From Candidatus Terraquivivens tikiterensis (lineage in GTDB: Archaea; Thermoproteota; Nitrososphaeria_A; Caldarchaeales; Wolframiiraptoraceae), in the NCBI GenBank assembly GCA_003056285.1, contig NDWU01000007.1, positions 1-62,509 on the forward strand: a stretch of DNA of 62,509 nucleotides. The letters are read 5' to 3'. The position numbers and the translations under genes were made by a program. This document shows, piece after piece, positions 1 through 62,509 of the stretch; position 1 is the stretch's first letter, and every line of letters starts with the position of its first letter. The notes under the pieces are model-generated. The model did not search any database. It saw only the letters and a program-made list of their open reading frames with translations, and had not been told where the DNA came from.

Positions 1-928
1 TTACGTATTTAACCGGTAGGCCGAGCCACCTCAGCTTGTACTCGAGCATGGACTGGAACTGCCTAGCGTTCCACTTCGAGAGCTTCCTGTTGTTCTTCTT
101 CGAGCCGTTTAAGACCCTGCCCTTGATGTCATTAATGTCCTCGAGTATCGCTCCGCTTCCTAGCTCTTTAAGCTTCCTTGCTATCGACGTCGTGAGCTTG
201 TGCAAGAAGTCCCTAGCCCTGTTCTTCTCCCTCCTTGCGTACTTTTCTAGGAGCCCCTTGGATGTTTTGGGCTTGGTTTTTGAGAGCTCCTGCATCCTTT
301 TTCTCTTTATTTCATAGGTTCTATGAATGTGGTAGAGTCCCCTTAAATCGTACCTTTTTATTCTGTTATCTATCAACGCTGTTACATTAGTCAAGTTGAC
401 GTCGAAAGAAGACCACTTCTCGGCTTTGGGCTCGACGCGCTTCTTAACGGTGATTATCAGCTCCTTTTCTGTTAGAACCAGCCCCCCAACCCCTTCGAAG
501 TCCCTTGGAACCCATTCATACTTGGTTAAATCGACCTCCAGATACCGCCTATTCGGCTCTACGCTTATCCTCAGGATCCCGCCTCTGTAAGTGAAGAGCG
601 TACTCTTGATGTAGACCGTCCTTTTCGTTACCTTCGGCCTATCTTCAGCCTTCCCTCGGTTGTAGAGGGTTATCCACCCCTTGACGAGCCCTACCACGGA
701 GTTTATAGCGGAATCTACATAGTGCTTCGAGTACTTCCAGTCCTTGAGTAACTCGTCCCTAAGTTTCTTCCTCTCCCTCGCGCCGAAGTGCAGATGAGCT
801 TTTCCGCTCTGAGAGCGCTCGATGTGAGCCAGCACCTCCTTCAGCGCGACGCTCTTGACCCTGAAGTACTCCTCGACTAAGTCCCTCGGGGCATCTACTG
901 GGACTCTGTAACTCTTAACTGCCTCCAC
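1..928 (-). mobile_element. tnpB: TnpB-family RNA-guided nuclease of an IS607/IS605-type element, cut by window edge
   Basis: The reading frame stays open from a GTG at 928 to base 1 on the minus strand, about 309 codons, and is truncated by the window edge. It has the layout of TnpB: an N-terminal helical/REC-like part and a beta-rich part, then the first RuvC motif (FDVNLTNVT, acidic residue present) and the second (LEDINDIKGR, Glu present). The third RuvC motif and the zinc ribbon would lie outside the window. No frameshift or stop is seen, so this copy looks intact as far as it goes. The start overlaps the end of the HTH gene just upstream, as expected for a two-gene transposon operon. 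The exact start is uncertain because no ATG precedes the conserved SYRVPVDAP segment. Confidence 0.88.
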
Positions 929-1089
929 AGCCTCTCGACCTCGCTCTTAGGGTAGCGTAGCTTACCAGTTGGAAGCTTAACAGCCTTGATGATCCCCTTC
1001 CTCTGCCACTCCCAGAGCGTCTTGGTGGATATGTTGAATATTCTAGCTACATCTTTCGGTTTTAACAGTTCTTCGTAATTTTCTGACAT
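895..1089 (-). CDS. MerR/excisionase-like HTH protein, IS607 TnpA without recombinase domain
   Basis: This is a protein of about 64 residues with one helix-turn-helix of the MerR/excisionase type (LLKPKDVARIFNISTKTLWEW, then KLPTGKLRYPKSEVERL). This is the DNA-binding head of the IS607-family serine recombinase TnpA. In IS607 the head is followed by a catalytic resolvase domain of roughly 130 residues; here the frame stops just after the head and overlaps tnpB. Either the recombinase domain was lost or this is a stand-alone regulator of tnpB. The frame can be extended to a TTG at 1110, but a TATA-like TTAAATAAAG at 1112-1121 lies too close to that TTG and fits the ATG at 1089. Confidence 0.75.
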   Translation of the reverse strand: MSENYEELLKPKDVARIFNISTKTLWEWQRKGIIKAVKLPTGKLRYPKSEVERLWRQLRVTESQ

Positions 1090-1121
1090 CAAGCAGATGA
1101 TAGTAACCAATCTTTATTTAA

Positions 1122-1894
1122 GCTTACCTACTCTGAAACTGCTGACCTAGGCAGACACGAAAGTCTGCGCATAACCAATGAGGCCTAGTTATTAGCCACC
1201 CGCGTACATATTTGCGTCGGTCCTCGGATACGATATCTGTCCCTCAGAGTAAATGCCCCCAGCACCTGCAACAGTTTAGCGGTCACTGCCTATGGAGAAG
1301 TTTCCTGACTACGGTTGAGGTATCTGACCGCTCCTCTTTTTCTATTTTCCTAAGTTCAAACCAACGCCTCCGCTCGCCCCTACCTATCTTCGTATTCCTC
1401 ATCAGCTACTCTACAACCTTCTCATGGTTAATAACACCATCTATTTCTAAAGCGTCGCTGGTGCCGACCTCCTTACCCTATCTACACACCTGCCTTAACA
1501 TACGGGGTAATTACTACGTCGCCGTACGTTTCTCTTGGCAACCTAATAACGAACTTTTTTTGGCATCATTTTAAGAAATGTTAACATAAGCTCAATGCAC
1601 TTCTGCGAATAAGTTTTTGTACGAAACAACACATCGTTACATGATTAGGGACGAGCCCCTCTTAAGGTGAGCTGTAACAGATGAGGCCAAGGAGCCTAAG
1701 CGCAATTTCTTCAAAGCTTTAAGGAATTTGACCCCGATGACTGCTGAAGGGGCTACATATCCATGAATGGGCATAAAGACTTATTTTGTCATTTTTCTAA
1801 GCGTTTCATGTTTCAAAAACACAGATAGCGTTAGTGGTTATAGAACTCGCTCATAGTTCAGCTAAAACGTCGAGGGGAACGTGAGAATCATCGA
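1122..1894. other. Long non-coding stretch with possible gene debris
   Basis: No convincing gene is present. On the minus strand about 1290-1465, one frame reads ALEIDGVINHEKVVE, a stop, then RNTKIGRGERRRWFELRKIE and EERSDTSTVVRKLL. This looks like the decayed remains of a small antitoxin-type protein of the ribbon-helix-helix or UPF0175 kind, but the match is weak. Around 1654-1754 the segment AGCCCC can pair with GGGGCT a hundred bases later, enclosing smaller possible stems; this is thin evidence for an RNA. The plus-strand open frame at 1212-1574 lacks a recognisable domain or ribosome binding site. Confidence 0.35.
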
Positions 1895-2200
1895 TTAAGC
1901 GCTCTTTCCAAGCTTAGCCATCACGTCGTTGTATATCTCCGTCCTCGTCCTTCCTTCGGTCGGTATGCCTAACTTTTTCGCCATGTCTATCAGCATATCA
2001 ACGTCTTTCTTCAGCTCCTGAACGTCCACCGTCGAAAGCGCCTGATCCTTGATCTCCTCGGCTTCCTTCATGGCTTTCTGAAACTCTTTCTTGGCCTTGC
2101 CCAACGACCTAGCCAGCTCCGGTATCTTGCTTGGACCCCATACGAGGAATATCACCACGAGTATTATGATGATTATCCACTCTACGCCAACTATCGCCAT
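1895..2200 (-). CDS. tatA: Sec-independent protein translocase TatA
   Basis: This 101-residue membrane protein forms the pore-forming part of the twin-arginine translocase, which exports folded proteins. It has the classic TatA layout: one N-terminal transmembrane helix (residues 7-22, rich in Ile and Val), the hinge motif WGPSKIPELARSLGKAKKEF, an amphipathic helix, and a charged C-terminal tail. A hydrophilic extension after residue 55 is longer than in minimal TatA proteins. No tatC is present in the window. The gene is divergent from rps13, with a short shared promoter region between them. Confidence 0.93.
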   Translation of the reverse strand: MAIVGVEWIIIIILVVIFLVWGPSKIPELARSLGKAKKEFQKAMKEAEEIKDQALSTVDVQELKKDVDMLIDMAKKLGIPTEGRTRTEIYNDVMAKLGKSA

Positions 2201-2288
2201 GGGTGCTCGGCATTACATACGCAGACCGGTTAAAAAGGTTTACGCACCCAATGAATTTAACGTTACCCATCCGTTTGCATACCATACG

Positions 2289-2298
2289 TTTTTATATA
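2289..2298 (+). promoter_or_regulatory. TATA box of rps13
   Basis: The sequence TTTTTATATA lies 26-35 bases before the rps13 ATG at 2324, the spacing expected for an archaeal TATA box giving a very short leader. No strong Shine-Dalgarno sequence precedes the ATG, which agrees with a leaderless or near-leaderless transcript. Confidence 0.6.
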
Positions 2299-2323
2299 GG
2301 TAAAGGGCTTAGATTTTCGAAAA

Positions 2324-2797
2324 ATGTCAGGAGAATTCAAGTACGTAGTCAGGATATTGGGCACGGACATAGACGGCTCGCTTAAGCTACCGTATGCCCT
2401 CGCTAAAGTGAAGGGAATAGGAATAAACCTCGGCTACGCCATAGCAAGGGTCTTGGGGCTCGACACCGAGATGCGTATAGGTTATCTGACGGATCAGCAG
2501 CTTCAGCGCATAGAGGCAGTTGCGAAGAACCCATTAGAGTACGGCATACCGGATTGGATGATAAACAGGAACAGCCCAGCCCCAGTAGAAAAGAAGCACC
2601 TGTTGGGTGCGGACTTAGATTTTGCGATAAAGGAGGATATAAGAAGGGAGATAATGATAAAATCTTGGAGGGGTATAAGGCACTCATTGGGTCTCAAGGT
2701 GAGGGGACAGAGGACTAGGACCACTGGGAGAACGGGAACAGCCGTCGGCGTTTCCAGGAAAGAGGTCAAAACTGCAACCAAAAAGGAAAAGGAGTAG
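2324..2797 (+). CDS. rps13: Ribosomal protein uS13
   Basis: This is the small-subunit head protein uS13 (157 residues), which contacts tRNA and the large subunit. The N-terminal part (EFKYVVRILGTDIDG, then AKVKGIGINLGYAIARVLGL) and the C-terminal basic tail (SWRGIRHSLGLKVRGQRT followed by TGRTG) are the family signatures. In many archaea rps13 leads an operon with rps4 and rps11. Here it is followed only by a short stretch of apparent debris and convergent genes, so it seems to stand alone. Confidence 0.97.
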   Translation: MSGEFKYVVRILGTDIDGSLKLPYALAKVKGIGINLGYAIARVLGLDTEMRIGYLTDQQLQRIEAVAKNPLEYGIPDWMINRNSPAPVEKKHLLGADLDFAIKEDIRREIMIKSWRGIRHSLGLKVRGQRTRTTGRTGTAVGVSRKEVKTATKKEKE

Positions 2798-3017
2798 AGG
2801 TAGTGACGGATAATTATCCATGAAGGGGATGTACCCGTAGATCATATACCTGAGCCAAGAATTGGGCACCATTATCAAGGTAGAGCATGGGAAGGATCTA
2901 TTAGCCAACCCCGAATGGATAGATTTGCATGGACGTTTGTAGGGTATGCTTTCTTGGAAGCCGGGGGCCTAAACGAGGATCAAAGGGAAGATTACCGACG
3001 AGCCCGGGCGGGTGCCG
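2798..3017 (+). other. Degraded frame between rps13 and the methionine synthase genes
   Basis: A plus-strand frame reads in part IIKVEHGKDLLANPEWIDLHGRL, stop, GMLSWKPGA, stop, then TRIKGKITDEPGRVPL, interrupted by two stops. It looks more protein-like than random sequence and may be the remains of a gene. I could not assign a family. It occupies the place where rps4 often follows rps13, but it does not resemble rps4. Confidence 0.25.
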
Positions 3018-4151
3018 CTACTCAAACTCTTTCCTGGCAAGCTCCGCGCCCGCTACTAAAGACTTCTCTTTCTCGTAAGCTACTTCCCATGTTCTCGTCC
3101 TCAGGCCGCAGTCGTTTGACGCTATCACCTTGGCCGGGTCGTCCAATAGCTTGGCCGCGTACAACAGCCTGTCCCTCACGAGCTCTGGCGGCTCTATAAA
3201 GTTCGTGTGCACGTCTATCACGCCTGGCGCCACCCTCATCTTTGCTCCGTATTCCTTAAACAACCTTATCACGGAGTACCCAGGCCTAGAGTCCTCGTCC
3301 ATACCGCATGCCCTCGTATCCCTGTTCGCGCACTCTATCGATATATGCTCAGCCTTAAGGTCCAGTATGTACGGGAAGAGAAGCCTGTAGTCGCTGTAGC
3401 AGATGTGAACGGAGAATGCACAGCTAAGACCCTTCACGGCTTCGTTGAAGCCTTCCACGAATATATCAACCTCATCAGGCTTCGTAGTTGCAGCAGGCTC
3501 GTCTATCTGTATCCTTTTAGCCCCTGCGTTTACGAGGGCTTCTAGGTTTGGCCTTATGATCTCCTTCGCCAGGTCCAGCACCATGTCGCGTTTGTTCACC
3601 CTTCTCCTTACGACAGGGTCATCAACCCCCAGCTTCCTTTTTGCATAAAACTCATCGAAAGACCAGTCTGCCAGCGTGTATGGCCCTGTTATCGGAACCT
3701 TTATCTCGCGCCTTGCCTTTCTTTTGACGAACTCAAACTCCTCGACGTGGTAGGGCTTTATCAGCGATGGCTTACTGATGACTGCGGCCTTCTTGAAAAT
3801 TTCCAAATCCCAAACTTTGACATAACCTACGAACTTGAAACCAACAACGTGCATCAGAGGATACTCATACATCTCGACCCTTCTCTGCTCGCCGTCGTAA
3901 ACGACGTCAAGCCCTGCCGATTCGTGAAACCTTATACCATACAGCGCCGCCCAATCCTCCAAGGACTTTAACTTCTCATCATCCTGTATGCCAGGCTTGA
4001 GCTGGGCTAATAGATCCTCATAACCTTCTACGCCTATGCAGATGGCCCAGTCCCTTGAGGCTCTTATGTGCTCCTCGGATAGCTTCTTCCGCAAGAAGGG
4101 TGCCTTGGATAGGCTTCCGACCTCTTGCGTCGGAAAAAGCTTTTCTGTTAT
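3018..4151 (-). CDS. Cobalamin-independent methionine synthase, zinc-containing catalytic domain (core MetE type)
   Basis: This enzyme transfers a methyl group to homocysteine to make methionine. It corresponds to the C-terminal catalytic half of MetE, with the family motifs IDEPA, the zinc ligands HIC and NDCGLRTR (His, Cys, Cys), and an acidic ligand region around SIECANR. The motif LFPTQEVGSLSKAPFLRK, typical of the extreme N-terminus, lies before the first standard start (TTG at 4094). The only upstream candidate before the stop of the preceding gene is an ATA at 4151, six bases behind a GGAGGTG Shine-Dalgarno sequence, so I place the start there. It is in the same frame as the upstream gene, separated by one TAG. 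The methyl donor of such archaeal core-MetE proteins varies and cannot be read from sequence. Confidence 0.88.
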   Translation of the reverse strand: MTEKLFPTQEVGSLSKAPFLRKKLSEEHIRASRDWAICIGVEGYEDLLAQLKPGIQDDEKLKSLEDWAALYGIRFHESAGLDVVYDGEQRRVEMYEYPLMHVVGFKFVGYVKVWDLEIFKKAAVISKPSLIKPYHVEEFEFVKRKARREIKVPITGPYTLADWSFDEFYAKRKLGVDDPVVRRRVNKRDMVLDLAKEIIRPNLEALVNAGAKRIQIDEPAATTKPDEVDIFVEGFNEAVKGLSCAFSVHICYSDYRLLFPYILDLKAEHISIECANRDTRACGMDEDSRPGYSVIRLFKEYGAKMRVAPGVIDVHTNFIEPPELVRDRLLYAAKLLDDPAKVIASNDCGLRTRTWEVAYEKEKSLVAGAELARKEFE

Positions 4152-4154
4152 AGG

Positions 4155-5102
4155 CTACACCTCCTTCAGAAGCTTAAGGGCGTCGCCTATGCTTCTTATT
4201 TTCGCGCACGCTACCGTATGGGGTAAAAACTCCAGCCCGGAGCTTGGACTTATGTATATCTGTTTGACAGAAGTCTCCGATAGTACGTTCATAACGGCTG
4301 AGGCGATTTCATCGGGTTTCTCGATTATCGTATTTCGAGCGTCAACGTAACCCATTCCCAAAATTTTTGTAAAGCTATACTCTTTCAAATCTTTGATGGG
4401 CGTAGCAGTCATGTCTACACCGACCACATCTACCGGAAAATCTAAAAGGTCTGGCATGGCGTTACCAACCCTTCCGAAGCATGTATGGATACAAAGCACG
4501 CCACCGTACCTTCTCCTTATTATGTCAACGGCATCCATCGCCAGCTCTATTTCGTTCCTAGGAAGTTTTTCGTAAACTAGGCTGGGCGCTGTCAGCTGAA
4601 CGTGCGTGGCTGGTAGCGTGCGAATCTCTTCCGCCATCGCCTCGGCCACGTCATAAACTAGGTCTTCAAATTTTCTATAACTTTTGTTAAGCGAAAGTTT
4701 TGAAAAAGTGTAAGGGTCGGGAATTATTACCTTGAGCCTTTTTTCTGGTACTAGATCGTAAAAAAGCATATTCTCTAGTATGGGCTTCGTCCTCTCGACC
4801 CTACCAACGATAACAGGCTGCTTGTAGAATGCGTTGTTGTCAAACCATCTCGCAAGGCCGCCAACCTCCACGCCGCCCAGCCTCTCCGTGAACGGCCTTA
4901 GAAGGTCATGCCAGTTCAGCATGCCGTCGATGATCACGTCAAAACCGTTCTCCGACTGAATCTTCACGGTCTCCTCGGCCTCTTTTCTTATCAGCTCTTC
5001 TAGAGCTTGCTTGCTGAGCTTACCCTTTGCGTGGTCCCTGTAGGCCTTCATGAGCGCCTCTGAGCGCGGTTGAGGGCCCACGAGGTATCCTGATACCTTC
5101 AT
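4155..5102 (-). CDS. MetE-like protein, paired with the catalytic-domain gene
   Basis: This 315-residue TIM-barrel protein of the UROD/MetE superfamily begins MKVSGYLVGPQPRSEAL, a typical MetE-family start. It carries IHTCFG near residue 210 in the position of the HxC zinc motif and ends with SSGLEFLPHTVACAKI, where catalytic MetE domains have a cysteine ligand. It is co-transcribed with the catalytic partner downstream, with no real gap. Archaea often encode two MetE-like proteins side by side; whether this one is a second catalytic barrel or an accessory N-domain is unresolved. A TATA-like CTTATTTAAA at 5141-5150 (minus) would give a transcription start about 20 bases before the ATG. Confidence 0.82.
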   Translation of the reverse strand: MKVSGYLVGPQPRSEALMKAYRDHAKGKLSKQALEELIRKEAEETVKIQSENGFDVIIDGMLNWHDLLRPFTERLGGVEVGGLARWFDNNAFYKQPVIVGRVERTKPILENMLFYDLVPEKRLKVIIPDPYTFSKLSLNKSYRKFEDLVYDVAEAMAEEIRTLPATHVQLTAPSLVYEKLPRNEIELAMDAVDIIRRRYGGVLCIHTCFGRVGNAMPDLLDFPVDVVGVDMTATPIKDLKEYSFTKILGMGYVDARNTIIEKPDEIASAVMNVLSETSVKQIYISPSSGLEFLPHTVACAKIRSIGDALKLLKEV

Positions 5103-5140
5103 ACGTCAGCCCTAATTGTCCGATTAGAGCCTTGTTTTTG

Positions 5141-5148
5141 TTTAAATA
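5141..5148. promoter_or_regulatory. Bidirectional TATA-like element
   Basis: TTTAAATA read on the plus strand lies about 25 bases before the predicted start of the structured RNA at about 5171. The complementary reading ATTTAAA lies 40-45 bases before the ATG of the methionine synthase gene on the minus strand. One AT-rich element could therefore serve both directions. Confidence 0.45.
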
Positions 5149-5170
5149 AGCTTTATGCATCCTGTAACGT

Positions 5171-5350
5171 GTTGACCGGGCCTATAAGAATCGGTACGCA
5201 GAAAGCCTAGGGACCGGCCTGGATTTTACCGATCGCGATGGCAAAATCTACCCTGGGCTTACCAACGGTGCCCAATGCGTTAGCTGGATGCGGAAAGCCA
5301 TTCGAGCTCCGCCTCGCGGAAACGCTTTCCTCCAGCAGGCCTGGCCGGCG
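5171..5350 (+). ncRNA. Candidate structured non-coding RNA, about 170 nt
   Basis: This stretch holds nested complementary segments that fold into a multi-helix junction. CCGGGCC at 5176-5182 pairs with GGCCTGG at 5338-5344. ACGCA 5196-5200 pairs with TGCGT 5276-5280. AAGCCTAGGG 5203-5212 pairs with CCCTGGGCTT 5251-5260, with a hairpin at 5222-5248 inside. GCTGGA 5283-5288 and GGAAAGC 5292-5298 pair with GCTTTCC-TCCAGC 5324-5336. Two pairs are G-U only if the plus strand is transcribed; on the minus strand they would be A-C mismatches. A TATA box sits at the right distance upstream. It does not show RNase P or SRP signatures, so its identity is unknown. Confidence 0.6.
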
Positions 5351-5359
5351 GGAAGGGTG

Positions 5360-6367
5360 TCATAACCTCAGCTTGGCAGTATGCCCAGGGAATACGGGAG
5401 CGCTTGGGTCTATGTAGTGCTTAGCACAGTTTACGGCTATTATGGCCTGCGAGAACCCTATGGTTATTAGGCTTAGCTTAATAGAGTCTATCGGGCTCGC
5501 TACGTCTCCTGCTGCGAAGACGCCGGGCAAATTGGTTTCCATCCTTCCGTTCACCTTCACACCGCGTTCATCCACATCGAGTCCCCAACTCTTATAGATC
5601 GAGTTGTCTATCTCGTAACCGATCTGCGGTATTAGAGCGTCAACCTTCAAAGTAATCTCTTCACCCGTCTCTACATTAATCAGCGTGACGGACTCTAGAC
5701 TTTCTGTGCCGTGCGCGTCCTTTATGACGTAAGGAACAAGCATGCGGACATTTGAGTGAAAGACCTCCATAACTTTTGCTTCCTGTGCCCTGAAGACCGT
5801 CCTACGGTGGACGAGTATTACCTCGGATGCTATATCTTTTAGGTTTAATGCCCAATCGATGGCGGAGTCGCCGCCCCCTACTATCATAACCTTTTTGTCC
5901 CTGAACGCCCACTTATTCGTGACAGCATAGTAGACGCCTTTTCCCTCAAACCTCTCGACGCTCGGTATCCCAAGTTTCTTCATGGATATCGCACCAGCAC
6001 CAGTCGTGAGCAGAACCGTTTTGCTATAATGAAGCCCCTTTGTCGTTTCTAGCTCTATGAGCTTCTCCCCTAAGCGCCTTATGGCGATAACCTTCTCGTT
6101 CAATCTTATCGTCGGGTTGAACTGTAAAGCCTGCTCCTCCAACTTCTTGACAAGCTCCTGCGCAAGTATCTTTGTGTAGCCGGGAACGTCGTATATGTAC
6201 TTGTCAGGATAAAGGGTCGCAAGTTGGCCGCCAAGGTAAGGGGATGCCTCGATTAGTTTTGTTTTCATGTTTCTAATACCAGAGTAGAAGGTGGCGAATA
6301 GGCCAGCCGGTCCGCCTCCGACTATAGTTATGTCGTATACGTCCCTGTCTATCTCACCCGGGCTCAC
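5360..6367 (-). CDS. Thioredoxin reductase-like ferredoxin:NAD(P) oxidoreductase
   Basis: This 335-residue FAD- and NAD(P)-binding protein has the thioredoxin-reductase fold. The FAD Rossmann motif is VGGGPAGLFA near residue 16, the NAD(P) motif is VGGGDSAIDWA near residue 165, and the C-terminal FAD motif is GVFAAGDVASP near residue 290. The redox-active CxxC of true thioredoxin reductases, expected just before the NAD(P) domain, is missing. This makes it like the YumC-type ferredoxin/flavodoxin-NADP reductases. It probably shuttles electrons between ferredoxin and NADP in the cytoplasm. It is a single gene, bordered downstream by the structured RNA candidate. Confidence 0.87.
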   Translation of the reverse strand: MSPGEIDRDVYDITIVGGGPAGLFATFYSGIRNMKTKLIEASPYLGGQLATLYPDKYIYDVPGYTKILAQELVKKLEEQALQFNPTIRLNEKVIAIRRLGEKLIELETTKGLHYSKTVLLTTGAGAISMKKLGIPSVERFEGKGVYYAVTNKWAFRDKKVMIVGGGDSAIDWALNLKDIASEVILVHRRTVFRAQEAKVMEVFHSNVRMLVPYVIKDAHGTESLESVTLINVETGEEITLKVDALIPQIGYEIDNSIYKSWGLDVDERGVKVNGRMETNLPGVFAAGDVASPIDSIKLSLITIGFSQAIIAVNCAKHYIDPSAPVFPGHTAKLRL

Positions 6368-6501
6368 AAACCGTTACCTCCGTCGTTTAAAAAGGTGCGA
6401 AAAATTAAAAAGGGTTACGCTAGGTCATGCCACCACAAAATACGCATTTAGAGCATAAAAATATGGGAGAAGTTTTTTAACCCTTTTTGTCGGTAGTATT
6501 T

Positions 6502-7170
6502 TTATAGTTCGTAGGATTCGCCTGGCTTCAATACTACGACCTTTACACCTTTTGCCTTTCTTCGTACAAGTTTTGCGAATTCCTCCGGGTCCTGCTTTAT
6601 GGCGTCAAACGTCCCATAGTGGTGCGGTATTACGACCTTAGGTTTTATCAACGCCGTAGCCACAGCCGCTTCCAGCGGCCCCATCGTGTAGAAGCCCCCG
6701 ATGGGTAGGAGCGCTACACGGGGCTTGTATAGTTGGCCGATCAACCTCATGTCCCCGAAGAGCGAGGTATCGCCGGCGTGGTAAACTGATACCTTACCGT
6801 CGGATAGCACGACGCCAGATGGATTCGATGTGCAGGAATGGAAAGCAGGCGTTAGCGTGATTGACAGCCCGTCAAGCTTCGCTGTTCCGCCAACGTTAAG
6901 CCCCACAGTATTCTCGACGCCCTGCTCAGCAGCCGCATTGGCGGTCTCGTAGACGGCGACGACCTTGGCGCCATGCTTCTTGGCTATCTCGACGACGTCT
7001 GCAAAATGGTCGAAATGGTTGTGCGTTACCACTACCAGGTCAACCCTCTGGATCTCGTCGGGCTTTATCGCTGCCTTAGGGTTATCCTTCAAGAAGGGAT
7101 CGATTAGGATTACTCTATCGGACATGCTAACCTCGAACGCTGCGTGGCCAAGCCATTTTATCGTTACCAT
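6502..7170 (-). CDS. UPF0173 metal-dependent hydrolase, metallo-beta-lactamase fold
   Basis: This 222-residue protein is full length for the UPF0173/UlaG-like family. It has the metal-binding motif THNHFDHF (residues 49-56), a downstream HAGDTSLFGDM segment and a C-terminal IPHHYGTFD histidine motif. All expected metal ligands are visible. Substrates of this family are mostly unknown. It reads from a single short promoter region between it and the AbrB-PhoU gene, both on the minus strand. Confidence 0.92.
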   Translation of the reverse strand: MVTIKWLGHAAFEVSMSDRVILIDPFLKDNPKAAIKPDEIQRVDLVVVTHNHFDHFADVVEIAKKHGAKVVAVYETANAAAEQGVENTVGLNVGGTAKLDGLSITLTPAFHSCTSNPSGVVLSDGKVSVYHAGDTSLFGDMRLIGQLYKPRVALLPIGGFYTMGPLEAAVATALIKPKVVIPHHYGTFDAIKQDPEEFAKLVRRKAKGVKVVVLKPGESYEL

Positions 7171-7241
7171 GTCATAAGAACTTTTATTTCGTTGAATTTA
7201 AGATTTCCTGCCGATGTATTACTAGGACCAGCTGCAATCCG

Positions 7242-8240
7242 TTACGAGCTTTTGACGGTTATCGGAGCGGCCAGCTCCGTGATGTCGACGTTGTTCTCGT
7301 TGATCCTATCTATGTTCAAGATGATCTTTGTAACATAGTTTCGAGTCTCATAGGGAACGTGGTTTAGTGAAGAAAGCATAGCTTCGTAAAGCTTGCTGTA
7401 CTCGCTCCTGTTTTCTAAGACCTTAAGCGCCAGGGATGCATCCTCCGAGAGGAAGGCCTCTAGCGACTCCATGCCAGATTTTATGATGTTTTCGCTTATC
7501 TGCCTGAAAATGCTTAGTAGGTTCTCGGGTATCCGTGGGCCCTTGTTTTTTATGACGTCCATGGATATCGATGCAGCATGATCGCCACTATCTTCGAGAA
7601 ATTTTGCGACGAGCCTGAAGTCCATTAACCTTAGCTGGGATAGGCCTACCTTCCTGGCAATCTCTGGGTCCCTTATCGCAAACCGCACTATCCTAACGAG
7701 CGTAAAGTAATGTCTGTCAACTTCCTCGTCCCGCTGCAAGCTCTTCTCGGCCAGGTTCAGGTCACCATCCATGACCGACGCTAAAGAATCGGACACCATG
7801 CTGTTGACGAGCGAGCCCATGCGTCTTAGAACCTTATCCGGTGTTACGGCTTCGGGATCTAGCATTATCTGGATTTCTATACTATCGGGTAACTCCTCTA
7901 TTATCTCAGCCCCTGCCAGCCTTCTTACGCACTTTCTTACCTCGCTAACCGTCTCGCTCCTGAAAGGTTTTGACGATTTTAGCTTAATGGTGTTAAACCC
8001 CATCAAATAGCTGCCTACTATATCCCTCACGACCGCTGGGCTATCTTTTATCGTTATCTCGGTTGGGTTCCTCGTTATCTGCCTTCCCTCGGGCGTTATG
8101 AGCAAAGAGCCGTCCTCTAACACGTCGACGCTGAGCGTAGCGCCCTCCGCGATGTCCAGCCTCCTAACCCAACTCTTCGGAAGGGTTATCGCATAAGACC
8201 CGCCGCCTGTGAGCTGTAGGACCCTCTTGTGGGATGGCAT
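7242..8240 (-). CDS. AbrB-PhoU type phosphate uptake regulator, first copy
   Basis: This 332-residue archaeal protein joins an N-terminal SpoVT/AbrB DNA-binding domain (KRVLQLTGGGSYAITLPKSW, residues 5-24) to PhoU-like helical repeats with the metal-binding pattern around RDEEVDRHYFTLVR. Such proteins are thought to regulate phosphate transport genes. A paralogue sits beside the pst operon at 39738-40787 with the same order of domains. This copy has no phosphate genes near it and is divergent from the ribosomal protein operon. Confidence 0.85.
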   Translation of the reverse strand: MPSHKRVLQLTGGGSYAITLPKSWVRRLDIAEGATLSVDVLEDGSLLITPEGRQITRNPTEITIKDSPAVVRDIVGSYLMGFNTIKLKSSKPFRSETVSEVRKCVRRLAGAEIIEELPDSIEIQIMLDPEAVTPDKVLRRMGSLVNSMVSDSLASVMDGDLNLAEKSLQRDEEVDRHYFTLVRIVRFAIRDPEIARKVGLSQLRLMDFRLVAKFLEDSGDHAASISMDVIKNKGPRIPENLLSIFRQISENIIKSGMESLEAFLSEDASLALKVLENRSEYSKLYEAMLSSLNHVPYETRNYVTKIILNIDRINENNVDITELAAPITVKSS

Positions 8241-8384
8241 TACTCCCTAACTTAAGTGGGGAAACCCGCTAAAAACGTTTTTTTCGGCGTATAAAACACC
8301 TTTCTTGGCAAAGACCCTATCCTAGCGTTCTTGCGCTAAAAAGGTTTATTACTACCACGTTTAGCTAAGGCAACTAGCACGGTT

Positions 8385-8840
8385 ATGCCAGAATGGGGAT
8401 ACTCTGTCCAAGGGCTGGACCCGGACAAGACGGTCAAGGCTAGCCTTAGGGAGGCTGACCTCTCTCCAAAATTTTCAAGAGAAGTTTGCAGGGCCATTGT
8501 AGGCTTGAAGCTGGACGAGGCAAAGCGGCTCATGGAGGACGTGATCAACGGGAGGCGCATGATCCCCTATAGGCGCTACAGGAAGAAGCGGGGCCATAAA
8601 CGGGCCACGAACGGGCCCGGTGGATATCCCGTTAAGATCGCCCGTAGGATGTTAAAGCTGTTAGAGAGTTTGGAGGCAAACGCGGAGTTTAAGGGCCTAT
8701 CGCCCGAGAACGTTAGGATAATCCATGCGGCAGCCCACAAAGGCAGGACGATAAAGAAGTACATCGAAAGAGCGTTCGGCAGGTCCTCACCGTATTTCAA
8801 AACGCTCGTGCATATAGAGGTAATAGGCGAGGCGACGTAG
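8385..8840 (+). CDS. rpl22: Ribosomal protein uL22
   Basis: This large-subunit protein lines the peptide exit tunnel. It is 151 residues long with archaeal-type sequence: an N-terminal WGYSVQGLDPDKTVKASLRE, the basic loop YRRYRKKRGHK, and a C-terminal tail that enters the tunnel. It is the first gene of a 17-gene run. A TATA-like GGTTTATTAC at 8341-8350 may drive the operon. In most archaea rpl22 is preceded by rpl3-rpl4-rpl23-rpl2-rps19, which are not present upstream here. Confidence 0.97.
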   Translation: MPEWGYSVQGLDPDKTVKASLREADLSPKFSREVCRAIVGLKLDEAKRLMEDVINGRRMIPYRRYRKKRGHKRATNGPGGYPVKIARRMLKLLESLEANAEFKGLSPENVRIIHAAAHKGRTIKKYIERAFGRSSPYFKTLVHIEVIGEAT

Positions 8841-8843
8841 CCC

Positions 8844-9482
8844 ATGTCGGCAGTCAAGAAGCTGCTTAGAACGTGCATCCAAAAGCAAGAAATAGAGGAG
8901 TACCTAAGGGAGGAGCTTAAGGACGCGATCTTCGGCGGCGTCGACATAGCCTTTACGCCGATCGGCACGAGGATTACCATATACGCCATGAGGCCCGGAC
9001 GTGTCATAGGATCCAGGGGACGCGTCATAAAGGAGATAACCAGCGCGCTCGAGAGTAGGTTTGGGGTCGAGAACCCTCAGGTAACGGTCGCCGAAGTTGA
9101 GGTCCCGGAGCTTAACCCTTATGTCATGGCCCAACGCATAGCATCAGCCATCGAAAGGGGCGCGAGGTATAGGCGCGTGGCCTTCTGGGCGCTAAGGAGG
9201 ATCATGGATGCCGGCGCGAGGGGGGTTGAGATAGAGATTAGCGGAAAGTTGACCTCTGCTAGGGCAAGGAGCGAGAAGTACAGCGAGGGGATCATGCCGA
9301 AATCTGGCGAGCCTGCAGAAAAATACGTTAAGAGAGGGGCTGCTAGCGTTTTGCTCAAGACGGGCCTTTACGGCATAAAGGTCTCCATATATCCTCCAGA
9401 CGCGCCCCTACCCGAGGAGGTCAAGCTTCTTCAGCCTGCGCAGGCTAAAGAGCCAGGTGGTGGGAATGATCAAGGAGCTTAA
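8844..9482 (+). CDS. rps3: Ribosomal protein uS3
   Basis: This is the 212-residue small-subunit protein at the mRNA entry channel. A type II KH domain is visible near residues 45-100 with the GxxG-type loop VIGSRGRVIKE. The archaeal C-terminal domain includes RIMDAGARGVEIEISGKL and SGEPAEKYVKRG. It starts three bases after the rpl22 stop. Its C-terminus overlaps the start of rpl29. Confidence 0.97.
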   Translation: MSAVKKLLRTCIQKQEIEEYLREELKDAIFGGVDIAFTPIGTRITIYAMRPGRVIGSRGRVIKEITSALESRFGVENPQVTVAEVEVPELNPYVMAQRIASAIERGARYRRVAFWALRRIMDAGARGVEIEISGKLTSARARSEKYSEGIMPKSGEPAEKYVKRGAASVLLKTGLYGIKVSIYPPDAPLPEEVKLLQPAQAKEPGGGNDQGA

Positions 9483-9684
9483 GGAGCTAAGGAGCATGAG
9501 CAACGAGGACCTGCTGAAAGAGCTAGAGAGCCTTAGGGTAGAGTACAGAGACCTTATGACTAAGATAGCTACGGGCGGAGCCGTCGAGAAGCCTGCAAGG
9601 GCACGTAACATCAGGAGGAGGATTGCCAGAATACTTACCATACTTAGGGAAAGGGGGGTGAGGAAGCATGCAGCTACCCGCTGA
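9466..9684 (+). CDS. rpl29: Ribosomal protein uL29
   Basis: This short coiled-coil protein (72 residues) sits near the exit tunnel. It has the LRSMSNEDLLKELESLR start and the helical hairpin ending in RNIRRRIARILTILRER. The ATG at 9466 follows a GGTGG Shine-Dalgarno sequence within rps3. The gene overlaps the start of the RNase P protein gene. Confidence 0.95.
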   Translation: MIKELKELRSMSNEDLLKELESLRVEYRDLMTKIATGGAVEKPARARNIRRRIARILTILRERGVRKHAATR

Positions 9685-9958
9685 GCTTACAGCAAAAAAC
9701 GTTACTAGGCATGAGCTGCTAGGTCTAAAGGTTGGTGTGGAATGGAAGCATGGAAAGCAGAAGGGACTCTCCGGGGTCGTGGTCGGGGAGACTAGGAACA
9801 TGCTAATCGTGCAATCACCCAAAGGAAAGAAGCTCTTCCCTAAGGCCGCATGCGTTTTCTCTTTCGAGCTCCCGGACGGTTCGCGCGTCAAGGTTGACGG
9901 GGCTGTTATACTCGGAAGGCCCGAGGACAGGCTGAAAAAGGTGGTGAAGAGGTGGTGA
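9668..9958 (+). CDS. rnp1: RNase P protein component 1 (Rpp29/Pop4)
   Basis: This protein subunit of archaeal RNase P helps cut the leader from pre-tRNA. The 96-residue protein has the Sm-like barrel of the Rpp29 family with [26 protein letters not shown] and [15 protein letters not shown]. Its place between rpl29 and rps17 is conserved in archaea. The C-terminal end overlaps the start of rps17. Confidence 0.95.
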
Positions 9959-10296
9959 GCGCGAGGAACATAGGCATTCAGGTAAAGCCTCCCGAGAAGG
10001 TATGCGACGACCGCCTATGCCCGTTTCACGGTCACCTAAAGGTCAGGGGAATAATCCTCACAGGTACGGTTTACAAGAAAAAGATGAAAAACACCATAGT
10101 CGTTAGGAGGGATTACCTGAAGTACGTTAAGAAGTATAGACGTTATGAGAGGAGGAGGAGCAACATACCGGCCCACTGCCCACCGTGCATAGAGGTTCAA
10201 CCGGGCGACATGGTGAAAATAGCCGAGTGCAGACCCATCAGCAAAACGGTCAGCTTCGTTGTCATAGAAAAAATGGGAGGCGATAGTGTTGGCTAA
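9952..10296 (+). CDS. rps17: Ribosomal protein uS17
   Basis: This 114-residue OB-fold protein binds 16S rRNA helix 11. It shows the archaeal N-terminal extension with [16 protein letters not shown], the core [19 protein letters not shown] and the C-terminal [15 protein letters not shown]. The start is GTG at 9952 or the adjacent GTG at 9955. It overlaps rpl14 by a few codons. Confidence 0.96.
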
Positions 10297-10723
10297 GAAG
10301 TCCAGGGCAGTTGCGGCGGTGGGCATACTCGAAAGGAGGCCGAACATACCTAGGACGATAAACGTGGGCGCCCATGTTGTTTGCGCAGACAACACAGGGG
10401 CACGCGTGCTAAAGATAATTCAAGTGCACGGCTACAAAGGTAGGCTGAGACGCCAGCCCGCCGCGTGCGTGAGCGACTTGGTCTCCGTCACCGTCGCGAA
10501 AGGGCCCATAGACCTAAGGAAGAAGGTGATGCAGGCGGTCATCATAAGGCAAAAAAAGCCTTACAGAAGACCGGACGGTACTTGGATATTCTTCGAGGAT
10601 ACGGCCGCCGTCCTGATGACGCCCGATGGCGGGCTTAAGGGTACCGAGATAAAGGGTCCCGTGGCCAAGGAGGCGGCCGAAAGGTGGCCGAGGATAGCGA
10701 ACGCCGCCAGCATCATAGTGTAG
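10286..10723 (+). CDS. rpl14: Ribosomal protein uL14
   Basis: This 145-residue large-subunit protein at the subunit interface has the signature [21 protein letters not shown], followed by VSVTVAKG and [28 protein letters not shown]. It starts inside the end of rps17, consistent with translational coupling. Confidence 0.97.
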
Positions 10724-10733
10724 GTGAGGTTGT

Positions 10734-11108
10734 ATGAAGGTTTTATCAAAAAAACCAAGAAAGCAAAGGAAGCGCCTGTACAACGCCCCACCCCATAGGC
10801 TTTCTAAGCTCATGTCGGCCCATCTTTCTCCTGAGCTTAGGGAGAAGTACGGCAGGAGGTCTTTCCCCGTCAGGAAGGGCGATACCGTTAAGATACTCGT
10901 GGGAGAGTACAAGGGCGTCGAGGGCAAGGTAACTGGCGTCAACAGAGAAAAGCAGGCAGTATACGTTGAGAACGTCACGATAAAGAGGGCTGATGGTCGT
11001 GTTAAACCTAGGCCAATACACGTATCAAACGTGATGATAACATCGCTGAACCTTGAGGATGAGTATAGAAAGCAGAGGCTGGAGGCTAAGCTGTCAAAGG
11101 AGGCGTAG
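10734..11108 (+). CDS. rpl24: Ribosomal protein uL24
   Basis: This 124-residue assembly-initiator protein carries a KOW motif (VRKGDTVKILVGEYKGVEGK, residues 43-62). The archaeal N-terminal stretch KPRKQRKRLYNAPPHRL precedes it. The start follows a GGTGAGGT ribosome binding site at 10724-10731. Confidence 0.96.
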   Translation: MKVLSKKPRKQRKRLYNAPPHRLSKLMSAHLSPELREKYGRRSFPVRKGDTVKILVGEYKGVEGKVTGVNREKQAVYVENVTIKRADGRVKPRPIHVSNVMITSLNLEDEYRKQRLEAKLSKEA

Positions 11109-11114
11109 AGTGGC

Positions 11115-11834
11115 ATGGGTCACCTTAAGAGGCTTGCAGCCCCGCGTCATTTCGATGTGCCAAGAAAGGCCGCAAAATTCGTTATCAAGCCTTCCCCTGG
11201 CCCCCACCCGATTGAGGGCTGCATACCCCTTGGCGTGCTGCTGAGGGACCACATCAAATACGCAGAGACAATGCTCGAGGCCAAGAAGATAGTTAAGGAG
11301 AGAAAGGTACTCGTAGACTGGAGGGTCGTAACGGATCATAAGTTTCCTGTCGGCCTCATGGACATAGTCTCTATACCTGAGATGGACGAGCACTTCCGGA
11401 TCTTACCGGTTTATAGAAAAGGCCTCAGTTTAATCAAAATACAAGGGGATGAGGCCAGGCTCAAGATCTGTAAAATCATAAGAAAGATGCACGTGAACGG
11501 CGGCCATCTCCAAATAACGCTTCATGACGGTAACAACTTTAGGTTCAAGGAGGTTGGAGCTGAAGTGCTATCGTATAAGACCGGGGATTCCCTACTCGTA
11601 TCTTTCCCCGAGAAGAGCATAATCAAGCACCTAAAACTCTCCGAGGGCAATTACGCCCTTGTAATTAAAGGGCCAGAGGAGGGCAGACACGGTAAAATAG
11701 TCGAGGTCAGGAGGGATGTTGCCTATCCTTCTAAACCGACCGTTACCCTCGAAACCGAGAACGGAAAGGTAACGACGCTCCTTTCTTACGTCATGGTCGT
11801 TGGCGAGGATGCTCCCATGGTGACCTTGGCATGA
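11115..11834 (+). CDS. rps4e: Ribosomal protein eS4
   Basis: This archaeal/eukaryal-specific small-subunit protein (239 residues) begins MGHLKRLAAPRHFDVPRKA. It has an S4-type RNA-binding region (CIPLGVLLRDHIKYAETMLEA), the central eS4 domain and a C-terminal KOW motif (KGPEEGRHGKIVEVR). Its stop overlaps the rpl5 start. Confidence 0.97.
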   Translation: MGHLKRLAAPRHFDVPRKAAKFVIKPSPGPHPIEGCIPLGVLLRDHIKYAETMLEAKKIVKERKVLVDWRVVTDHKFPVGLMDIVSIPEMDEHFRILPVYRKGLSLIKIQGDEARLKICKIIRKMHVNGGHLQITLHDGNNFRFKEVGAEVLSYKTGDSLLVSFPEKSIIKHLKLSEGNYALVIKGPEEGRHGKIVEVRRDVAYPSKPTVTLETENGKVTTLLSYVMVVGEDAPMVTLA

Positions 11835-12388
11835 GCCTGTTGGAAACCACTAACATAATGAGGCGGCTGAGGATAGAGAAGGTCACCGTTAATTGCTCGG
11901 TAGGCGAGAGCGGGGCCAGGCTGGAAAGAGCGGCTAAGATACTCGAGGCCCTAACAGGCCAGAAGCCTCAAATAAGGAAGGCTAAGAAGACTGTTAAAGG
12001 TTTCGGAATACATAAGGGCGAGCCCATAGCCCTCAGGGTCACGCTAAGGAAGCAAAGGGCCGTCGATTTTTTGACGAGGGCGCTGAGGGCCGTCAACAAC
12101 ACGATCAAGTCGTCAAGCTTTGATCCCAACGGCAACTTCTCTTTTGGAATTAAGGAGCACTTGGACATTCCGGGTACAAAGTACGACCCAGCGCTTGGAA
12201 TAATTGGCATGGACGTCTGCGTGCACATCTCAAGACCCGGTCTCAGGGTTTCATTAAGGAGGAGGGCAAGGTCAAGCATCGGTAAGCGTCACAGGGTAAC
12301 GCCGGAGGAGGCGATGGAGTACGTTAAACAGAATTTCAACGTCAAGATAGTAGGTGAGGGATATGAAGCACAAACCACCGAAGGATAG
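11831..12388 (+). CDS. rpl5: Ribosomal protein uL5
   Basis: This 185-residue protein binds 5S rRNA and contacts the P-site tRNA. The family pattern MRRLRIEKVTVNCSVGESG near the N-terminus is followed by LTGQKPQIRKAKKTVKGFGI and FGIKEHLDIPGTKYDP. It starts with ATG overlapping the end of eS4 and runs into the start of rps14. Confidence 0.97.
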   Translation: MSLLETTNIMRRLRIEKVTVNCSVGESGARLERAAKILEALTGQKPQIRKAKKTVKGFGIHKGEPIALRVTLRKQRAVDFLTRALRAVNNTIKSSSFDPNGNFSFGIKEHLDIPGTKYDPALGIIGMDVCVHISRPGLRVSLRRRARSSIGKRHRVTPEEAMEYVKQNFNVKIVGEGYEAQTTEG

Positions 12389-12524
12389 AAAGTTCGGGAA
12401 GGGCGTCGTTAAGTGTAGACGCTGCGGAACCACAGACGGCGTGATAAGGAAGTACAAGCTCTATATATGCAGGCGTTGCATAAACGAGGTAGGTCCTGAG
12501 ATGGGTTTCAAGGTTTACGAGTGA
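12363..12524 (+). CDS. rps14: Ribosomal protein uS14, zinc-binding type
   Basis: This 53-residue protein binds 16S rRNA in the head of the small subunit. It begins [14 protein letters not shown] and contains two CxxC motifs (CRRCG and CRRCIN) that bind zinc. It overlaps the 3' end of rpl5 in another frame and is followed directly by rps8. The order rpl5-rps14-rps8 is the usual one. Confidence 0.96.
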
Positions 12525-12525
12525 G

Positions 12526-12924
12526 GTGAGCTCTGTGACGAGGCACGATTTAATTTCGGGTCTTTTCACAACGATACAGAATAACGAAATGGCAAGAAAC
12601 AGGGAGTGTATCTATCCGGCCTCAAAGCTCATCGCGAACGTGCTGAAGGTGCTCCAGAGACACGGTTACATAGGTGCGTTCGAGTACATAGAGGACGGTA
12701 GGGGCGGAAAGTTCAGGATACAGCTTCTCGGTAGGATCAACAGGTCAGCCCCGATAAAGCCCCACTACAGCGTTCGAAAGAATGAGTTCGAGGAGTGGGA
12801 AAAACGCTACCTGCCTGGTAAGGGTATCGGTATACTGATAGTAACTACGCCTAAGGGCGTCATCTCGCATGTAGAGGCGAAATCCCTAGGTACAGGGGGG
12901 AGGCTGCTTGGCTACGTCTATTGA
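12526..12924 (+). CDS. rps8: Ribosomal protein uS8
   Basis: This 132-residue protein binds the central domain of 16S rRNA. It contains [17 protein letters not shown] near the start and the C-terminal signature [20 protein letters not shown] with a tail rich in glycine. The start is GTG at 12526 or a second GTG at 12535. Its 3' end overlaps rpl6. Confidence 0.96.
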
Positions 12925-13468
12925 GGCGGAAAGCCTTGTGGAAAGGGTACAGATACCAGAGGGCGTGAAGGTGAGCCTAGAAGGTTTCAGGCTTAAGGTT
13001 ACAGGAAAGCTGGGCTCGAACGAGTACGACTTCTCGCACATGGGCATAGGCATATCCCTAGGCGATAACGAGATAGTTGTTAGCGTCCCGGATAGTAAGA
13101 GGAGGGGAAGGGCAACAATAGGCACGGCAGCATCCATCATTAAAAACATGCTAACGGGCGTTACGAAGGGCTTCACGTACAAGATGAAGGTCGTTTCTTC
13201 GCACTTCCCAATAAGCGTGAAGGTATCGGGAGATGAGGTGATAATCGAGAACTTCATAGGCGAGAAGTACAAAAGGCGGGCAAAGATCGTCGGCAACACT
13301 AAGGTCGTCGTAAAGGGCGATGAGGTGATAGTTTCGGGCATAGACAAGTACGCAGTCGGACAGACCGCCGCAAACATAGAGAACGCTACGCGTATCAAGA
13401 AAAAGGACCCGAGGAAGTTCCTCGATGGTATATACGTATACCGGAAGGTGGAGGGGATTGAGGCTTGA
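12908..13468 (+). CDS. rpl6: Ribosomal protein uL6
   Basis: This 186-residue protein with two tandem alpha-beta repeats sits near the sarcin-ricin loop. The repeats are visible as [20 protein letters not shown] and later [20 protein letters not shown]. The start is a TTG at 12908 preceded by a strong purine-rich GGGGGGAGG site. The stop overlaps the start of rpl32e (TTGA). Confidence 0.95.
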
Positions 13469-13932
13469 GCGACGAGGCTTCTAAACCTAAGGAAGAGGCA
13501 GCGGCCCCAGCCGAGGGTAAGGCAACAACTGGGAAGGCGGGTGTAAAGATACCGAGGCGCGTGCTGGAGCAGAGAAGGAAAAGGCCGAAGTTCGTCAGGC
13601 AAGAGAGCTGGAGGTACAAGCGGCTCGACGAGGCATGGCGAAGGCCGAGGGGAAAGGATAGCAGGATGAGGTTGCAAAAGAGCGGCGCACCACCCCTCGT
13701 CAAGGTTGGCTACAGGGGCGATAAGGACTTCAGGGGCTTGCATCCTTCCGGTTTCCAGGAGGTCCTGGTTAGCAGGCTGGAGGACCTGGAGGGCTTGGAC
13801 CCGAGCAGGCAGGCCATAAGGATTGCGGCTGGCGTTGGAAGGCTAAAGCGGTTACGCATAGCGGAGGCAGCGCGTGAAAAGGGAATAAAAATCCTAAACC
13901 CACCACCGCAGCTTAGGGAGGTGGAGGCATGA
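13465..13932 (+). CDS. rpl32e: Ribosomal protein eL32
   Basis: This archaeal/eukaryal large-subunit protein is 155 residues long. The N-terminal 30 residues are a low-complexity Ala/Glu/Lys extension. The core contains KFVRQESWRYKRLDEAWRRP, SRMRLQKSGAPPLVKVGYRG and HPSGFQEVLV, which are typical of the family. The TTG start overlaps the rpl6 stop. Confidence 0.95.
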   Translation: MSDEASKPKEEAAAPAEGKATTGKAGVKIPRRVLEQRRKRPKFVRQESWRYKRLDEAWRRPRGKDSRMRLQKSGAPPLVKVGYRGDKDFRGLHPSGFQEVLVSRLEDLEGLDPSRQAIRIAAGVGRLKRLRIAEAAREKGIKILNPPPQLREVEA

Positions 13933-14369
13933 GCCTTACGCTCCAGAAGAGGTTAGCGGCAGAGCTCCTGAAGTGCGGCGAGAGCCGTGTTAGGTTTGAT
14001 GAGGAAAGGCTTGATGAGATAGAGGCAGCAATATCCAGGGAAGAAATAAAGCGGCTGATAGAGGATGGCGCAATATACAAGCTTCAGGAAAAGGGCATAA
14101 GCAAAGGGAGGCTACGCGAACGGAAAAAGCGCAAGGGGCCGGGTAGAAGGAAGGGCGGAAAATACTCCGTAATTCCAAGGAAGACGAGGTGGATACTGAA
14201 GGTTAGGGCACAGCGGAAAGCCCTGAAGAAGCTAAGGGACTCAAGGATGCTGGAGGAGGGTGCCTACAGGAAGGTTTACAAGATGGTGAAGAGCGGAGCC
14301 TTCAAGTCCGTGAGTGCCATGATGGACTACTTAAAGCAGAACAAGCTGCTAAGGAGGGTATTGGTGTAG
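13929..14369 (+). CDS. rpl19e: Ribosomal protein eL19
   Basis: This 146-residue basic protein of the large subunit contains LQKRLAAELLKCGESRVRFD at the N-terminus, the GRLRERKKRKGPGRRKG basic region and a long C-terminal helix. It overlaps rpl32e by four bases. Confidence 0.96.
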   Translation: MSLTLQKRLAAELLKCGESRVRFDEERLDEIEAAISREEIKRLIEDGAIYKLQEKGISKGRLRERKKRKGPGRRKGGKYSVIPRKTRWILKVRAQRKALKKLRDSRMLEEGAYRKVYKMVKSGAFKSVSAMMDYLKQNKLLRRVLV

Positions 14370-14948
14370 ATGTGTACGTCTGCTGCCTTGCTCAAGCGCA
14401 CCCCTCCGAAAAGAAGGCGCATGGGTTTAACGAACTACAGAAAAAGGTTAAAGCTGGTAAAGTCCGGCCTGCCGAGGTTGGTTATTAGAAGGACGAATAG
14501 ATACATAATCGTCCAGGCTGTCCAGAGCTTATACGGTGGCGATAGGACCTTGGTAACAACAGTGTCGAAGGAGCTTAGGAAGCTAGGTTGGAGGGGAGGG
14601 TTGAAGAACACGCCCGCAGCCTACCTGACTGGCATCCTCGCGGGCACGAGGATGAAGGCCTTGGGTATAGAGAGGCTTATAGCGGACCTTGGCCTCTTTC
14701 CAAAAGCCTCTAGGTTATACGCGGTCATCAAGGGAGTAATAGATGCAGGCGTCGAGGTGCCGGTCGGCGAGGGCGTACTTCCGCCAGAGGATCGGATAAA
14801 AGGTACGCACATAAGGCAGTACTTCGAGAGGGTTTCCCAATCGCCTTCGATGAAAGCGTTTACAAAGGTTGACAAGGACGTTTATTCAAGGCTTGAGGAG
14901 CATGTCGAGGAAATAAAGCAGAAAATTCTTTCGGGGGTGTCAGGGTGA
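14370..14948 (+). CDS. rpl18: Ribosomal protein uL18
   Basis: This 5S rRNA-binding protein is 192 residues from the ATG at 14370. It includes LTNYRKRLKLVKSGLPRLVI, the core NTPAAYLTGILAGTRM and PEDRIKGTHIRQYFE. A second ATG lies close to the conserved GLTNYRKRLKLVKSG stretch, so the first 15 residues may not be part of the protein. It overlaps rps5. Confidence 0.95.
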   Translation: MCTSAALLKRTPPKRRRMGLTNYRKRLKLVKSGLPRLVIRRTNRYIIVQAVQSLYGGDRTLVTTVSKELRKLGWRGGLKNTPAAYLTGILAGTRMKALGIERLIADLGLFPKASRLYAVIKGVIDAGVEVPVGEGVLPPEDRIKGTHIRQYFERVSQSPSMKAFTKVDKDVYSRLEEHVEEIKQKILSGVSG

Positions 14949-15565
14949 GCGAGGCTGAGTGGGTACCTAAGACGGAGCTCGGCAGGCTCGTGCGGGATGG
15001 AAAGATAACGAGCATAGATGAGATCTTTTCAAACCATTATAAGATAACTGAGCCCCAGATCGTCGATATACTCTTGCCGAACCTAGAGCAGGAAGTCTTG
15101 GACATAAAGCTCGTCCAGAAGCAAACGGATGCTGGAGAGAAGAGAAGGTACAAAGCCATCGTCGTGGTGGGCAATAGGGATGGTTACGTTGGGATAGGAA
15201 CCGGCAAGTCCGTCCATATCGTACCTGCGATAGAGAAGGCGATAAACCAGGCAAAGCTCAACATAATCCCAGTGAGGAGGGGCTGCGGTAGCTGGGAGTG
15301 CGCATGCAACGAGCCGCATAGCCTAGAGACGAGGGTCGAGGGGAAGTATGGGAGCGTGAGGATAACGCTGATCCCTGCCCCGAAGGGGTTGGGCATCGTG
15401 GCTGGCGAGATGCAGAAGGCTGTCCTGGAGATGGCCGGCATAAAGGACTGTTGGACCAGGAGCTACGGCGAGACTAGGACGACGCTTTCCGTGGTCGGAG
15501 CGACGTACATGGCCCTTAAGAACACGAACAAGATAGTTTTGCCATCCCTCTGGAAGACGGTTTAG
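14945..15565 (+). CDS. rps5: Ribosomal protein uS5
   Basis: This 206-residue protein is involved in decoding fidelity. It has the double-stranded RNA-binding-like N-domain (KQTDAGEKRRYKAIVVVGN, DGYVGIGTGKSVHIVPAI) and the C-domain (APKGLGIVAGEMQKAVLEMAG). Its GTG start overlaps the rpl18 stop. Confidence 0.96.
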   Translation: MSEAEWVPKTELGRLVRDGKITSIDEIFSNHYKITEPQIVDILLPNLEQEVLDIKLVQKQTDAGEKRRYKAIVVVGNRDGYVGIGTGKSVHIVPAIEKAINQAKLNIIPVRRGCGSWECACNEPHSLETRVEGKYGSVRITLIPAPKGLGIVAGEMQKAVLEMAGIKDCWTRSYGETRTTLSVVGATYMALKNTNKIVLPSLWKTV

Positions 15566-15576
15566 GGGGTAAAGCT

Positions 15577-16062
15577 TTGGAGGTGAGCACGAACACGCTT
15601 TTAGTGGTGAGAATAAAGGGCTCGGTCGGGGCGAGCGAGGAGGAGCTATCGACGCTTAGGATGTTGAATCTGCCAAGGGCTAACTACGCTACGATCGTCA
15701 GAAACACATCGAGCTTCCTCGGCATGCTGAGGAAAGTTCAGCACTACATAACGTGGGGCGAGCCAACGCTGAAGACCGTGAAGAGGCTACTGGTGAAGAG
15801 GGGCGAGCTGGACGGCGGGAAGAAGCTTGATGAGGAGAGCGTTAAAGCTTTAGGCTTCAACTCGATCGATGAGTTGGCCGAGAGGATATTCTCCGGAGAA
15901 GTTACATTATCGCAACTGAAGGAAAGGGGGCTGAAGCCTTTCTTCAGGCTCCACCCTCCAAAAAAGGGCTTCAAGCACAGCATCAAGAGGCCCTTTAAAG
16001 ATAAGGGAGAATTTGGGTACAGGGGCAAAGAGATAAACAACCTAGTGGTAAGGATGTCTTAG
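15577..16062 (+). CDS. rpl30: Ribosomal protein uL30
   Basis: This 161-residue archaeal-type uL30 has the short N-terminal alpha-beta core (LLVVRIKGSVGASEEELSTL, NLPRANYATIV) followed by a long C-terminal extension ending FRLHPPKKGFKHSIKRPFK and GYRGKEINNLVVRM. The start is TTG 15577 or GTG 15583. In most archaea rpl15 and secY come next; here the operon ends and a transposase relic follows. Confidence 0.94.
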   Translation: MEVSTNTLLVVRIKGSVGASEEELSTLRMLNLPRANYATIVRNTSSFLGMLRKVQHYITWGEPTLKTVKRLLVKRGELDGGKKLDEESVKALGFNSIDELAERIFSGEVTLSQLKERGLKPFFRLHPPKKGFKHSIKRPFKDKGEFGYRGKEINNLVVRMS

Positions 16063-16119
16063 GGTTCTGGGCAGTTTCCGCATAAAGGCCCTACGGCTCT
16101 GACGGCCCTTAACAGAGCC

Positions 16120-16440
16120 TGGCTGTCCAACAGCTTACCATACTCGGCGAGAAAGCCAACGTCCTTTAGGCGTAGGATGAATCGCCGATACATGCTTAGT
16201 AATGCGGGTCGCTCGTATGTGGCCTGGATGTCCAAAGGCCCGAATAAGGCTCCAGGCCGAAATGGGCGGGACAGGTTCGGGCAGAACGTATGCGTCCTGA
16301 ATATAGGGCTCGCTCGGGGAGCCGTTAACGGGGCGATGGCACGTCCCTTGCTTCTAAGGTGGAAAGGGATGAGGTGGGAGGGTAAAAGCTCGATGAACGA
16401 CCAACCTATGAGAGCCTTAGAAGCAAGAATCCCCACTTAA
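16120..16440 (+). pseudogene. Relic of the C-terminal part of a TnpB gene
   Basis: An open stretch ending at 16440 reads like a decayed TnpB tail: a degenerate copy of the last RuvC motif region (FGQNVCVLNIG), then a Trp/Lys-rich segment and the end SMNDQPMRALEARIPT. The end EARIPT followed at once by a GAATCCCC hairpin and GTGTCAA is the usual 3' boundary of archaeal IS605-type tnpB elements. The catalytic N-terminal two thirds are missing. The fragment lies exactly where rpl15 and secY would be expected after rpl30. Confidence 0.6.
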
Positions 16441-16455
16441 GTGGGGGAGTGTCAA
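16425..16455 (+). mobile_element. IS200/IS605-type right end with hairpin
   Basis: CCCCAC at 16431-16436 pairs with GTGGGG at 16441-16446 across a TTAA loop, giving a perfect six-pair hairpin. It is flanked by GAAT and by GAGTGTCAA. This arrangement is the right end that IS605-type elements carry, where the reRNA/omega RNA scaffold also lies. It is adjacent to the stop of the aldo-keto reductase gene on the other strand. Confidence 0.65.
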
Positions 16456-16457
16456 GG

Positions 16458-17435
16458 TTACCAAAGCTTGAGCAACCTCAAGAGCAGGGAGGCATAACTC
16501 CTTACCCTTTCAGGCTTGAATGAGCTCGAGGCGTGGTCTATCTCCATTATTTCTTCATCGGTTAGCCTCCACCCAGCTGCGCCGGCGTTCGTCTCCACTT
16601 GTTCAGGCCTCTTCGCACCAGGTATTGCTATGACGGTAGGTTCCCTTATCAACCAGTTGAGGGCCACTTGCGGGATACGCTTCCCTCGGCGCTCCGCTAT
16701 ATTGCGCAAAACCTCGAGGAGCTTACCTGCCCTTTTCAGGTTTTCAGATGAAAACAAGACATCCACCCTTCTCAAAAGGTCTCTAGGAACGTTTCCGGGA
16801 GCGTACTTTCCAGTTAGTATGCCCTTGGCCAAAGGGCTATAGGCTATGATCGTGATCTTTTCCTTCCTGGCATAGGGCAGCAGGTCCCTCTCGATCTTTC
16901 TATTTAGTAAATTGTATTCTACTTGGTTTGAAACGATCTCCTCCGAGGAGAGCGCCTCTTGCGCCCTCTTCAACTGCTCGACCGAAAAGTTGCTGACACC
17001 TATGCACCTTACCTTTCCCTCCTTGACAAGCCTCTCCATGGCCCTCATCGTTTGCTCTATGGGAACGAGCGGGTTTGGCCAGTGTACTTGGTAAAGGTCT
17101 ATCGCGTCAACCCCCAGCCTCCTAAGGCTTCTCTCGGCCGATTTGATAACCCTTTCATATGAAAGGTTGCTTATCCACACTTTCGTGGCTAAAAAGACCT
17201 CGTCCCTCCTGTCGGCTACTGCCCTTCCAACGACCTCCTCCGACCTTCCTCCGCCATAAACCTCTGCGGTATCTATGAGGTTTATTCCTAATTCTATGGC
17301 CCGACGGACCGTAGCTACTGCATCGGGCTCGTTGTAATCCTTACCCCATCCCCAGAGCCTCGTCCCTATCTGCCATGTACCGAGGCCTATTACAGAGACC
17401 TTAAAACCGCTTTTGCCCAGCTCGACGTATTCCAT
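16458..17435 (-). CDS. Aldo/keto reductase
   Basis: This 325-residue NADPH-dependent oxidoreductase has a TIM barrel. The catalytic tetrad is visible: Asp in NLIDTAEVYGGG, Tyr in the same segment, Lys in VFLATKVW and His in YQVHWPNPL. The C-terminal cofactor segment AIPGAKRPEQVETNAGA is complete. The substrate cannot be predicted. It is a single gene on the minus strand, with its 3' end touching the transposon right end. Confidence 0.93.
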   Translation of the reverse strand: MEYVELGKSGFKVSVIGLGTWQIGTRLWGWGKDYNEPDAVATVRRAIELGINLIDTAEVYGGGRSEEVVGRAVADRRDEVFLATKVWISNLSYERVIKSAERSLRRLGVDAIDLYQVHWPNPLVPIEQTMRAMERLVKEGKVRCIGVSNFSVEQLKRAQEALSSEEIVSNQVEYNLLNRKIERDLLPYARKEKITIIAYSPLAKGILTGKYAPGNVPRDLLRRVDVLFSSENLKRAGKLLEVLRNIAERRGKRIPQVALNWLIREPTVIAIPGAKRPEQVETNAGAAGWRLTDEEIMEIDHASSSFKPERVRSYASLLLRLLKLW

Positions 17436-17548
17436 GCCGTATACCTTAACTTCACACCTTCACAAAAACCTTGGATGGTTATAGCCCTAGGGTATCGTAT
17501 AAGATCGGCTAAAACTAAAAGCTTTTAAACGGCAAGCCTTTTTTAAAC

Positions 17549-18115
17549 ATGAGGAAAAGGGATATGGTCAGAGTTCTTATGGTAATAGGTGATGCCGCAG
17601 AAGCCCAGGAGACTTTCTACCCTTACTGGAGGCTTAAGGAGGAGGGTTTTGAGGTTCATGTTGCGGCTCCTTCCAAGAAAGTCGTCTTTACCGTTGTGCA
17701 CGACTTCGAGCCGGGCTGGGAGACGTATACAGAAAAGCCCGGCTACAGGTTTGGATGGGTGGATATGGCTTTCAAGGACGTGGACCCGACGAAGTATGAC
17801 GGCCTATACATAACGGGTGGAAGGGCGCCCGAATACATCAGAACTTACCCAGAGCTGCAGAAGATAGTGAAGCACTTCTTCGATACGAACAAACCCGTGG
17901 CTGCCATATGCCATGGGCCTCTAATCATTACCGCTTATGGGCTTGCGAAGGGAAGGAAGATGACGGCTTACGGTGTCCTTAAGGCCGATGTGGAGGGTGC
18001 CGGGGCTACTTACTTGGACCAAGAGGTAGTTGTTGACGGAAACCTGATAACAAGCAGGGCATGGCCTGACTTACCTGCCATTATGCGCGAATTCATAAAG
18101 AAACTGAAGAAGTAA
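17549..18115 (+). CDS. DJ-1/PfpI family protein
   Basis: This 188-residue protein has the class-I amidotransferase-like fold. The nucleophile elbow AAICHGPL (Cys near residue 121) and the upstream GLYITGGRAPEYIR segment are conserved. Members act as proteases, chaperones or glyoxalases (deglycation is disputed). The start may be the ATG at 17549 or the ATG at 17564, just before VRVLMVIGD. A TATA-like AAGCTTTTAAAC lies about 20-30 bases upstream. Confidence 0.9.
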   Translation: MRKRDMVRVLMVIGDAAEAQETFYPYWRLKEEGFEVHVAAPSKKVVFTVVHDFEPGWETYTEKPGYRFGWVDMAFKDVDPTKYDGLYITGGRAPEYIRTYPELQKIVKHFFDTNKPVAAICHGPLIITAYGLAKGRKMTAYGVLKADVEGAGATYLDQEVVVDGNLITSRAWPDLPAIMREFIKKLKK

Positions 18116-18153
18116 GCCTACTAGATTAAATCTAACCACGCTCATTTTATTTT

Positions 18154-18732
18154 TTGTCGGCCATGCTCACCCTAAAAGTGCTCGGGATAGTTGGGCTGCT
18201 GAGCCTTATCGTGGCGTACTCGTCCATAGCGCTGAGCATTTCCATCTCCCCTTGGTTTAGCTGGGTAGAAAATGCTTTGAGCGATCTGGGTGCTAGGTCC
18301 CCTTCAAGCCCTTTATTTAATGCAGGGCTGATAGTATCCTCAGCATTGGCGCTCATGTTCGCAATGGGTTTGAGGAGGGTCTACAGGGGCGCTTTGGGAG
18401 CTGCCGGCACAGTCCTATACGCGCTAAGCGCCGTCTCTCTCTTCATGATAGGGTTCTTTCCGGAGACCGCTGGAGTGGTCCACTATTATTCCTCTGTTGC
18501 GTTCTTCGTCCTCGTAGCGCTGACGCTTGTAACATTTGGAGCATACGGCTTAGCCTATCGTCCCCGCTCTACAAAGACGGGGATAACGGTGCTGATATTG
18601 TCCGCTTTGGCGGTAGCGATCTGGCTCCTTCCGTGGAAAGGTGTAGCAATACCAGAGCTGTTTTCCTCGCTGACCATTTCAGCATGGACCGTTATAGCAT
18701 CCGTTAGAATGTTACGCGCACGGGGACAGTAA
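18154..18732 (+). CDS. DUF998 family membrane protein
   Basis: This 192-residue protein has about six predicted transmembrane helices. It includes the DUF998 features WVENALSDLGA near residue 36, with the SPLFNAGLIVSSAL helix following, and FFPETAGVVHYYSSVAFF in the middle. Function is not known. It ends two bases from the convergent transporter gene. Confidence 0.8.
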   Translation: MSAMLTLKVLGIVGLLSLIVAYSSIALSISISPWFSWVENALSDLGARSPSSPLFNAGLIVSSALALMFAMGLRRVYRGALGAAGTVLYALSAVSLFMIGFFPETAGVVHYYSSVAFFVLVALTLVTFGAYGLAYRPRSTKTGITVLILSALAVAIWLLPWKGVAIPELFSSLTISAWTVIASVRMLRARGQ

Positions 18733-18734
18733 AC

Positions 18735-19928
18735 CTAAACGAGCCTCATGACGATTAAAGAGATTATGGTTACGGCGGCCGCTGGTAGCATGTACCTGTA
18801 AGCGCTCGTGACGTTGGTTTTTAGGTACTCTGCTGTGAAAACAAGGCAAAGGTGGAATGGTGAAACGGTATAGCCGAGGAATGCGGAACCATAGATTAGG
18901 GCGACGTCCTGCACTCTCAGCACCATCCCGGCAGCGAACGTAGCGAACGAGAGGGCAATGGCTCCGGATATCGAGGCTAACATATAACCTAGGAAGAACG
19001 GAAGCAGCATTTCAAAGATGACCGACGGAAATGTAAGGCTAAGACTGCCTATCGATGACGGTACGTCGGTACCAGCAATGATCGCCCTTAGGAGCATGGC
19101 TGAGTAGAGGACGAGCGATATGGTTAAAGCCCTTCTATCCATGAGCGATTTTAGGATGCCCGAGCCCCTCGGCTTGCCTATCAGCAGCAGGCTAATTATG
19201 CCGGCCAGGGTTCCCAGGGCTATGCCGTACAACCCCATGTTTAAGATCGTTGCTAAAATCGTAGCGACCGTGACGGCCAGCATGAAGGGAAGGAGTGAGA
19301 TGCCGCTCGAGCGCCGTCCAGCAAGCGTTACCTCCGTCCGTACCCTCTTTTTCATAAGCAATGGATAGCCGCACGCAAACATTACGAGCATCGACGGGAG
19401 CAAAAACGCTATCAGGTTTGAGAGCTTGACGGATGCCAGGGCAGCCGTCAGTATGAGCGCATCGTTAATCGGGCATGCGAAAAGCAACGTATGTCTATAC
19501 CATACGTTTACGAAGACCTTTTCGCCCTTATTCAGCCCAATGTCGTTGCCGATCATGTTGATGAATGGTGCGGAGAGGAGGGCTCCACCAGCTATAGGTA
19601 GGAGGCCTAAGAATGAGGGGATGATTACCGAAAGAAGCTTAAGGTTTCGGACTTTTGATACTATGTAAGACTGTGCTTCGTCGATCATCTTGGTAGCGGA
19701 ATATAGGTTTACGAAAAAAACAATCTCTATAGAGATCAATATCAACAAGATCGTCGCTTCGTTGGTAAGCGTCAAAAACATCGTGTCGAGCACGTTAGGG
19801 ATCGGCTGAATCATGAGGCCGAAGAAAAGAGTGCCCAAGAGTAGCGATACGCCGATGTTCACCTTAAACACAACGACCGCGACGAGTATCGCTACGAGCG
19901 TCCCGATCAATAAGATTAGATGCTCCAC
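18735..19928 (-). CDS. DUF401 family membrane transporter-like protein
   Basis: This 397-residue integral membrane protein has about ten hydrophobic segments. The central motif PIAGGALLSAPFIN with NVWYRHTLLFACPINDALIL matches the DUF401 family, relatives of arsenite/citrate-type transporters (IT superfamily). Its substrate is unknown. It lies 35 bases downstream of rpl4 on the same strand, in the place where rpl23 normally follows rpl4. Confidence 0.8.
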   Translation of the reverse strand: MEHLILLIGTLVAILVAVVVFKVNIGVSLLLGTLFFGLMIQPIPNVLDTMFLTLTNEATILLILISIEIVFFVNLYSATKMIDEAQSYIVSKVRNLKLLSVIIPSFLGLLPIAGGALLSAPFINMIGNDIGLNKGEKVFVNVWYRHTLLFACPINDALILTAALASVKLSNLIAFLLPSMLVMFACGYPLLMKKRVRTEVTLAGRRSSGISLLPFMLAVTVATILATILNMGLYGIALGTLAGIISLLLIGKPRGSGILKSLMDRRALTISLVLYSAMLLRAIIAGTDVPSSIGSLSLTFPSVIFEMLLPFFLGYMLASISGAIALSFATFAAGMVLRVQDVALIYGSAFLGYTVSPFHLCLVFTAEYLKTNVTSAYRYMLPAAAVTIISLIVMRLV

Positions 19929-19963
19929 ACGTCCAACTCCCTTGTCTTCTGCTGTTTTGCACC

Positions 19964-20797
19964 TCAGGCCAAGAATTTTTCCAATTTTGAATCAAGGGAT
20001 AATAGAGCCGACTTCGACCATATCACGAGCCTAGCGGGCATCGCTCCTGGAGCCAAATGCAGTACGCTCAAGTCGCTCAACTTTGCAAAGTCAACACCAG
20101 GAAGGTTCGAAACCGCCTTTGCTATGCCCCTGTCGTTCAAGCAGACTATCAAAGGACCGACCCTGCGTTTGTACCTCCTACCCCTCATCTTTCCCTTCCC
20201 AGCCCTGATCTTCTCCTCCCCGCACCTTTCCAGCTCCTCCCCAAGACCCAGCCTTTCCAAGAACTCCCTCAACTCCTTCGCCTTGTCGACCCCCTCGATG
20301 TCGTCCGTAACGACTATCGGAAGCCTCAAGCCGTTAGGAAGCCTGTGACCCCTTGACCTTACCGCCTCGGGTATTGCCGTAAAAGCAATCGCCGACAGCA
20401 AGGATGCTAGCTTCTCCTTCTTGTTCAGCTTTTTGTGGATTTTCTTCTCAGGCTTTGGCGGATGCGTTGGCCTGCCACCAACGGCTGAGGGTACGAAGCC
20501 GCCTGCCGCCGCCTTTCCCGTACCAGCGCCTTTAATCCTAGCTATCCTCGCCATACCGTAACCAGCTCCCCAGGATTCCACGGAGTACTTGTGACCGGAG
20601 GCCTTCGAGGCACCCTTCGGCTGGAGCGTGTGCGTCATTAAATGGACGTATGCCCTTCTGACAAGGTCCTTGCGTGCCGGCGTATCGAACACCCTAGGCA
20701 ACTCCACAAGCTCGACCTCTTTACACTCAAGGTCCAGCACCGGAACCTTGGGCCTTTGCTCCTTTTGAGATGTTAGCAAGGAGGATGTGACGCTCAT
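19964..20797 (-). CDS. rpl4: Ribosomal protein uL4
   Basis: This 277-residue archaeal uL4 includes the extended tunnel loop SVESWGAGYGMARIARIKGAG and VGGRPTHPPKPEKKIHKKLN, and the C-terminal globular part with RAGKGKMRGRRYKRRVGPLIV. It is translated directly behind rpl3. Downstream rpl23, rpl2 and rps19 are absent, which breaks the usual order. Confidence 0.96.
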   Translation of the reverse strand: MSVTSSLLTSQKEQRPKVPVLDLECKEVELVELPRVFDTPARKDLVRRAYVHLMTHTLQPKGASKASGHKYSVESWGAGYGMARIARIKGAGTGKAAAGGFVPSAVGGRPTHPPKPEKKIHKKLNKKEKLASLLSAIAFTAIPEAVRSRGHRLPNGLRLPIVVTDDIEGVDKAKELREFLERLGLGEELERCGEEKIRAGKGKMRGRRYKRRVGPLIVCLNDRGIAKAVSNLPGVDFAKLSDLSVLHLAPGAMPARLVIWSKSALLSLDSKLEKFLA

Positions 20798-20801
20798 GTG
20801 C

Positions 20802-21785
20802 TTACACCTGTATCAACGTGATGCGGGGCGGCTCCTGATGGGCAGGTGGCCTTGCCGCAACCCTTAGCACGATGGGCCTTTTTGGCGTTCCAGGAACGCT
20901 TCCCTCCAAGACTATCGCATTGCTACGTAAGATTCCAAACTTGTGGAAGCCGCTCTTTGGTGTAAGCTTGACACCATCGCTTTCCAGCTTTAGCACCCTC
21001 TTGTTGAACTCCGTCCTCCTGTGGAACCCCATCTGTCCAGACCTTGGTATGGTATACATTACATACGGTGGCTTCCAAGGTCCGATGGCGCCTACGCCCC
21101 TCTTCGTCTTTCTGGATTTTCTTGGAAGTATCTTAACACCGTACCTCTTAACGACGCCTTGGAATCCCAGCCCTGTGGTTACGGCGATCACGTCCACGAA
21201 TTCCCCCTCTCTGAAGACTTCTGAGGGCAAGAGCTCTTTACCGAGCTTTGAGAGGGCATAGTCCAAACACTTCTGGACATCGTCCCCGCCGACCTTTACC
21301 TCGAGTATGTCTGGTTTTTTCTTGGGAAGCCTGACGAGTTTAGGTTGGGATGCTATTATCAACCTGACCTCGGATACTTCCTTTCTGAGCTCATCTATTC
21401 GTTTCAGCTTTTCGTCCTCGTTGGGCTTGAGCCCGACTACCTTCCTGTTAATCTCGGGAGGAATGTTCTTGCTCCATATCTTCGTCAGCTCTACCAGCTT
21501 GCCCCCCTCATCTTTGTATAGCACTATGCCTGCAACGATCACGGGCGGTGCCGACAGTATCGTCGCGAGCTTCTGTACCTCTGTCCCCTGCGTCGGAGAG
21601 TTGGGCGTCGTGTCCACGTAGTAAACCGAGGTCACGCCGGCTTTGTACGCCAAAAAGCCCAAAGGCCTTGGTTCTCCCTTGTAATCAGGCCAGAACTTCA
21701 CCCTGGGCACCAACCGTCTAGCCCTGCCCCTAGGCAGGAACGCCAGCGAGCCCCTCCTTGGCGCAGACTGCTTTCTATGGCCCAT
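20802..21785 (-). CDS. rpl3: Ribosomal protein uL3
   Basis: This 327-residue archaeal uL3 starts MGHRKQSAPRRGSLAFLPRG. It has FLAYKAGVTSVYYVD, VTTGLGFQGVVKRYGVKILP with the following basic region, and the end PPRITLIQV. It is the first gene of an rpl3-rpl4 pair. A GTATTTATCTT sequence just behind the Lrp gene may be its TATA box. Confidence 0.97.
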   Translation of the reverse strand: MGHRKQSAPRRGSLAFLPRGRARRLVPRVKFWPDYKGEPRPLGFLAYKAGVTSVYYVDTTPNSPTQGTEVQKLATILSAPPVIVAGIVLYKDEGGKLVELTKIWSKNIPPEINRKVVGLKPNEDEKLKRIDELRKEVSEVRLIIASQPKLVRLPKKKPDILEVKVGGDDVQKCLDYALSKLGKELLPSEVFREGEFVDVIAVTTGLGFQGVVKRYGVKILPRKSRKTKRGVGAIGPWKPPYVMYTIPRSGQMGFHRRTEFNKRVLKLESDGVKLTPKSGFHKFGILRSNAIVLEGSVPGTPKRPIVLRVAARPPAHQEPPRITLIQV

Positions 21786-21860
21786 CCTCTAACACCGGCC
21801 GTCCATTAATGAGAACTTTGAACCGTTAACACACCAAAAAAGCGGCAAGATAAATACTTT

Positions 21861-22319
21861 CTACCTATCCTCAGCCTTCAACGGATACCTAGGGTCTTCC
21901 TTGACTATACCCAACACCAAATGCGTGAGCGTCCTTTCGACATAGGGTATCGATAGGAGCCACTTCACGAATTTGTTGAGCTCATCCCTACTCTTGAACC
22001 TTGCTAGGATTATGGAGTCCGTCTCGCCCGTCACGTCGTACACGCCGCTTACGTTCGGCTTCTCGGCCACCTGCCTCTGGACCTCTATCAGCTTCCCCTT
22101 GGAGATCGTCAGCTCTATTATGGCCGTGAGCTCGTAGCCCAGCTTCTCGTAGTCGACAAGAGCCGTGTAGCCCTTGACGACGCCCTCCCTCTCCAGGGCC
22201 GTCACCCTGGAGGCCACGGTAGCAACCGATATCCCAAGCCTCTTCGCTATGCTCCTGTAGGATGCCCTTCCGTCTTTAACCAGCTCGCGAATTATTGCCA
22301 AGTCCGTGCTGTCCAGCAT
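21861..22319 (-). CDS. Lrp/AsnC family transcription regulator
   Basis: This 152-residue protein has an N-terminal winged HTH (DLAIIRELVKDGRASYRSIAKRLGISVATV, residues 6-35 region) and a C-terminal RAM/ACT-like ligand domain with VSGVYDVTGETDSIILARF. Such proteins respond to amino acids. It is a single gene divergent from the HD-domain gene. Confidence 0.94.
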   Translation of the reverse strand: MLDSTDLAIIRELVKDGRASYRSIAKRLGISVATVASRVTALEREGVVKGYTALVDYEKLGYELTAIIELTISKGKLIEVQRQVAEKPNVSGVYDVTGETDSIILARFKSRDELNKFVKWLLSIPYVERTLTHLVLGIVKEDPRYPLKAEDR

Positions 22320-22393
22320 GGATAGTGCCTAAATTTTTAGCTCCTGCTTATTATAAAAATCTTAATAGAAATGCTGAAAAGTAACAGTGAGCG

Positions 22394-22966
22394 ATGGCCT
22401 TGCCAGAACGTTTGCTGAAATTCATAGAGCATGCCTATACATTAAAGGAAATAAGGAGACGTGGGTGGACAAGGAGGGGCATCCCGAGGGTAGAATCCGT
22501 TGCAGAGCATACTTTCGGCCTTGCCCTGCTCTCCATGCTGATGGCGGACCTGAGGGGGCTCGATGCAGAAAGGTCGATTAGGATGGCATTGTTACACGAC
22601 CTTTGTGAGTCGATAACCGGTGACTTAACGCCAAAAGATAGGGCCAGGCTTGGCCCCGAAAAGTCCGTAGAGGAGGAGAAAAGGGCGATCGAGCTCCTCC
22701 TCTCGTACCTTCCGCCGGAGCTTGCCGAGGGTTACCTCGATGTTTGGAAAGAGTATAACGCTGGGTATACGGCCGAGGCGAGGCTCGTAAAGGAGCTGGA
22801 CCGCCTCGAGAGGGCCTTACAGGCCATTAGGTATGCGAGGAGGAAGCGTCTGAGGAAGGCTTTAAAGCCTTTCTGGGAGGAGTTTTTGAGCATATCGCAG
22901 GACGGCCTTCTGCGCAGCATAGTGCAGCGTGCTGTCAAGGGCTCTGAGCCAAACCTAACACCATGA
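22394..22966 (+). CDS. HD-domain phosphohydrolase, YfbR-like
   Basis: This 190-residue protein has the metal-binding pattern ESVAEHTFGLALL (His), ALLHDLCESITGD (HD and Glu) and KELDRLERALQA (Asp). It matches YfbR/HDDC2-type 5'-deoxynucleotidases. It probably dephosphorylates nucleoside monophosphates. A TATA-like TTATAAAAATC is about 40 bases upstream. The stop at 22966 is the border of a transposon-derived repeat. Confidence 0.88.
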   Translation: MALPERLLKFIEHAYTLKEIRRRGWTRRGIPRVESVAEHTFGLALLSMLMADLRGLDAERSIRMALLHDLCESITGDLTPKDRARLGPEKSVEEEKRAIELLLSYLPPELAEGYLDVWKEYNAGYTAEARLVKELDRLERALQAIRYARRKRLRKALKPFWEEFLSISQDGLLRSIVQRAVKGSEPNLTP

Positions 22967-23140
22967 GCCAGCGAGCTACCTGCTTATAAGATGGAGCTTG
23001 CAGGCACCTCTACCAGCGAAGAAGCTTCCAGCTGACCTCCGTAGCGATCTCTTTTTGACGTTCAAGCCTTCGGAATAGAGCGTAATCCAGCGGCTGAAAG
23101 CCGGATGTTGCAAGAAAACCAGCCAAGCTGTTACGCTATC
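22967..23140 (-). pseudogene. Relic of a transposase tail, related to the copy at 25953-26238
   Basis: On the minus strand this stretch has frames with EIATEVSWKLL and then, after a frameshift, LVEVPASSIL, stop, AGSSLAH. This lines up with KIATEKVKDG and VPESSVFEAGSPLAY in the better preserved copy 3 kb away. At the DNA level the block at 22967-23003 is close to 25969-26005. The piece is decayed and has no start. EAGSP-type ends followed by a hairpin are common in archaeal tnpB genes, so I take it to be tnpB debris. Confidence 0.45.
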
Positions 23141-23674
23141 TCACTTTTTTCCCTTGGTCGCTTTTAGCGCCTCTTCGAAGACCCTGTACGTCTCATCGTC
23201 GTAAAGGCAGAATACGACCCTCTTGAGGCTCTTCGCCTCCTTTTCTAAGAACTCGGCGACTGTTGGCACCATGATGTTTGCGCACCTGTCTTTCGGAAAA
23301 CCGAATATTCCGGTCGATATCGCCGGAAAGGCTATGCTCCTCAGGCCATGCTTCTCGGCCAGCCTAAGGCTGCTGAGCGTAGCGTCCCTCAGCTTCCTTT
23401 CCTCGTCGCCCTCGCCATACCTCGGGCCGACCGCATGTATCACGTACTTGGCCTTCAGCCTACCCGCTCCGGTAATAACCGCACCGCCGACCGGGCAGTA
23501 GCCTATCTTGTCGCACTCTTTCTGAATCTCGTAGCCTCCCTTTCTGAGTATAGCACCGGCCACGCCCCCTCCCATCTTCAGGCTGCTGTTGGCGGCGTTA
23601 ACTATCGCATCCGTATCCAAATCCGTTATGTCGCCCTTCACGAGCTCTATGCACGGCTCAGCCTCAGATCCCAT
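23141..23674 (-). CDS. Macro domain protein (ADP-ribose binding)
   Basis: This is a protein of 177 residues from the ATG at 23674; the frame extends to 23725, but the inner ATG has an AGGTGAC Shine-Dalgarno sequence four bases away. It contains VKGDITDLDTDAIVNAANSSL, MGGGVAGAILRKGG and PAISTGIFGFPKDRCA, the diagnostic macro-domain loops. It is probably an O-acetyl-ADP-ribose or ADP-ribosyl-glutamate hydrolase. It lies directly behind the DUF123 gene. Confidence 0.95.
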   Translation of the reverse strand: MGSEAEPCIELVKGDITDLDTDAIVNAANSSLKMGGGVAGAILRKGGYEIQKECDKIGYCPVGGAVITGAGRLKAKYVIHAVGPRYGEGDEERKLRDATLSSLRLAEKHGLRSIAFPAISTGIFGFPKDRCANIMVPTVAEFLEKEAKSLKRVVFCLYDDETYRVFEEALKATKGKK

Positions 23675-23729
23675 ACAGTCACCTAAGCTTTCATGACGAG
23701 GCTTAGGAGAAAAGGTTTTCGGCATGGGC

Positions 23730-24209
23730 TTAACGAGGCGGCCTTGCTTTTTTGATGGCCATCTTTATGGCAGTCAGGGCGGCGGACCTCTCCTTGAAAT
23801 AGTGTAGATGGGATGGGCAACCGCAGTCCGTCGAGCCCACGCCTGTTAGGCTGAGGTCTGCCATCGAGGATACCCTACGCGAAAGGAGACATTCCGTTTT
23901 CCTTTTAGAGGGCAGAAGACCTATCGCGACGACCCTTGCGGTCCTTTTGTTCAAAAGCCTGTCTATGTGCCAATGGGGCCTTCTTCTGAAAGGGCCTACG
24001 TGACGAAGTAGCCTCCACCCGGTTTTTCCGACGGCCGAGCCGGCGTATACGTAGTAGCCCGGCTTCAGGAGCATGATGCCCGCAGAGCCGAAATCCACCC
24101 TGGCCTTCCTGGATAGCCTAATCAGCAGCAAGTAACCGCCGGAGAAGCCTTTCCAAGCCTCCTTGATGCCTTCGGGGTCGTACAGGCCTGGGGAAACTTT
24201 AGGGCTCAA
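23730..24209 (-). CDS. DUF123 family protein (GIY-YIG related)
   Basis: This 159-residue protein matches the archaeal DUF123 family, which is fused to endonuclease III in some species. It has GGYLLLIRLSRKARVDFGSAG, GYYVYAGSAVG, GWRLLRHV, HWHIDRLL and the cysteine pattern GSTDCGCPSHLHYF. A nuclease role is suspected from the fold only. It probably forms an operon with the macro-domain gene. Confidence 0.88.
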   Translation of the reverse strand: MSPKVSPGLYDPEGIKEAWKGFSGGYLLLIRLSRKARVDFGSAGIMLLKPGYYVYAGSAVGKTGWRLLRHVGPFRRRPHWHIDRLLNKRTARVVAIGLLPSKRKTECLLSRRVSSMADLSLTGVGSTDCGCPSHLHYFKERSAALTAIKMAIKKARPPR

Positions 24210-24279
24210 CAGGAAGCCGGTTCTCGGGCGCCTATTTTAACCTCAGCAAGCTAATATAACAGCATTATAATCGAACGGT

Positions 24280-24835
24280 ATGCGTGCACCCACAGAGGTG
24301 TTAAAAAGCGAGCACAGGGTGATAGAAAAGGTAGTGGAAGCGATGGCCCGGGTCGGGCAGATGCTCTCGGAGGGCAAAAGGGTCGAACCCGTCCCTGATA
24401 GAGGAGATAGTAAAGTTCATGGGAGCTTTGCCGACAGGTGTCACCACGGGAAGGAGGAGAGGGTGCTATTCAAGTGGATGGAGCACATGGGCGTCCCCAA
24501 AGAGGGCGGGCCCATAGGTGTTATGCTGTACGAGCACGAGCTGGGTAGGAGCTATAGGAAGGCTATCTTAGAGGCTCTTCCGAGCTATACAGAGGGTTCT
24601 ACAGAGGCCGCTAAAATTATAGCAGAGAATTCGCAGGCTTACGCTAACATGCTTAGCCAGCACATAATGAAAACTGTTCAAGATTGCTGAGGAGCTAATG
24701 GCAGAAGAGGATGACGAAATACTTCTCCTGGAGAAATTCGAGAAGGTCGAGGAGGAAATAATGGGAAAGGGGGAGCATGAAAGGTTGCTGAAGCTGGCGG
24801 ATAGGATGGCTAACGCGATTGGAGAGCGCGTATAG
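24280..24835 (+). pseudogene. Hemerythrin HHE-domain protein, frameshifted
   Basis: The frame from 24280 gives a hemerythrin-like four-helix protein with metal ligands in LKSEHRVIEKVV, CHHGKEERVLFKWME, LYEHELGRSY and LSQHIMK. It stops early at 24690. In another frame the expected last helix continues without a break: KLFKIAEELMAEEDDE to HERLLKLADRMANAIGERV, ending at 24835. The shift falls near 24665-24675. The protein would bind di-iron and sense or carry oxygen or nitric oxide if restored. It may be a true mutation, a programmed shift or a sequencing error. Confidence 0.8.
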
Positions 24836-24836
24836 T

Positions 24837-25904
24837 CTAGCCCTCGGAGTCTTTGGGTCCAACACGCCCGAGCCTCCTGACGTAGGATAGCGGATTCTTT
24901 ATCCCGCCACAGAGCCTGCCCCCCTCGATGCATAAACCATGCGTCTGCATCGTGCTGCATGAGGGGGTTGTGTACTTTGTCCTACTGCCCTTCATACCCG
25001 CTATGTGTTCGATTTGGTACCTAGCAATCCTTTCGTCAAAATCGCTCCTGTTGGCATAAATGCTCAGGACCTCGTCGACGCTCATGCCAACGTTAAGCAG
25101 GAAGGATGCGAGCGCAAAATTGGCGAAGTGGGATAGGCTCTCGCCTTTCATGAGGCTTTGGTGGAGCGCCCTCATGCAGGGCGGCCAGGTATCAGGAGAT
25201 ATACCTGAAGCGAGCCTCTCTATCCTGTACTTCCTGGCGAGCATCTTCTCCTTTTGCTCCTTGATGAACTCCTGCATGAACTCTGGCGTCCTCACGTTCC
25301 CGATTGCCTTTATTCTCGTTAAGACATACCGCTCGATCGAGCTCCTCATAAGCCTGGCCAGCTCCCTTCGAGTTATGTAAACGTAGCCATTCTCCAGATA
25401 CCTGTTGACGAGCTTCCATTCCTTTGCGTTGAACTTAGAGGCTTCCCTTAGGTAATCCGTGAAATGTATCGCAAGCTCGTAATCCTTATTAAGCCTCTTC
25501 TTCACCTTCTTCAGGTCGAAGCCCAACTCTTCCTTAGCCAATACCTCGATCACTTCTGACCTCTCGTTCGAGATGAGGACCTCAGCCCTGATGGCCTCGG
25601 CTAGCCCGAACCTCCTCGATGCATAATCGTCATCTATCGCCGCGACGATGAATAGTGCTAAGGGAAAAGATAGGAGCTCGACATCCAAGTCCCTATCCAT
25701 AAGAGCCTTTGCGTCACCGACCTCGTACGACCTGCCACCCCTCTCCAGCGCCTCCTCGACCCTAAACTTCGCCCTCTCGTAAACGCGTGCAAACTCAGGG
25801 GCTCCTAAACTCTCTACATCTATCCGGAGGGATGAAACGTACTCCTTGGCGGCCCTCGTGAAAGGATACTTCGCCAGCATCTCGAGGCTTAGCAGGAGGT
25901 TCAT
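24837..25904 (-). CDS. priL: DNA primase large subunit PriL
   Basis: This non-catalytic subunit of the archaeal primase binds a [4Fe-4S] cluster and helps start primers. The C-terminal domain has the cysteine ligands in TWPPCMRALHQSL, PSCSTMQTHGLC and GRLCGGIKNPLSYV. The N-terminal helical part includes MLAKYPFTRAAKEYV. The ATG at 25904 is preferred because a TATA-like GTTTAAATA at 25926-25934 sits about 25 bases before it; the frame could extend to 25949. No priS is in the window. Confidence 0.93.
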   Translation of the reverse strand: MNLLLSLEMLAKYPFTRAAKEYVSSLRIDVESLGAPEFARVYERAKFRVEEALERGGRSYEVGDAKALMDRDLDVELLSFPLALFIVAAIDDDYASRRFGLAEAIRAEVLISNERSEVIEVLAKEELGFDLKKVKKRLNKDYELAIHFTDYLREASKFNAKEWKLVNRYLENGYVYITRRELARLMRSSIERYVLTRIKAIGNVRTPEFMQEFIKEQKEKMLARKYRIERLASGISPDTWPPCMRALHQSLMKGESLSHFANFALASFLLNVGMSVDEVLSIYANRSDFDERIARYQIEHIAGMKGSRTKYTTPSCSTMQTHGLCIEGGRLCGGIKNPLSYVRRLGRVGPKDSEG

Positions 25905-25952
25905 CGTCCTATTCTGACCCTGAGGGGTATTTAAACACGGTTCCTTCATGGG

Positions 25953-26238
25953 CTACCCACGTCTATAAGCCAGCGGGCTTCCTGCTTCAAAGACGGAGCT
26001 TTCCGGCACATAGGCCAGCAGGGGCTCCACCCAAGCAGGCGGATCAGGCCTGCCCATCCCATCTTTAACTTTCTCCGTAGCAATTTTGGAATACGTGGCC
26101 CAGAGCTGTTCCATTTTTACACCATGCCAGTTTTTCTCCAGATACGGCCAAACCCGGTAGTTGGCCGTTTCTCGTAAGCTCCATGAGCGATCGGGTTTAG
26201 ATTGTTTATGCGTTGCCAGCTCAGTAAGCGGCCTTTAA
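25953..26238 (-). pseudogene. 5'-truncated transposase-like tail
   Basis: An open frame of about 94 codons without a start codon ends at 25953. It reads SWSLRETANYRVWPYLEKNW, then KIATEKVKDGMGRPDPPAWV and ends VPESSVFEAGSPLAYRRG. The stop is followed by GTGGGTAGCC, and the coding end contains GGAAGCCCGCTGGCTTATAG, a layout typical of the 3' end of IS605-type tnpB genes. A shorter, more decayed relative is at 22967-23140. I cannot exclude another protein family. Confidence 0.45.
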
Positions 26239-26262
26239 AAAATTATGGAAGTTTGTCATCCG

Positions 26263-26862
26263 CTACAGGACCTTAGACAGCCTTCTCTCCACATCGTCCC
26301 AATTTACTACGTTCCACCATGCGTCTATGTATGCCTTCCTGTCGTTCTTATACTGAAGGTAGTAAGCATGCTCGAAAGTGTCAAGGACTAGGAGCGGAGC
26401 GGCGCCGGGCACGAGCTGGTTATTGTGCTTCTCGACCTGCAGTATTATCAACCTATCGCCCTCAGGGTCGTAGGCCAAGAGTCCCCAGCCAAAGCCTTCA
26501 GCCGTCGCGGCCAAGGAGCTCAGCTGCGCCTTGAAGCTCTCGAACCCTCCTAAGTCTTTATCGATCCTATCCCCTAATATCCCGCCCAGCTTCCCGCCGC
26601 CACTCGGGCTCATGTTCTCCCAGTAGATCGAGTGGAGTATGTGGCCGGAAAGGTTGAACGATAGATCGCGGGCTACGGCCTTGAAGTCTATCGCCTCGCC
26701 AGTAGCCCTCGCCCTCTCCAGTTTTTCGATGGCTGCGTTCGCGCCGTTCACGTATGCAAGGTGGTGCTTGTCGTGATGGACCCTCAGTATCCCTTCCGAT
26801 AGGTGCGGCTCCAGGACGTTGTATGGATACGGTAGCTCTGGAAGCGTGTACTTTTTAGCCAT
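26263..26862 (-). CDS. sod: Superoxide dismutase, Fe/Mn type
   Basis: This 199-residue enzyme removes superoxide. All four metal ligands are seen: His in LRVHHDKHH, His in LSGHILHSIYWENM, and Asp and His in VLDTFEHAYYLQYKNDRK. The C-terminus YIDAWWNVVNWDDVERR is typical. Metal preference cannot be decided here. It is a single gene on the minus strand. Confidence 0.97.
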   Translation of the reverse strand: MAKKYTLPELPYPYNVLEPHLSEGILRVHHDKHHLAYVNGANAAIEKLERARATGEAIDFKAVARDLSFNLSGHILHSIYWENMSPSGGGKLGGILGDRIDKDLGGFESFKAQLSSLAATAEGFGWGLLAYDPEGDRLIILQVEKHNNQLVPGAAPLLVLDTFEHAYYLQYKNDRKAYIDAWWNVVNWDDVERRLSKVL

Positions 26863-26918
26863 AACATTATTATGATTTCAACCGATTTTAAACCTTTCGT
26901 AAAAATCCCCGCTCATGG

Positions 26919-28151
26919 CTAATGCGCCCTCGAGACGGATTCGACTATCCTACGTATATCTTCATACAACGTGGCCGGTAGGCCGAGTATGCTCACGTCC
27001 ATGAACCCCCTGACGAGGAGGGCCTCCGCCTCTTCCTTGGAGAGTCCCCTGGTCATCAGGTACTCTACCTGCTCCCTCGCGATTTTTCCGATTGCGGCCT
27101 CATGGGTTAGCTCGACGCCCCTCGCTTCAGCGTCAAGCCTCGGTATGGCATGTATTGATGCTCTGTCAGAAAGCAGTAGGCCCATGCACTCGATGTGCCC
27201 CTTGCATTCCTCCCTCCTCCCAACGAGTAGCCCCCTCAGGTATGCCTGGGCGGCCTCTGTCGCTACCACCCTGGATACTATCTCTCCCCGCGAGCCCTTA
27301 CCGTCGAGCACTACCCTCGCACCTACGTCGACGTAGCTTCTATCCTTGACGTAGAGGATGGAGTTGAACCTTGCCCTGGCACCCTCTCCCGCGCAGTACG
27401 CTACCGGATACATTTGCAGGCTCCTAACAGGGCTTAGGCAGATATAGTTGCTGACGAACGTCGCCCCCTCTTCGAGCAGGACTGCGGTCCTAGGCCTGGC
27501 ATCAAACCCAGGGGCCCAGCCGTGTACCATCGTGAACGTTAGCCTAGCGCCCCGCTTGACGTAAATTTCTGTTATTCCGACGTGTAGGCCGCGGCTAACG
27601 CTCGGGTGGATGGTACAGCCAGTAATTATCTGTGCGTCAGAACCAGGCTCGGCGACTATGACGTTGTGGACGTTCTGGTTAAACCTGTCGGTCGAGACGA
27701 ATAAGCATGCTTGGAGGGGGAACGTCAGTTTCTGCCCCTCTAGGATCCTGACGAAGTATCCATCGTCCCAGTCCCTGTAGGCAAGCTCTGTAAACTCATC
27801 CGCACCACTGTCGACGAGCCGCCAGAAGTAATCCTTGAGCCATTCGTGTCTTTGGAGGGCCTGCCTAACGCTCGTCATCTCGACCCTATTCTCAAAGGCC
27901 CTCTTAATACCATGAAAGACGGGTACGTCGTCTATTTGGAAATAAGTCCCAGACCTATCATCCTCGTTAGGCTTTATGCCAACCTGAATCGAGCGTTCGG
28001 CTACATCGTTTGGAAGGCTCGCCAAAGGGCACGGCGTCCACCTCTTAACGCCTCTAATAAACTCTTTTATGTCCGGTGCTGGGACCCTGTCTTCCTGCGA
28101 TGAATTCAATGAAGCTCTCTCATGCCCATCAGAAGACACTTCTCGCACCAA
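26919..28151 (-). CDS. SufB/SufD family Fe-S cluster scaffold protein
   Basis: This 410-residue protein has the right-handed beta-helix core of SufB/SufD with TMVHGWAPGFDARPRTAVLLEEG and a C-terminal RLDAEARGVELTHEAAIGKI followed by EQVEYLMTRGLSKEEAEALL, the most conserved stretch of the family. It overlaps sufC upstream by 46 bases. Only one such gene is present where many organisms have two, so it may act as a single SufB-like scaffold or another copy lies elsewhere. Confidence 0.93.
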   Translation of the reverse strand: MVREVSSDGHERASLNSSQEDRVPAPDIKEFIRGVKRWTPCPLASLPNDVAERSIQVGIKPNEDDRSGTYFQIDDVPVFHGIKRAFENRVEMTSVRQALQRHEWLKDYFWRLVDSGADEFTELAYRDWDDGYFVRILEGQKLTFPLQACLFVSTDRFNQNVHNVIVAEPGSDAQIITGCTIHPSVSRGLHVGITEIYVKRGARLTFTMVHGWAPGFDARPRTAVLLEEGATFVSNYICLSPVRSLQMYPVAYCAGEGARARFNSILYVKDRSYVDVGARVVLDGKGSRGEIVSRVVATEAAQAYLRGLLVGRREECKGHIECMGLLLSDRASIHAIPRLDAEARGVELTHEAAIGKIAREQVEYLMTRGLSKEEAEALLVRGFMDVSILGLPATLYEDIRRIVESVSRAH

Positions 28152-28834
28152 CCGTACCCTTCGTGGAGTATTTGCGTAAGAATCCTGAGCGGGTTGCCTG
28201 AGCAGGCTATCGTTCCATGTATGATAACATGACCTTTGGTCGCGTTCAGGTAGCGGAGGATGTGGCCCGTGTGGGTTATCAGCAGACCGGTGCTCCCAGA
28301 CAGGTAGCTGTTCAGGACTTTTCCTATCCTCTCAAGGTTCTCGACGTCAACGCCAGAATCCGGCTCATCGATTAGCACAAACTCTGGCCTCTGGGCAAGT
28401 AGCTGGAGTATCTCTGAGCGCTTCACCTCCCCTCCTGAAAAGTTAACGTTTAGGTCCCGTTCAAGGAATTCATTGCTTATGTTCAAAGCCCTGGTTAGGC
28501 TTGCCAGCTCGTCCCCCGCCCTTCCGAGAAAGCCGCTAACGAGGTCCTTAAGCTTTACGCCCCTGAGCGCTGGAGGATTCTGAAAGGCGACGCCTATGCC
28601 GAGCCTTATTCTCTCGTTTATGGGCATGTCGGTTATATCCCTATCTTTAAAGTATATCCTGCCCTTCACAACCCTGTAGTCTGAGAAGCCTACGATCGTC
28701 TTGATAAGTGTAGACTTTCCCGAGCCGTTGGGGCCGAAGAGGACGTGCGTCTCGCCTTTAGGAACCTCTAGCGTAAGGTCCTTTATGACAGTCCTACCAG
28801 CAACCTCGACCGTTAGATCTTCTATCCGTAACAT
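28106..28834 (-). CDS. sufC: SufC ATPase of the SUF iron-sulfur system
   Basis: This 242-residue ABC-type ATPase drives the SufBD scaffold. It has Walker A (LFGPNGSGKSTLIKTIVG), the signature VNFSGGEVKRSEILQLLAQ, Walker B (FVLIDEPDSGVDVENL) and a switch His in LLITHTGH. The start is the ATG at 28834 before LRIEDLTVEV; an earlier start at 28849 is possible. It is the first gene of a sufC-sufB/D pair. Confidence 0.95.
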   Translation of the reverse strand: MLRIEDLTVEVAGRTVIKDLTLEVPKGETHVLFGPNGSGKSTLIKTIVGFSDYRVVKGRIYFKDRDITDMPINERIRLGIGVAFQNPPALRGVKLKDLVSGFLGRAGDELASLTRALNISNEFLERDLNVNFSGGEVKRSEILQLLAQRPEFVLIDEPDSGVDVENLERIGKVLNSYLSGSTGLLITHTGHILRYLNATKGHVIIHGTIACSGNPLRILTQILHEGYGWCEKCLLMGMRELH

Positions 28835-28963
28835 AGGGTCGACACCCAACCGTCATACACAACACGTCTTAATTATACCTTTACAAAGAATTCTTTACAG
28901 CCGCCGACCCATCGAAACCGTTAAGAGCTATACCCAGTAGTTTAAAGCGAATAAGCCTAACAT

Positions 28964-29128
28964 CGCGGCGGAAATCCGCGTGCTTTAAGCGCAGGGTAAG
29001 GACCGAAGGCTCCTTCGCTGCCTTTCGTGGGGCTTGAGCTGCCGGGCCAAGCCTGCTGAGGCCTCTGCAGCAACCTTCCGGATGCGTATAGGAAAGTTGA
29101 CCCTCGAAGGGAGCCTGCGCTTTGGCGG
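28964..29128 (+). ncRNA. Candidate structured RNA A upstream of the UPF0148 gene
   Basis: The intergenic region 28850-29406 has no convincing gene but is full of complementary segments. AAGCGCAGG (28987-28995) pairs perfectly with CCTGCGCTT (29114-29122). CTCCTTCG (29010-29017) pairs with CGAAGGGAG (29105-29113) with one bulge. Inside are the hairpins GGCTT/AAGCC near 29031-29052 and TGCTG/CAGCA near 29054-29072. A TATA-like TTTAAA is at 28941-28946. I could not match it to RNase P or SRP RNA, and the strand is assumed from the TATA box. Confidence 0.4.
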
Positions 29129-29251
29129 AGGTAGGACACGGTCGCGAACCAAGGGCCGCTGGCTTAAGCCTTGGTCAGCCCATAAAGACATCACGCAGCT
29201 ACATCCTAAACGCATGTAAGGTTTCTTTTTGGGTGCCATGTGTTATAAGGG

Positions 29252-29323
29252 CCCTACTCGGCTCCGGGATGGCCGGGCTGAGCGATGAGGTCGTGAGCCG
29301 AGACGATAGAGCCTTCAGTAGGG
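29252..29323 (+). ncRNA. Candidate structured RNA B or leader hairpin
   Basis: CCCTACT (29252-29258) pairs with AGTAGGG (29317-29323), and CGGCTC (29259-29264) with GAGCCG (29295-29300), so the two helices stack on the 5' side with an asymmetric internal loop on the 3' side. A TATA-like GTTATAAGG at 29242-29250 lies next to it, too close to start a transcript before the first helix. It may be part of a longer leader of the 29407 gene or a transcript of its own. Confidence 0.35.
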
Positions 29324-29406
29324 ATAACTCAGGAAGTCAACGCGCCGAAGATAATGGTAATTTAACGGTTAAATACAGTCTTCACAATATTTTAACAGAG
29401 TGAAGC

Positions 29407-29769
29407 ATGAGCATAAAGGATGAGGATGTCCAGCGCATGTCCCAAGCCCTGAAGTCCGGCGCGAAGTTAACGTCTGAAGTATGTCCCGTATGCTCAAGCC
29501 CGATCTTTGAAATAAAGGGAGAGCTGTGGTGCTTAAAATGTAATAAAAAGGTCGTTAAGGTGAGGGAAAATTCAGAAGTCGTCGACGCCATGCTACCGTA
29601 CACCCTAAACAATTTGAGCGCGGTCGTCGTTGAGAAGATAGAGCAGCTTTCCGGTCTACTTTTAAGGCTTACGGAGCTTTCTGATATAAAAAACATGGCG
29701 GATACGCTCTCAGCCCTCTTAAGTGTCCTTTCACAGAGTGAAAGCTTAAAAGAGAAATTGCGCAAGTAG
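29407..29769 (+). CDS. UPF0148 / autoantigen p27-like zinc-ribbon protein
   Basis: This 120-residue protein has a single zinc ribbon (VCPVCSSPIFEIKGELWCLKC, residues 22-42), preceded by a short helix (MSQALKSGAKLTSEV) and followed by a helical tail. This is the layout of the archaeal UPF0148 family (Sjogren's syndrome/scleroderma autoantigen 1-like). Function is unknown. It borders the predicted replication origin. Confidence 0.85.
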   Translation: MSIKDEDVQRMSQALKSGAKLTSEVCPVCSSPIFEIKGELWCLKCNKKVVKVRENSEVVDAMLPYTLNNLSAVVVEKIEQLSGLLLRLTELSDIKNMADTLSALLSVLSQSESLKEKLRK

Positions 29770-30077
29770 CCTGTGAAGCTTTGAACTGCCGAACCTTACT
29801 CCTGTGATACCAGAATGATTCTTTTTGTGTATATTCTTTAAGTATCGGATAGTATACTTTAACGCCATGTGAACGTGATTCTCGTGGAAATAGGACCCAC
29901 GACAGACGACCGCTTAACCAGTTTCTGATCATTTTAAATTATATTTAACGAACATCTTCCATCTAATGAGTAAAGTTTATCGTTTAAGGTCTGATGATGC
30001 CCTCTTGATTTATGCGATCTTCCATTCACCGCCTCCTTCACAAAACTTCAAAGGGCGTGCTGCCACGCACCCTCCAA

Positions 30078-30103
30078 CTTTCCATGAGAAATGGAGGGGT
30101 GTC
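30078..30103 (+). repeat. Origin recognition box 1 (ORB-like)
   Basis: The core is TCCATGAGAAAT, two variable bases, then AGGGGTGT. It follows the archaeal ORB pattern of a TTCCA-like half, a GAAA centre and a GGGGT G-string that is bound by Orc1/Cdc6. It matches ORB2 at 20 of 22 positions. Confidence 0.8.
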
Positions 30104-30252
30104 AAAAGCCAAGTTCGTTAACTGTGAAGGACGATTATATTGGTTTTTTCGTAAAAAATCGCTAGAAAACGAGCCAGTTGGTTGTTTAGACCGTCGTTTT
30201 ATTCTCAACCTGTGAAGTTTTTCTTTTTTCTTGGTTTTCAACGGAGGGGGAT

Positions 30253-30275
30253 ACACCCCTTGATTTCTCATGGAG
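30253..30275 (-). repeat. Origin recognition box 2 (ORB-like), inverted
   Basis: Read on the minus strand it repeats the ORB1 core with only the two variable bases changed (CA instead of GG). It is followed by a C-rich TATCCCCC. The two boxes have their G-strings facing each other across about 150 AT-rich bases. Confidence 0.8.
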
Positions 30276-30428
30276 GTCATCGTTCCCAGCTTTTTGGCTA
30301 CCGTTGACCTTATGTTTAGGGTTGTTAGGATTTTTTGTTTAAAAAAATAAACAATGAAATTTTTTCAACGAACAAGAGATGACCGAACAGAGAATAACGG
30401 TTTGTTCAAGAAAAAGAGATGAGGAACA

Positions 30429-31700
30429 ATGAACAGAGAAATAGATTTCCAGCAGAAAGGGTGGGGTGTCCAGCTAGACCCCCTATCTGACCTTATCTCC
30501 GCATCATCCAAAAAGGGGTTGTTTAAGAATAGGAACGTGCTAAGGTCAGATTACTTACCCAACAACCTACCACATAGATGGGAGCATATTAGGCGGCTGG
30601 GCGAGATACTTGCTCCATCTTTCAACAACGCTAGACCGTCAAACGTCTTCATATACGGTAAGACGGGTACTGGTAAGACGGCTGTGGTTAAGCACACGTT
30701 TAAGCGATTCAACGAGGAGACCGTTCGTAAGAATTTACCTTTAAAATTCATATACATCAATTGCCGAATTGCAGGCACGGAGTATCGGGTCCTGGCGGAG
30801 CTTTGTGCTGCTATAGGGCAAAAAGTGCCGTTCACGGGCCTATCGAAGGCTGAAGTTTTCAATAGGTTCGTATCCAATCTTTCCTCATCCAACTTGATGG
30901 TGGTTGTATGCTTGGACGAGGTCGACATGCTCGTGAAAAATTTTGGAGACGACCTACTCTACGAGCTCACAAGGGTTAATGAATCCCTTGACGGTGGGCA
31001 GGTGGCTATCGTCGGCGTATCGAACGACTTGATGTTCAAAGAGATGCTTGACCCTAGGGTCTTGAGCAGCCTAAGCGAGGAGGAGATAGTCTTCCATCCA
31101 TACACTGCATCCGAGCTTGTGGATATCTTGAGCGAGAGGGCCGCCCTTGCCTTCAACGAAGGTGCTGTCTCTCAAGAGATAATAATGCTATGCGCTGCGC
31201 TTGCGGCTGCAGAGCACGGCGATGCTAGAAGAGCCTTAGACTTATTGAGGGTGGCCGGCGAGGTTGCAGAGAGGGCTGGAGCTCAGAAGGTCGAGGAAAA
31301 ACACGTAAGGGTCGCTCAAGGGATAATCGAGAGAGGAAGGGTCTTCGAGGCGCTATCATCCCTTCCCCTTCACAGTAAGCTCGTTTTGCTTTCTGTAGTT
31401 TTAACGATGAAAAATGGAAAAGAGATAACTTCTGGGACCTTGTACGCGGTCTACAAAGAGCTATGCGAGCTGCTCGGCATGGAGCCATTGACTGACAGAA
31501 GGACGAGTAGCCTACTATCCGAGCTAAACATGCTAGGTGTATTGGATTGTGAGCTCGTAAGTCTTGGGAGGTACGGTAGGACCAGAAAGGTATTCCTCAC
31601 GTTGCCCTTGGACGAGGTCGTAGGCGTCTTTGAGAAGGACGAAGTCCTATCAAACATGTTGGGGTACGTGCCCACCTCCCTCAAAAAACGTAACGCATAA
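30429..31700 (+). CDS. orc1/cdc6: Origin recognition protein Orc1/Cdc6
   Basis: This 423-residue AAA+ initiator binds ORB elements and loads the MCM helicase. It has an N-terminal LPHRWEHIRRLGEILAP, Walker A (YGKTGTGKTAVVKH), Walker B (MVVVCLDEVDML), sensor 1 (AIVGVSNDL), the sensor 2 region GDARRALDLLRVAGEVA and a C-terminal winged helix. All parts are intact. It starts with ATG at 30429 behind a GATGAGG site. It lies immediately beside its predicted target, as is common in archaea. Confidence 0.97.
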   Translation: MNREIDFQQKGWGVQLDPLSDLISASSKKGLFKNRNVLRSDYLPNNLPHRWEHIRRLGEILAPSFNNARPSNVFIYGKTGTGKTAVVKHTFKRFNEETVRKNLPLKFIYINCRIAGTEYRVLAELCAAIGQKVPFTGLSKAEVFNRFVSNLSSSNLMVVVCLDEVDMLVKNFGDDLLYELTRVNESLDGGQVAIVGVSNDLMFKEMLDPRVLSSLSEEEIVFHPYTASELVDILSERAALAFNEGAVSQEIIMLCAALAAAEHGDARRALDLLRVAGEVAERAGAQKVEEKHVRVAQGIIERGRVFEALSSLPLHSKLVLLSVVLTMKNGKEITSGTLYAVYKELCELLGMEPLTDRRTSSLLSELNMLGVLDCELVSLGRYGRTRKVFLTLPLDEVVGVFEKDEVLSNMLGYVPTSLKKRNA

Positions 31701-31733
31701 ATTTTCTTTTTCAAGAAAAGGCATGATGCTTAG

Positions 31734-33212
31734 TTGGTGGCCTTAAACGACGGTAGAAAAATAATCCTGACGGCTTTAAAGGGCGGTTACCATTTAACTG
31801 AGGAAGCTTTAGAGATATTGAAAAAATCGGAAGACCCTATCGGGACGCTGAACACAGTTATAGATTACGTAAAAAAGACGAACCCTAGCTGCGTCGTACT
31901 CGATGGAGAACTGATAAGGGCTGTTATCAAGCAAACGGGAAAATTGCAGGAACCCGAACCTGTACAAGAGGAAGAGCCCATTGTATACGCGTGCCCCGAG
32001 GTAAAAATCATCCACCATTATCCCGAGGATATCAGGATCGAAGGGCGTTTCGAAGAATTCTACAGGTACTTCCACAGTCGTTACATGAAGCTTAGGAAAA
32101 TACTCGAGGATAGGGGTATCAAATTCATCCCCCTATCCGAAATCGTAAAGATGAAGAAAGATCAGGAGGCTACTGTCGCAGTCATGGTGCTGGATAGAAA
32201 GGATACGGAGAGGGCCATCGTATTCGAATGCGAAGACCCATCGACCACTGCGACCGTTCTTGTTCCGAAGAAGGCTGGAGAGGTTCTCGCGAAGGCTGAG
32301 ACTGTATTGGTAGACTGCGTGGTTGGTATGAGGCTAAGAAAGGTCAACGATACGGTCATCGTTCAGGATATATTACACCCAGACGTTCCGATAAATCAAA
32401 AGCACGCATCCTCAGGACCCGACATGTACGTGTGCCTGATATCAGACATACACATCGGAAGCAAAAATTTCCGGAGAGACCTATTCGAATCGTTCCTTGA
32501 TTGGATAAACAGGGATAGGGATGGTGAGGTCAAAAGGATAGGGTGCATCGTCCTGTGTGGGGATCTGGTCGATGGCGTAGGCGTATATCCCGGGCAGGAA
32601 AAGGAGCTTGAGGTTGTATCGGTAAACGAGCAATTCTATGCCGCGGCCAAGATTTTATCCGAAATCCCTGAACGCATCGAACTCGTATATCTGCCTGGTA
32701 ACCATGAGCCGGTTAGGAAAGCGCTGCCCCAGCCCCCGGTCCCGGATCCTTACAAAAAAATCCTGGAAAGTGGGCGGAAGCTAAAGTTTGTTGGAAACCC
32801 CGCAAAAATTTTAATCGGAAATAGGCTTTTGCATCTGTACCACGGCCAGAGCCTCGACGACCTAATACAGATACTCCCAAGCGTTTCGTACAGTACGCTA
32901 CACGAAAACATAGGAAAGGTCCTCGAGGCCATGCTACAAGCCAGGCATCTGGCACCATGCTACGGTCAGAATACGCCCCTCCTGCCCCTTGACAGCGACC
33001 CCTTGGTAATCGAGGAGGTGCCCGACGTTCTCTGCACGGGCCATGTTCACGTAGCGGGGGTTAAGTCCTACAAGGGCGTGCTGCTCATAAACTCGGGCTG
33101 CTGGCAGGAACAAACATCGTTCCAGCAAAGCGCCGGCCTTAAACCTACTGTCGGAACCGCCGTACTCGTGAATTTGGCTGACATGTCGACAAAGTTAAAG
33201 CTCTTCGGTTGA
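31734..33212 (+). CDS. polB: DNA polymerase D small subunit (DP1)
   Basis: This 492-residue exonuclease subunit of family D polymerase has an N-terminal helical region, an OB fold and a calcineurin-like phosphodiesterase domain. The phosphodiesterase motifs are complete: LISDIHIGS, VLCGDLVDGVG, YLPGNHEP, the LYHGQS histidine and CTGHVHVAG, so 3'-5' exonuclease activity is likely. The predicted start is a TTG; no better start is seen. PolD is absent from Crenarchaeota, which helps to place the organism. It follows orc1 by 33 bases and may be co-transcribed. Confidence 0.96.
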   Translation: MVALNDGRKIILTALKGGYHLTEEALEILKKSEDPIGTLNTVIDYVKKTNPSCVVLDGELIRAVIKQTGKLQEPEPVQEEEPIVYACPEVKIIHHYPEDIRIEGRFEEFYRYFHSRYMKLRKILEDRGIKFIPLSEIVKMKKDQEATVAVMVLDRKDTERAIVFECEDPSTTATVLVPKKAGEVLAKAETVLVDCVVGMRLRKVNDTVIVQDILHPDVPINQKHASSGPDMYVCLISDIHIGSKNFRRDLFESFLDWINRDRDGEVKRIGCIVLCGDLVDGVGVYPGQEKELEVVSVNEQFYAAAKILSEIPERIELVYLPGNHEPVRKALPQPPVPDPYKKILESGRKLKFVGNPAKILIGNRLLHLYHGQSLDDLIQILPSVSYSTLHENIGKVLEAMLQARHLAPCYGQNTPLLPLDSDPLVIEEVPDVLCTGHVHVAGVKSYKGVLLINSGCWQEQTSFQQSAGLKPTVGTAVLVNLADMSTKLKLFG

Positions 33213-33249
33213 AAACGGTTTTTAGGTTACCTTAGGGTTTGTTGAAAGC

Positions 33250-34068
33250 ATGCTCATAGGCTTCATGAACAATCCTTGGCTACCGATAATGGACGAGGTC
33301 AAATTCGCTATAAACAACGAATTCGACTTTATAGAGATAACCGTCGAGTACCCTGAGGCCGTGCCGGAAAAGCTGCTGCCCCTACACGAAGAGATAAGAA
33401 ACTCGCTCAGGAAGAATGGGCTGGATGCCGTATGCCACGTACCTTGGTATTTCCACCTCGGCCATCCTTACCCGAACATAAGGGCGTGCTACGTCTCCGA
33501 GACGTTGAGGGCAATAGAGGTTGCAGGGGCCTTGGAAACGGTCAAGATAGTTATACACACGGAGTATGCTGAGGGGCTGCCCTCAAAATACTTCGGAGAA
33601 AATCGGGAAGAGATGCTCAAAAACTTCTCGTTAAGCTTGGATGAGATAAAGGAGAAGGCGGACGAGTATGGGATGGTGGTTATGTTGGAGAACACGGACG
33701 ATAAGGCTGCAAAGCTTAGCGAGCTGCTCTGGCTACTCGACTCGAAGAAAATGAAGGCCACGCTCGATGTGGGTCATGCGTTCACGAACTACCACGGTGA
33801 CAGCAGATCCCTCAACGAATTCATAAAGGCCCTCGGTAGTAGGATAGGCCACGTCCACGTAAGCGACAACTTCGGCTCGGGAGACCTGCATCTTCCTATA
33901 GGCGTGGGAAGGATACCATGGCAAGAGGTCCTGTCCGAGCTAAAGGGTTTGGGATACGACGGGAGCATCACCTTGGAGGTTCACTCGAGAGACAGGGATT
34001 ACTTGCTGCTAAGCAGGGATAAGGTTCTAAGAATCTTGCGGGATATATACGACGAAGGGTTTATTTAA
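33250..34068 (+). CDS. Sugar phosphate isomerase/epimerase family TIM barrel
   Basis: This 272-residue protein of the AP endonuclease 2/xylose isomerase-like superfamily has NEFDFIEITVEYPE, VCHVPWYFHLG, IHTEYAEG, VMLENTDDK, LDVGHAFTNYHG, IGHVHVSDNFG and ITLEVHSRD. These contain the His, Glu and Asp ligands of the triple-metal centre. It could be a sugar isomerase or an endonuclease IV-like enzyme; the first is more likely by length and motif spacing. It starts 38 bases behind the DP1 gene. Confidence 0.85.
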   Translation: MLIGFMNNPWLPIMDEVKFAINNEFDFIEITVEYPEAVPEKLLPLHEEIRNSLRKNGLDAVCHVPWYFHLGHPYPNIRACYVSETLRAIEVAGALETVKIVIHTEYAEGLPSKYFGENREEMLKNFSLSLDEIKEKADEYGMVVMLENTDDKAAKLSELLWLLDSKKMKATLDVGHAFTNYHGDSRSLNEFIKALGSRIGHVHVSDNFGSGDLHLPIGVGRIPWQEVLSELKGLGYDGSITLEVHSRDRDYLLLSRDKVLRILRDIYDEGFI

Positions 34069-34096
34069 AGACGTTAACAGGTTTCATACGTACGTT

Positions 34097-35311
34097 TTGT
34101 CAACAAGGAACGTGGTCGTAACCGATGCAGTAAGGTGCGTGGATTGCGGTTTTTGCAGAGAGGTTAACGTTTGTCGTAGCCAAGGCGAATGCTCCGGATG
34201 CCTCTCCTGCTACTATGCCTGCCCGTACGAGGCCAAAAAGATTATAGAGGTCGTTCGTCCCTTAAAATACGTAACGATAAAAATAGATGGTGTTGAGCAC
34301 GCTGTCCCCTCTGGGATAACGCTTAAGGAAGCGTTAAGGTTATCGGGCCTCGTCTTTTCAGAACCTTGGAAGAAGGGCATTACGGCTCCTTGCGGTGTAG
34401 GGGGATGTTGGGCATGTGCAGTCATAGTAGACGGTGCACTTGAAAGGGCATGCATAACGCCAGTTAAAGACGGTATGGAGGTTGAACTCGACGTTGAGAA
34501 AGTTGAGCCGTTAAGAATAGTACATGGGCCAGAGCCGCATCCCGTTGGAGGTAAAGCAACGCCATGGTGGGAGGTAGGAAGGGCACCTTACGTCGAGGCC
34601 GCCGTATGGACCGCTGGATGTAACCTCAGATGCCCTCAATGCCAAAATTGGCGCATAACTTACGACAACTCCTCGGCGGCTGTCTCACCATCCGAGGCTG
34701 CTAGGTTGTTGGTGGCTTGTGGTAAGCTATACGGGACAAAAGGGCTGGCTATAAGCGGGGGAGAGCCTACCCTTAACAGAAGATGGCTCGTAGGCTTCTT
34801 CAAAGAACTAAAGCGCTTGGGTAGCGGATTTAGGTTGCACCTAGATAGCAACGGAACGGTTTTGACGCCGGACTACGTGGACGAGCTTGTGGAGTCGGGA
34901 TGTAACAATATCGGGATAGAGCCAAAGGCTGGAAGGTTAGAAACCTACATGAGGATAACCGGCTTAAAGGATGAAGAGCTTGCAAGGGAGTATTTCGATA
35001 GGTCTTGGTCGGCCGTTAAGTACATATCCGAAAGGTATTCTGGGACCGTCTACCTAGGTGTTGGTATAGCGTACAACGCTGCTTGGATGGGTTTCGAAGA
35101 GCTCGCAGAGATAGGCGATAGGATAGCATCGATAGACCCAAAAATCCAGGTGACCGTGCTGGACTACTTCCCCAGTTTTAGGAGGCGGGACATCAAAAGG
35201 CCAAGCTATAAGGAGATGCTGTGCGTAAAGGAAACGCTGGAAGGTGCTGGCCTGAGGACTGTGATCGTCCAAACGAGCGTAGGACACGTGGGGCCCGGCC
35301 AGCCGAGGTAG
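34097..35311 (+). CDS. Ferredoxin-[2Fe-2S]-radical SAM fusion protein
   Basis: This 404-residue protein combines three iron-sulfur modules. Residues about 8-50 are cysteine-rich and ferredoxin-like (CVDCGFC, CSGCLSCYYACP). Residues about 55-135 look like a plant-type [2Fe-2S] domain with APCGVGGCWACAV and a last Cys in LERACITP. Residues about 155-400 are a radical SAM domain with CNLRCPQCQNWRI (CxxxCxxC) and SGGEPTL. The last part resembles pyruvate formate-lyase activating enzymes and AmmeMemoRadiSam-type proteins. A built-in electron path to the radical SAM cluster is a reasonable inference. The substrate is unknown. Confidence 0.85.
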   Translation: MSTRNVVVTDAVRCVDCGFCREVNVCRSQGECSGCLSCYYACPYEAKKIIEVVRPLKYVTIKIDGVEHAVPSGITLKEALRLSGLVFSEPWKKGITAPCGVGGCWACAVIVDGALERACITPVKDGMEVELDVEKVEPLRIVHGPEPHPVGGKATPWWEVGRAPYVEAAVWTAGCNLRCPQCQNWRITYDNSSAAVSPSEAARLLVACGKLYGTKGLAISGGEPTLNRRWLVGFFKELKRLGSGFRLHLDSNGTVLTPDYVDELVESGCNNIGIEPKAGRLETYMRITGLKDEELAREYFDRSWSAVKYISERYSGTVYLGVGIAYNAAWMGFEELAEIGDRIASIDPKIQVTVLDYFPSFRRRDIKRPSYKEMLCVKETLEGAGLRTVIVQTSVGHVGPGQPR

Positions 35312-35317
35312 TGCCGG

Positions 35318-35953
35318 TTATCTTCTGTAAGCCCTTTCGCCGGTTATGATATACTCCACGGACTCGCCTATGTAAGTAGCATGGTCGGCTATCCTCTCCA
35401 GGTACCGAAGAATCAGCGTTATGGATATGTCGCATTTCTTTCCCGACAATGGGTTCTCGATAGCTTGTTTGACAAACTCTACGTAAGCCTCGTCAATCTC
35501 ATCGTCCATAAGCTCCAATTTCTTGGCAAGCTCGACGTCCCTGTTCTTGAAAGCTGTTACGCTCATGCGTATCATCTCGCATACTTTTTTACCCGTTTCT
35601 TGGACTATATCTTTCTTGCACTCCCTTAAGTCGCCGAACATGCTGAGGACCTGGGATATGTCGTAGGCATACCTTCCATACCTTAAGAAGCCGTAAGCTA
35701 TCTCCATGCATGACCGGATGTAGCGAAGGTCGCTTGCGACTGGCTGGTACCTGGCGATCAGCTCCATGCCCAGCTCCACCACCTCATCCTCCAGGATACG
35801 TAGTTGTTGAGCCGTCTGGAAGACTTCTTTGGAAACGTCGCGTCCGCTTACATAACCGTCGATGGCCAGCTCGACGACCTTGCTGCTGATGGATGCCATG
35901 TCCAGGATCATGTTCGTTAGCTTCTCTAGCCCCTCATCCAAAAGCCTCTTCAA
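35318..35953 (-). CDS. phoU: Phosphate transport regulator PhoU
   Basis: This 211-residue all-helical protein has two PhoU repeats. Metal-binding motifs are visible (EDEVVELGMELIARYQPVAS and MDDEIDEAYVEF), with RYLERIADHATYIGESVEYI at the end. It is the last gene of the pst operon and overlaps pstB. PhoU usually restrains phosphate uptake and signalling. Confidence 0.94.
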   Translation of the reverse strand: MKRLLDEGLEKLTNMILDMASISSKVVELAIDGYVSGRDVSKEVFQTAQQLRILEDEVVELGMELIARYQPVASDLRYIRSCMEIAYGFLRYGRYAYDISQVLSMFGDLRECKKDIVQETGKKVCEMIRMSVTAFKNRDVELAKKLELMDDEIDEAYVEFVKQAIENPLSGKKCDISITLILRYLERIADHATYIGESVEYIITGERAYRR

Positions 35954-36756
35954 GCCGTCACACCATCCAGAACCCTGCCTGTTATGAACAGCTCCGTCAA
36001 CTCGTTGGCTGGAGACTTTAGTACGGATGCGGCCGACCCGAACTCTATCAACTTACCGTTGTAGATAAAAGCTATAAAGTCGGCAATTCTGCCGGCCTGG
36101 TCGACGCTGTGCGTAACGGCTATGATCGTGTACTTTTCCTTCAAACGGACCATGAGCTCCTCTATCCTCTTCGTGTTGTATAGGTCGAGACCGGTCGTAG
36201 GCTCATCGAACAGTATGATCTCTGGCTGGAGCGCAAGGGCCCTTGCAATGCAGAGCCTCTGCTGCTGGCCGCCGCTCAGCTTCCATGCCGCCTCGTGCAG
36301 CCTGTCCTTCACCTCGTCCCATAATCCTGCTTCCTTCAACTTTTCCTCAGCCAGCCTCTCTAGGTTTTCCTTACCCTTGGCTATGCCGTTCAGCATGGGC
36401 CCGATGGTCATGTTCTTTAAGATCGATAGATGGGGGAAAGGGTTGGGCTTCTGGAACACGTAGCCCACCTTCCGCCTAAGGTAGGATGGGTCGAGAGCGT
36501 AGGCGTCTTGGAGCTCGTTTTTTATCCTAACCAAGACCTTCCCCGAAACCCTTGCCCTCGGCAATAGCTCGATAAGCCTGTTGATGCTTCTTAGCAGCAT
36601 CGTCTTTCCGCTACCCGAAGGTCCTATTATGGCCGTGACGGCGTTTTTCGGGAAGTCTATGCTGATGCCCTTTAGTATGTCCTTTTTGTCTATGCTGACG
36701 TGCAGGTCCCTCACGCTTACGGCCACGTTATCCGACAACCCTACGCACCCGTCCAC
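35950..36756 (-). CDS. pstB: Phosphate ABC transporter ATPase PstB
   Basis: This 268-residue ATPase has Walker A (IIGPSGSGKTMLLRSINRL), the Q-loop FQKPNPFPHLSI, the signature KLSGGQQQRLCIARALA, Walker B (IILFDEPTTGLD) and the switch His in AVTHSVDQA. FQKPNPFP is a PstB hallmark. It overlaps pstA upstream and phoU downstream. Confidence 0.96.
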   Translation of the reverse strand: MDGCVGLSDNVAVSVRDLHVSIDKKDILKGISIDFPKNAVTAIIGPSGSGKTMLLRSINRLIELLPRARVSGKVLVRIKNELQDAYALDPSYLRRKVGYVFQKPNPFPHLSILKNMTIGPMLNGIAKGKENLERLAEEKLKEAGLWDEVKDRLHEAAWKLSGGQQQRLCIARALALQPEIILFDEPTTGLDLYNTKRIEELMVRLKEKYTIIAVTHSVDQAGRIADFIAFIYNGKLIEFGSAASVLKSPANELTELFITGRVLDGVTA

Positions 36757-37598
36757 ATCTTCTTAGTAAACCGCCTGGCTAAAAATCCAACACCCATTAT
36801 CAGCAGCAGGAGGATTAGGGATGCCGCCCATGCCTGGGCTTGCCACTCCTTGAAGGGTGAGAGCCCGTAGACGTATATAAGGACCGGTATGGAGGGTGCC
36901 GGCTCGGTCCACTTGCTGAACCAGAAGTTGCTGATACCGTTGGTGACTATTATGGGCGCAGACTCCCCGGCTATCTTCGCGAGCCCTATCAGAACGGCTG
37001 TCATGACGCCGGCCCTGACCGCTGGCAGGAGTACCCGAAAGACTGTCTGCCTGTCCAAGAGGCCTAGGGCATACGCGCCCTCCCTGACCTCGTTCGGTAT
37101 TGTCAGGAATGCCGTTTCGACGCTCCTTGCAACTATGGGTATCATGATCATGGCTAGCGCGAACGATGCGGCAAAGGCTGCTGGGCCTGTTGCCAGCAAG
37201 CCTGTAACCTTCGAGACCAAGAATGCGTACGTGACTATGCCGACGAGTATCGTAGGGAACTCAACCAAGATATCGCTCACGAAGCGGGCAGCCTTTGCTA
37301 TGGGGCTATCCCTACGCTCGGCCATGTATATTCCAGCGAGCATGCCAACCGGCACGCCTATCAAGAGTGCCAAGCCAAGCATGTAGAGGGAGCCCTGTAT
37401 CGCATGCCCTATGCCTCCGCCCCCGACGCCCGGCGGCCTACCTATGTCCGTGAAGAACTCGACGGGTCTGCTGAGGATGTAAGCCCCTCCCCTCACGATG
37501 CACTCAAAAAGTATCCAGGCTAGCGGAACGGCCAGCAGCAATAGGGAAAGGTACGCCAAGCCAGTATAAAGAGCGTCTCTGAGCTTTTTCAAGCTCAT
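36741..37598 (-). CDS. pstA: Phosphate ABC transporter permease PstA
   Basis: This 285-residue inner membrane protein has about six transmembrane helices. The typical motif GGIGHAIQGSLYMLGLALLIGVPVG occurs near residue 60, and the EAA loop is REGAYALGLLDRQTVFRVLLP. It overlaps pstC by four bases and pstB by 16 bases. Confidence 0.95.
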   Translation of the reverse strand: MSLKKLRDALYTGLAYLSLLLLAVPLAWILFECIVRGGAYILSRPVEFFTDIGRPPGVGGGGIGHAIQGSLYMLGLALLIGVPVGMLAGIYMAERRDSPIAKAARFVSDILVEFPTILVGIVTYAFLVSKVTGLLATGPAAFAASFALAMIMIPIVARSVETAFLTIPNEVREGAYALGLLDRQTVFRVLLPAVRAGVMTAVLIGLAKIAGESAPIIVTNGISNFWFSKWTEPAPSIPVLIYVYGLSPFKEWQAQAWAASLILLLLIMGVGFLARRFTKKMWTGA

Positions 37599-38503
37599 CG
37601 CATGTACCCTCCGAGTAGCTTGCTGTATACCAATCTGGACACGAGTACAATCGAGGTCGAGATAGCAAACAGGACCAAGCCAAGTCCTATGAGGGCTGCG
37701 GCCTCTGTACCCGTCGCCTCTGCAAAGTTGTTGATTATGAGCGTGGTCAGGGTACAGGCGGGCTCCAAAAGGGAGACCGAAAAGCTACACGTGTTACCTA
37801 TCACCATGGAAACTGCCACAGCCTCGGCTACCGCCCTTCCCAGCGCCAGCATTAGCGCCGCGAATATTCCGGGCTTGACGTAGCTTAACGTGATACGCAC
37901 GACTTCCCACCTAGTAAACCCGAGCGCGTACGCTGCCTCTTTTATCTCCATGGGAACCAAGCGTAGGTTCTCCTTTATGACCGATACGGCGAAAGGCATT
38001 ATCATGTAGCCGAGGACGAGCGCCGCGGTCAGCTTGTTGTAAGCAGTCAGCATCGTGGCTTGGAATATCGGCAGGAAGCCCAAGTTCTCCACCAAGAACC
38101 TGTAGAGCGTGTTGGATAGGAACGGCCCTAAGCTTAAAACCCCCCAAAGTCCCACGACGACGCTCGGGATGGCCGCTATCGTATCGATGAGCACTCCTAA
38201 CCTATCCGATACGCGTTCTGGCAGCAGCTCGGACATGGCTACTGCCGACGCTATGCTTATGGGTGCAGCGATCAGCAGCGCCAGGCCTGCCGTTATCAAT
38301 GTGCCATAAATCGCCTGGAGCGCACCGTATCTCTGCTCTGGCAGGCTCCACTCCCGGCCCAGGATAAAATCCAGGAATGAGAACTTTGAAAGGAACTCTG
38401 AAGCGCCGTAGAGCTCGCCGAAAAGGTAGAAAGGAAGGATTAGGACCAAAAATAAGGCAAAGCCTCCTAGAAGGATAAAAATGGACTTTCTCATCGCTGC
38501 CAT
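37595..38503 (-). CDS. pstC: Phosphate ABC transporter permease PstC
   Basis: This membrane protein is 302 residues from the ATG at 38503, which lies just after the pstS stop. An upstream extension to 38623 would overlap pstS and looks unlikely. It has six or more transmembrane helices, IYGTLITAGLALLIAAPISI, the family motif IPSVVVGLWGVLSLGPF and the EAA loop KEAAYALGFTRWEVVRI. Confidence 0.94.
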   Translation of the reverse strand: MAAMRKSIFILLGGFALFLVLILPFYLFGELYGASEFLSKFSFLDFILGREWSLPEQRYGALQAIYGTLITAGLALLIAAPISIASAVAMSELLPERVSDRLGVLIDTIAAIPSVVVGLWGVLSLGPFLSNTLYRFLVENLGFLPIFQATMLTAYNKLTAALVLGYMIMPFAVSVIKENLRLVPMEIKEAAYALGFTRWEVVRITLSYVKPGIFAALMLALGRAVAEAVAVSMVIGNTCSFSVSLLEPACTLTTLIINNFAEATGTEAAALIGLGLVLFAISTSIVLVSRLVYSKLLGGYMR

Positions 38504-38508
38504 GCCGC

Positions 38509-39642
38509 TCACGCAGCCTTTATGTAAGAAACCCCCATCAGGCCTATCTGCAAGGCGTTCTCCGGCAAGGGTACGTAACCGGGTACATCGGCAACCTGCT
38601 TTTGCCCCTCTTGGTATATCCAAGTCAAGAACTCGCGTAGGGCCGCTGCCCTTTCGGGCGGGTTCTCGACATACAGCAGGACATAGCTAAAGCTCACGAC
38701 AGGGTATGCATTCGGATCTGGCGGCTCGAGCTTGATTAACGAGACCTCGCTCCAGTCGTCGAGAGGGCCTGGCAACTTCGCATGTTCTATGACGGATTTG
38801 ACAGCATCGGCTACGCTTTCCGCTGATGCCTTCACGAAGTTGCCCGCTTTGTTCTGTATCGCGGCATGGCTCAGCCCGCTAAGCACGGCGTAAGACAACT
38901 CTACGTATCCTATACTATACTGCGTCTTCCTCACGGCCTCTGTGACGCCCTCGTTTCCCTTGGCGCCTATGAATCGCACCCTATCGGACTCCTCTTCTGG
39001 AAGCTTGAACGAGAAGTCCCTTGGGAACTTCCCACCGCTGACCTTTTCTAAGAAGTCCGTCCAAATGGAGGTCGTTCCGCTCCTGTCCGCCCTGTAGACG
39101 ACTATTATGTTCATATCAACGCTCCTAAGCTGCGGGTTAAGCTCTACCAACCGCGGATCGTTCCACTTCTTTATGCTCCCGTCAAAAATCTTCAGGACGG
39201 CCTCTTGCGGGAGCCTGAGCTCCTCCACGCCAGGCACGTTGAATACGGCGACGACGGAGCCCACGGTTATAGGTATTTGTATAACGCCTCCCCTGATGTT
39301 CCTCAGCCCCTCCCAATCGCTCCTTTTTAGTGGAGAGTCACTGGTGGCGAAGTCCACGGCTTGCTCCTTAAGCTTAGCTATTCCCTGTCCGCTGCCGATG
39401 CTCTGATAGTCGACCCCGAAAAGACCCCTCTCCTGCTTGAACTCGTAGGCCCATTTCTGCATCAAAGGGTTAACGAATGTAGCCCCGCCGCCTAAGAGCT
39501 TCTCCGGCCATCGAACGGCCTCCGTTGGCGTGGGCGTAGGGGCCGATGGTGACATGATCAGCGCCGCCACGGCTGCGATGAGCGCAACGGCTGCTACTGC
39601 AGAAAACAACGCCACGGTTTTTGATATGCCACGTTTACGCAT
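38509..39642 (-). CDS. pstS: Phosphate-binding protein PstS
   Basis: This 377-residue extracellular phosphate-binding protein is probably held by an N-terminal signal anchor (residues 8-30). It has no lipobox cysteine, and a Thr/Pro stretch follows as a linker. Phosphate contacts are visible in LGGGATFVNPLMQKW, SIGSGQGIAKL, DFATSDSPLK and VVYRADRSGTTSIWTDFL. It is the first gene of pstSCAB-phoU. Confidence 0.95.
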   Translation of the reverse strand: MRKRGISKTVALFSAVAAVALIAAVAALIMSPSAPTPTPTEAVRWPEKLLGGGATFVNPLMQKWAYEFKQERGLFGVDYQSIGSGQGIAKLKEQAVDFATSDSPLKRSDWEGLRNIRGGVIQIPITVGSVVAVFNVPGVEELRLPQEAVLKIFDGSIKKWNDPRLVELNPQLRSVDMNIIVVYRADRSGTTSIWTDFLEKVSGGKFPRDFSFKLPEEESDRVRFIGAKGNEGVTEAVRKTQYSIGYVELSYAVLSGLSHAAIQNKAGNFVKASAESVADAVKSVIEHAKLPGPLDDWSEVSLIKLEPPDPNAYPVVSFSYVLLYVENPPERAAALREFLTWIYQEGQKQVADVPGYVPLPENALQIGLMGVSYIKAA

Positions 39643-39674
39643 GCCTTTTCCCGTCGGCTAAGGTAGGCTTTTGC

Positions 39675-39725
39675 CTTATATATAGATTATGATCAAAAAA
39701 TATATTGAAGTAAAGATATATATAG
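39675..39725. promoter_or_regulatory. Divergent promoter region of the pst operon and the AbrB-PhoU gene
   Basis: This AT-rich stretch contains TATATATAAGG on the minus strand (39675-39684), about 35 bases before the pstS start. On the plus strand AAATATATTG at 39698-39707 and GATATATATAG at 39715-39725 precede the regulator gene. Overlapping TATA boxes suggest that the AbrB-PhoU product could control both directions. Confidence 0.5.
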
Positions 39726-39737
39726 TGAAATATAGAT

Positions 39738-40787
39738 ATGCCGAACAGTATGGAGCAAGCGTACCTCAGAAAAATCCAGATGTCAGGAGGCTCGACGCTG
39801 ATCGTCTCGCTTCCGAAGGAATGGGTAAAGGCGGTCGATTTGAAGAAGTTTGACGAGGTACTCATGGTGCCGCAACCCGATAACACGCTCATCCTCATGC
39901 CCTACAAAAGGAGCGCTCCCAACGAGGCATGCATCGAACCCTCCTCCCGAGCCACGGCAGACGAGGTCATCAGAGCCTACATATCTTACTACCTAGCAGG
40001 TTATGACGCTATCAGGATAAGGTTCGAGAGGCCCTTGCCCGAGCTTGCTCAAAAGGTTAAGGATAGCATAAGGCGGTGGCTCGTCGGTGTGGAGATAGTC
40101 GAGGAATCCTCGACGGATATAGTCACGATGTGTCTTCCGATCCATGCAAGCCTTCCGTTAAAGAGTGCCATTGAAAGGATGGGCAGGATAGCTTCTGCCA
40201 TGCAAAAGGAGTCGCTCAAGGCACTCGTGGAGGACGATAGGTCTCTGGCCCAAGAGATAATTGTAAGGGATGACGAGGTTGACAGGCTGTACCACTTTAT
40301 AGTAAGGCAGCTGAACTTGGCAATCTCTAACCCACTCACGCTCGTGTCCCTGGGGCTTTCCAGTAGACAGGACTGCCTTGGGTACATGCTCGTCGCCAAG
40401 AGCATAGAGAGGGCAGCAGACCACGCGCTGGCTATAGCTGAGCTGGTAGGCGCGTCAAAGCCTCATGATTTCAGCAGCGTGGGAACGATCGAGGAGGTCG
40501 GTAAGCTTTCCAACTCGCTGTTCGAGGATGCGCTCTCGGCTTTGTTAAAGGGGGACATCAGGCTTGCGAACGATGTTATAATCAGGGTCTACGAGCTGGC
40601 AAAAAGGGTAGAGGACATCGAGGTGCAGCTCTTGTACTCAAAGCGTAACGTGCCGCTGGCAATCTTGGTTAGGTCTGTGCTCAACAACTTGAAGAGGATA
40701 TCGGAGTACAGCGCTGACATCTCCGAAATGGTCGTTAACATATCAGTCGCGAAGCCTAGGATGACAGTCGGCCCTCTCTCGCCCTAA
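39738..40787 (+). CDS. AbrB-PhoU type phosphate uptake regulator, second copy
   Basis: This 349-residue protein has the same order as the 7242-8240 protein: an AbrB-like DNA-binding domain (LRKIQMSGGSTLIVSLPKEW, residues 9-28) and PhoU-like helices (IVRDDEVDRLYHFIVRQLNL, SIERAADHALAIAELVG). It is divergent from pstS across a promoter of about 95 bases, so it is the likely local regulator of the pst operon. It overlaps the FAH-family gene at its 3' end. Confidence 0.88.
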   Translation: MPNSMEQAYLRKIQMSGGSTLIVSLPKEWVKAVDLKKFDEVLMVPQPDNTLILMPYKRSAPNEACIEPSSRATADEVIRAYISYYLAGYDAIRIRFERPLPELAQKVKDSIRRWLVGVEIVEESSTDIVTMCLPIHASLPLKSAIERMGRIASAMQKESLKALVEDDRSLAQEIIVRDDEVDRLYHFIVRQLNLAISNPLTLVSLGLSSRQDCLGYMLVAKSIERAADHALAIAELVGASKPHDFSSVGTIEEVGKLSNSLFEDALSALLKGDIRLANDVIIRVYELAKRVEDIEVQLLYSKRNVPLAILVRSVLNNLKRISEYSADISEMVVNISVAKPRMTVGPLSP

Positions 40788-41644
40788 GGTTCAGCAACGA
40801 TCCTGTTCCTAATGGTCCCTATGTTTTCTATTGAGATCTCGACGACATCCCCGACGGACAACAGCTTAGGCTCGGGCTTCATGAAGTATCCGACGCCAGC
40901 CGGGGTCCCGGTTGATATCATGTCGCCCGGCTCAAGCGTCATGACCATGCTCATGGAGGATACTATTTGTGGTATCTTGAACACCATGTTTGCCGTCGAG
41001 GAATTTTGCCTTACCTCACCGTTCACTTTGGTGAGTATCCTAAGCCGGTGCGGGTCGGGGACCTCGTCCTTCGTGACGACCCAAGGGCCACAGGGAGCGA
41101 AAGTATCGAAGCTCTTTCCGCGAGTCCACTGCTTATCTCTAAATTGTATGTCCCTTGCCGAAACGTCGTTCATCACCGTGTAGCCGAATACATAATCCAT
41201 GGCATCCTCCTCGCGTATGTTCTTGCCGCGCTTGCCTATGACGACGACCAGCTCGCCCTCGTAGTCGAGTTGTTTAACGATCTTTGGGTAAACGATGTCG
41301 TCGTATGGTCCCGTAAGGCTAGTCCTAGGCTTAAGGAATATTATCGGCTCGGCGGGAGGTTTCACGCCCTGCTCCTCGGCGTGGTCGATGTAGTTTAAGC
41401 CCAGGCAGATGAGCTTACCTGGGCTCGGGATAGGTGGCAGGAGGTGGAACCTATCCAAAGGCTCGGCGTATCTTTGGAACTTTTGGACCTCTTTCTTAAG
41501 CGCCTCCACGAGCGCCCCATCGGCTATAAAATCAGCGACGTTCTCCGGAAGCTTGATACCCAGCGAACCCCTTCTAACGAGTTTGCCGTCTAGTACTATG
41601 CCGTAATCCCTTTCGTCGCCTATCCTATAGGCCGCGACCTTCAT
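40784..41644 (-). CDS. Fumarylacetoacetate hydrolase family protein
   Basis: This 286-residue protein has the FAH fold: ICLGLNYIDHAEEQG, PIIFLKPRTSLTGPYDDI, YEGELVVVIGKRG, GYTVMNDVSARDIQFRDKQWTRGKSFDTFAPCGPW and STGTPAGVGYF. The acidic metal ligands are present. Members act as acylpyruvases, 2-oxo-acid decarboxylases or hydratases; the substrate here is unknown. It lies 18 bases behind the 2-oxoacid oxidoreductase genes on the same strand. Confidence 0.92.
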   Translation of the reverse strand: MKVAAYRIGDERDYGIVLDGKLVRRGSLGIKLPENVADFIADGALVEALKKEVQKFQRYAEPLDRFHLLPPIPSPGKLICLGLNYIDHAEEQGVKPPAEPIIFLKPRTSLTGPYDDIVYPKIVKQLDYEGELVVVIGKRGKNIREEDAMDYVFGYTVMNDVSARDIQFRDKQWTRGKSFDTFAPCGPWVVTKDEVPDPHRLRILTKVNGEVRQNSSTANMVFKIPQIVSSMSMVMTLEPGDMISTGTPAGVGYFMKPEPKLLSVGDVVEISIENIGTIRNRIVAEP

Positions 41645-41661
41645 GAGCCCAAATGGTGTGG

Positions 41662-44579
<2,918 letters not shown>

Positions 44580-44782
44580 GTACGGGACCTCATCGAAACG
44601 AAATTTTTCGGATATTTAATGTTGATTCAAGAACACTTTTATATAGTGCGCATAACAAACAATACAACCTATACAACTCTGAAAACTTTATGGCTACTTT
44701 TGAACCTTAGCGGTTCAACAGACATAAACATGGTCGTAGGGTTGGACCAAGGATTTTCCCCTCAAGCCTACGTGGAAGGTTT

Positions 44783-45379
44783 TCAGCGGTAAGATACCGC
44801 CTCGTTCAAGTCCTCTAGCTTCTCGTGCTTTAACCTCTGGGCGGCTACCTCGCTAGCCTCCATCAGTATCTTCCTAACCTCTTCGTCGGAGACGCTCGGC
44901 TCGACTATCGTATCGCTGACTGTTCCTATCCCATAAATGGCATCCTCTACCGCCTCCTCCACCTCACGTATGCTCCTCGAAGCGTTTGGCAGTATTCCTG
45001 AGAGTTGACCCTTGAGCTCGTCGAGCACACCCTTAATCGGCAATATAACCTCGCGGAGCTCGGCCACGTCGTTTATCGTCTGAAGCCTGTTGACCAGCCC
45101 CTCGATGGAGAACTGGCTCCTCATAACAGTGCTCATCGCCTTCCTCATGTTTGACAACTCGTTTGCGTATACTATGGCCTTGTCCTTTTCGCTACTCATC
45201 AGAGCCTTGACGCACGCATCGAACAACTCTTTGCTCCTGGCTGAGTATTGGTTTTGCCTCTGCTTGATTCTCTCGCTTATTAACGTAAGCTTCGTCGTAA
45301 CTTCGTTTAACCTATCCCTCAAGGGTTTTGGGGGAGGTTGTTGTGGCTTTTTACGCTTGAACAGGCTCACTAGGTTCAC
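44783..45379 (-). CDS. cdvB: CdvB-like ESCRT-III family protein
   Basis: This charged, helical protein resembles archaeal CdvB (Snf7 family), which forms filaments in cell division. It begins near VNLVSLFKRKKPQQPPPKPL and then has a long coiled-coil helix (RLNEVTTKLTLISERIKQRQ). The later IEGLVNRLQTINDVAELREV resembles the CdvB core, and an acidic C-terminal helix follows. The frame runs up to 45514, but a TATA box (TATATATATG) at about 45440-45450 inside that extension suggests a start at the GTG 45379. No cdvA or cdvC is near. Confidence 0.75.
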   Translation of the reverse strand: MNLVSLFKRKKPQQPPPKPLRDRLNEVTTKLTLISERIKQRQNQYSARSKELFDACVKALMSSEKDKAIVYANELSNMRKAMSTVMRSQFSIEGLVNRLQTINDVAELREVILPIKGVLDELKGQLSGILPNASRSIREVEEAVEDAIYGIGTVSDTIVEPSVSDEEVRKILMEASEVAAQRLKHEKLEDLNEAVSYR

Positions 45380-45468
45380 GAGCGTCCATGCCCTCAACGC
45401 TGGATTTAACAGTTTGCGCGTTACGTCAGCGCACATCTTATGCATATATATACGGAAAGAATTCGCTG

Positions 45469-46833
45469 CTACATCAAGCGCGCGTTCTTTAATACGCGCT
45501 TTACCACTTTCCAAACGCCGGAGCCATACTGGATGGCTGACTTTGGCATGCTAACGACGTACTCCGGCAGGCCGAGCATTTTACCGACAACCCTCAAAAT
45601 ATGCTTCCGTGAATAACCCACGGCATCCACCTTCAGCTTTTCCCTAACGGGTATCATGAAGGCACACTTAAGAACCGCGACGTCAAGGTATGGATAGGCT
45701 GGCTCAACAGAGCATGCAAGGTACGTATTGTAATCCCGTTCCAGGTTCTTCTCGTACAGCTGGGAAACGTCCTTCAACAACTCTTCACCAAGAAGCTCAT
45801 AGCCGCATTTTTCTAGAACCTTTTCGTACCGCTTGTAGCCTGCGAACGCCTCGTCAGCGCCCTGGCCCACCAGTACACGGTCCAAACCAGCCTCCTTCGC
45901 CTCCATCGACGCAAAGTACAAGGGCGTAGCTATGGAAACATCAAGCGGGCTAGGCCTGCCTGTGATACGGGCGATTTCTGGCAACGCCTTCTCGATTTCT
46001 CCCTCATCCAGCTCGCGTACGTGGAGTTCTAAGCCAAGCACCTCAGCAACCCTTTTTGCTCTTAGAACGTCCTTAGACGTCGGAAGACCGGCGCACACAA
46101 GCCTCGGCCCCATACCTAGATCGCTCGATAGCTTTGCTATGATAGAGCTATCGAGCCCGCCCGAAAACAGAACGCCAACCTTCTTTCCTTTTACCATCTT
46201 GGCAACGGCACACCGTAGGTTCTCCAACAAAATCGAGGCGATTTCTTGGGACGGCCCGGTAAAGGGTCGGAGCGTTCGGAGCTCCTCCGGTAGATTGTAA
46301 AACTCAAGCTCTCGCAAGCCATGTTTATCCGCAAAAGCAACGTGGCCTGGCTTAAGCGGCCTAATCCCTTGAAAGTCGGCTGCTAGGAGTGCCTTCCGCT
46401 CCGTTGCGAACGCGTTGCCTCTGCCGTCGGATGCGACGTAGAGCGGCCTAGTTCCTACAGGGTCCCTCGCAAGCACGGCGCAACCATCATGCATTATGAC
46501 AAACGCGTAGCTCCCATCCAGGCCCCTCATTCTACTTTTTTCTTGGACGCCCTCCAAACCTCCGCCTAGTAGAGTAGATGGCCTCCAGCCTCCATGAGCA
46601 TCTCCAAGGTTGTAGATTTCACCGTCAAGCGCTATGGCGGAGTCTTGGTAAGCTGATAGGTTGACAGAGCAGAGACAAGCCCTCCCCCTTAATCCTAGGC
46701 GGCTTAGCTCGTCAACGCCTTTTACGTCGAAAAAATCGCCGTTCAACCACAGAGCTAGGCTTGACCACCGGTAACCCGTGGCCCTTAGCATTCTTGATAG
46801 TATCTCTGTCGCGTTAACATCCTCTCTGCTCAC
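45469..46833 (-). CDS. Asparagine synthetase-like protein lacking the glutaminase cysteine
   Basis: This protein of about 454 residues has an N-terminal Ntn-type glutaminase-like domain (SRMRGLDGSYAFVIMHDG, ARDPVGTRPLYVASD) and a C-terminal synthetase domain with the PP-loop VLFSGGLDSSIIAK and VLVGQGADEAFAGYKRY. The catalytic N-terminal Cys is not seen: upstream codons read LLNPFVGFVS where family members have MCGIVGFVS. The start is GTG 46833, or possibly a CTG at 46857 with a GGTGA site six bases away. It probably works with free ammonia or has another substrate. Its 3' end overlaps the longest frame of the CdvB gene. Confidence 0.85.
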   Translation of the reverse strand: MSREDVNATEILSRMLRATGYRWSSLALWLNGDFFDVKGVDELSRLGLRGRACLCSVNLSAYQDSAIALDGEIYNLGDAHGGWRPSTLLGGGLEGVQEKSRMRGLDGSYAFVIMHDGCAVLARDPVGTRPLYVASDGRGNAFATERKALLAADFQGIRPLKPGHVAFADKHGLRELEFYNLPEELRTLRPFTGPSQEIASILLENLRCAVAKMVKGKKVGVLFSGGLDSSIIAKLSSDLGMGPRLVCAGLPTSKDVLRAKRVAEVLGLELHVRELDEGEIEKALPEIARITGRPSPLDVSIATPLYFASMEAKEAGLDRVLVGQGADEAFAGYKRYEKVLEKCGYELLGEELLKDVSQLYEKNLERDYNTYLACSVEPAYPYLDVAVLKCAFMIPVREKLKVDAVGYSRKHILRVVGKMLGLPEYVVSMPKSAIQYGSGVWKVVKRVLKNARLM

Positions 46834-46887
46834 AAAACCTACGAATGGGTTGAGCAGGCCCCCTCACCAAAACGTTAGTGGTATGGG

Positions 46888-47295
46888 CTAGTACGTGCCC
46901 ACGACACCTAGCGTCTTGTACCTCCTTAGGAATTCGATGACGAACGGCTTATACGTGTAGTATCCCTCAGCCGATTTGTGTATGCTGGACAGCCCCAACG
47001 CTAGCCTGAAGGCCTCCGCCTCCTTTTTCTCGCCCTTGATTACGTAGACGCCCTCTCCCAATTCCCCTCGCCTTATGAAGATTAACGGAAGGGATACATC
47101 AAACCCCTCAGGAAGACTTCTCTTGAACTCCTCCAGCTCTCGCCTGTCAAAGTGGTGCACACCTCCACCCAGGGTCTTGACGCACGGCTCCTCTAATCTT
47201 AAGAGGACGCTGAGAGGGATTGTGTGGGCTGGTAACGACATGTTGATCATCTTGAGTTCATGCTTGAGCCACTCGTCTACCCTATTCGAAAACAT
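46888..47295 (-). CDS. UPF0216 (DUF61) family protein
   Basis: This 135-residue archaeal protein matches UPF0216 with LKMINMSLPAHTIPLSVLL, ELEEFKRSLPEG, LPLIFIRRGELGEGVYVIKG and KPFVIEFLRRYKTLGVVGTY. Function is unknown. It lies behind tRNA-Pro on the same strand and ahead of the asparagine synthetase-like gene. Confidence 0.88.
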   Translation of the reverse strand: MFSNRVDEWLKHELKMINMSLPAHTIPLSVLLRLEEPCVKTLGGGVHHFDRRELEEFKRSLPEGFDVSLPLIFIRRGELGEGVYVIKGEKKEAEAFRLALGLSSIHKSAEGYYTYKPFVIEFLRRYKTLGVVGTY

Positions 47296-47342
47296 GGGCC
47301 CCCAACCTTGTCTGCGCAGCCCGTTATAAGCTTACACGCGTA

Positions 47343-47416
47343 TGGGGCCGCTGGGATTCGAACCCAGGACCTCGCGGGCCCGAGCCGCGAATCATACCAT
47401 GCTAGACTACGGCCCC
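47343..47416 (-). tRNA. tRNA-Pro (anticodon CGG)
   Basis: A 74-base cloverleaf is visible without an intron. The acceptor stem GGGGCCG pairs with CGGCCCC, the anticodon stem CGCGG with CCGCG around loop CTCGGGC, and the T arm is CTGGG TTCGAAT CCCAG. The anticodon read from the loop is CGG, specifying proline. The CCA end is not encoded. The D stem has one mismatch. Confidence 0.93.
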
Positions 47417-47461
47417 TCGCCTACAAGGTCTGCTTGCCGAAAGTTAAGCTTTCTGTCGGCT

Positions 47462-47968
47462 TTAGACCTTAAGCGTAAAGCAAGTGTGCGTTGACGTAAG
47501 GTTGACCTCGGTAAGGAGCCAAAGCCTCTTAAAGACCCTATCAAAGTATTCCTCCCTCGCCTCCTCCCTCACAGAAATTACGACGTCGTACATGCCAAAG
47601 AGCTGGTGGGCCTCCGTTATGTCCTCTATGCCCTTCAGGAAAGTATCCCAAAGCCTAGGCGCTGCTGGCCTCCTCAGCTTCATGAATATATAAGCGCACT
47701 TCTTTATCTTGTCAACGTCCTCAACTTCAAACGTTAACCCACCCTCCTCGTTGACTATTAGGGTATTGGTGTCTACGACCTCGCTATCGTGGAGCAAGTC
47801 CAGCACGGTGTTCAGCTGTCCCAGCGACGAAACCTCCGCCTTGCACAGCATGTCGTACGGCCCCCATATCAAGTAAGCCTCTTTTATGAAGCTTGAGTTC
47901 CTTGCCGCCCTCAAACTGTCCACGAGCGCACTCCTCGTGCTTACGGACCCAAGGATGAATGCCTTCAT
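47462..47968 (-). CDS. Protein with two Lrp-type RAM ligand domains, no HTH
   Basis: This 168-residue protein has two tandem RAM/ACT-like domains: residues 1-75 (MKAFILGSVSTRSALVDSLR, YLIWGPYDMLCKAEV) and 85-168 (KCAYIFMKLRRPAAPRLWDT, HQLFGMYDVVISVREEA). There is no DNA-binding domain. Stand-alone RAM proteins can bind amino acids and modify other Lrp regulators. It is divergent from the DtxR-family gene. Confidence 0.82.
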   Translation of the reverse strand: MKAFILGSVSTRSALVDSLRAARNSSFIKEAYLIWGPYDMLCKAEVSSLGQLNTVLDLLHDSEVVDTNTLIVNEEGGLTFEVEDVDKIKKCAYIFMKLRRPAAPRLWDTFLKGIEDITEAHQLFGMYDVVISVREEAREEYFDRVFKRLWLLTEVNLTSTHTCFTLKV

Positions 47969-48058
47969 GAGTTAATGAAAATGCCGAAGTATTATTTAAT
48001 CTTCGCCCTTCAGCATTTACCCTATAATTTTATTAGTAACGGGATACGTACGAACTCC

Positions 48059-48520
48059 GTGGAAAAGAAAGAACGCCTTCTTCGCGAAGCCCTGTACATA
48101 AAGACCACGCCCAAGGAGCACGTTGAGATGTACCTTAAGGCCATAAAGCTTCTGAACGAGGCTGGCGAGGATCCTGTAAGGGTAGTGAGCCTGGCGAAAA
48201 AGCTCAGGGTGGCGCCGCCGAGTGTGGTTCAGATGCTGTCGAAGCTCGAGCATGAAGGGTATGTCCTCTATACGAGGAGGTCCGGGGTTAAGCTGACGGG
48301 GTTGGGAGAAAGTATCGCGACTAGGATTTTGAGGAACGCCAGGCTACTCGAAGTTTTGATGGAAAAGCACCTTGGGATAGTGGCCGACGAAAGGGTAGTT
48401 TGCGGGGTGGAGCACCACATGACGGAGGAGCTGGCTGAGGCCCTATGCAAGTTCTTGAACCACCCTAGGAAATGCCCACACGGCATCGACATACCACCAG
48501 GAAGATGCTGCAGGGCATAA
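48059..48520 (+). CDS. DtxR/MntR-family metal-dependent regulator
   Basis: This protein of about 153 residues has an N-terminal winged HTH (AKKLRVAPPSVVQMLSKLEH) followed by the metal-binding dimerisation domain (ARLLEVLMEKHLGI, VVCGVEHHMTEELAEALCKF, HPRKCPHGIDIP). The Cys and His ligands of iron or manganese regulators are present. The frame begins at 47975, but ATAATTTTATTAG at 48023-48035 looks like a TATA box and favours the GTG at 48059 just before EKKERLLREAL. Confidence 0.9.
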   Translation: MEKKERLLREALYIKTTPKEHVEMYLKAIKLLNEAGEDPVRVVSLAKKLRVAPPSVVQMLSKLEHEGYVLYTRRSGVKLTGLGESIATRILRNARLLEVLMEKHLGIVADERVVCGVEHHMTEELAEALCKFLNHPRKCPHGIDIPPGRCCRA

Positions 48521-49046
48521 GCGGTGAGCATAGGTTTTCGTCAGCGGTCTTTGAAAATAGTTAGCTTTATCGCTTTTCCCAGAAAACCTGCGCTTTTAAA
48601 GTAGGGACGGATCGGCAAAGATTAAAAATCTAGGAAGCCCTTGGGATTTCCCCGATTACGAGAGCCGTCTAAAGCTTTTAGCCGATGCGTTAACGGATGC
48701 ATGGGATGCGGCAACGAGCAGGCAGACATGACTGGGGCGCAAAGCCTCCAGGCGTTTGTAGCTCACGTTGCATACCCCGTCGTGTAGAGAACAGCATCCG
48801 CATGCAACGGATGATTATCCTAGAAAGGTGCGGCAAGGAGGACGCTGGGATGAGGGGGTCCCATGCCCCTGAAGACAGGGCATGAAGCCTAAAGGCAGAC
48901 GTCACCTTCCAGGGTTAGTGGCCGTTTTCCGACAACGAATCTTAGGTAACGGAAGCTCTGAAACCATGACCTATACTGGAAGGGACGAAGATGTATGGTC
49001 CTACGACTGTCTTCTGTGTAGCGCGAGGGTTAGCTGACAGCGGATG
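48521..49046. other. Non-coding stretch with transposase debris
   Basis: This 526-base gap has no intact gene. A TATA-like CTTTTAAAG at about 48592-48600 is followed by a region that contains possible short stems. From about 48780 to 48892 there are traces of a tnpB end in two frames (see the separate entry). The last 150 bases before the PCNA stop hold nothing that I can recognise. Confidence 0.4.
48697..48892 (+). pseudogene. Relic of a TnpB C-terminal tail
   Basis: One frame ends in EDAGMRGSHAPEDRA and another gives GGPMPLKTGHEA. Joined by a frameshift they read GMRGSPMPLKTGHEA, close to MRGAPLPLKALHEP in the intact TnpB tail at the right edge of the window. The zinc ribbon and nuclease parts cannot be found. 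This is a short, heavily decayed copy. Confidence 0.4.
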
Positions 49047-49811
49047 TTATGCTGTCTCTATCCTTGGAGCCACCAGGTAGCCTAGCTTCCCTGACGGTAT
49101 GGGAAACTCGAACCTAATTGGCTTGTTCGTCGAGAGCTCAATCGTAACCTCATCGGATAGTGTTTTGGCGGCCTTGACTATTTTCTCAACGTAGTTTATG
49201 CTGAAGTTCGCCCACACTTCTTTATCGGCCCTTATCTCGTAGACGGTAGGGCTTGCCTTGCTCAGCCTTACCTGCGCGGCACCAACATCGCCCTTGGCCG
49301 AAAGGGTAACGGCATCTGGGCTTATGGAGAACCTAACGTAATCGCTTACTAAGCTGCTGTCCTCTATCGCATCAACCAGCGCATCCGTGCTGACCCTTGC
49401 GGCCGCCTCGAAGGTTAGGTTTGGAACCGCAGTCCTGGATGCTACTGGCTCTAGGGCATTCATCGTGAAGCTCCTCTCTCTCGAGCTGGCCATGTCAACC
49501 AAAAGGATCGTCAGCTTTTTCTTGTCGCCCTCGTACGATATCGTTATGCCCTCGCTCTTCTTGGCCCTCTTCAGGAACTTCAGAAGCTCAGTTATGCTAA
49601 CGGTTATATTCATAGGCTCCGAGCACACGTACTCCTCAGCCGCACTCTTATCCAGCCCGAAGTCGACCAGCGATATGTGCGCAGGGTCCATCGAAACCAT
49701 TCTTATTGAGTTCTCGTCTACCATAAACGTCCCTTCCTCGACGACGGCGGATATCGCCTTGATTAGGTCTGCAAAGTACTCTGCGTTAGGCAGGCGCATC
49801 CTAAACGACAT
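49047..49811 (-). CDS. pcn: DNA polymerase sliding clamp (PCNA)
   Basis: This clamp protein is about 254 residues long and tethers polymerases and other factors to DNA. It has the family pattern MRLPNAEYFADLIKAISAVV, FMVDENSIRMVSMDPAHISL, LLKFLKRAKKSEGITISYEG and the C-terminal YLVAPRIET. The start at 49811 is chosen because a TATA-like ACTTATACAG at 49834-49843 fits it; an upstream ATG at 49829 is also in frame. There is a single copy in the window. Confidence 0.95.
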   Translation of the reverse strand: MSFRMRLPNAEYFADLIKAISAVVEEGTFMVDENSIRMVSMDPAHISLVDFGLDKSAAEEYVCSEPMNITVSITELLKFLKRAKKSEGITISYEGDKKKLTILLVDMASSRERSFTMNALEPVASRTAVPNLTFEAAARVSTDALVDAIEDSSLVSDYVRFSISPDAVTLSAKGDVGAAQVRLSKASPTVYEIRADKEVWANFSINYVEKIVKAAKTLSDEVTIELSTNKPIRFEFPIPSGKLGYLVAPRIETA

Positions 49812-49860
49812 CGGGTAAGCTTGGCTCATCGTACTGTATAAGTGTTTCCTGTTTATTTTT

Positions 49861-50043
49861 CGGGAAGTCCTTCAGCCGACCTTCCGATGGCCTCTGTAAA
49901 GGGTAATTGCCCCCGTCTTCGTAGAGATTGCCTTCTAGGGATAACCATGCCGGTCGCGTCAACCCAACATCGGCTGCGAGTTCTTCCTTCAGCCCATGAG
50001 GCTTCATGTCAAGCTTTGCTACCTGAAACGGCATGAAGTCCAC
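49861..50043 (-). other. Small open frame of doubtful status upstream of PCNA
   Basis: An open frame starting MDFMPFQVAKLDMKPHGLKE runs through the PCNA promoter into the PCNA start region. It contains LTRPAWLSLEGNLYEDGG and PSEGRLKDFPK. It has no Shine-Dalgarno sequence and matches no family that I know. Its composition is protein-like, so it may be a remnant of a mobile element tail or another lost gene. Confidence 0.2.
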
Positions 50044-50092
50044 GGCCGTTACAAAAGATTTAAATCAAGTTTTTTGCAGAAGTAGGGAGCGG

Positions 50093-51154
50093 ATGAGCAA
50101 TCATTACCTTCGCGAGCCCATCAGACCCATCAGGCTTGACGAGAGCATTAACTTGGTTGGGCTGGTCGAGCAGTTCAGATACACCTCATACCAAAGCAGA
50201 AACCTATACAACGCTTTCCATGTAATGGAGCTCATGCAAACAGATCCAGATAGGCCGATAGTCTTCTTGACGCTTGCTGGGGCCATGGTCCCGGCTGGTA
50301 TGAAGGGCGTGGTGAACGAGATGATGAGGAGGAAGATGGTGGATGTTATAATATCTACCGGTGCGAACATTACACACGACGTGGTCGAAAGCCTTGGCTT
50401 CTTTCACTACAAAGGGTGGCCGCATGCCGATGATGAGGAGCTGAGAAAGATGGGCATATGCAGGATCTACGACACTTTCCTCCAAGAGGATGGTTTCTGG
50501 AAGGAGCAGGACGTAGTCTTCAGGGTCGTAGATAGGATTGGGAATAAAGCTTGCTCTAGCCGAGAATTCATCTACGAGATTGGAAGGGAGCTCAGAGACC
50601 GCGAATCGTTCGTAGGCTTGGCAGCGGAGCTTGGCGTGCCCATATTCTGCCCGGCGCTAAACGATAGCGATATAGGCATAGCGCTCACGAAGCGTTACGA
50701 GCAGGATCGTGGAAAGGAGGGGTTTAGGATAGACCCGATAAGGGACAACTACGAGATATTCCAGATATTCGCGAAGGCAAAGAAAACAGGCATAGTAATA
50801 GTTGGTGGTGGCGTCCCAAGGAACTACGGGCAGCAGATACCGGTAATAGCGGAGGTTCTGCTAAAAAGGCCGGCCAAGGCTGACATGCGCCTTGGACACG
50901 AGTACGGCATACTCATAACGACCGACGACCCAAAGTGGGGCGGGCTTAGCGGTAGCACGCTCTCCGAAGCGATCTCGTGGGGCAAGTACTCGACCGAGGC
51001 GCACAAGGCAGAAGTTTACTGCGACGCGACGATAGCCCTCCCGCTAATAGTAGGCGCTGTCATCCAGAAGATCGGTAGGCAATTGGACGAGAAGCCGAGA
51101 TGCAGGTTCGTCTGGGAAGGCGACGTTCTGAGGGAGATAAGGCTCGAGAAGTAG
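50093..51154 (+). CDS. dys: Deoxyhypusine synthase family protein
   Basis: This protein of about 353 residues resembles the enzyme that makes deoxyhypusine on translation factor aIF5A from spermidine and NAD. It has FLTLAGAMVPAGMKGVVNEMM, STGANITHDVVESLG, VVGGGVPRNYGQQ and the active-site lysine in SEAISWGKYS. Sequence differs enough from classic forms that a homospermidine or agmatine-using relative is possible. TTTAAATCAAG at 50060-50070 serves as a TATA box for the ATG at 50093. Confidence 0.88.
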   Translation: MSNHYLREPIRPIRLDESINLVGLVEQFRYTSYQSRNLYNAFHVMELMQTDPDRPIVFLTLAGAMVPAGMKGVVNEMMRRKMVDVIISTGANITHDVVESLGFFHYKGWPHADDEELRKMGICRIYDTFLQEDGFWKEQDVVFRVVDRIGNKACSSREFIYEIGRELRDRESFVGLAAELGVPIFCPALNDSDIGIALTKRYEQDRGKEGFRIDPIRDNYEIFQIFAKAKKTGIVIVGGGVPRNYGQQIPVIAEVLLKRPAKADMRLGHEYGILITTDDPKWGGLSGSTLSEAISWGKYSTEAHKAEVYCDATIALPLIVGAVIQKIGRQLDEKPRCRFVWEGDVLREIRLEK

Positions 51155-51307
51155 CCATGGCCAAAACGCTATGGTGGGCCTATCGGTAATTTTTAGATAT
51201 TGCCGATGTAGATGTTCAGGCAAGATTATGGTATGATGCACGATTTGTACGGAACGCCTTCATGGTGAAGGGTTATTATCACCTCATAAAGGTTGGATAC
51301 TTGCGTA

Positions 51308-51730
51308 ATGAGCTTCAACAGGCGTAGGGTCAGGCTGGAGCTCTTTGACGAGAACGGTGATAAGGTCATGCTGATATTCGAGGGTAGGCTCACGAAAGAC
51401 AAGATAATTCAGCTGGCGGACTTCATCGAGCTTTACGGCGGTGCCGAGGTAGCTCAGCCCCAGGCCGTCGAGGGTAGCAAGCTGGTTAAGGTCGTTAGGC
51501 TGATCGAGCGGTATTTCCCATTTAGCTACTTCTCCTCGAAAGAAATCCAGAGGCTGTACGAGGCCGAGTACAGGGAACCTATAAGCCTAAGCACGGCATC
51601 GACTTACCTTTCACGCTTAGCCAACAGGGGGATGCTCGAGAGGGTCGGAGGGGGAAGCCAGGTCAGATACAGGCTGATTAGGCCTTTGCACTCTGAGGTA
51701 GGCGACATCGAGACCGAAGGGCCTCCATAA
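51308..51730 (+). CDS. Winged-helix protein of unknown function
   Basis: This 140-residue protein has an N-terminal beta-rich part (RVRLELFDENGDKVMLIFEG), a linker and a C-terminal winged helix (FSSKEIQRLYEAEYREPISL, STASTYLSRLANRGMLERVG). The helix region implies DNA binding; no ligand or partner is visible. I chose the ATG at 51308 before SFNRRRVRLEL. It is convergent with the HTH-ACT gene. Confidence 0.7.
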   Translation: MSFNRRRVRLELFDENGDKVMLIFEGRLTKDKIIQLADFIELYGGAEVAQPQAVEGSKLVKVVRLIERYFPFSYFSSKEIQRLYEAEYREPISLSTASTYLSRLANRGMLERVGGGSQVRYRLIRPLHSEVGDIETEGPP

Positions 51731-51732
51731 CG

Positions 51733-52428
51733 CTACGAAGAAACTTTAGAGACGACATCCCTGCAAAACGTTATGAGCTCTGTCAGCGACTCGAAGGCCT
51801 TTCCGACGTCGCTGGGCTTGATCACGATTATTGTATCCGTATAGCAGCTAATTATCTCGTCAACGTTTACGTTTCTCCTCGATATCTGAAGCAGGATCGT
51901 CGCTATGCATCCTGGGGTGCTGGAGATTTCTTTCGGGCTCTTTACTATTATTGCTGCCATGTTCGCATCCTCGTAGATTATATCCCTTGAAAGGAACCTC
52001 GAAGCTATCCTCTCGTGTAGGCTGCTATCGTACACGAGCGTAATCGTGGAGAGCCCCTCGAGAACTTGGACGAAGCCTTTTTGGTATTTGGACACTATAC
52101 TCCTCGAGGCTTTAAGGAGCTCTGGCCTCTTCTTTAACGAAAGCCTCGCGACATCCGTCCTGACGTTGACAGTGCTCTTCGCCAAAACGTAAGCGACGTT
52201 AAACGGTATGGTGCTATATGTTCCCTTTAGCCTTTTTAACGTCGTAACTATCGTGTCCACGCTAACCTTATTCCCGACAAGCCCCTCGACCTTAGGCCTC
52301 AAAAGCCTTGCCATGGCTGACAGGTTCGCGTACCCTCTCTGGATGCTGTCTTGTAGTGAGACGTCGAGGTCGATCAGGTACCTGACGACTTGGGCTATTG
52401 ACCTATTTTGGTACACTTTTGTCCCCAT
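51733..52428 (-). CDS. HTH plus ACT-domain protein divergent from carAB
   Basis: This protein of about 231 residues has an N-terminal helical, HTH-like part (QNRSIAQVVRYLIDLDVSLQ, ANLSAMARLLRPKVEG) and a C-terminal ACT-like domain (TPGCIATILLQISRRNVNVD, IISCYTDTIIVIKPSD) that normally binds small molecules such as amino acids. A TATA element shared with carA lies between the genes. Leaderless start at the ATG 52428 fits the TATA spacing; an earlier ATG is at 52446. It could regulate carAB, but this is inference. Confidence 0.72.
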   Translation of the reverse strand: MGTKVYQNRSIAQVVRYLIDLDVSLQDSIQRGYANLSAMARLLRPKVEGLVGNKVSVDTIVTTLKRLKGTYSTIPFNVAYVLAKSTVNVRTDVARLSLKKRPELLKASRSIVSKYQKGFVQVLEGLSTITLVYDSSLHERIASRFLSRDIIYEDANMAAIIVKSPKEISSTPGCIATILLQISRRNVNVDEIISCYTDTIIVIKPSDVGKAFESLTELITFCRDVVSKVSS

Positions 52429-52446
52429 TTTACCAAAATCGGACAT

Positions 52447-52456
52447 AATATATATT
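52447..52456. promoter_or_regulatory. Palindromic TATA element between the HTH-ACT gene and carA
   Basis: ATAATATATATTAT is its own reverse complement, so it can act as TATA box in both directions. Transcription would start about 25 bases to each side, at about 52425 (minus) and 52478 (plus). Confidence 0.55.
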
Positions 52457-52489
52457 ATGCGCCGTAAGCCGGGAAGAAAGCGGCGTGGT

Positions 52490-52506
52490 CTGGACGAATT
52501 GTCCAG
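52490..52506 (+). promoter_or_regulatory. Inverted repeat in the carAB leader
   Basis: CTGGAC and GTCCAG form a perfect six-base inverted repeat with a GAATT spacer, a few bases downstream of the predicted carA transcription start. It could be an operator for a dimeric regulator or a leader hairpin. No terminator-like T run follows. Confidence 0.45.
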
Positions 52507-52532
52507 AGATGCCTCCTCCGAGGTGATGGGCG

Positions 52533-53636
52533 ATACCGAGTAGCAGGAAGAAGGCTCTGTTGGTGCTTGAGGACGGAACGGTCCTGCGAGGAGAGGGGTT
52601 TGGGGCTTTAGGCGAGGCGATGGGCGAGCTGGTTTTTAACACTGGGATGACCGGTTACGTCGAGGCGTTAACGGACCCATCGTACGCCGGACAGATTCTG
52701 ATGATGACTTACCCGCTCATCGGCAATTATGGTGTTTGTAGCGAGGACTACGAGTCCGACGGGATAAAAGTGGAGGGTTTCGTGGTTAGGGAGCTGTGCG
52801 AGACGCCGAGCAACTGGCGCTCGGAGAAATCCCTGTCGGAATTTTTAGAGGAGTACGGTATTCCGGGAATCCAGGGAGTAGACACGCGGATGCTTACGAA
52901 AAAAATCAGGATACATGGAACGATGAAGAGCACGCTCGTAGTATACGAGGGGAAAGACGAGCCTGACGTTGAGGAGTTGATCGAGAAGACTAAAACACAG
53001 CCGGCGATAACCGAGCTGGACCTCGTACCCAGAGTTTCAGTTTCCAAGCCGAGGTTTATAGAGGGTGGTAGAGAGCTGAACGTGGTTCTAGTAGACTGCG
53101 GGGTTAAGTGGAGCATAATAAGGCTTCTCAGGGAGAACGCAAACATAATCCTTGTACCCTACAACACCCCGGCCAAGGAGATACTTGAGTACGACCCAGA
53201 CGGTGTTTTGATATCCAATGGCCCAGGGGACCCGATTAGGGTCAAGGAGACTATAAGCACGGCGAAGGAGCTGGCTGGAAAGGTTGTTCTCTTTGGCATC
53301 TGCCTTGGGCATCAGATAATATCGTTGGCCCTCGGCGCAAGGACGTTCAAGCTGAAGTTCGGACATAGGGGTGCGAACCAACCAGTAAAGGATTTCGAGA
53401 CGGGGAGGGTCTTCATATCTACCCAAAACCATGGATTCGCTGTTGACAAAGATTCCCTTAGGGAAGCTGGGCTGGTTCTTACGCAGATTAACCTAAACGA
53501 CCACACGGTCGAGGGCGTGAAGCACAAAGAGCTACCAATAAAGTCCGTTCAGTACCATCCAGAAGGAGGTCCGGGGCCTCACGACACCTACTTCTTCTTC
53601 GACGATTTTGTAAAAACCATGAAGGAGTATGATTGA
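52533..53636 (+). CDS. carA: Carbamoyl-phosphate synthase small subunit (glutaminase)
   Basis: This subunit releases ammonia from glutamine for carbamoyl phosphate, feeding arginine and pyrimidine synthesis. It has [44 protein letters not shown] and the nucleophile elbow [12 protein letters not shown], with the [11 protein letters not shown] triad residues. The conserved start region [10 protein letters not shown] lies before the first TTG (52560). The only upstream start candidate after the last stop is an ATA at 52533, five bases behind an eight-base perfect Shine-Dalgarno GAGGTGAT. I place the start there; TTG 52560 is the alternative. Confidence 0.9.
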
Positions 53637-53638
53637 GC

Positions 53639-56600
53639 ATGCCGAAGCGTGAAGATATACGTAAGATAATGATCATCGGCTCAGGCCCCATCGTGATCGG
53701 GCAGGCGTGCGAGTTCGACTACTCAGGAAGCCAAGCCTGCAAGGCCCTCAAAGAGGAAGGCTACGAGGTCGTGCTGGTGAACTCGAACCCAGCGACGATC
53801 ATGACAGACCCAGAGATGGCAGATAGGGTATACATCGAGCCTTTGACACCCGAGGTGGTCGCAGAGATAATTAAGAAAGAGCTACCCGATGCCCTGCTCC
53901 CAACACTCGGAGGCCAGACAGCCCTGAACATAGCGGCCGAGCTCGCGGAGAAGGGCATTCTGGATGAGTACGGCGTGGAGCTCATCGGGGCAAAGCTGGA
54001 GGCCATAAAGAAGGGAGAGGACCGGGTACTTTTCAAGGAGGCTATGGAGAGGATCGGCATCCCTGTTCCGAGAAGCTTTCCAGCGTACTCCATCGAGGAG
54101 GCCGTCGAGATAGCTGACAAGCTCGGCTACCCGGTCGTTATTAGGCCCGCGTACACTTTGGGCGGAACGGGCGGCGGGGTAGCGTACAACAAGGAAGAGT
54201 TGGAAAAGATAGTTGCCAGGGGCCTTTCTTGCAGCCGTATAGGGCAGGTTATAATCGACGAGTCCCTCGTCGGGTGGAAGGAGTATGAGCTCGAGGTCAT
54301 GAGGGACTTGGCGGATAACGTCGTGATTATCTGCTCGATAGAGAACATGGACCCGATGGGCATACATACAGGCGATAGCATAACGGTCGCGCCTGCCCAA
54401 ACTTTAACGGATAAGGAATACCAGGCTCTAAGGGATGCGGCCATAAAAATCATACGCGAGATAGGCGTTGAAACGGGCGGATCAAACATACAGTTTGCTG
54501 TGAACCCGGAAAACGGGCGCTTCATGGCAATAGAGATAAACCCGAGGGTTTCAAGGAGCTCGGCGTTGGCCTCAAAGGCGACAGGGTTTCCAATAGCGAA
54601 GATCGCGGCGAAGCTCGCCATAGGCCTTACGCTCGACGAGATCCCAAACGACATAACTAAGAAGACGCCCGCGTCCTTCGAGCCTACGATAGACTATGTG
54701 GTTGTTAAGGTTCCAAGATGGCCCTTCGATAAGTTTCCCGATGCTGACAAAACCCTGACGACGCAGATGAAATCCGTAGGCGAGGTGATGGCTATAGGTC
54801 GTACTTTCGAGGAGGCTCTACAGAAGGCCATAAGGTCTCTGGAGATCGGCAGGTACGGTTTGGGGGCAGATGGGAAGGACGAGGAGATGCCAGACGTGAG
54901 GACGCTCCGCGACTACCTAAGGATCCCGACACACAATAGGGTATTCTACATCAGGCACGCGATTAAGATTGGCATGAGCATCGACGAGATTTACGAGCTT
55001 ACAAAGATCGACAGATGGTTCATCCATAAGATTAAGAACATAGTAGATATGGAGAACGAGCTCTCAAAGCACACAATCAAAACAATTTCGAAAGAGCTGC
55101 TTCGTAAGGCCAAGAGGCTTGGCTTCTCTGACAAACAGATAGCGTATCTGCTTGGGACGGATGAGCTAACGGTAAGGGAGCTTAGGAAGAGGATGGGCAT
55201 AACTCCCGTCTACAAAATGGTAGACACCTGCGCGGCAGAATTCGAGGCAGAAACGCCGTACTACTACTCCTGCTACGAGGATGAGGATGAGGATGAGATC
55301 CGGAAAACCGATAAGAAGAAGGTAGTCATACTCGGCTCTGGGCCCAACAGGATAGGGCAAGGGATCGAGTTTGACTACTGCTGCGTTCATGCAGTCAAGG
55401 CCCTCAAAGAGGAAGGCTACGAGGTCATAATGGTGAACTGTAACCCTGAGACCGTAAGCACGGACTTCGATATCCCGGACAAGCTTTTCTTCGAGCCGTT
55501 AACGTTCGAGGACGTAATGAACATAATCGAGAAGGAAAAGCCAGAGGGCGTCATCGTCCAATTCGGTGGTCAAACCCCCCTAAACCTAGCCATACCGCTG
55601 GAGAAGCAAGGGGTAAGGATCCTCGGGACGACGCCCGACGACATAGACAGGGCAGAAGACAGGAAGAGGTTTACCGAGGTCATGGAGAAGCTCAGGATAC
55701 CCCAGCCACCTTACGGAACTGCCATGAGCGTGGAAGAGGCGAAGGAGGTCGCAAAAAAGCTTGGCTATCCCGTGCTGGTGAGGCCATCCTACGTTCTCGG
55801 AGGAAGGGCCATGGAGATAGTGTACGACGAGGAATCCCTGATCAGGTACGTGAAGGAGGCGATAAAGGTCTCGCCGGAGCACCCTGTCTTGATAGATAAG
55901 TTCCTAGAGGACGCCATAGAGGCCGAAATCGACGCCATAGCCGACGGAAACGACGTGTACATAGGCGGCATCATGGAGCACATAGAGGAGGCGGGGGTGC
56001 ATTCTGGGGATGCGGCATGCGTCCTACCGCCCTACAGCCTCAGCAAAGAAACGATCGAGGTTATGAAGGATTACACGCGGAGAATAGCGAAGGAGCTCCG
56101 CGTTGTAGGGCTGATAAACGTTCAGTTCGCGATAAAGGACGGGAAAGTTTACGTGTTCGAGGCGAACCCCAGGGCCTCCAGGACCATTCCTTTCGTCAGC
56201 AAGGCTACGGGCGTGCCCTTGGCAAAGATCGCCGCGAAGCTCATGGTGGGCCACCGCCTGAGCGAGTTTAACATAGGGGAGGCGGCAGAGGTGGACCATC
56301 TGGCGGTGAAGGAGGCGGTCTTCCCGTTCGCGAAGCTGCCGGGCGTTGACGTCGTGCTGGGTCCTGAGATGAAGTCGACGGGCGAGGTGATGGGGATAGA
56401 TAAAGACTTTGGCATGGCATACTATAAGGCAGAGCTGGCGGCCGACACACGTCTGCCGACAAAAGGGAACGTGTTCATAAGCGTGAGGAGCGAGGAGAAG
56501 GCTCGCATAATCCCGATAGCCAAGAAGCTAAGGGAATTGGGCCTAAACATCCTGGCCACGAAGGGGACTGCGGAGGCGCTCGCCGCCGCCGGTATAGAGG

Positions 56601-56884
56601 CCAAAGTGATACCGAAAGTCGGCGAGGGCCGTCCGAACGTGCTCGACTACATAAAGTCCGACAAAATAGACCTCATCATAAACGTTCCAAAGGGTAAAGG
56701 TTCTAAGGACGACGAATTCCTGATAAGGAGGACTGCGGTGGAGCGAAAAATACCCTACATAACGACTGTGGCGGCAGCCCAGGCCGCCGTCAAGGCGATT
56801 GAGAAGATAAAGGAGAGATCCTTCGAAATCAAGCCGCTACAAGAATACCATAGCAGGCTCCTCATGAAAAAAGTGAAAACTTGA
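53639..56884 (+). CDS. carB: Carbamoyl-phosphate synthase large subunit
   Basis: This 1081-residue synthetase has two homologous ATP-grasp halves. The first begins [20 protein letters not shown] and contains [13 protein letters not shown]; the second begins [20 protein letters not shown] and contains [18 protein letters not shown]. The C-terminal allosteric MGS-like domain is present ([20 protein letters not shown]). It starts two bases after carA. Length and motifs are those of a complete, active enzyme. Confidence 0.98.
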
Positions 56885-56911
56885 GCCGCCCACCGTATCC
56901 TAATAGAAGGC

Positions 56912-57631
56912 TCAGGCGGGCCTGTAAAGCTTTCTGAACGCTCTGTAAAGCGGTATGGCAACCGCAGTTCCTATTATCGACTGTCCGAGGTTCACGGGTA
57001 CCTCGACCAAAGCGGCGACGCCCAGGAAGAACTGCTCGTAGACGAAGTATCCTGAGACCATGACGAGTCCACCTAATAGTAGGGAAAGTATCAACCAGCC
57101 CTCCGGCCCTTTTTCTTTAGCGGCGAAGTAAACGGGCGTGGCCACGGCTGCTGCCGCCAGAGCGATCCATGAGTGCGGCGCAACGGTAAAGATGAGCGAT
57201 CGGGCGCTTTCACCGACCGGGAGTAAGGTAACCTCGACCTCGCCGACGAACAGCATGGCGCCTATTAGAAGTATGAGTACAAAATACCCTACGACGAGCG
57301 CATAGGACGCTATGGCAAGCCGCCATCCGCCCTTCCTGGGGACTTTCCTGACGAGGTAGCCGACGAGCGCGCCCTCGGCGGCCTTTATGAGGAGCGTTGC
57401 GGGAGCGTAGTAGTAGTAGCCCAGCGTTAGGTCGGCCAGCATGGAACCCACGCCTCCGGCAAACGCTGCTATCCCGGGGCCTGCCGCGAGCGCCGTGAAG
57501 TAGATCATCGTCTCGCCCAAGTTGAAGTAACCCCTGGTGGCAGGCACGTATACCGATAGGGCCATCGTGGCAACGGCTACGAGCGACGTAAAGACTGCAA
57601 GCTTCGCGACGGTTATGCCTCGACGTTGCAT
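56912..57631 (-). CDS. ECF transporter substrate-binding (S) component
   Basis: This 239-residue membrane protein has about six transmembrane helices. It shows the S-component pattern KLAVFTSLVAVATMAL, RGYFNLGETMIYFTALAAGP and SMLADLTLGYYYYAPATLLI with the following KAAEGALVGYLV. Energy-coupling ATPases and the T component are not in the window. The vitamin or cofactor taken up is unknown. It is divergent from the threonine synthase gene. Confidence 0.82.
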   Translation of the reverse strand: MQRRGITVAKLAVFTSLVAVATMALSVYVPATRGYFNLGETMIYFTALAAGPGIAAFAGGVGSMLADLTLGYYYYAPATLLIKAAEGALVGYLVRKVPRKGGWRLAIASYALVVGYFVLILLIGAMLFVGEVEVTLLPVGESARSLIFTVAPHSWIALAAAAVATPVYFAAKEKGPEGWLILSLLLGGLVMVSGYFVYEQFFLGVAALVEVPVNLGQSIIGTAVAIPLYRAFRKLYRPA

Positions 57632-57652
57632 GTCAAACGTTTTGGAAAAACA

Positions 57653-57663
57653 AAATATATAAG
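57653..57663 (+). promoter_or_regulatory. TATA box of the threonine synthase gene
   Basis: AAATATATAAG lies 23-33 bases before the GTG at 57686, the spacing of a leaderless archaeal transcript. This rules against an upstream start at 57626, whose region contains this box. Confidence 0.65.
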
Positions 57664-57685
57664 TTTCAGCCTACATATAGGTTAT

Positions 57686-59155
57686 GTGGAGTTCCGGCTT
57701 TCGTGTATAAGATGCGGCAGCCCACTCGAGGACGTGGGAAACCCGGTACGTTGCCCGGGCTGTGGTGGCATAGCGCTCATCGAGTACGACTACGAAAAGC
57801 TTTCATCCGTTATTACGAAGGATGGGCTCGCCAGGGCTCCCCCAGGCATGTGGAAATACTCGCCCCTGCTGCCCCTCACGGAGAGGGACGCTGTGGTCTC
57901 CTTGGGCGAAGGGGGTACTTTCCTCCAGAAGGCTGAAAGGCTGGGGGAGGAGATAGGCATCAGGGGTCTGTACCTAAAGAACGAGACAGTAAACCCTACT
58001 GGCTCTTTCTTGGACAGGGGTGTTTCCGTCGAGGTCACGAGGGCAAAGAACATGGGCTACCGTGGCGTCAGGTGCGCAAGCAGGGGGAACCTGGGTGCCT
58101 CGGCTGCCGCATACTCGGCAAAGGCTGGCTTGGGCTGCACGATCTACACGACCTTGGGCATCGAGCTGGGCAAGCTCTACCAGGCCATCATCTGCGGTGC
58201 TGAGATAAGCCCAGTAAAGACGTACGATGAGGCAATCAGGATGCTGGAACGCCCAGACGGTTTGGAGTACGTAATATCCGTGACGAGCCCATACCTTCTC
58301 GAGGGAGTAAAGACGACGGGCTATGAGGTCTGCGAGCAGCTTGGCTGGGAGCCTCCAGAGTTTTTTATCGTACCGGTAGGTGAGGGCGGACACCTGTCGA
58401 TGATATGGAAAGCCCTGAGGGAGCTGGACCGCATTGGTATTATAGATGGCGTGCACTCGAGGATGATGGGCGTTCAGGCAAAGGGCTGCTCGCCCATAGT
58501 CGACGCTTTCAGAAAGAACCTTGACAAGCCTATCAAGTCCAAGGATCTTGGGATGACTTTCCACGACATAGCGGTCAGACAACCCATGCTAGGAGAGCTC
58601 TGCCTGAAAGCCTTAAGGGAATCGAGAGGTTACGCTCTGGCAGTGCATGAAAAGAGGATACTGGAGGCCACGAGGCTTTTGGCAAAATACGAGGGCATCT
58701 TTGCTGAACCAGCCGCGGCATCGACGGTAGCTGCGCTTAAGGTTGCTCTTGAGGATGGGATAGTGGAAAGGTCTGACAGGGTCGTATGCGTAATAACGGG
58801 ATCGGGCTTGAAGGACCCGGCATCCGTCAAGAGCTTGGTAGGTCGCTCCGGCGTAGATACCCCTATAGCTTTCGTGCTCACATCCTCGTTAGATAGTCGG
58901 CTCGGTAGGACAAAGCGTCTGATACTAAAAATTTTACAAAGGCACCCGAGCCATGGTTATCTTTTATGGAAAACCCTTACGAAGGAGCTCGGCCTGACGA
59001 TCACGCTGCCATCGATGTATCAACATTTGCAAGAGCTGATGGCCGCAGGCATGGTGACGGTTATCGATGAAAGAGGCCCCTCCGAAAGGAAAAAGAAGGT
59101 CTATGCGCTGACGAAGAAAGGAGAGTCTGCCCTAGCGTCAGACCTCGTGGGGTAG
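57686..59155 (+). CDS. thrC: Threonine synthase fused to a PadR-like winged helix
   Basis: This PLP enzyme of about 489 residues converts O-phosphohomoserine to threonine. An N-terminal zinc ribbon (LSCIRCGSPL, VRCPGCGGIAL) precedes the catalytic domain with NETVNPTGSFLDRGVS (the PLP-lysine is normally in this motif, which here reads SFLDRG instead of SFKDRG) and VPVGEGGHLS. After residue 400 a PadR-like winged helix follows: RTKRLILKILQRHPSHGYLL and YALTKKGESALASDLVG. The apparent Lys-to-Leu change at the PLP site is important: the protein may not be a threonine synthase but a PLP-fold regulator. Confidence 0.8.
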   Translation: MEFRLSCIRCGSPLEDVGNPVRCPGCGGIALIEYDYEKLSSVITKDGLARAPPGMWKYSPLLPLTERDAVVSLGEGGTFLQKAERLGEEIGIRGLYLKNETVNPTGSFLDRGVSVEVTRAKNMGYRGVRCASRGNLGASAAAYSAKAGLGCTIYTTLGIELGKLYQAIICGAEISPVKTYDEAIRMLERPDGLEYVISVTSPYLLEGVKTTGYEVCEQLGWEPPEFFIVPVGEGGHLSMIWKALRELDRIGIIDGVHSRMMGVQAKGCSPIVDAFRKNLDKPIKSKDLGMTFHDIAVRQPMLGELCLKALRESRGYALAVHEKRILEATRLLAKYEGIFAEPAAASTVAALKVALEDGIVERSDRVVCVITGSGLKDPASVKSLVGRSGVDTPIAFVLTSSLDSRLGRTKRLILKILQRHPSHGYLLWKTLTKELGLTITLPSMYQHLQELMAAGMVTVIDERGPSERKKKVYALTKKGESALASDLVG

Positions 59156-59201
59156 CTTCGTCAGATTTGTTTATTAATCAGCCGTGTAGCGGGATGGCTG
59201 C

Positions 59202-59771
59202 ATGAGGATTATCGTGGCTATAACAGGAGCCTCGGGCGCACCCGTGGCGGAAAGGTTGCTGGAAGTTTTGAAGAAAGGTAAGCACCAAATTTATTTGATC
59301 ATCTCAAAGAACGGCGAAGCTATCGTTCGGGCTGAGGCAGACCTAGCGAAGGTAAAGTCTTATGCGGACAGGGTTTTCCGGGAAGATGAGCTCGAAGCTC
59401 CGATATCAAGCGGCTCCTTTCCAATAGATGCCATGGTGGTCGTGCCATGCTCTATGAAGACGCTTGCTGAGATAGCTAACGGCGTTGAGGAAAACCTGAT
59501 CGTAAGGGCAGCGCTCGTTTCCCTAAAGCAAAGGAGAAAGCTGGTTTTGGTGCCGCGTGAAACGCCTTTGGCTGAACCCTACATCGTCAACATGCTTAAG
59601 GCAACTAGGGCTGGTGCGGTCGTCCTACTGCCAGTCCTGACGTTCTACCACTCGCCGAGGACAGTACAGGACCTTATAGATTTTATAGTCGGGAGGGTGC
59701 TGGAGATCCTTGGGATCGAGCACAACCTATACAAGAGGTGGGGGAATGAGGGATTTTCTGAGGGAGCTTAA
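59202..59771 (+). CDS. ubiX: UbiX-family flavin prenyltransferase
   Basis: This 189-residue enzyme makes prenylated FMN for UbiD-type decarboxylases. It begins MRIIVAITGASGAPVAERLL and has VVVPCSMKTLAEIANGVEEN and LVLVPRETPL, all UbiX hallmarks. It overlaps the ubiD gene by 26 bases, so the pair is translated together. Confidence 0.95.
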   Translation: MRIIVAITGASGAPVAERLLEVLKKGKHQIYLIISKNGEAIVRAEADLAKVKSYADRVFREDELEAPISSGSFPIDAMVVVPCSMKTLAEIANGVEENLIVRAALVSLKQRRKLVLVPRETPLAEPYIVNMLKATRAGAVVLLPVLTFYHSPRTVQDLIDFIVGRVLEILGIEHNLYKRWGNEGFSEGA

Positions 59772-61044
59772 CGAGGCTGGGGAGCTCGTTAACGTCGTAA
59801 AACCGGTCTCGAGGAATTTCGAAGCGGCAGCGATAATGAAGAAGCTTGACGGAAAACCTGTGCTCTTCCACAAGATCAAGGAATGCGATGGCTTTAGGTT
59901 GGCGGCAAACATATGCGGTAGTAGGGCGCTTCTCGCGAGGGCCTTAGGCGTAGGCGAGGAGGCTATACTTAAGAAGCTGAACGATGCCATAGAAAACCCG
60001 AGCAAGGGCAGGATCGTCGAGGATGCACCGTGCCAGCAGGTAGTCGAGAGAAACCCAGACCTGAGAAAGCTGCCATTCCTGCTCTTTGGCCAGCACGACG
60101 GTGGGCCTTACGCAACTGCCGGCATAATTATAGCCCACGATAAAGAGTACGGATTCAACGCGAGCTTTCACAGGCTGATGCTCATAGATAAGAACAGGGT
60201 CGTGGCCAGGATACTTCCGAGACACCTCGATGAGTTCATACGCAGGGGCAACAGGAACGTGGCTATAACCTTCGGTAACCATCCTGCGTTCATGATAGCG
60301 GCTGCAGTTACTTGGAAGATAGGCGTAAGCGAGCTGGACATAGCAAACTCGTTGAGGAGGATGAGGTATGCAAGGTGCGTAACGAACGAGCTACTCGTAC
60401 CCGCAGACTGCGAGGTCGTGATGGAAGGTGTCGTGACGGATGAATGGGCTGACGAGGGCCCGGTATTTGACATAACGGGCACGTACGACGTCGTGAGGAA
60501 GCAGAGGGTCATAGAGATAGAGTGCCTGACGATGAGACGGGACCCAATCTTCCAAGCAATATTGCTGGCCGGTAGTGAGCACAGGATCCTGATGGGCACC
60601 CCAAGGGAGGCGACGATATACAAGGAGGTTGGAAAGGTCTGCGAGTGCCTGGACGTAAGGTTAACGCCCGGCGGTTGCAAGTGGCTTCATGCAGTCGTAA
60701 AGATAAGGAAAAGGCATGAGGATGATGGAAGAAAAGCCATAGAGGCTGCTTTTAGGGGACACGGTAGCCTGAAGCACGTAGTAGTAGTTGACGAGGACAT
60801 AGACGTCGACGACCCTGTCGAGCTGGAGTGGGCAATAGCAACGAGGGTCCAGCTGGATAAGCGCTTGGTGCTTAAGCCCAACGAGTATGGTTCCTCTTTG
60901 GACCCGTCTGCAGACCAATATACCCGGAAGACGTGCAAGGCCGGAATAGACGCCACGCTACCGTTGGATGCTGACCCGAAGCTCTTCAGAAAGGCCAGGA
61001 TACCGGGAGAGGAAAGTATAAAGATTGAGGAGTACATGAACTAG
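59746..61044 (+). CDS. UbiD-family decarboxylase, probably anhydromevalonate phosphate decarboxylase
   Basis: This 432-residue prenyl-FMN-dependent decarboxylase begins MRDFLRELNEAGELVNVVKP. It contains KPVLFHKIKECDGFRLAANI, ITFGNHPAFMIAAAV, the catalytic-loop segment VMEGVVTDEWADEGPVFDIT and the C-terminal DATLPLDAD. Its neighbours ubiX and an aconitase-X subunit fit the archaeal modified mevalonate pathway, in which trans-anhydromevalonate 5-phosphate is decarboxylated to isopentenyl phosphate. The specific role is inferred from context. Confidence 0.88.
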   Translation: MRDFLRELNEAGELVNVVKPVSRNFEAAAIMKKLDGKPVLFHKIKECDGFRLAANICGSRALLARALGVGEEAILKKLNDAIENPSKGRIVEDAPCQQVVERNPDLRKLPFLLFGQHDGGPYATAGIIIAHDKEYGFNASFHRLMLIDKNRVVARILPRHLDEFIRRGNRNVAITFGNHPAFMIAAAVTWKIGVSELDIANSLRRMRYARCVTNELLVPADCEVVMEGVVTDEWADEGPVFDITGTYDVVRKQRVIEIECLTMRRDPIFQAILLAGSEHRILMGTPREATIYKEVGKVCECLDVRLTPGGCKWLHAVVKIRKRHEDDGRKAIEAAFRGHGSLKHVVVVDEDIDVDDPVELEWAIATRVQLDKRLVLKPNEYGSSLDPSADQYTRKTCKAGIDATLPLDADPKLFRKARIPGEESIKIEEYMN

Positions 61045-61075
61045 CTGGGGCGTGTCTAGCTTACCGGTGTGTGGA

Positions 61076-62305
61076 ATGTACCTCTCGAAGGATGAGGAGC
61101 GGATGCTAGTCGGCGAGCTCGGGTATGCGGCGCAGAAGGCCATGGAGATACTCGTGGCGCTCGGAAAGATCTACGACGCAGAGAGGCTTATCCCTATAAA
61201 GAGCGCCCACGTATCCGGCGTATCTTACGCCAACGTAGGCGAGGACGGTCTAGAGTTCTTGGAAGGGCTCGCATCGGATGGCAGGGTCGTCGTAAAGACG
61301 ACGCTTAACCCTGCAGGCATGGATCTGGAGAGGTGGCAGCTGATGAACGTTAGCAGAGAGTTCGCGGAAAATCAGCTGAGGGTCATAAAGGTTTACAAAA
61401 GGATGGGGATCGAGGTAACCTGCACGTGTACGCCATACCTCGTCGGCAACGAGCCGAGGACGGGTGACCACGTTGCGTGGAGTGAGAGCTCGGCCGTTAT
61501 CTATGCGAATTCCGTCATAGGTGCCAGGACGAACAGGGAGAGCGGGATAAGCGCCCTGGCTGCGGCGATAGCCGGCAGGACGCCCTTCTACGGTCTACAC
61601 GTCGAAGAGAACCGTCAGCCTACCGTAGAGGTCAGGGTGCCGCAGCCGAAGGAGGAGCTTGAGTTTGCCTGCCTTGGCATCCTCGTCGGAAGGCTCGTCG
61701 GCGACGGTATACCCCTCTTCAAGGGCATCTCGCATGCCGAGCCGGATGAGTTAAAGGCGTTGGGCGCGGCCCTGGCCAGCGTAGGCGGCGTGCCAATGTT
61801 TCATGTCGAGGGCATAACGCCAGAGGCTGGGCGGTATACAGGAAAAATCACTGACAGGATTACGATAACGGAATCCGACATAATGGGCGTTAAAGAAGAA
61901 TACGCCTGCGAAGCATATCCTGACCTGATATTCTTGGGCTGCCCCCATCTATCGCTAGCAGAGATGGAGAGGATTGCCTCAGCCTTGGCTGGAAAGAAGG
62001 TTAAGAAGAACCTTTGGCTATGTTGCTCGAGGCGCGTCAAGCTCGAGGCAGATAGGCTGGGCATAACGCAGGCCATAGAGGCCGCCGGCGGTACGATACT
62101 GTGCGATACCTGTCCGATAGTCGCACCTATAAGGGATCTGGGCGTAAAGGCCGTAGCTACGAACTCTGCTAAGGGCGCATGGTACTCAAGAAACTTAAAC
62201 AATCTATGCGTAAAGCTGATGTCTACGGAAGAATGTATCAGGGAAGCTCACTCAAGCATTCCTTACCAAACCGAGAGCTACTTCTACTACGAGAGCACAC
62301 CCTAA
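61076..62305 (+). CDS. Aconitase-X large subunit, probably phosphomevalonate dehydratase
   Basis: This protein of about 409 residues is of the aconitase X/DUF521 family with a probable Fe-S cluster. It has MYLSKDEERMLVGELGYAAQ, IPIKSAHVSGVSYANVGEDG, TCTPYLVGNEPRTGDHVAWS, FLGCPHLSLAEM and ILCDTCPIVAPI, which hold the cysteine ligands. In archaea the enzyme dehydrates mevalonate 5-phosphate, the step before the UbiD enzyme. The small subunit (DUF126) is not visible downstream; a transposon lies there instead. The ATG at 61076 is preferred over 61052 because it directly precedes the conserved start. Confidence 0.88.
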   Translation: MYLSKDEERMLVGELGYAAQKAMEILVALGKIYDAERLIPIKSAHVSGVSYANVGEDGLEFLEGLASDGRVVVKTTLNPAGMDLERWQLMNVSREFAENQLRVIKVYKRMGIEVTCTCTPYLVGNEPRTGDHVAWSESSAVIYANSVIGARTNRESGISALAAAIAGRTPFYGLHVEENRQPTVEVRVPQPKEELEFACLGILVGRLVGDGIPLFKGISHAEPDELKALGAALASVGGVPMFHVEGITPEAGRYTGKITDRITITESDIMGVKEEYACEAYPDLIFLGCPHLSLAEMERIASALAGKKVKKNLWLCCSRRVKLEADRLGITQAIEAAGGTILCDTCPIVAPIRDLGVKAVATNSAKGAWYSRNLNNLCVKLMSTEECIREAHSSIPYQTESYFYYESTP

Positions 62306-62356
62306 ACCGTTGCATAAAGTTAGCTATTCAGAAACTGCTGGCTTCCGTTGTGGGAT

Positions 62357-62509
62357 TCATAGATTTTCATCCCTTCCCCTCACCTCTACCGTTAGAGGTT
62401 CATGGAGGGCTTTCAGGGGCAACGGGGCTCCCCTCATCCTGAGCATGTTTAGACATGCAGTTATGTCTCTATCGTTTTCATATCCGCATTCGCAACTTAC
62501 TAGCCTATG
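62357..62509 (-). mobile_element. tnpB: C-terminal end of a TnpB gene, cut by window edge
   Basis: The frame enters at the window edge and ends at 62357. It reads HRLVSCECGYENDRDITACL, with half of the zinc ribbon (CxC) and the third RuvC acidic motif (DRDITACLN), then LRMRGAPLPLKALHEPLTVE. Behind the stop are GAATCCCAC and GGAAGCCAGCAG, similar to IS605-type right ends. The rest lies outside the window. The element sits directly behind the aconitase-X gene, where its small-subunit partner might be expected. Confidence 0.85.

Follow-up and report, generated by a model that had tools for sequence, protein, structure and literature searches.

A very probable oriC1-type replication origin in Candidatus Terraquivivens with an ORB element within the initiator's own codons

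The orc1 locus and its inverted ORB pair

The window analysed here, a stretch of 62,509 nucleotides, is one whole contig (G000:C32) of a 1.54-Mb MAG that is 97% complete and comprises 39 contigs. The MAG belongs to the genus Ca. Terraquivivens, of the group known as "Aigarchaeota". As an earlier note made from the letters alone had described, an orc1/cdc6 gene is preceded here by a gap of 659 nt, which we measured at positions 29770–30428, and has the gene for the small subunit of DNA polymerase D (DP1) nearby. The window's Orc1 is 89–94% identical to those of Candidatus Terraquivivens ruidianensis, tengchongensis and yellowstonensis and of one further MAG, and 63–68% identical to those of MAGs named Calditenuis, Calditenuaceae, Aigarchaeota, Caldarchaeum and others. 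The principal features are as follows.

30429–31700, + strand: orc1/cdc6 initiator gene (Orc1-1 type), 423 aa (Pfam Cdc6_C 1e-29, Cdc6_lid 5e-26)
31734–33212, + strand: DP1, DNA polymerase D small subunit (Pfam DNA_pol_E_B 1e-21)
30081–30102, + strand: ORB A, TCCATGAGAAATGGAGGGGTGT; G-string directed right, toward B; PWM score 29.5 bits
30253–30274, − strand: ORB B, TCCATGAGAAATCAAGGGGTGT; G-string directed left, toward A; PWM score 25.1 bits
30447–30468, + strand: ORB C, TTCCAGCAGAAAGGGTGGGGTG; orc1 codons 7–14, peptide FQQKGWGV; PWM score 29.2 bits, also a pattern match
30103–30252, no strand: A–B interval, with two TGTGAA boxes; the core as first proposed
30275–30446, no strand: B–C interval, proposed unwinding region, which also holds the start codon and, presumably, the orc1 promoter

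The best matches to the window's Orc1 in the PDB are ORB-bound structures, 2qby_A (2e-111) and 2v1u_A (2e-107), and in alignment the protein retains three of the four ORB-contacting arginines, the equivalent of ApeOrc1 R367 being Leu. The only other Orc1/Cdc6 paralogue found in the genome (G000:C22:59172-60275, locus L142), which is 31% identical, matches 1fnn best, retains one of the four arginines in alignment, and has no ORBs ahead of its gene, orc1-2; it is possibly a non-initiator regulator. A regular-expression check of the wH arginines across relatives left the RR pair mostly unmatched and carries no weight. A DP1 homologue lies downstream of orc1 in 37 of 51 loci, and a PWM scan found no ORB inside the DP1 gene of the window. 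The far side of the putative origin is flanked by a small protein with a Pfam Auto_anti-p27 match (120 aa, positions 29407–29769, + strand), a homologue of which is encoded upstream of orc1 in 29 of the 51 loci examined. Our Rfam scan of the window found no element in the gap; its only match is a tRNA-Pro (CGG) at positions 47343–47416 on the − strand.

The two 22-base elements that the earlier note had reported are real, inverted and 150 nt apart, with 20 of 22 bases identical, and its coordinates for them were off by at most 3 bases. These elements, ORB A and ORB B, are the most alike pair among the ORBs. No A/B-like match arose in 100 shuffles of the window, and a search of the 1.54-Mb genome at up to 3 mismatches found no copies beyond A and B. 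The pair stands before orc1 in all five same-genus genomes, 171–172 nt apart start to start; across the order A(+) occurs with B(−) in 38 of 42 genomes, and the start-to-start spacing is 147–174 nt in nearly all of them. An alignment of the upstream regions of six genomes of the genus revealed conserved blocks at both ORBs and at TTAACTGTGAA inside A, as well as a conserved TTCTCAA..TGTGAA inside B. In most of the order the conservation of ORB A equals that of ORB B, and the role of A may exceed that of an accessory site. At two loci of family f3 (L084 and L088), the far ORB A is reversed and B and C retain their orientation, which suggests that the orientation of A is under less constraint than that of the core pair B/C.

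ORB C within the codons of orc1

Using a PWM grown from the ORB sites of the genus, we detected a third, (+)-strand ORB where the initiator gene begins in all genomes of the order that carry this orc1. The earlier note had counted two ORBs; there are three in the window, A(+) B(−) C(+), and C had been overlooked because it is sited in coding sequence. The PWM gave no fourth match above 9 bits in the window's 62.5 kb, and no match above 10 bits at 193,330 control positions downstream of gene starts. When 61 genomes were scanned with the pattern TYYCANNNGAARNNNNGGGGTG, there were 48 matches, nearly all of them at orc1-1 (the exceptions seen were in G047:C7 and in a second orc fragment in G020), compared with 1 among the matches listed for the reversed control.

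ORB C stands in the same orc1 reading frame in 42 of 42 genomes of the order, where it is typically read as x-TTY-CAR-NNG-AAR-NNN-NGG-GGT. Codon 3 of this reading specifies any of eight amino acids (W, L, R, S, Q, G, E or K), and its last base is G in all 42 genomes. With expectations taken from the codon usage of the same genes, which are nominal because the genomes are related, a third-base G in codon 3 was found in 30 of 30 non-Trp cases (11.1 expected), codon 6, which ends in G in 42 of 42 genomes, did so in 33 of 33 non-Trp cases (14.8 expected), and codon 7 (Gly) was GGT in 42 of 42 (9.8 expected). At positions where the ORB is degenerate, codon third bases in C vary freely. No comparable column, with at least 5 amino acids and a single third base shared by 95% or more of the genomes, occurs among some 330 codon columns downstream, which are ungapped and, in the case of the later ones, aligned only roughly. 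That many different codons share one third base would be hard to explain by descent alone, and on this codon evidence selection is acting on ORB C at the DNA level, inside codons, while the amino acids vary.

At roughly 20 ORB-bearing loci outside the order we found either the whole A(+) B(−) C(+) triad or just B(−) C(+). At these loci, which include one named Bathyarchaeota (L078), C is as a rule upstream of the gene and non-coding, the start codons being unclear in a few cases (for example L178 and L035). The coding overlap therefore looks derived within the order, the reading frame of orc1 now appearing to run through C. Alignments with solved Orc1 structures begin only at residue 29–30, and C therefore encodes a tail outside the common fold. 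It could be argued that C is a chance by-product of a conserved N-terminal peptide, [FL][QH]xKxxG, of which the F/L, Q/H, K and G are well conserved. We give this explanation almost no credence, however, since codon 3 varies in its amino acid yet always ends in G, codon 6 likewise always ends in G and the Gly of codon 7 is always GGT, since site C is present in non-coding form outside the order, and since the peptide lies outside the solved fold. Leu is specified at codon 3 of C (by TTG or CTG) in 14 of the 42 genomes, and an internal TTG start may exist in those 14; the other 28 have no possible start at that codon. At one locus (L028) there is no clear start codon ahead of C.

TGTGAA boxes and the proposed unwinding interval

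Around and to the left of ORB A lies a series of short boxes.

29730–29735, − strand: TGTGAA box where the upstream gene ends, forming the left edge of the cluster (cluster scan)
29772–29777, + strand: TGTGAA box directly after the upstream gene (genus alignment and cluster scan)
29868–29873, + strand: TGTGAA box (motif cluster scan)
30037–30042, − strand: TGTGAA box left of A (TTCACA on the + strand); reads TTCACAA without variation in the genus and keeps register in several families
30123–30128, + strand: TGTGAA box, TTAACTGTGAAGG; invariant in six genus members, in register across the order
30211–30216, + strand: TGTGAA box, AACCTGTGAAGTT; conserved in the genus except for one TGTAAA, in register across the order

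These six copies, between positions 29730 and 30216, form the only TGTGAA cluster of the window, and the sole cluster in 400 kb of G004:C1 is likewise at the origin locus; in the sampled part of G024 the largest cluster is at this locus, with smaller ones elsewhere. The density of boxes is 13.3 per kb in the A–B interval (38 genomes) and 6.8 per kb over the 300 nt to the left of A, as against 0.33 per kb in B–C, 0.8 per kb in orc1 and backgrounds of 0.41 (G004) and 0.75 (G024) per kb. Boxes recur in register at about +8 to +17, +72 to +81 and +92 to +110 to the right of the end of A, and at about −40 to −59 and −201 to −215 to the left of its start. Arrays around and left of A, found also in triad-bearing loci of other classes, are present at loci L003–L033, L082–L095, L162–L174, L201 and L078, the last being the Bathyarchaeota locus. 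Among loci outside the order, those that have the triad carry 4.4 boxes on average and the others 0.5 (Mann–Whitney p = 2e-7, for loci that are not independent). At Sulfolobus-like loci ucm is present and the boxes are almost absent.

Orc1-2 is a candidate binder of the boxes because Orc1-2 of Sulfolobus binds a hexamer, ANTTTC (PMC9738581). Nearly every genome of the order carries an orc1-2 gene, and some box copies read TTTCCTGTGAAG at the same place as TTTCCAGTGGAG in relatives. The boxes may thus be sites for Orc1-2, or degenerate mini-ORBs for Orc1-1, and not those of a new factor, an explanation that we regard as a serious contender at somewhat less than even odds: TTCCTGTGAA differs at, among others, the two bases that are invariant in ORBs (the A of TCCA and the G of GAA), and families that lack the boxes also have second Orc paralogues.

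We compared the two intervals between ORBs as candidates for the unwinding region. The 60-mer at positions 30310–30370, within B–C, is among the 0.1% least stable of the window, whereas the dip in stability at 30110–30170, within A–B, is milder (1.3% level). The A+T content is 65% in B–C and 58% in A–B, with B–C the richer in 34 of 38 genomes of the order, and the six-genome alignment of the genus contains a conserved A/T block at 30325–30375. The least stable 60-mer of the 29.7–30.6 kb region, at 29928–29987, lies left of A and outside both ORB intervals.

The Sulfolobus-like loci of family f20, whose Orc1 shares 68–78% identity with the N-terminal portion of Orc1-1 from S. solfataricus (2qby_A), provide a point of reference. 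Their ORBs run (−), (+), (+) toward the gene, with the G-strings directed away from the DUE, and B would be the counterpart of the (−) ORB3 of such loci. The ucm string TTATACAAAC is found upstream of orc1 at the Sulfolobus-like loci L178, L180, L181 and L200, and at L180 its coordinates place it midway between the (−) and the first (+) ORB, in keeping with the published account of Sulfolobus oriC1, in which ORB3–DUE–ORB2 is essential (PMC12141716). Taking the outward-pointing polarity of the f20 core pair together with the AT-richness and instability of B–C, we place the core at B–C, where it would overlap the presumed orc1 promoter; the inverted A/B pair of the earlier layout stands, and its placement of the core at A–B is probably wrong.

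It is conceivable that the origin is instead one of two ORBs, with the facing A and B flanking the unwinding region and C minor or purely regulatory. A and B are, after all, the most alike and keep their spacing across nearly all of the order, and the interval between them is fairly AT-rich too, with a stability dip of its own. We nevertheless consider this arrangement unlikely. The Sulfolobus-like DUE with its ucm lies between outward-pointing ORBs, making it the equivalent of B–C and not of A–B; C is kept in every one of the 42 genomes at the cost of codon freedom; B–C exceeds A–B in A+T in most genomes; and A is reversed at the two f3 loci.

Origin assignment and comparison with known origins

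The locus combines an adjacent initiator-type orc1 with three ORBs that have a dyad core and GGGGT (PWM scores of 25–30 bits), with inverted ORBs around an AT-rich region and with a position conserved across related genomes, as is expected of an oriC1, and its ORBs are consistent with the archaea-wide ORB motif (PMC4164010). The earlier proposal of a replication origin beside orc1 is strongly supported by the uniqueness of the elements in the genome, their conservation across the order and the initiator type of the Orc1, and the locus is very probably the chromosome replication origin of this uncultured hot-spring archaeon. The genome shows one ORB-bearing origin and may have origins of another type. 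We looked for replication-linked GC skew, both raw and at strand-split third codon positions, across 400 kb surrounding the locus in a congener and across a sample of about 24% of a closed genome of the order, and found none. Skew has no power as a test for an origin here because no stretch examined showed a replication component; low skew is common in archaea (PMC12999951).

The ORBs might alternatively be operators through which Orc1 controls its own gene, with no origin involved, given that the presumed promoter and the start codon of orc1 lie between B and C, and that in Sulfolobus Orc1-2 regulates transcription and binds the promoter of its own gene (PMC9738581). We judge this very improbable: A and the TGTGAA cluster reach some 350–700 nt upstream, past the needs of any promoter, the same arrangement has been proven to serve as an origin in Sulfolobus (PMC12141716), and the genome has no other ORB site at the sensitivity used.

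We infer instead, with a probability of about 0.72, an oriC1-type origin in which Orc1-1 would bind A(+), B(−) and C(+), B and C would be the core, C would double as codons and the left module would be accessory. On this model B and C form a divergent pair around the AT-rich promoter interval, equivalent to ORB3–DUE–ORB2 of Sulfolobus, which would direct MCM loading and melting in B–C. C would be read twice, as an initiator-binding site and as orc1 codons 7–14. The Orc1-bound origin would also cover the promoter and start codon of orc1 and thereby dampen Orc1 synthesis, and the left module, ORB A with the TGTGAA boxes, may be bound by a second factor. More tentatively, and with rather less confidence than an even chance would warrant, the findings raise the possibility of a physical overlap of origin and initiator gene in one archaeal order, in which a core ORB has been overprinted on N-terminal codons, replicator DNA dictates protein, the binding of the initiator gates its own expression, and the TGTGAA array, shared with Bathyarchaeota, marks a new origin factor that replaces the UBP of Sulfolobus.

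The origin is thus of a known kind, oriC1-type, with an unusual detail, namely a core initiator site in the initiator's own codons throughout the order, together with a conserved motif array. A literature search that had most subscription papers outside its reach found no described aigarchaeal replication origin; it also found no ORB inside cdc6/orc1, with subscription papers, probably including the original Sulfolobus/Pyrococcus ones, largely outside it, and priority is unproven. For a large part of the TACK archaea that has not been cultured, the locus supplies an origin model that is compact and open to test, and in it replicator DNA and the coding sequence of the initiator clearly occupy the same bases. 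Ori-Finder 2 scans only intergenic sequence (PMC4164010), and intergenic-only tools of this sort would miss an overlap like that of ORB C. The authors who described UBP raised the question of analogous origin factors in further archaeal lineages (PMC12141716), and the TGTGAA box, as a conserved origin motif, makes this question directly testable.

Among known origins, that of Sulfolobus/Saccharolobus (oriC1, with ORB1-3, DUE and ucm, and with Orc1-1 and UBP) shares with the locus an adjacent orc1-1 and ORBs with a dyad and a GGGGT string. Unlike at that origin, DP1 is adjacent here, and crenarchaea are not known to have PolD. Both have a divergent (−)/(+) pair around an AT-rich core and a further short conserved motif near the core (PMC12141716). 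The core ORB on the gene side is inside orc1 codons here, whereas all ORBs seen at the Sulfolobus/Saccharolobus oriC1 are upstream, and the far side here differs in having an inward-pointing ORB A with TGTGAA boxes. On reading the sequence we saw no ucm-like string in the A–C stretch of the window, where TGTGAA boxes stand instead. The locus thus does not fit a Sulfolobales-type oriC1 with ucm and UBP, no ucm having been seen and ORB C lying within orc1 codons.

Linkage of cdc6 to DP1, long known in Euryarchaeota (PMC2643942), is also found beside the oriC of Thermococcales, in a cdc6–DP1–DP2 island. There an ORB and mini-ORBs have been noted inside DP1 (PMC2643942), so that the in-gene copies lie in DP1 and not in the first codons of the initiator; DP1 in the window holds none. 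The oriC1 of Haloarcula hispanica likewise has inverted ORBs around an AT-rich region, its G-strings are essential and auxiliary repeats lie just inside its ORBs (PMC3936714). Those repeats are G-rich in Haloarcula, whereas the boxes here are TGTGAA, and, unlike here, no ORB has been described within the initiator gene. Directly inside ORB B in the window there is a G-rich run, GGAGGGGG (positions 30241–30259), that is able to pair with the CACCCC end of B, and comparable runs in congeners are reminiscent of the G-rich repeat located inside the ORBs of haloarchaea.
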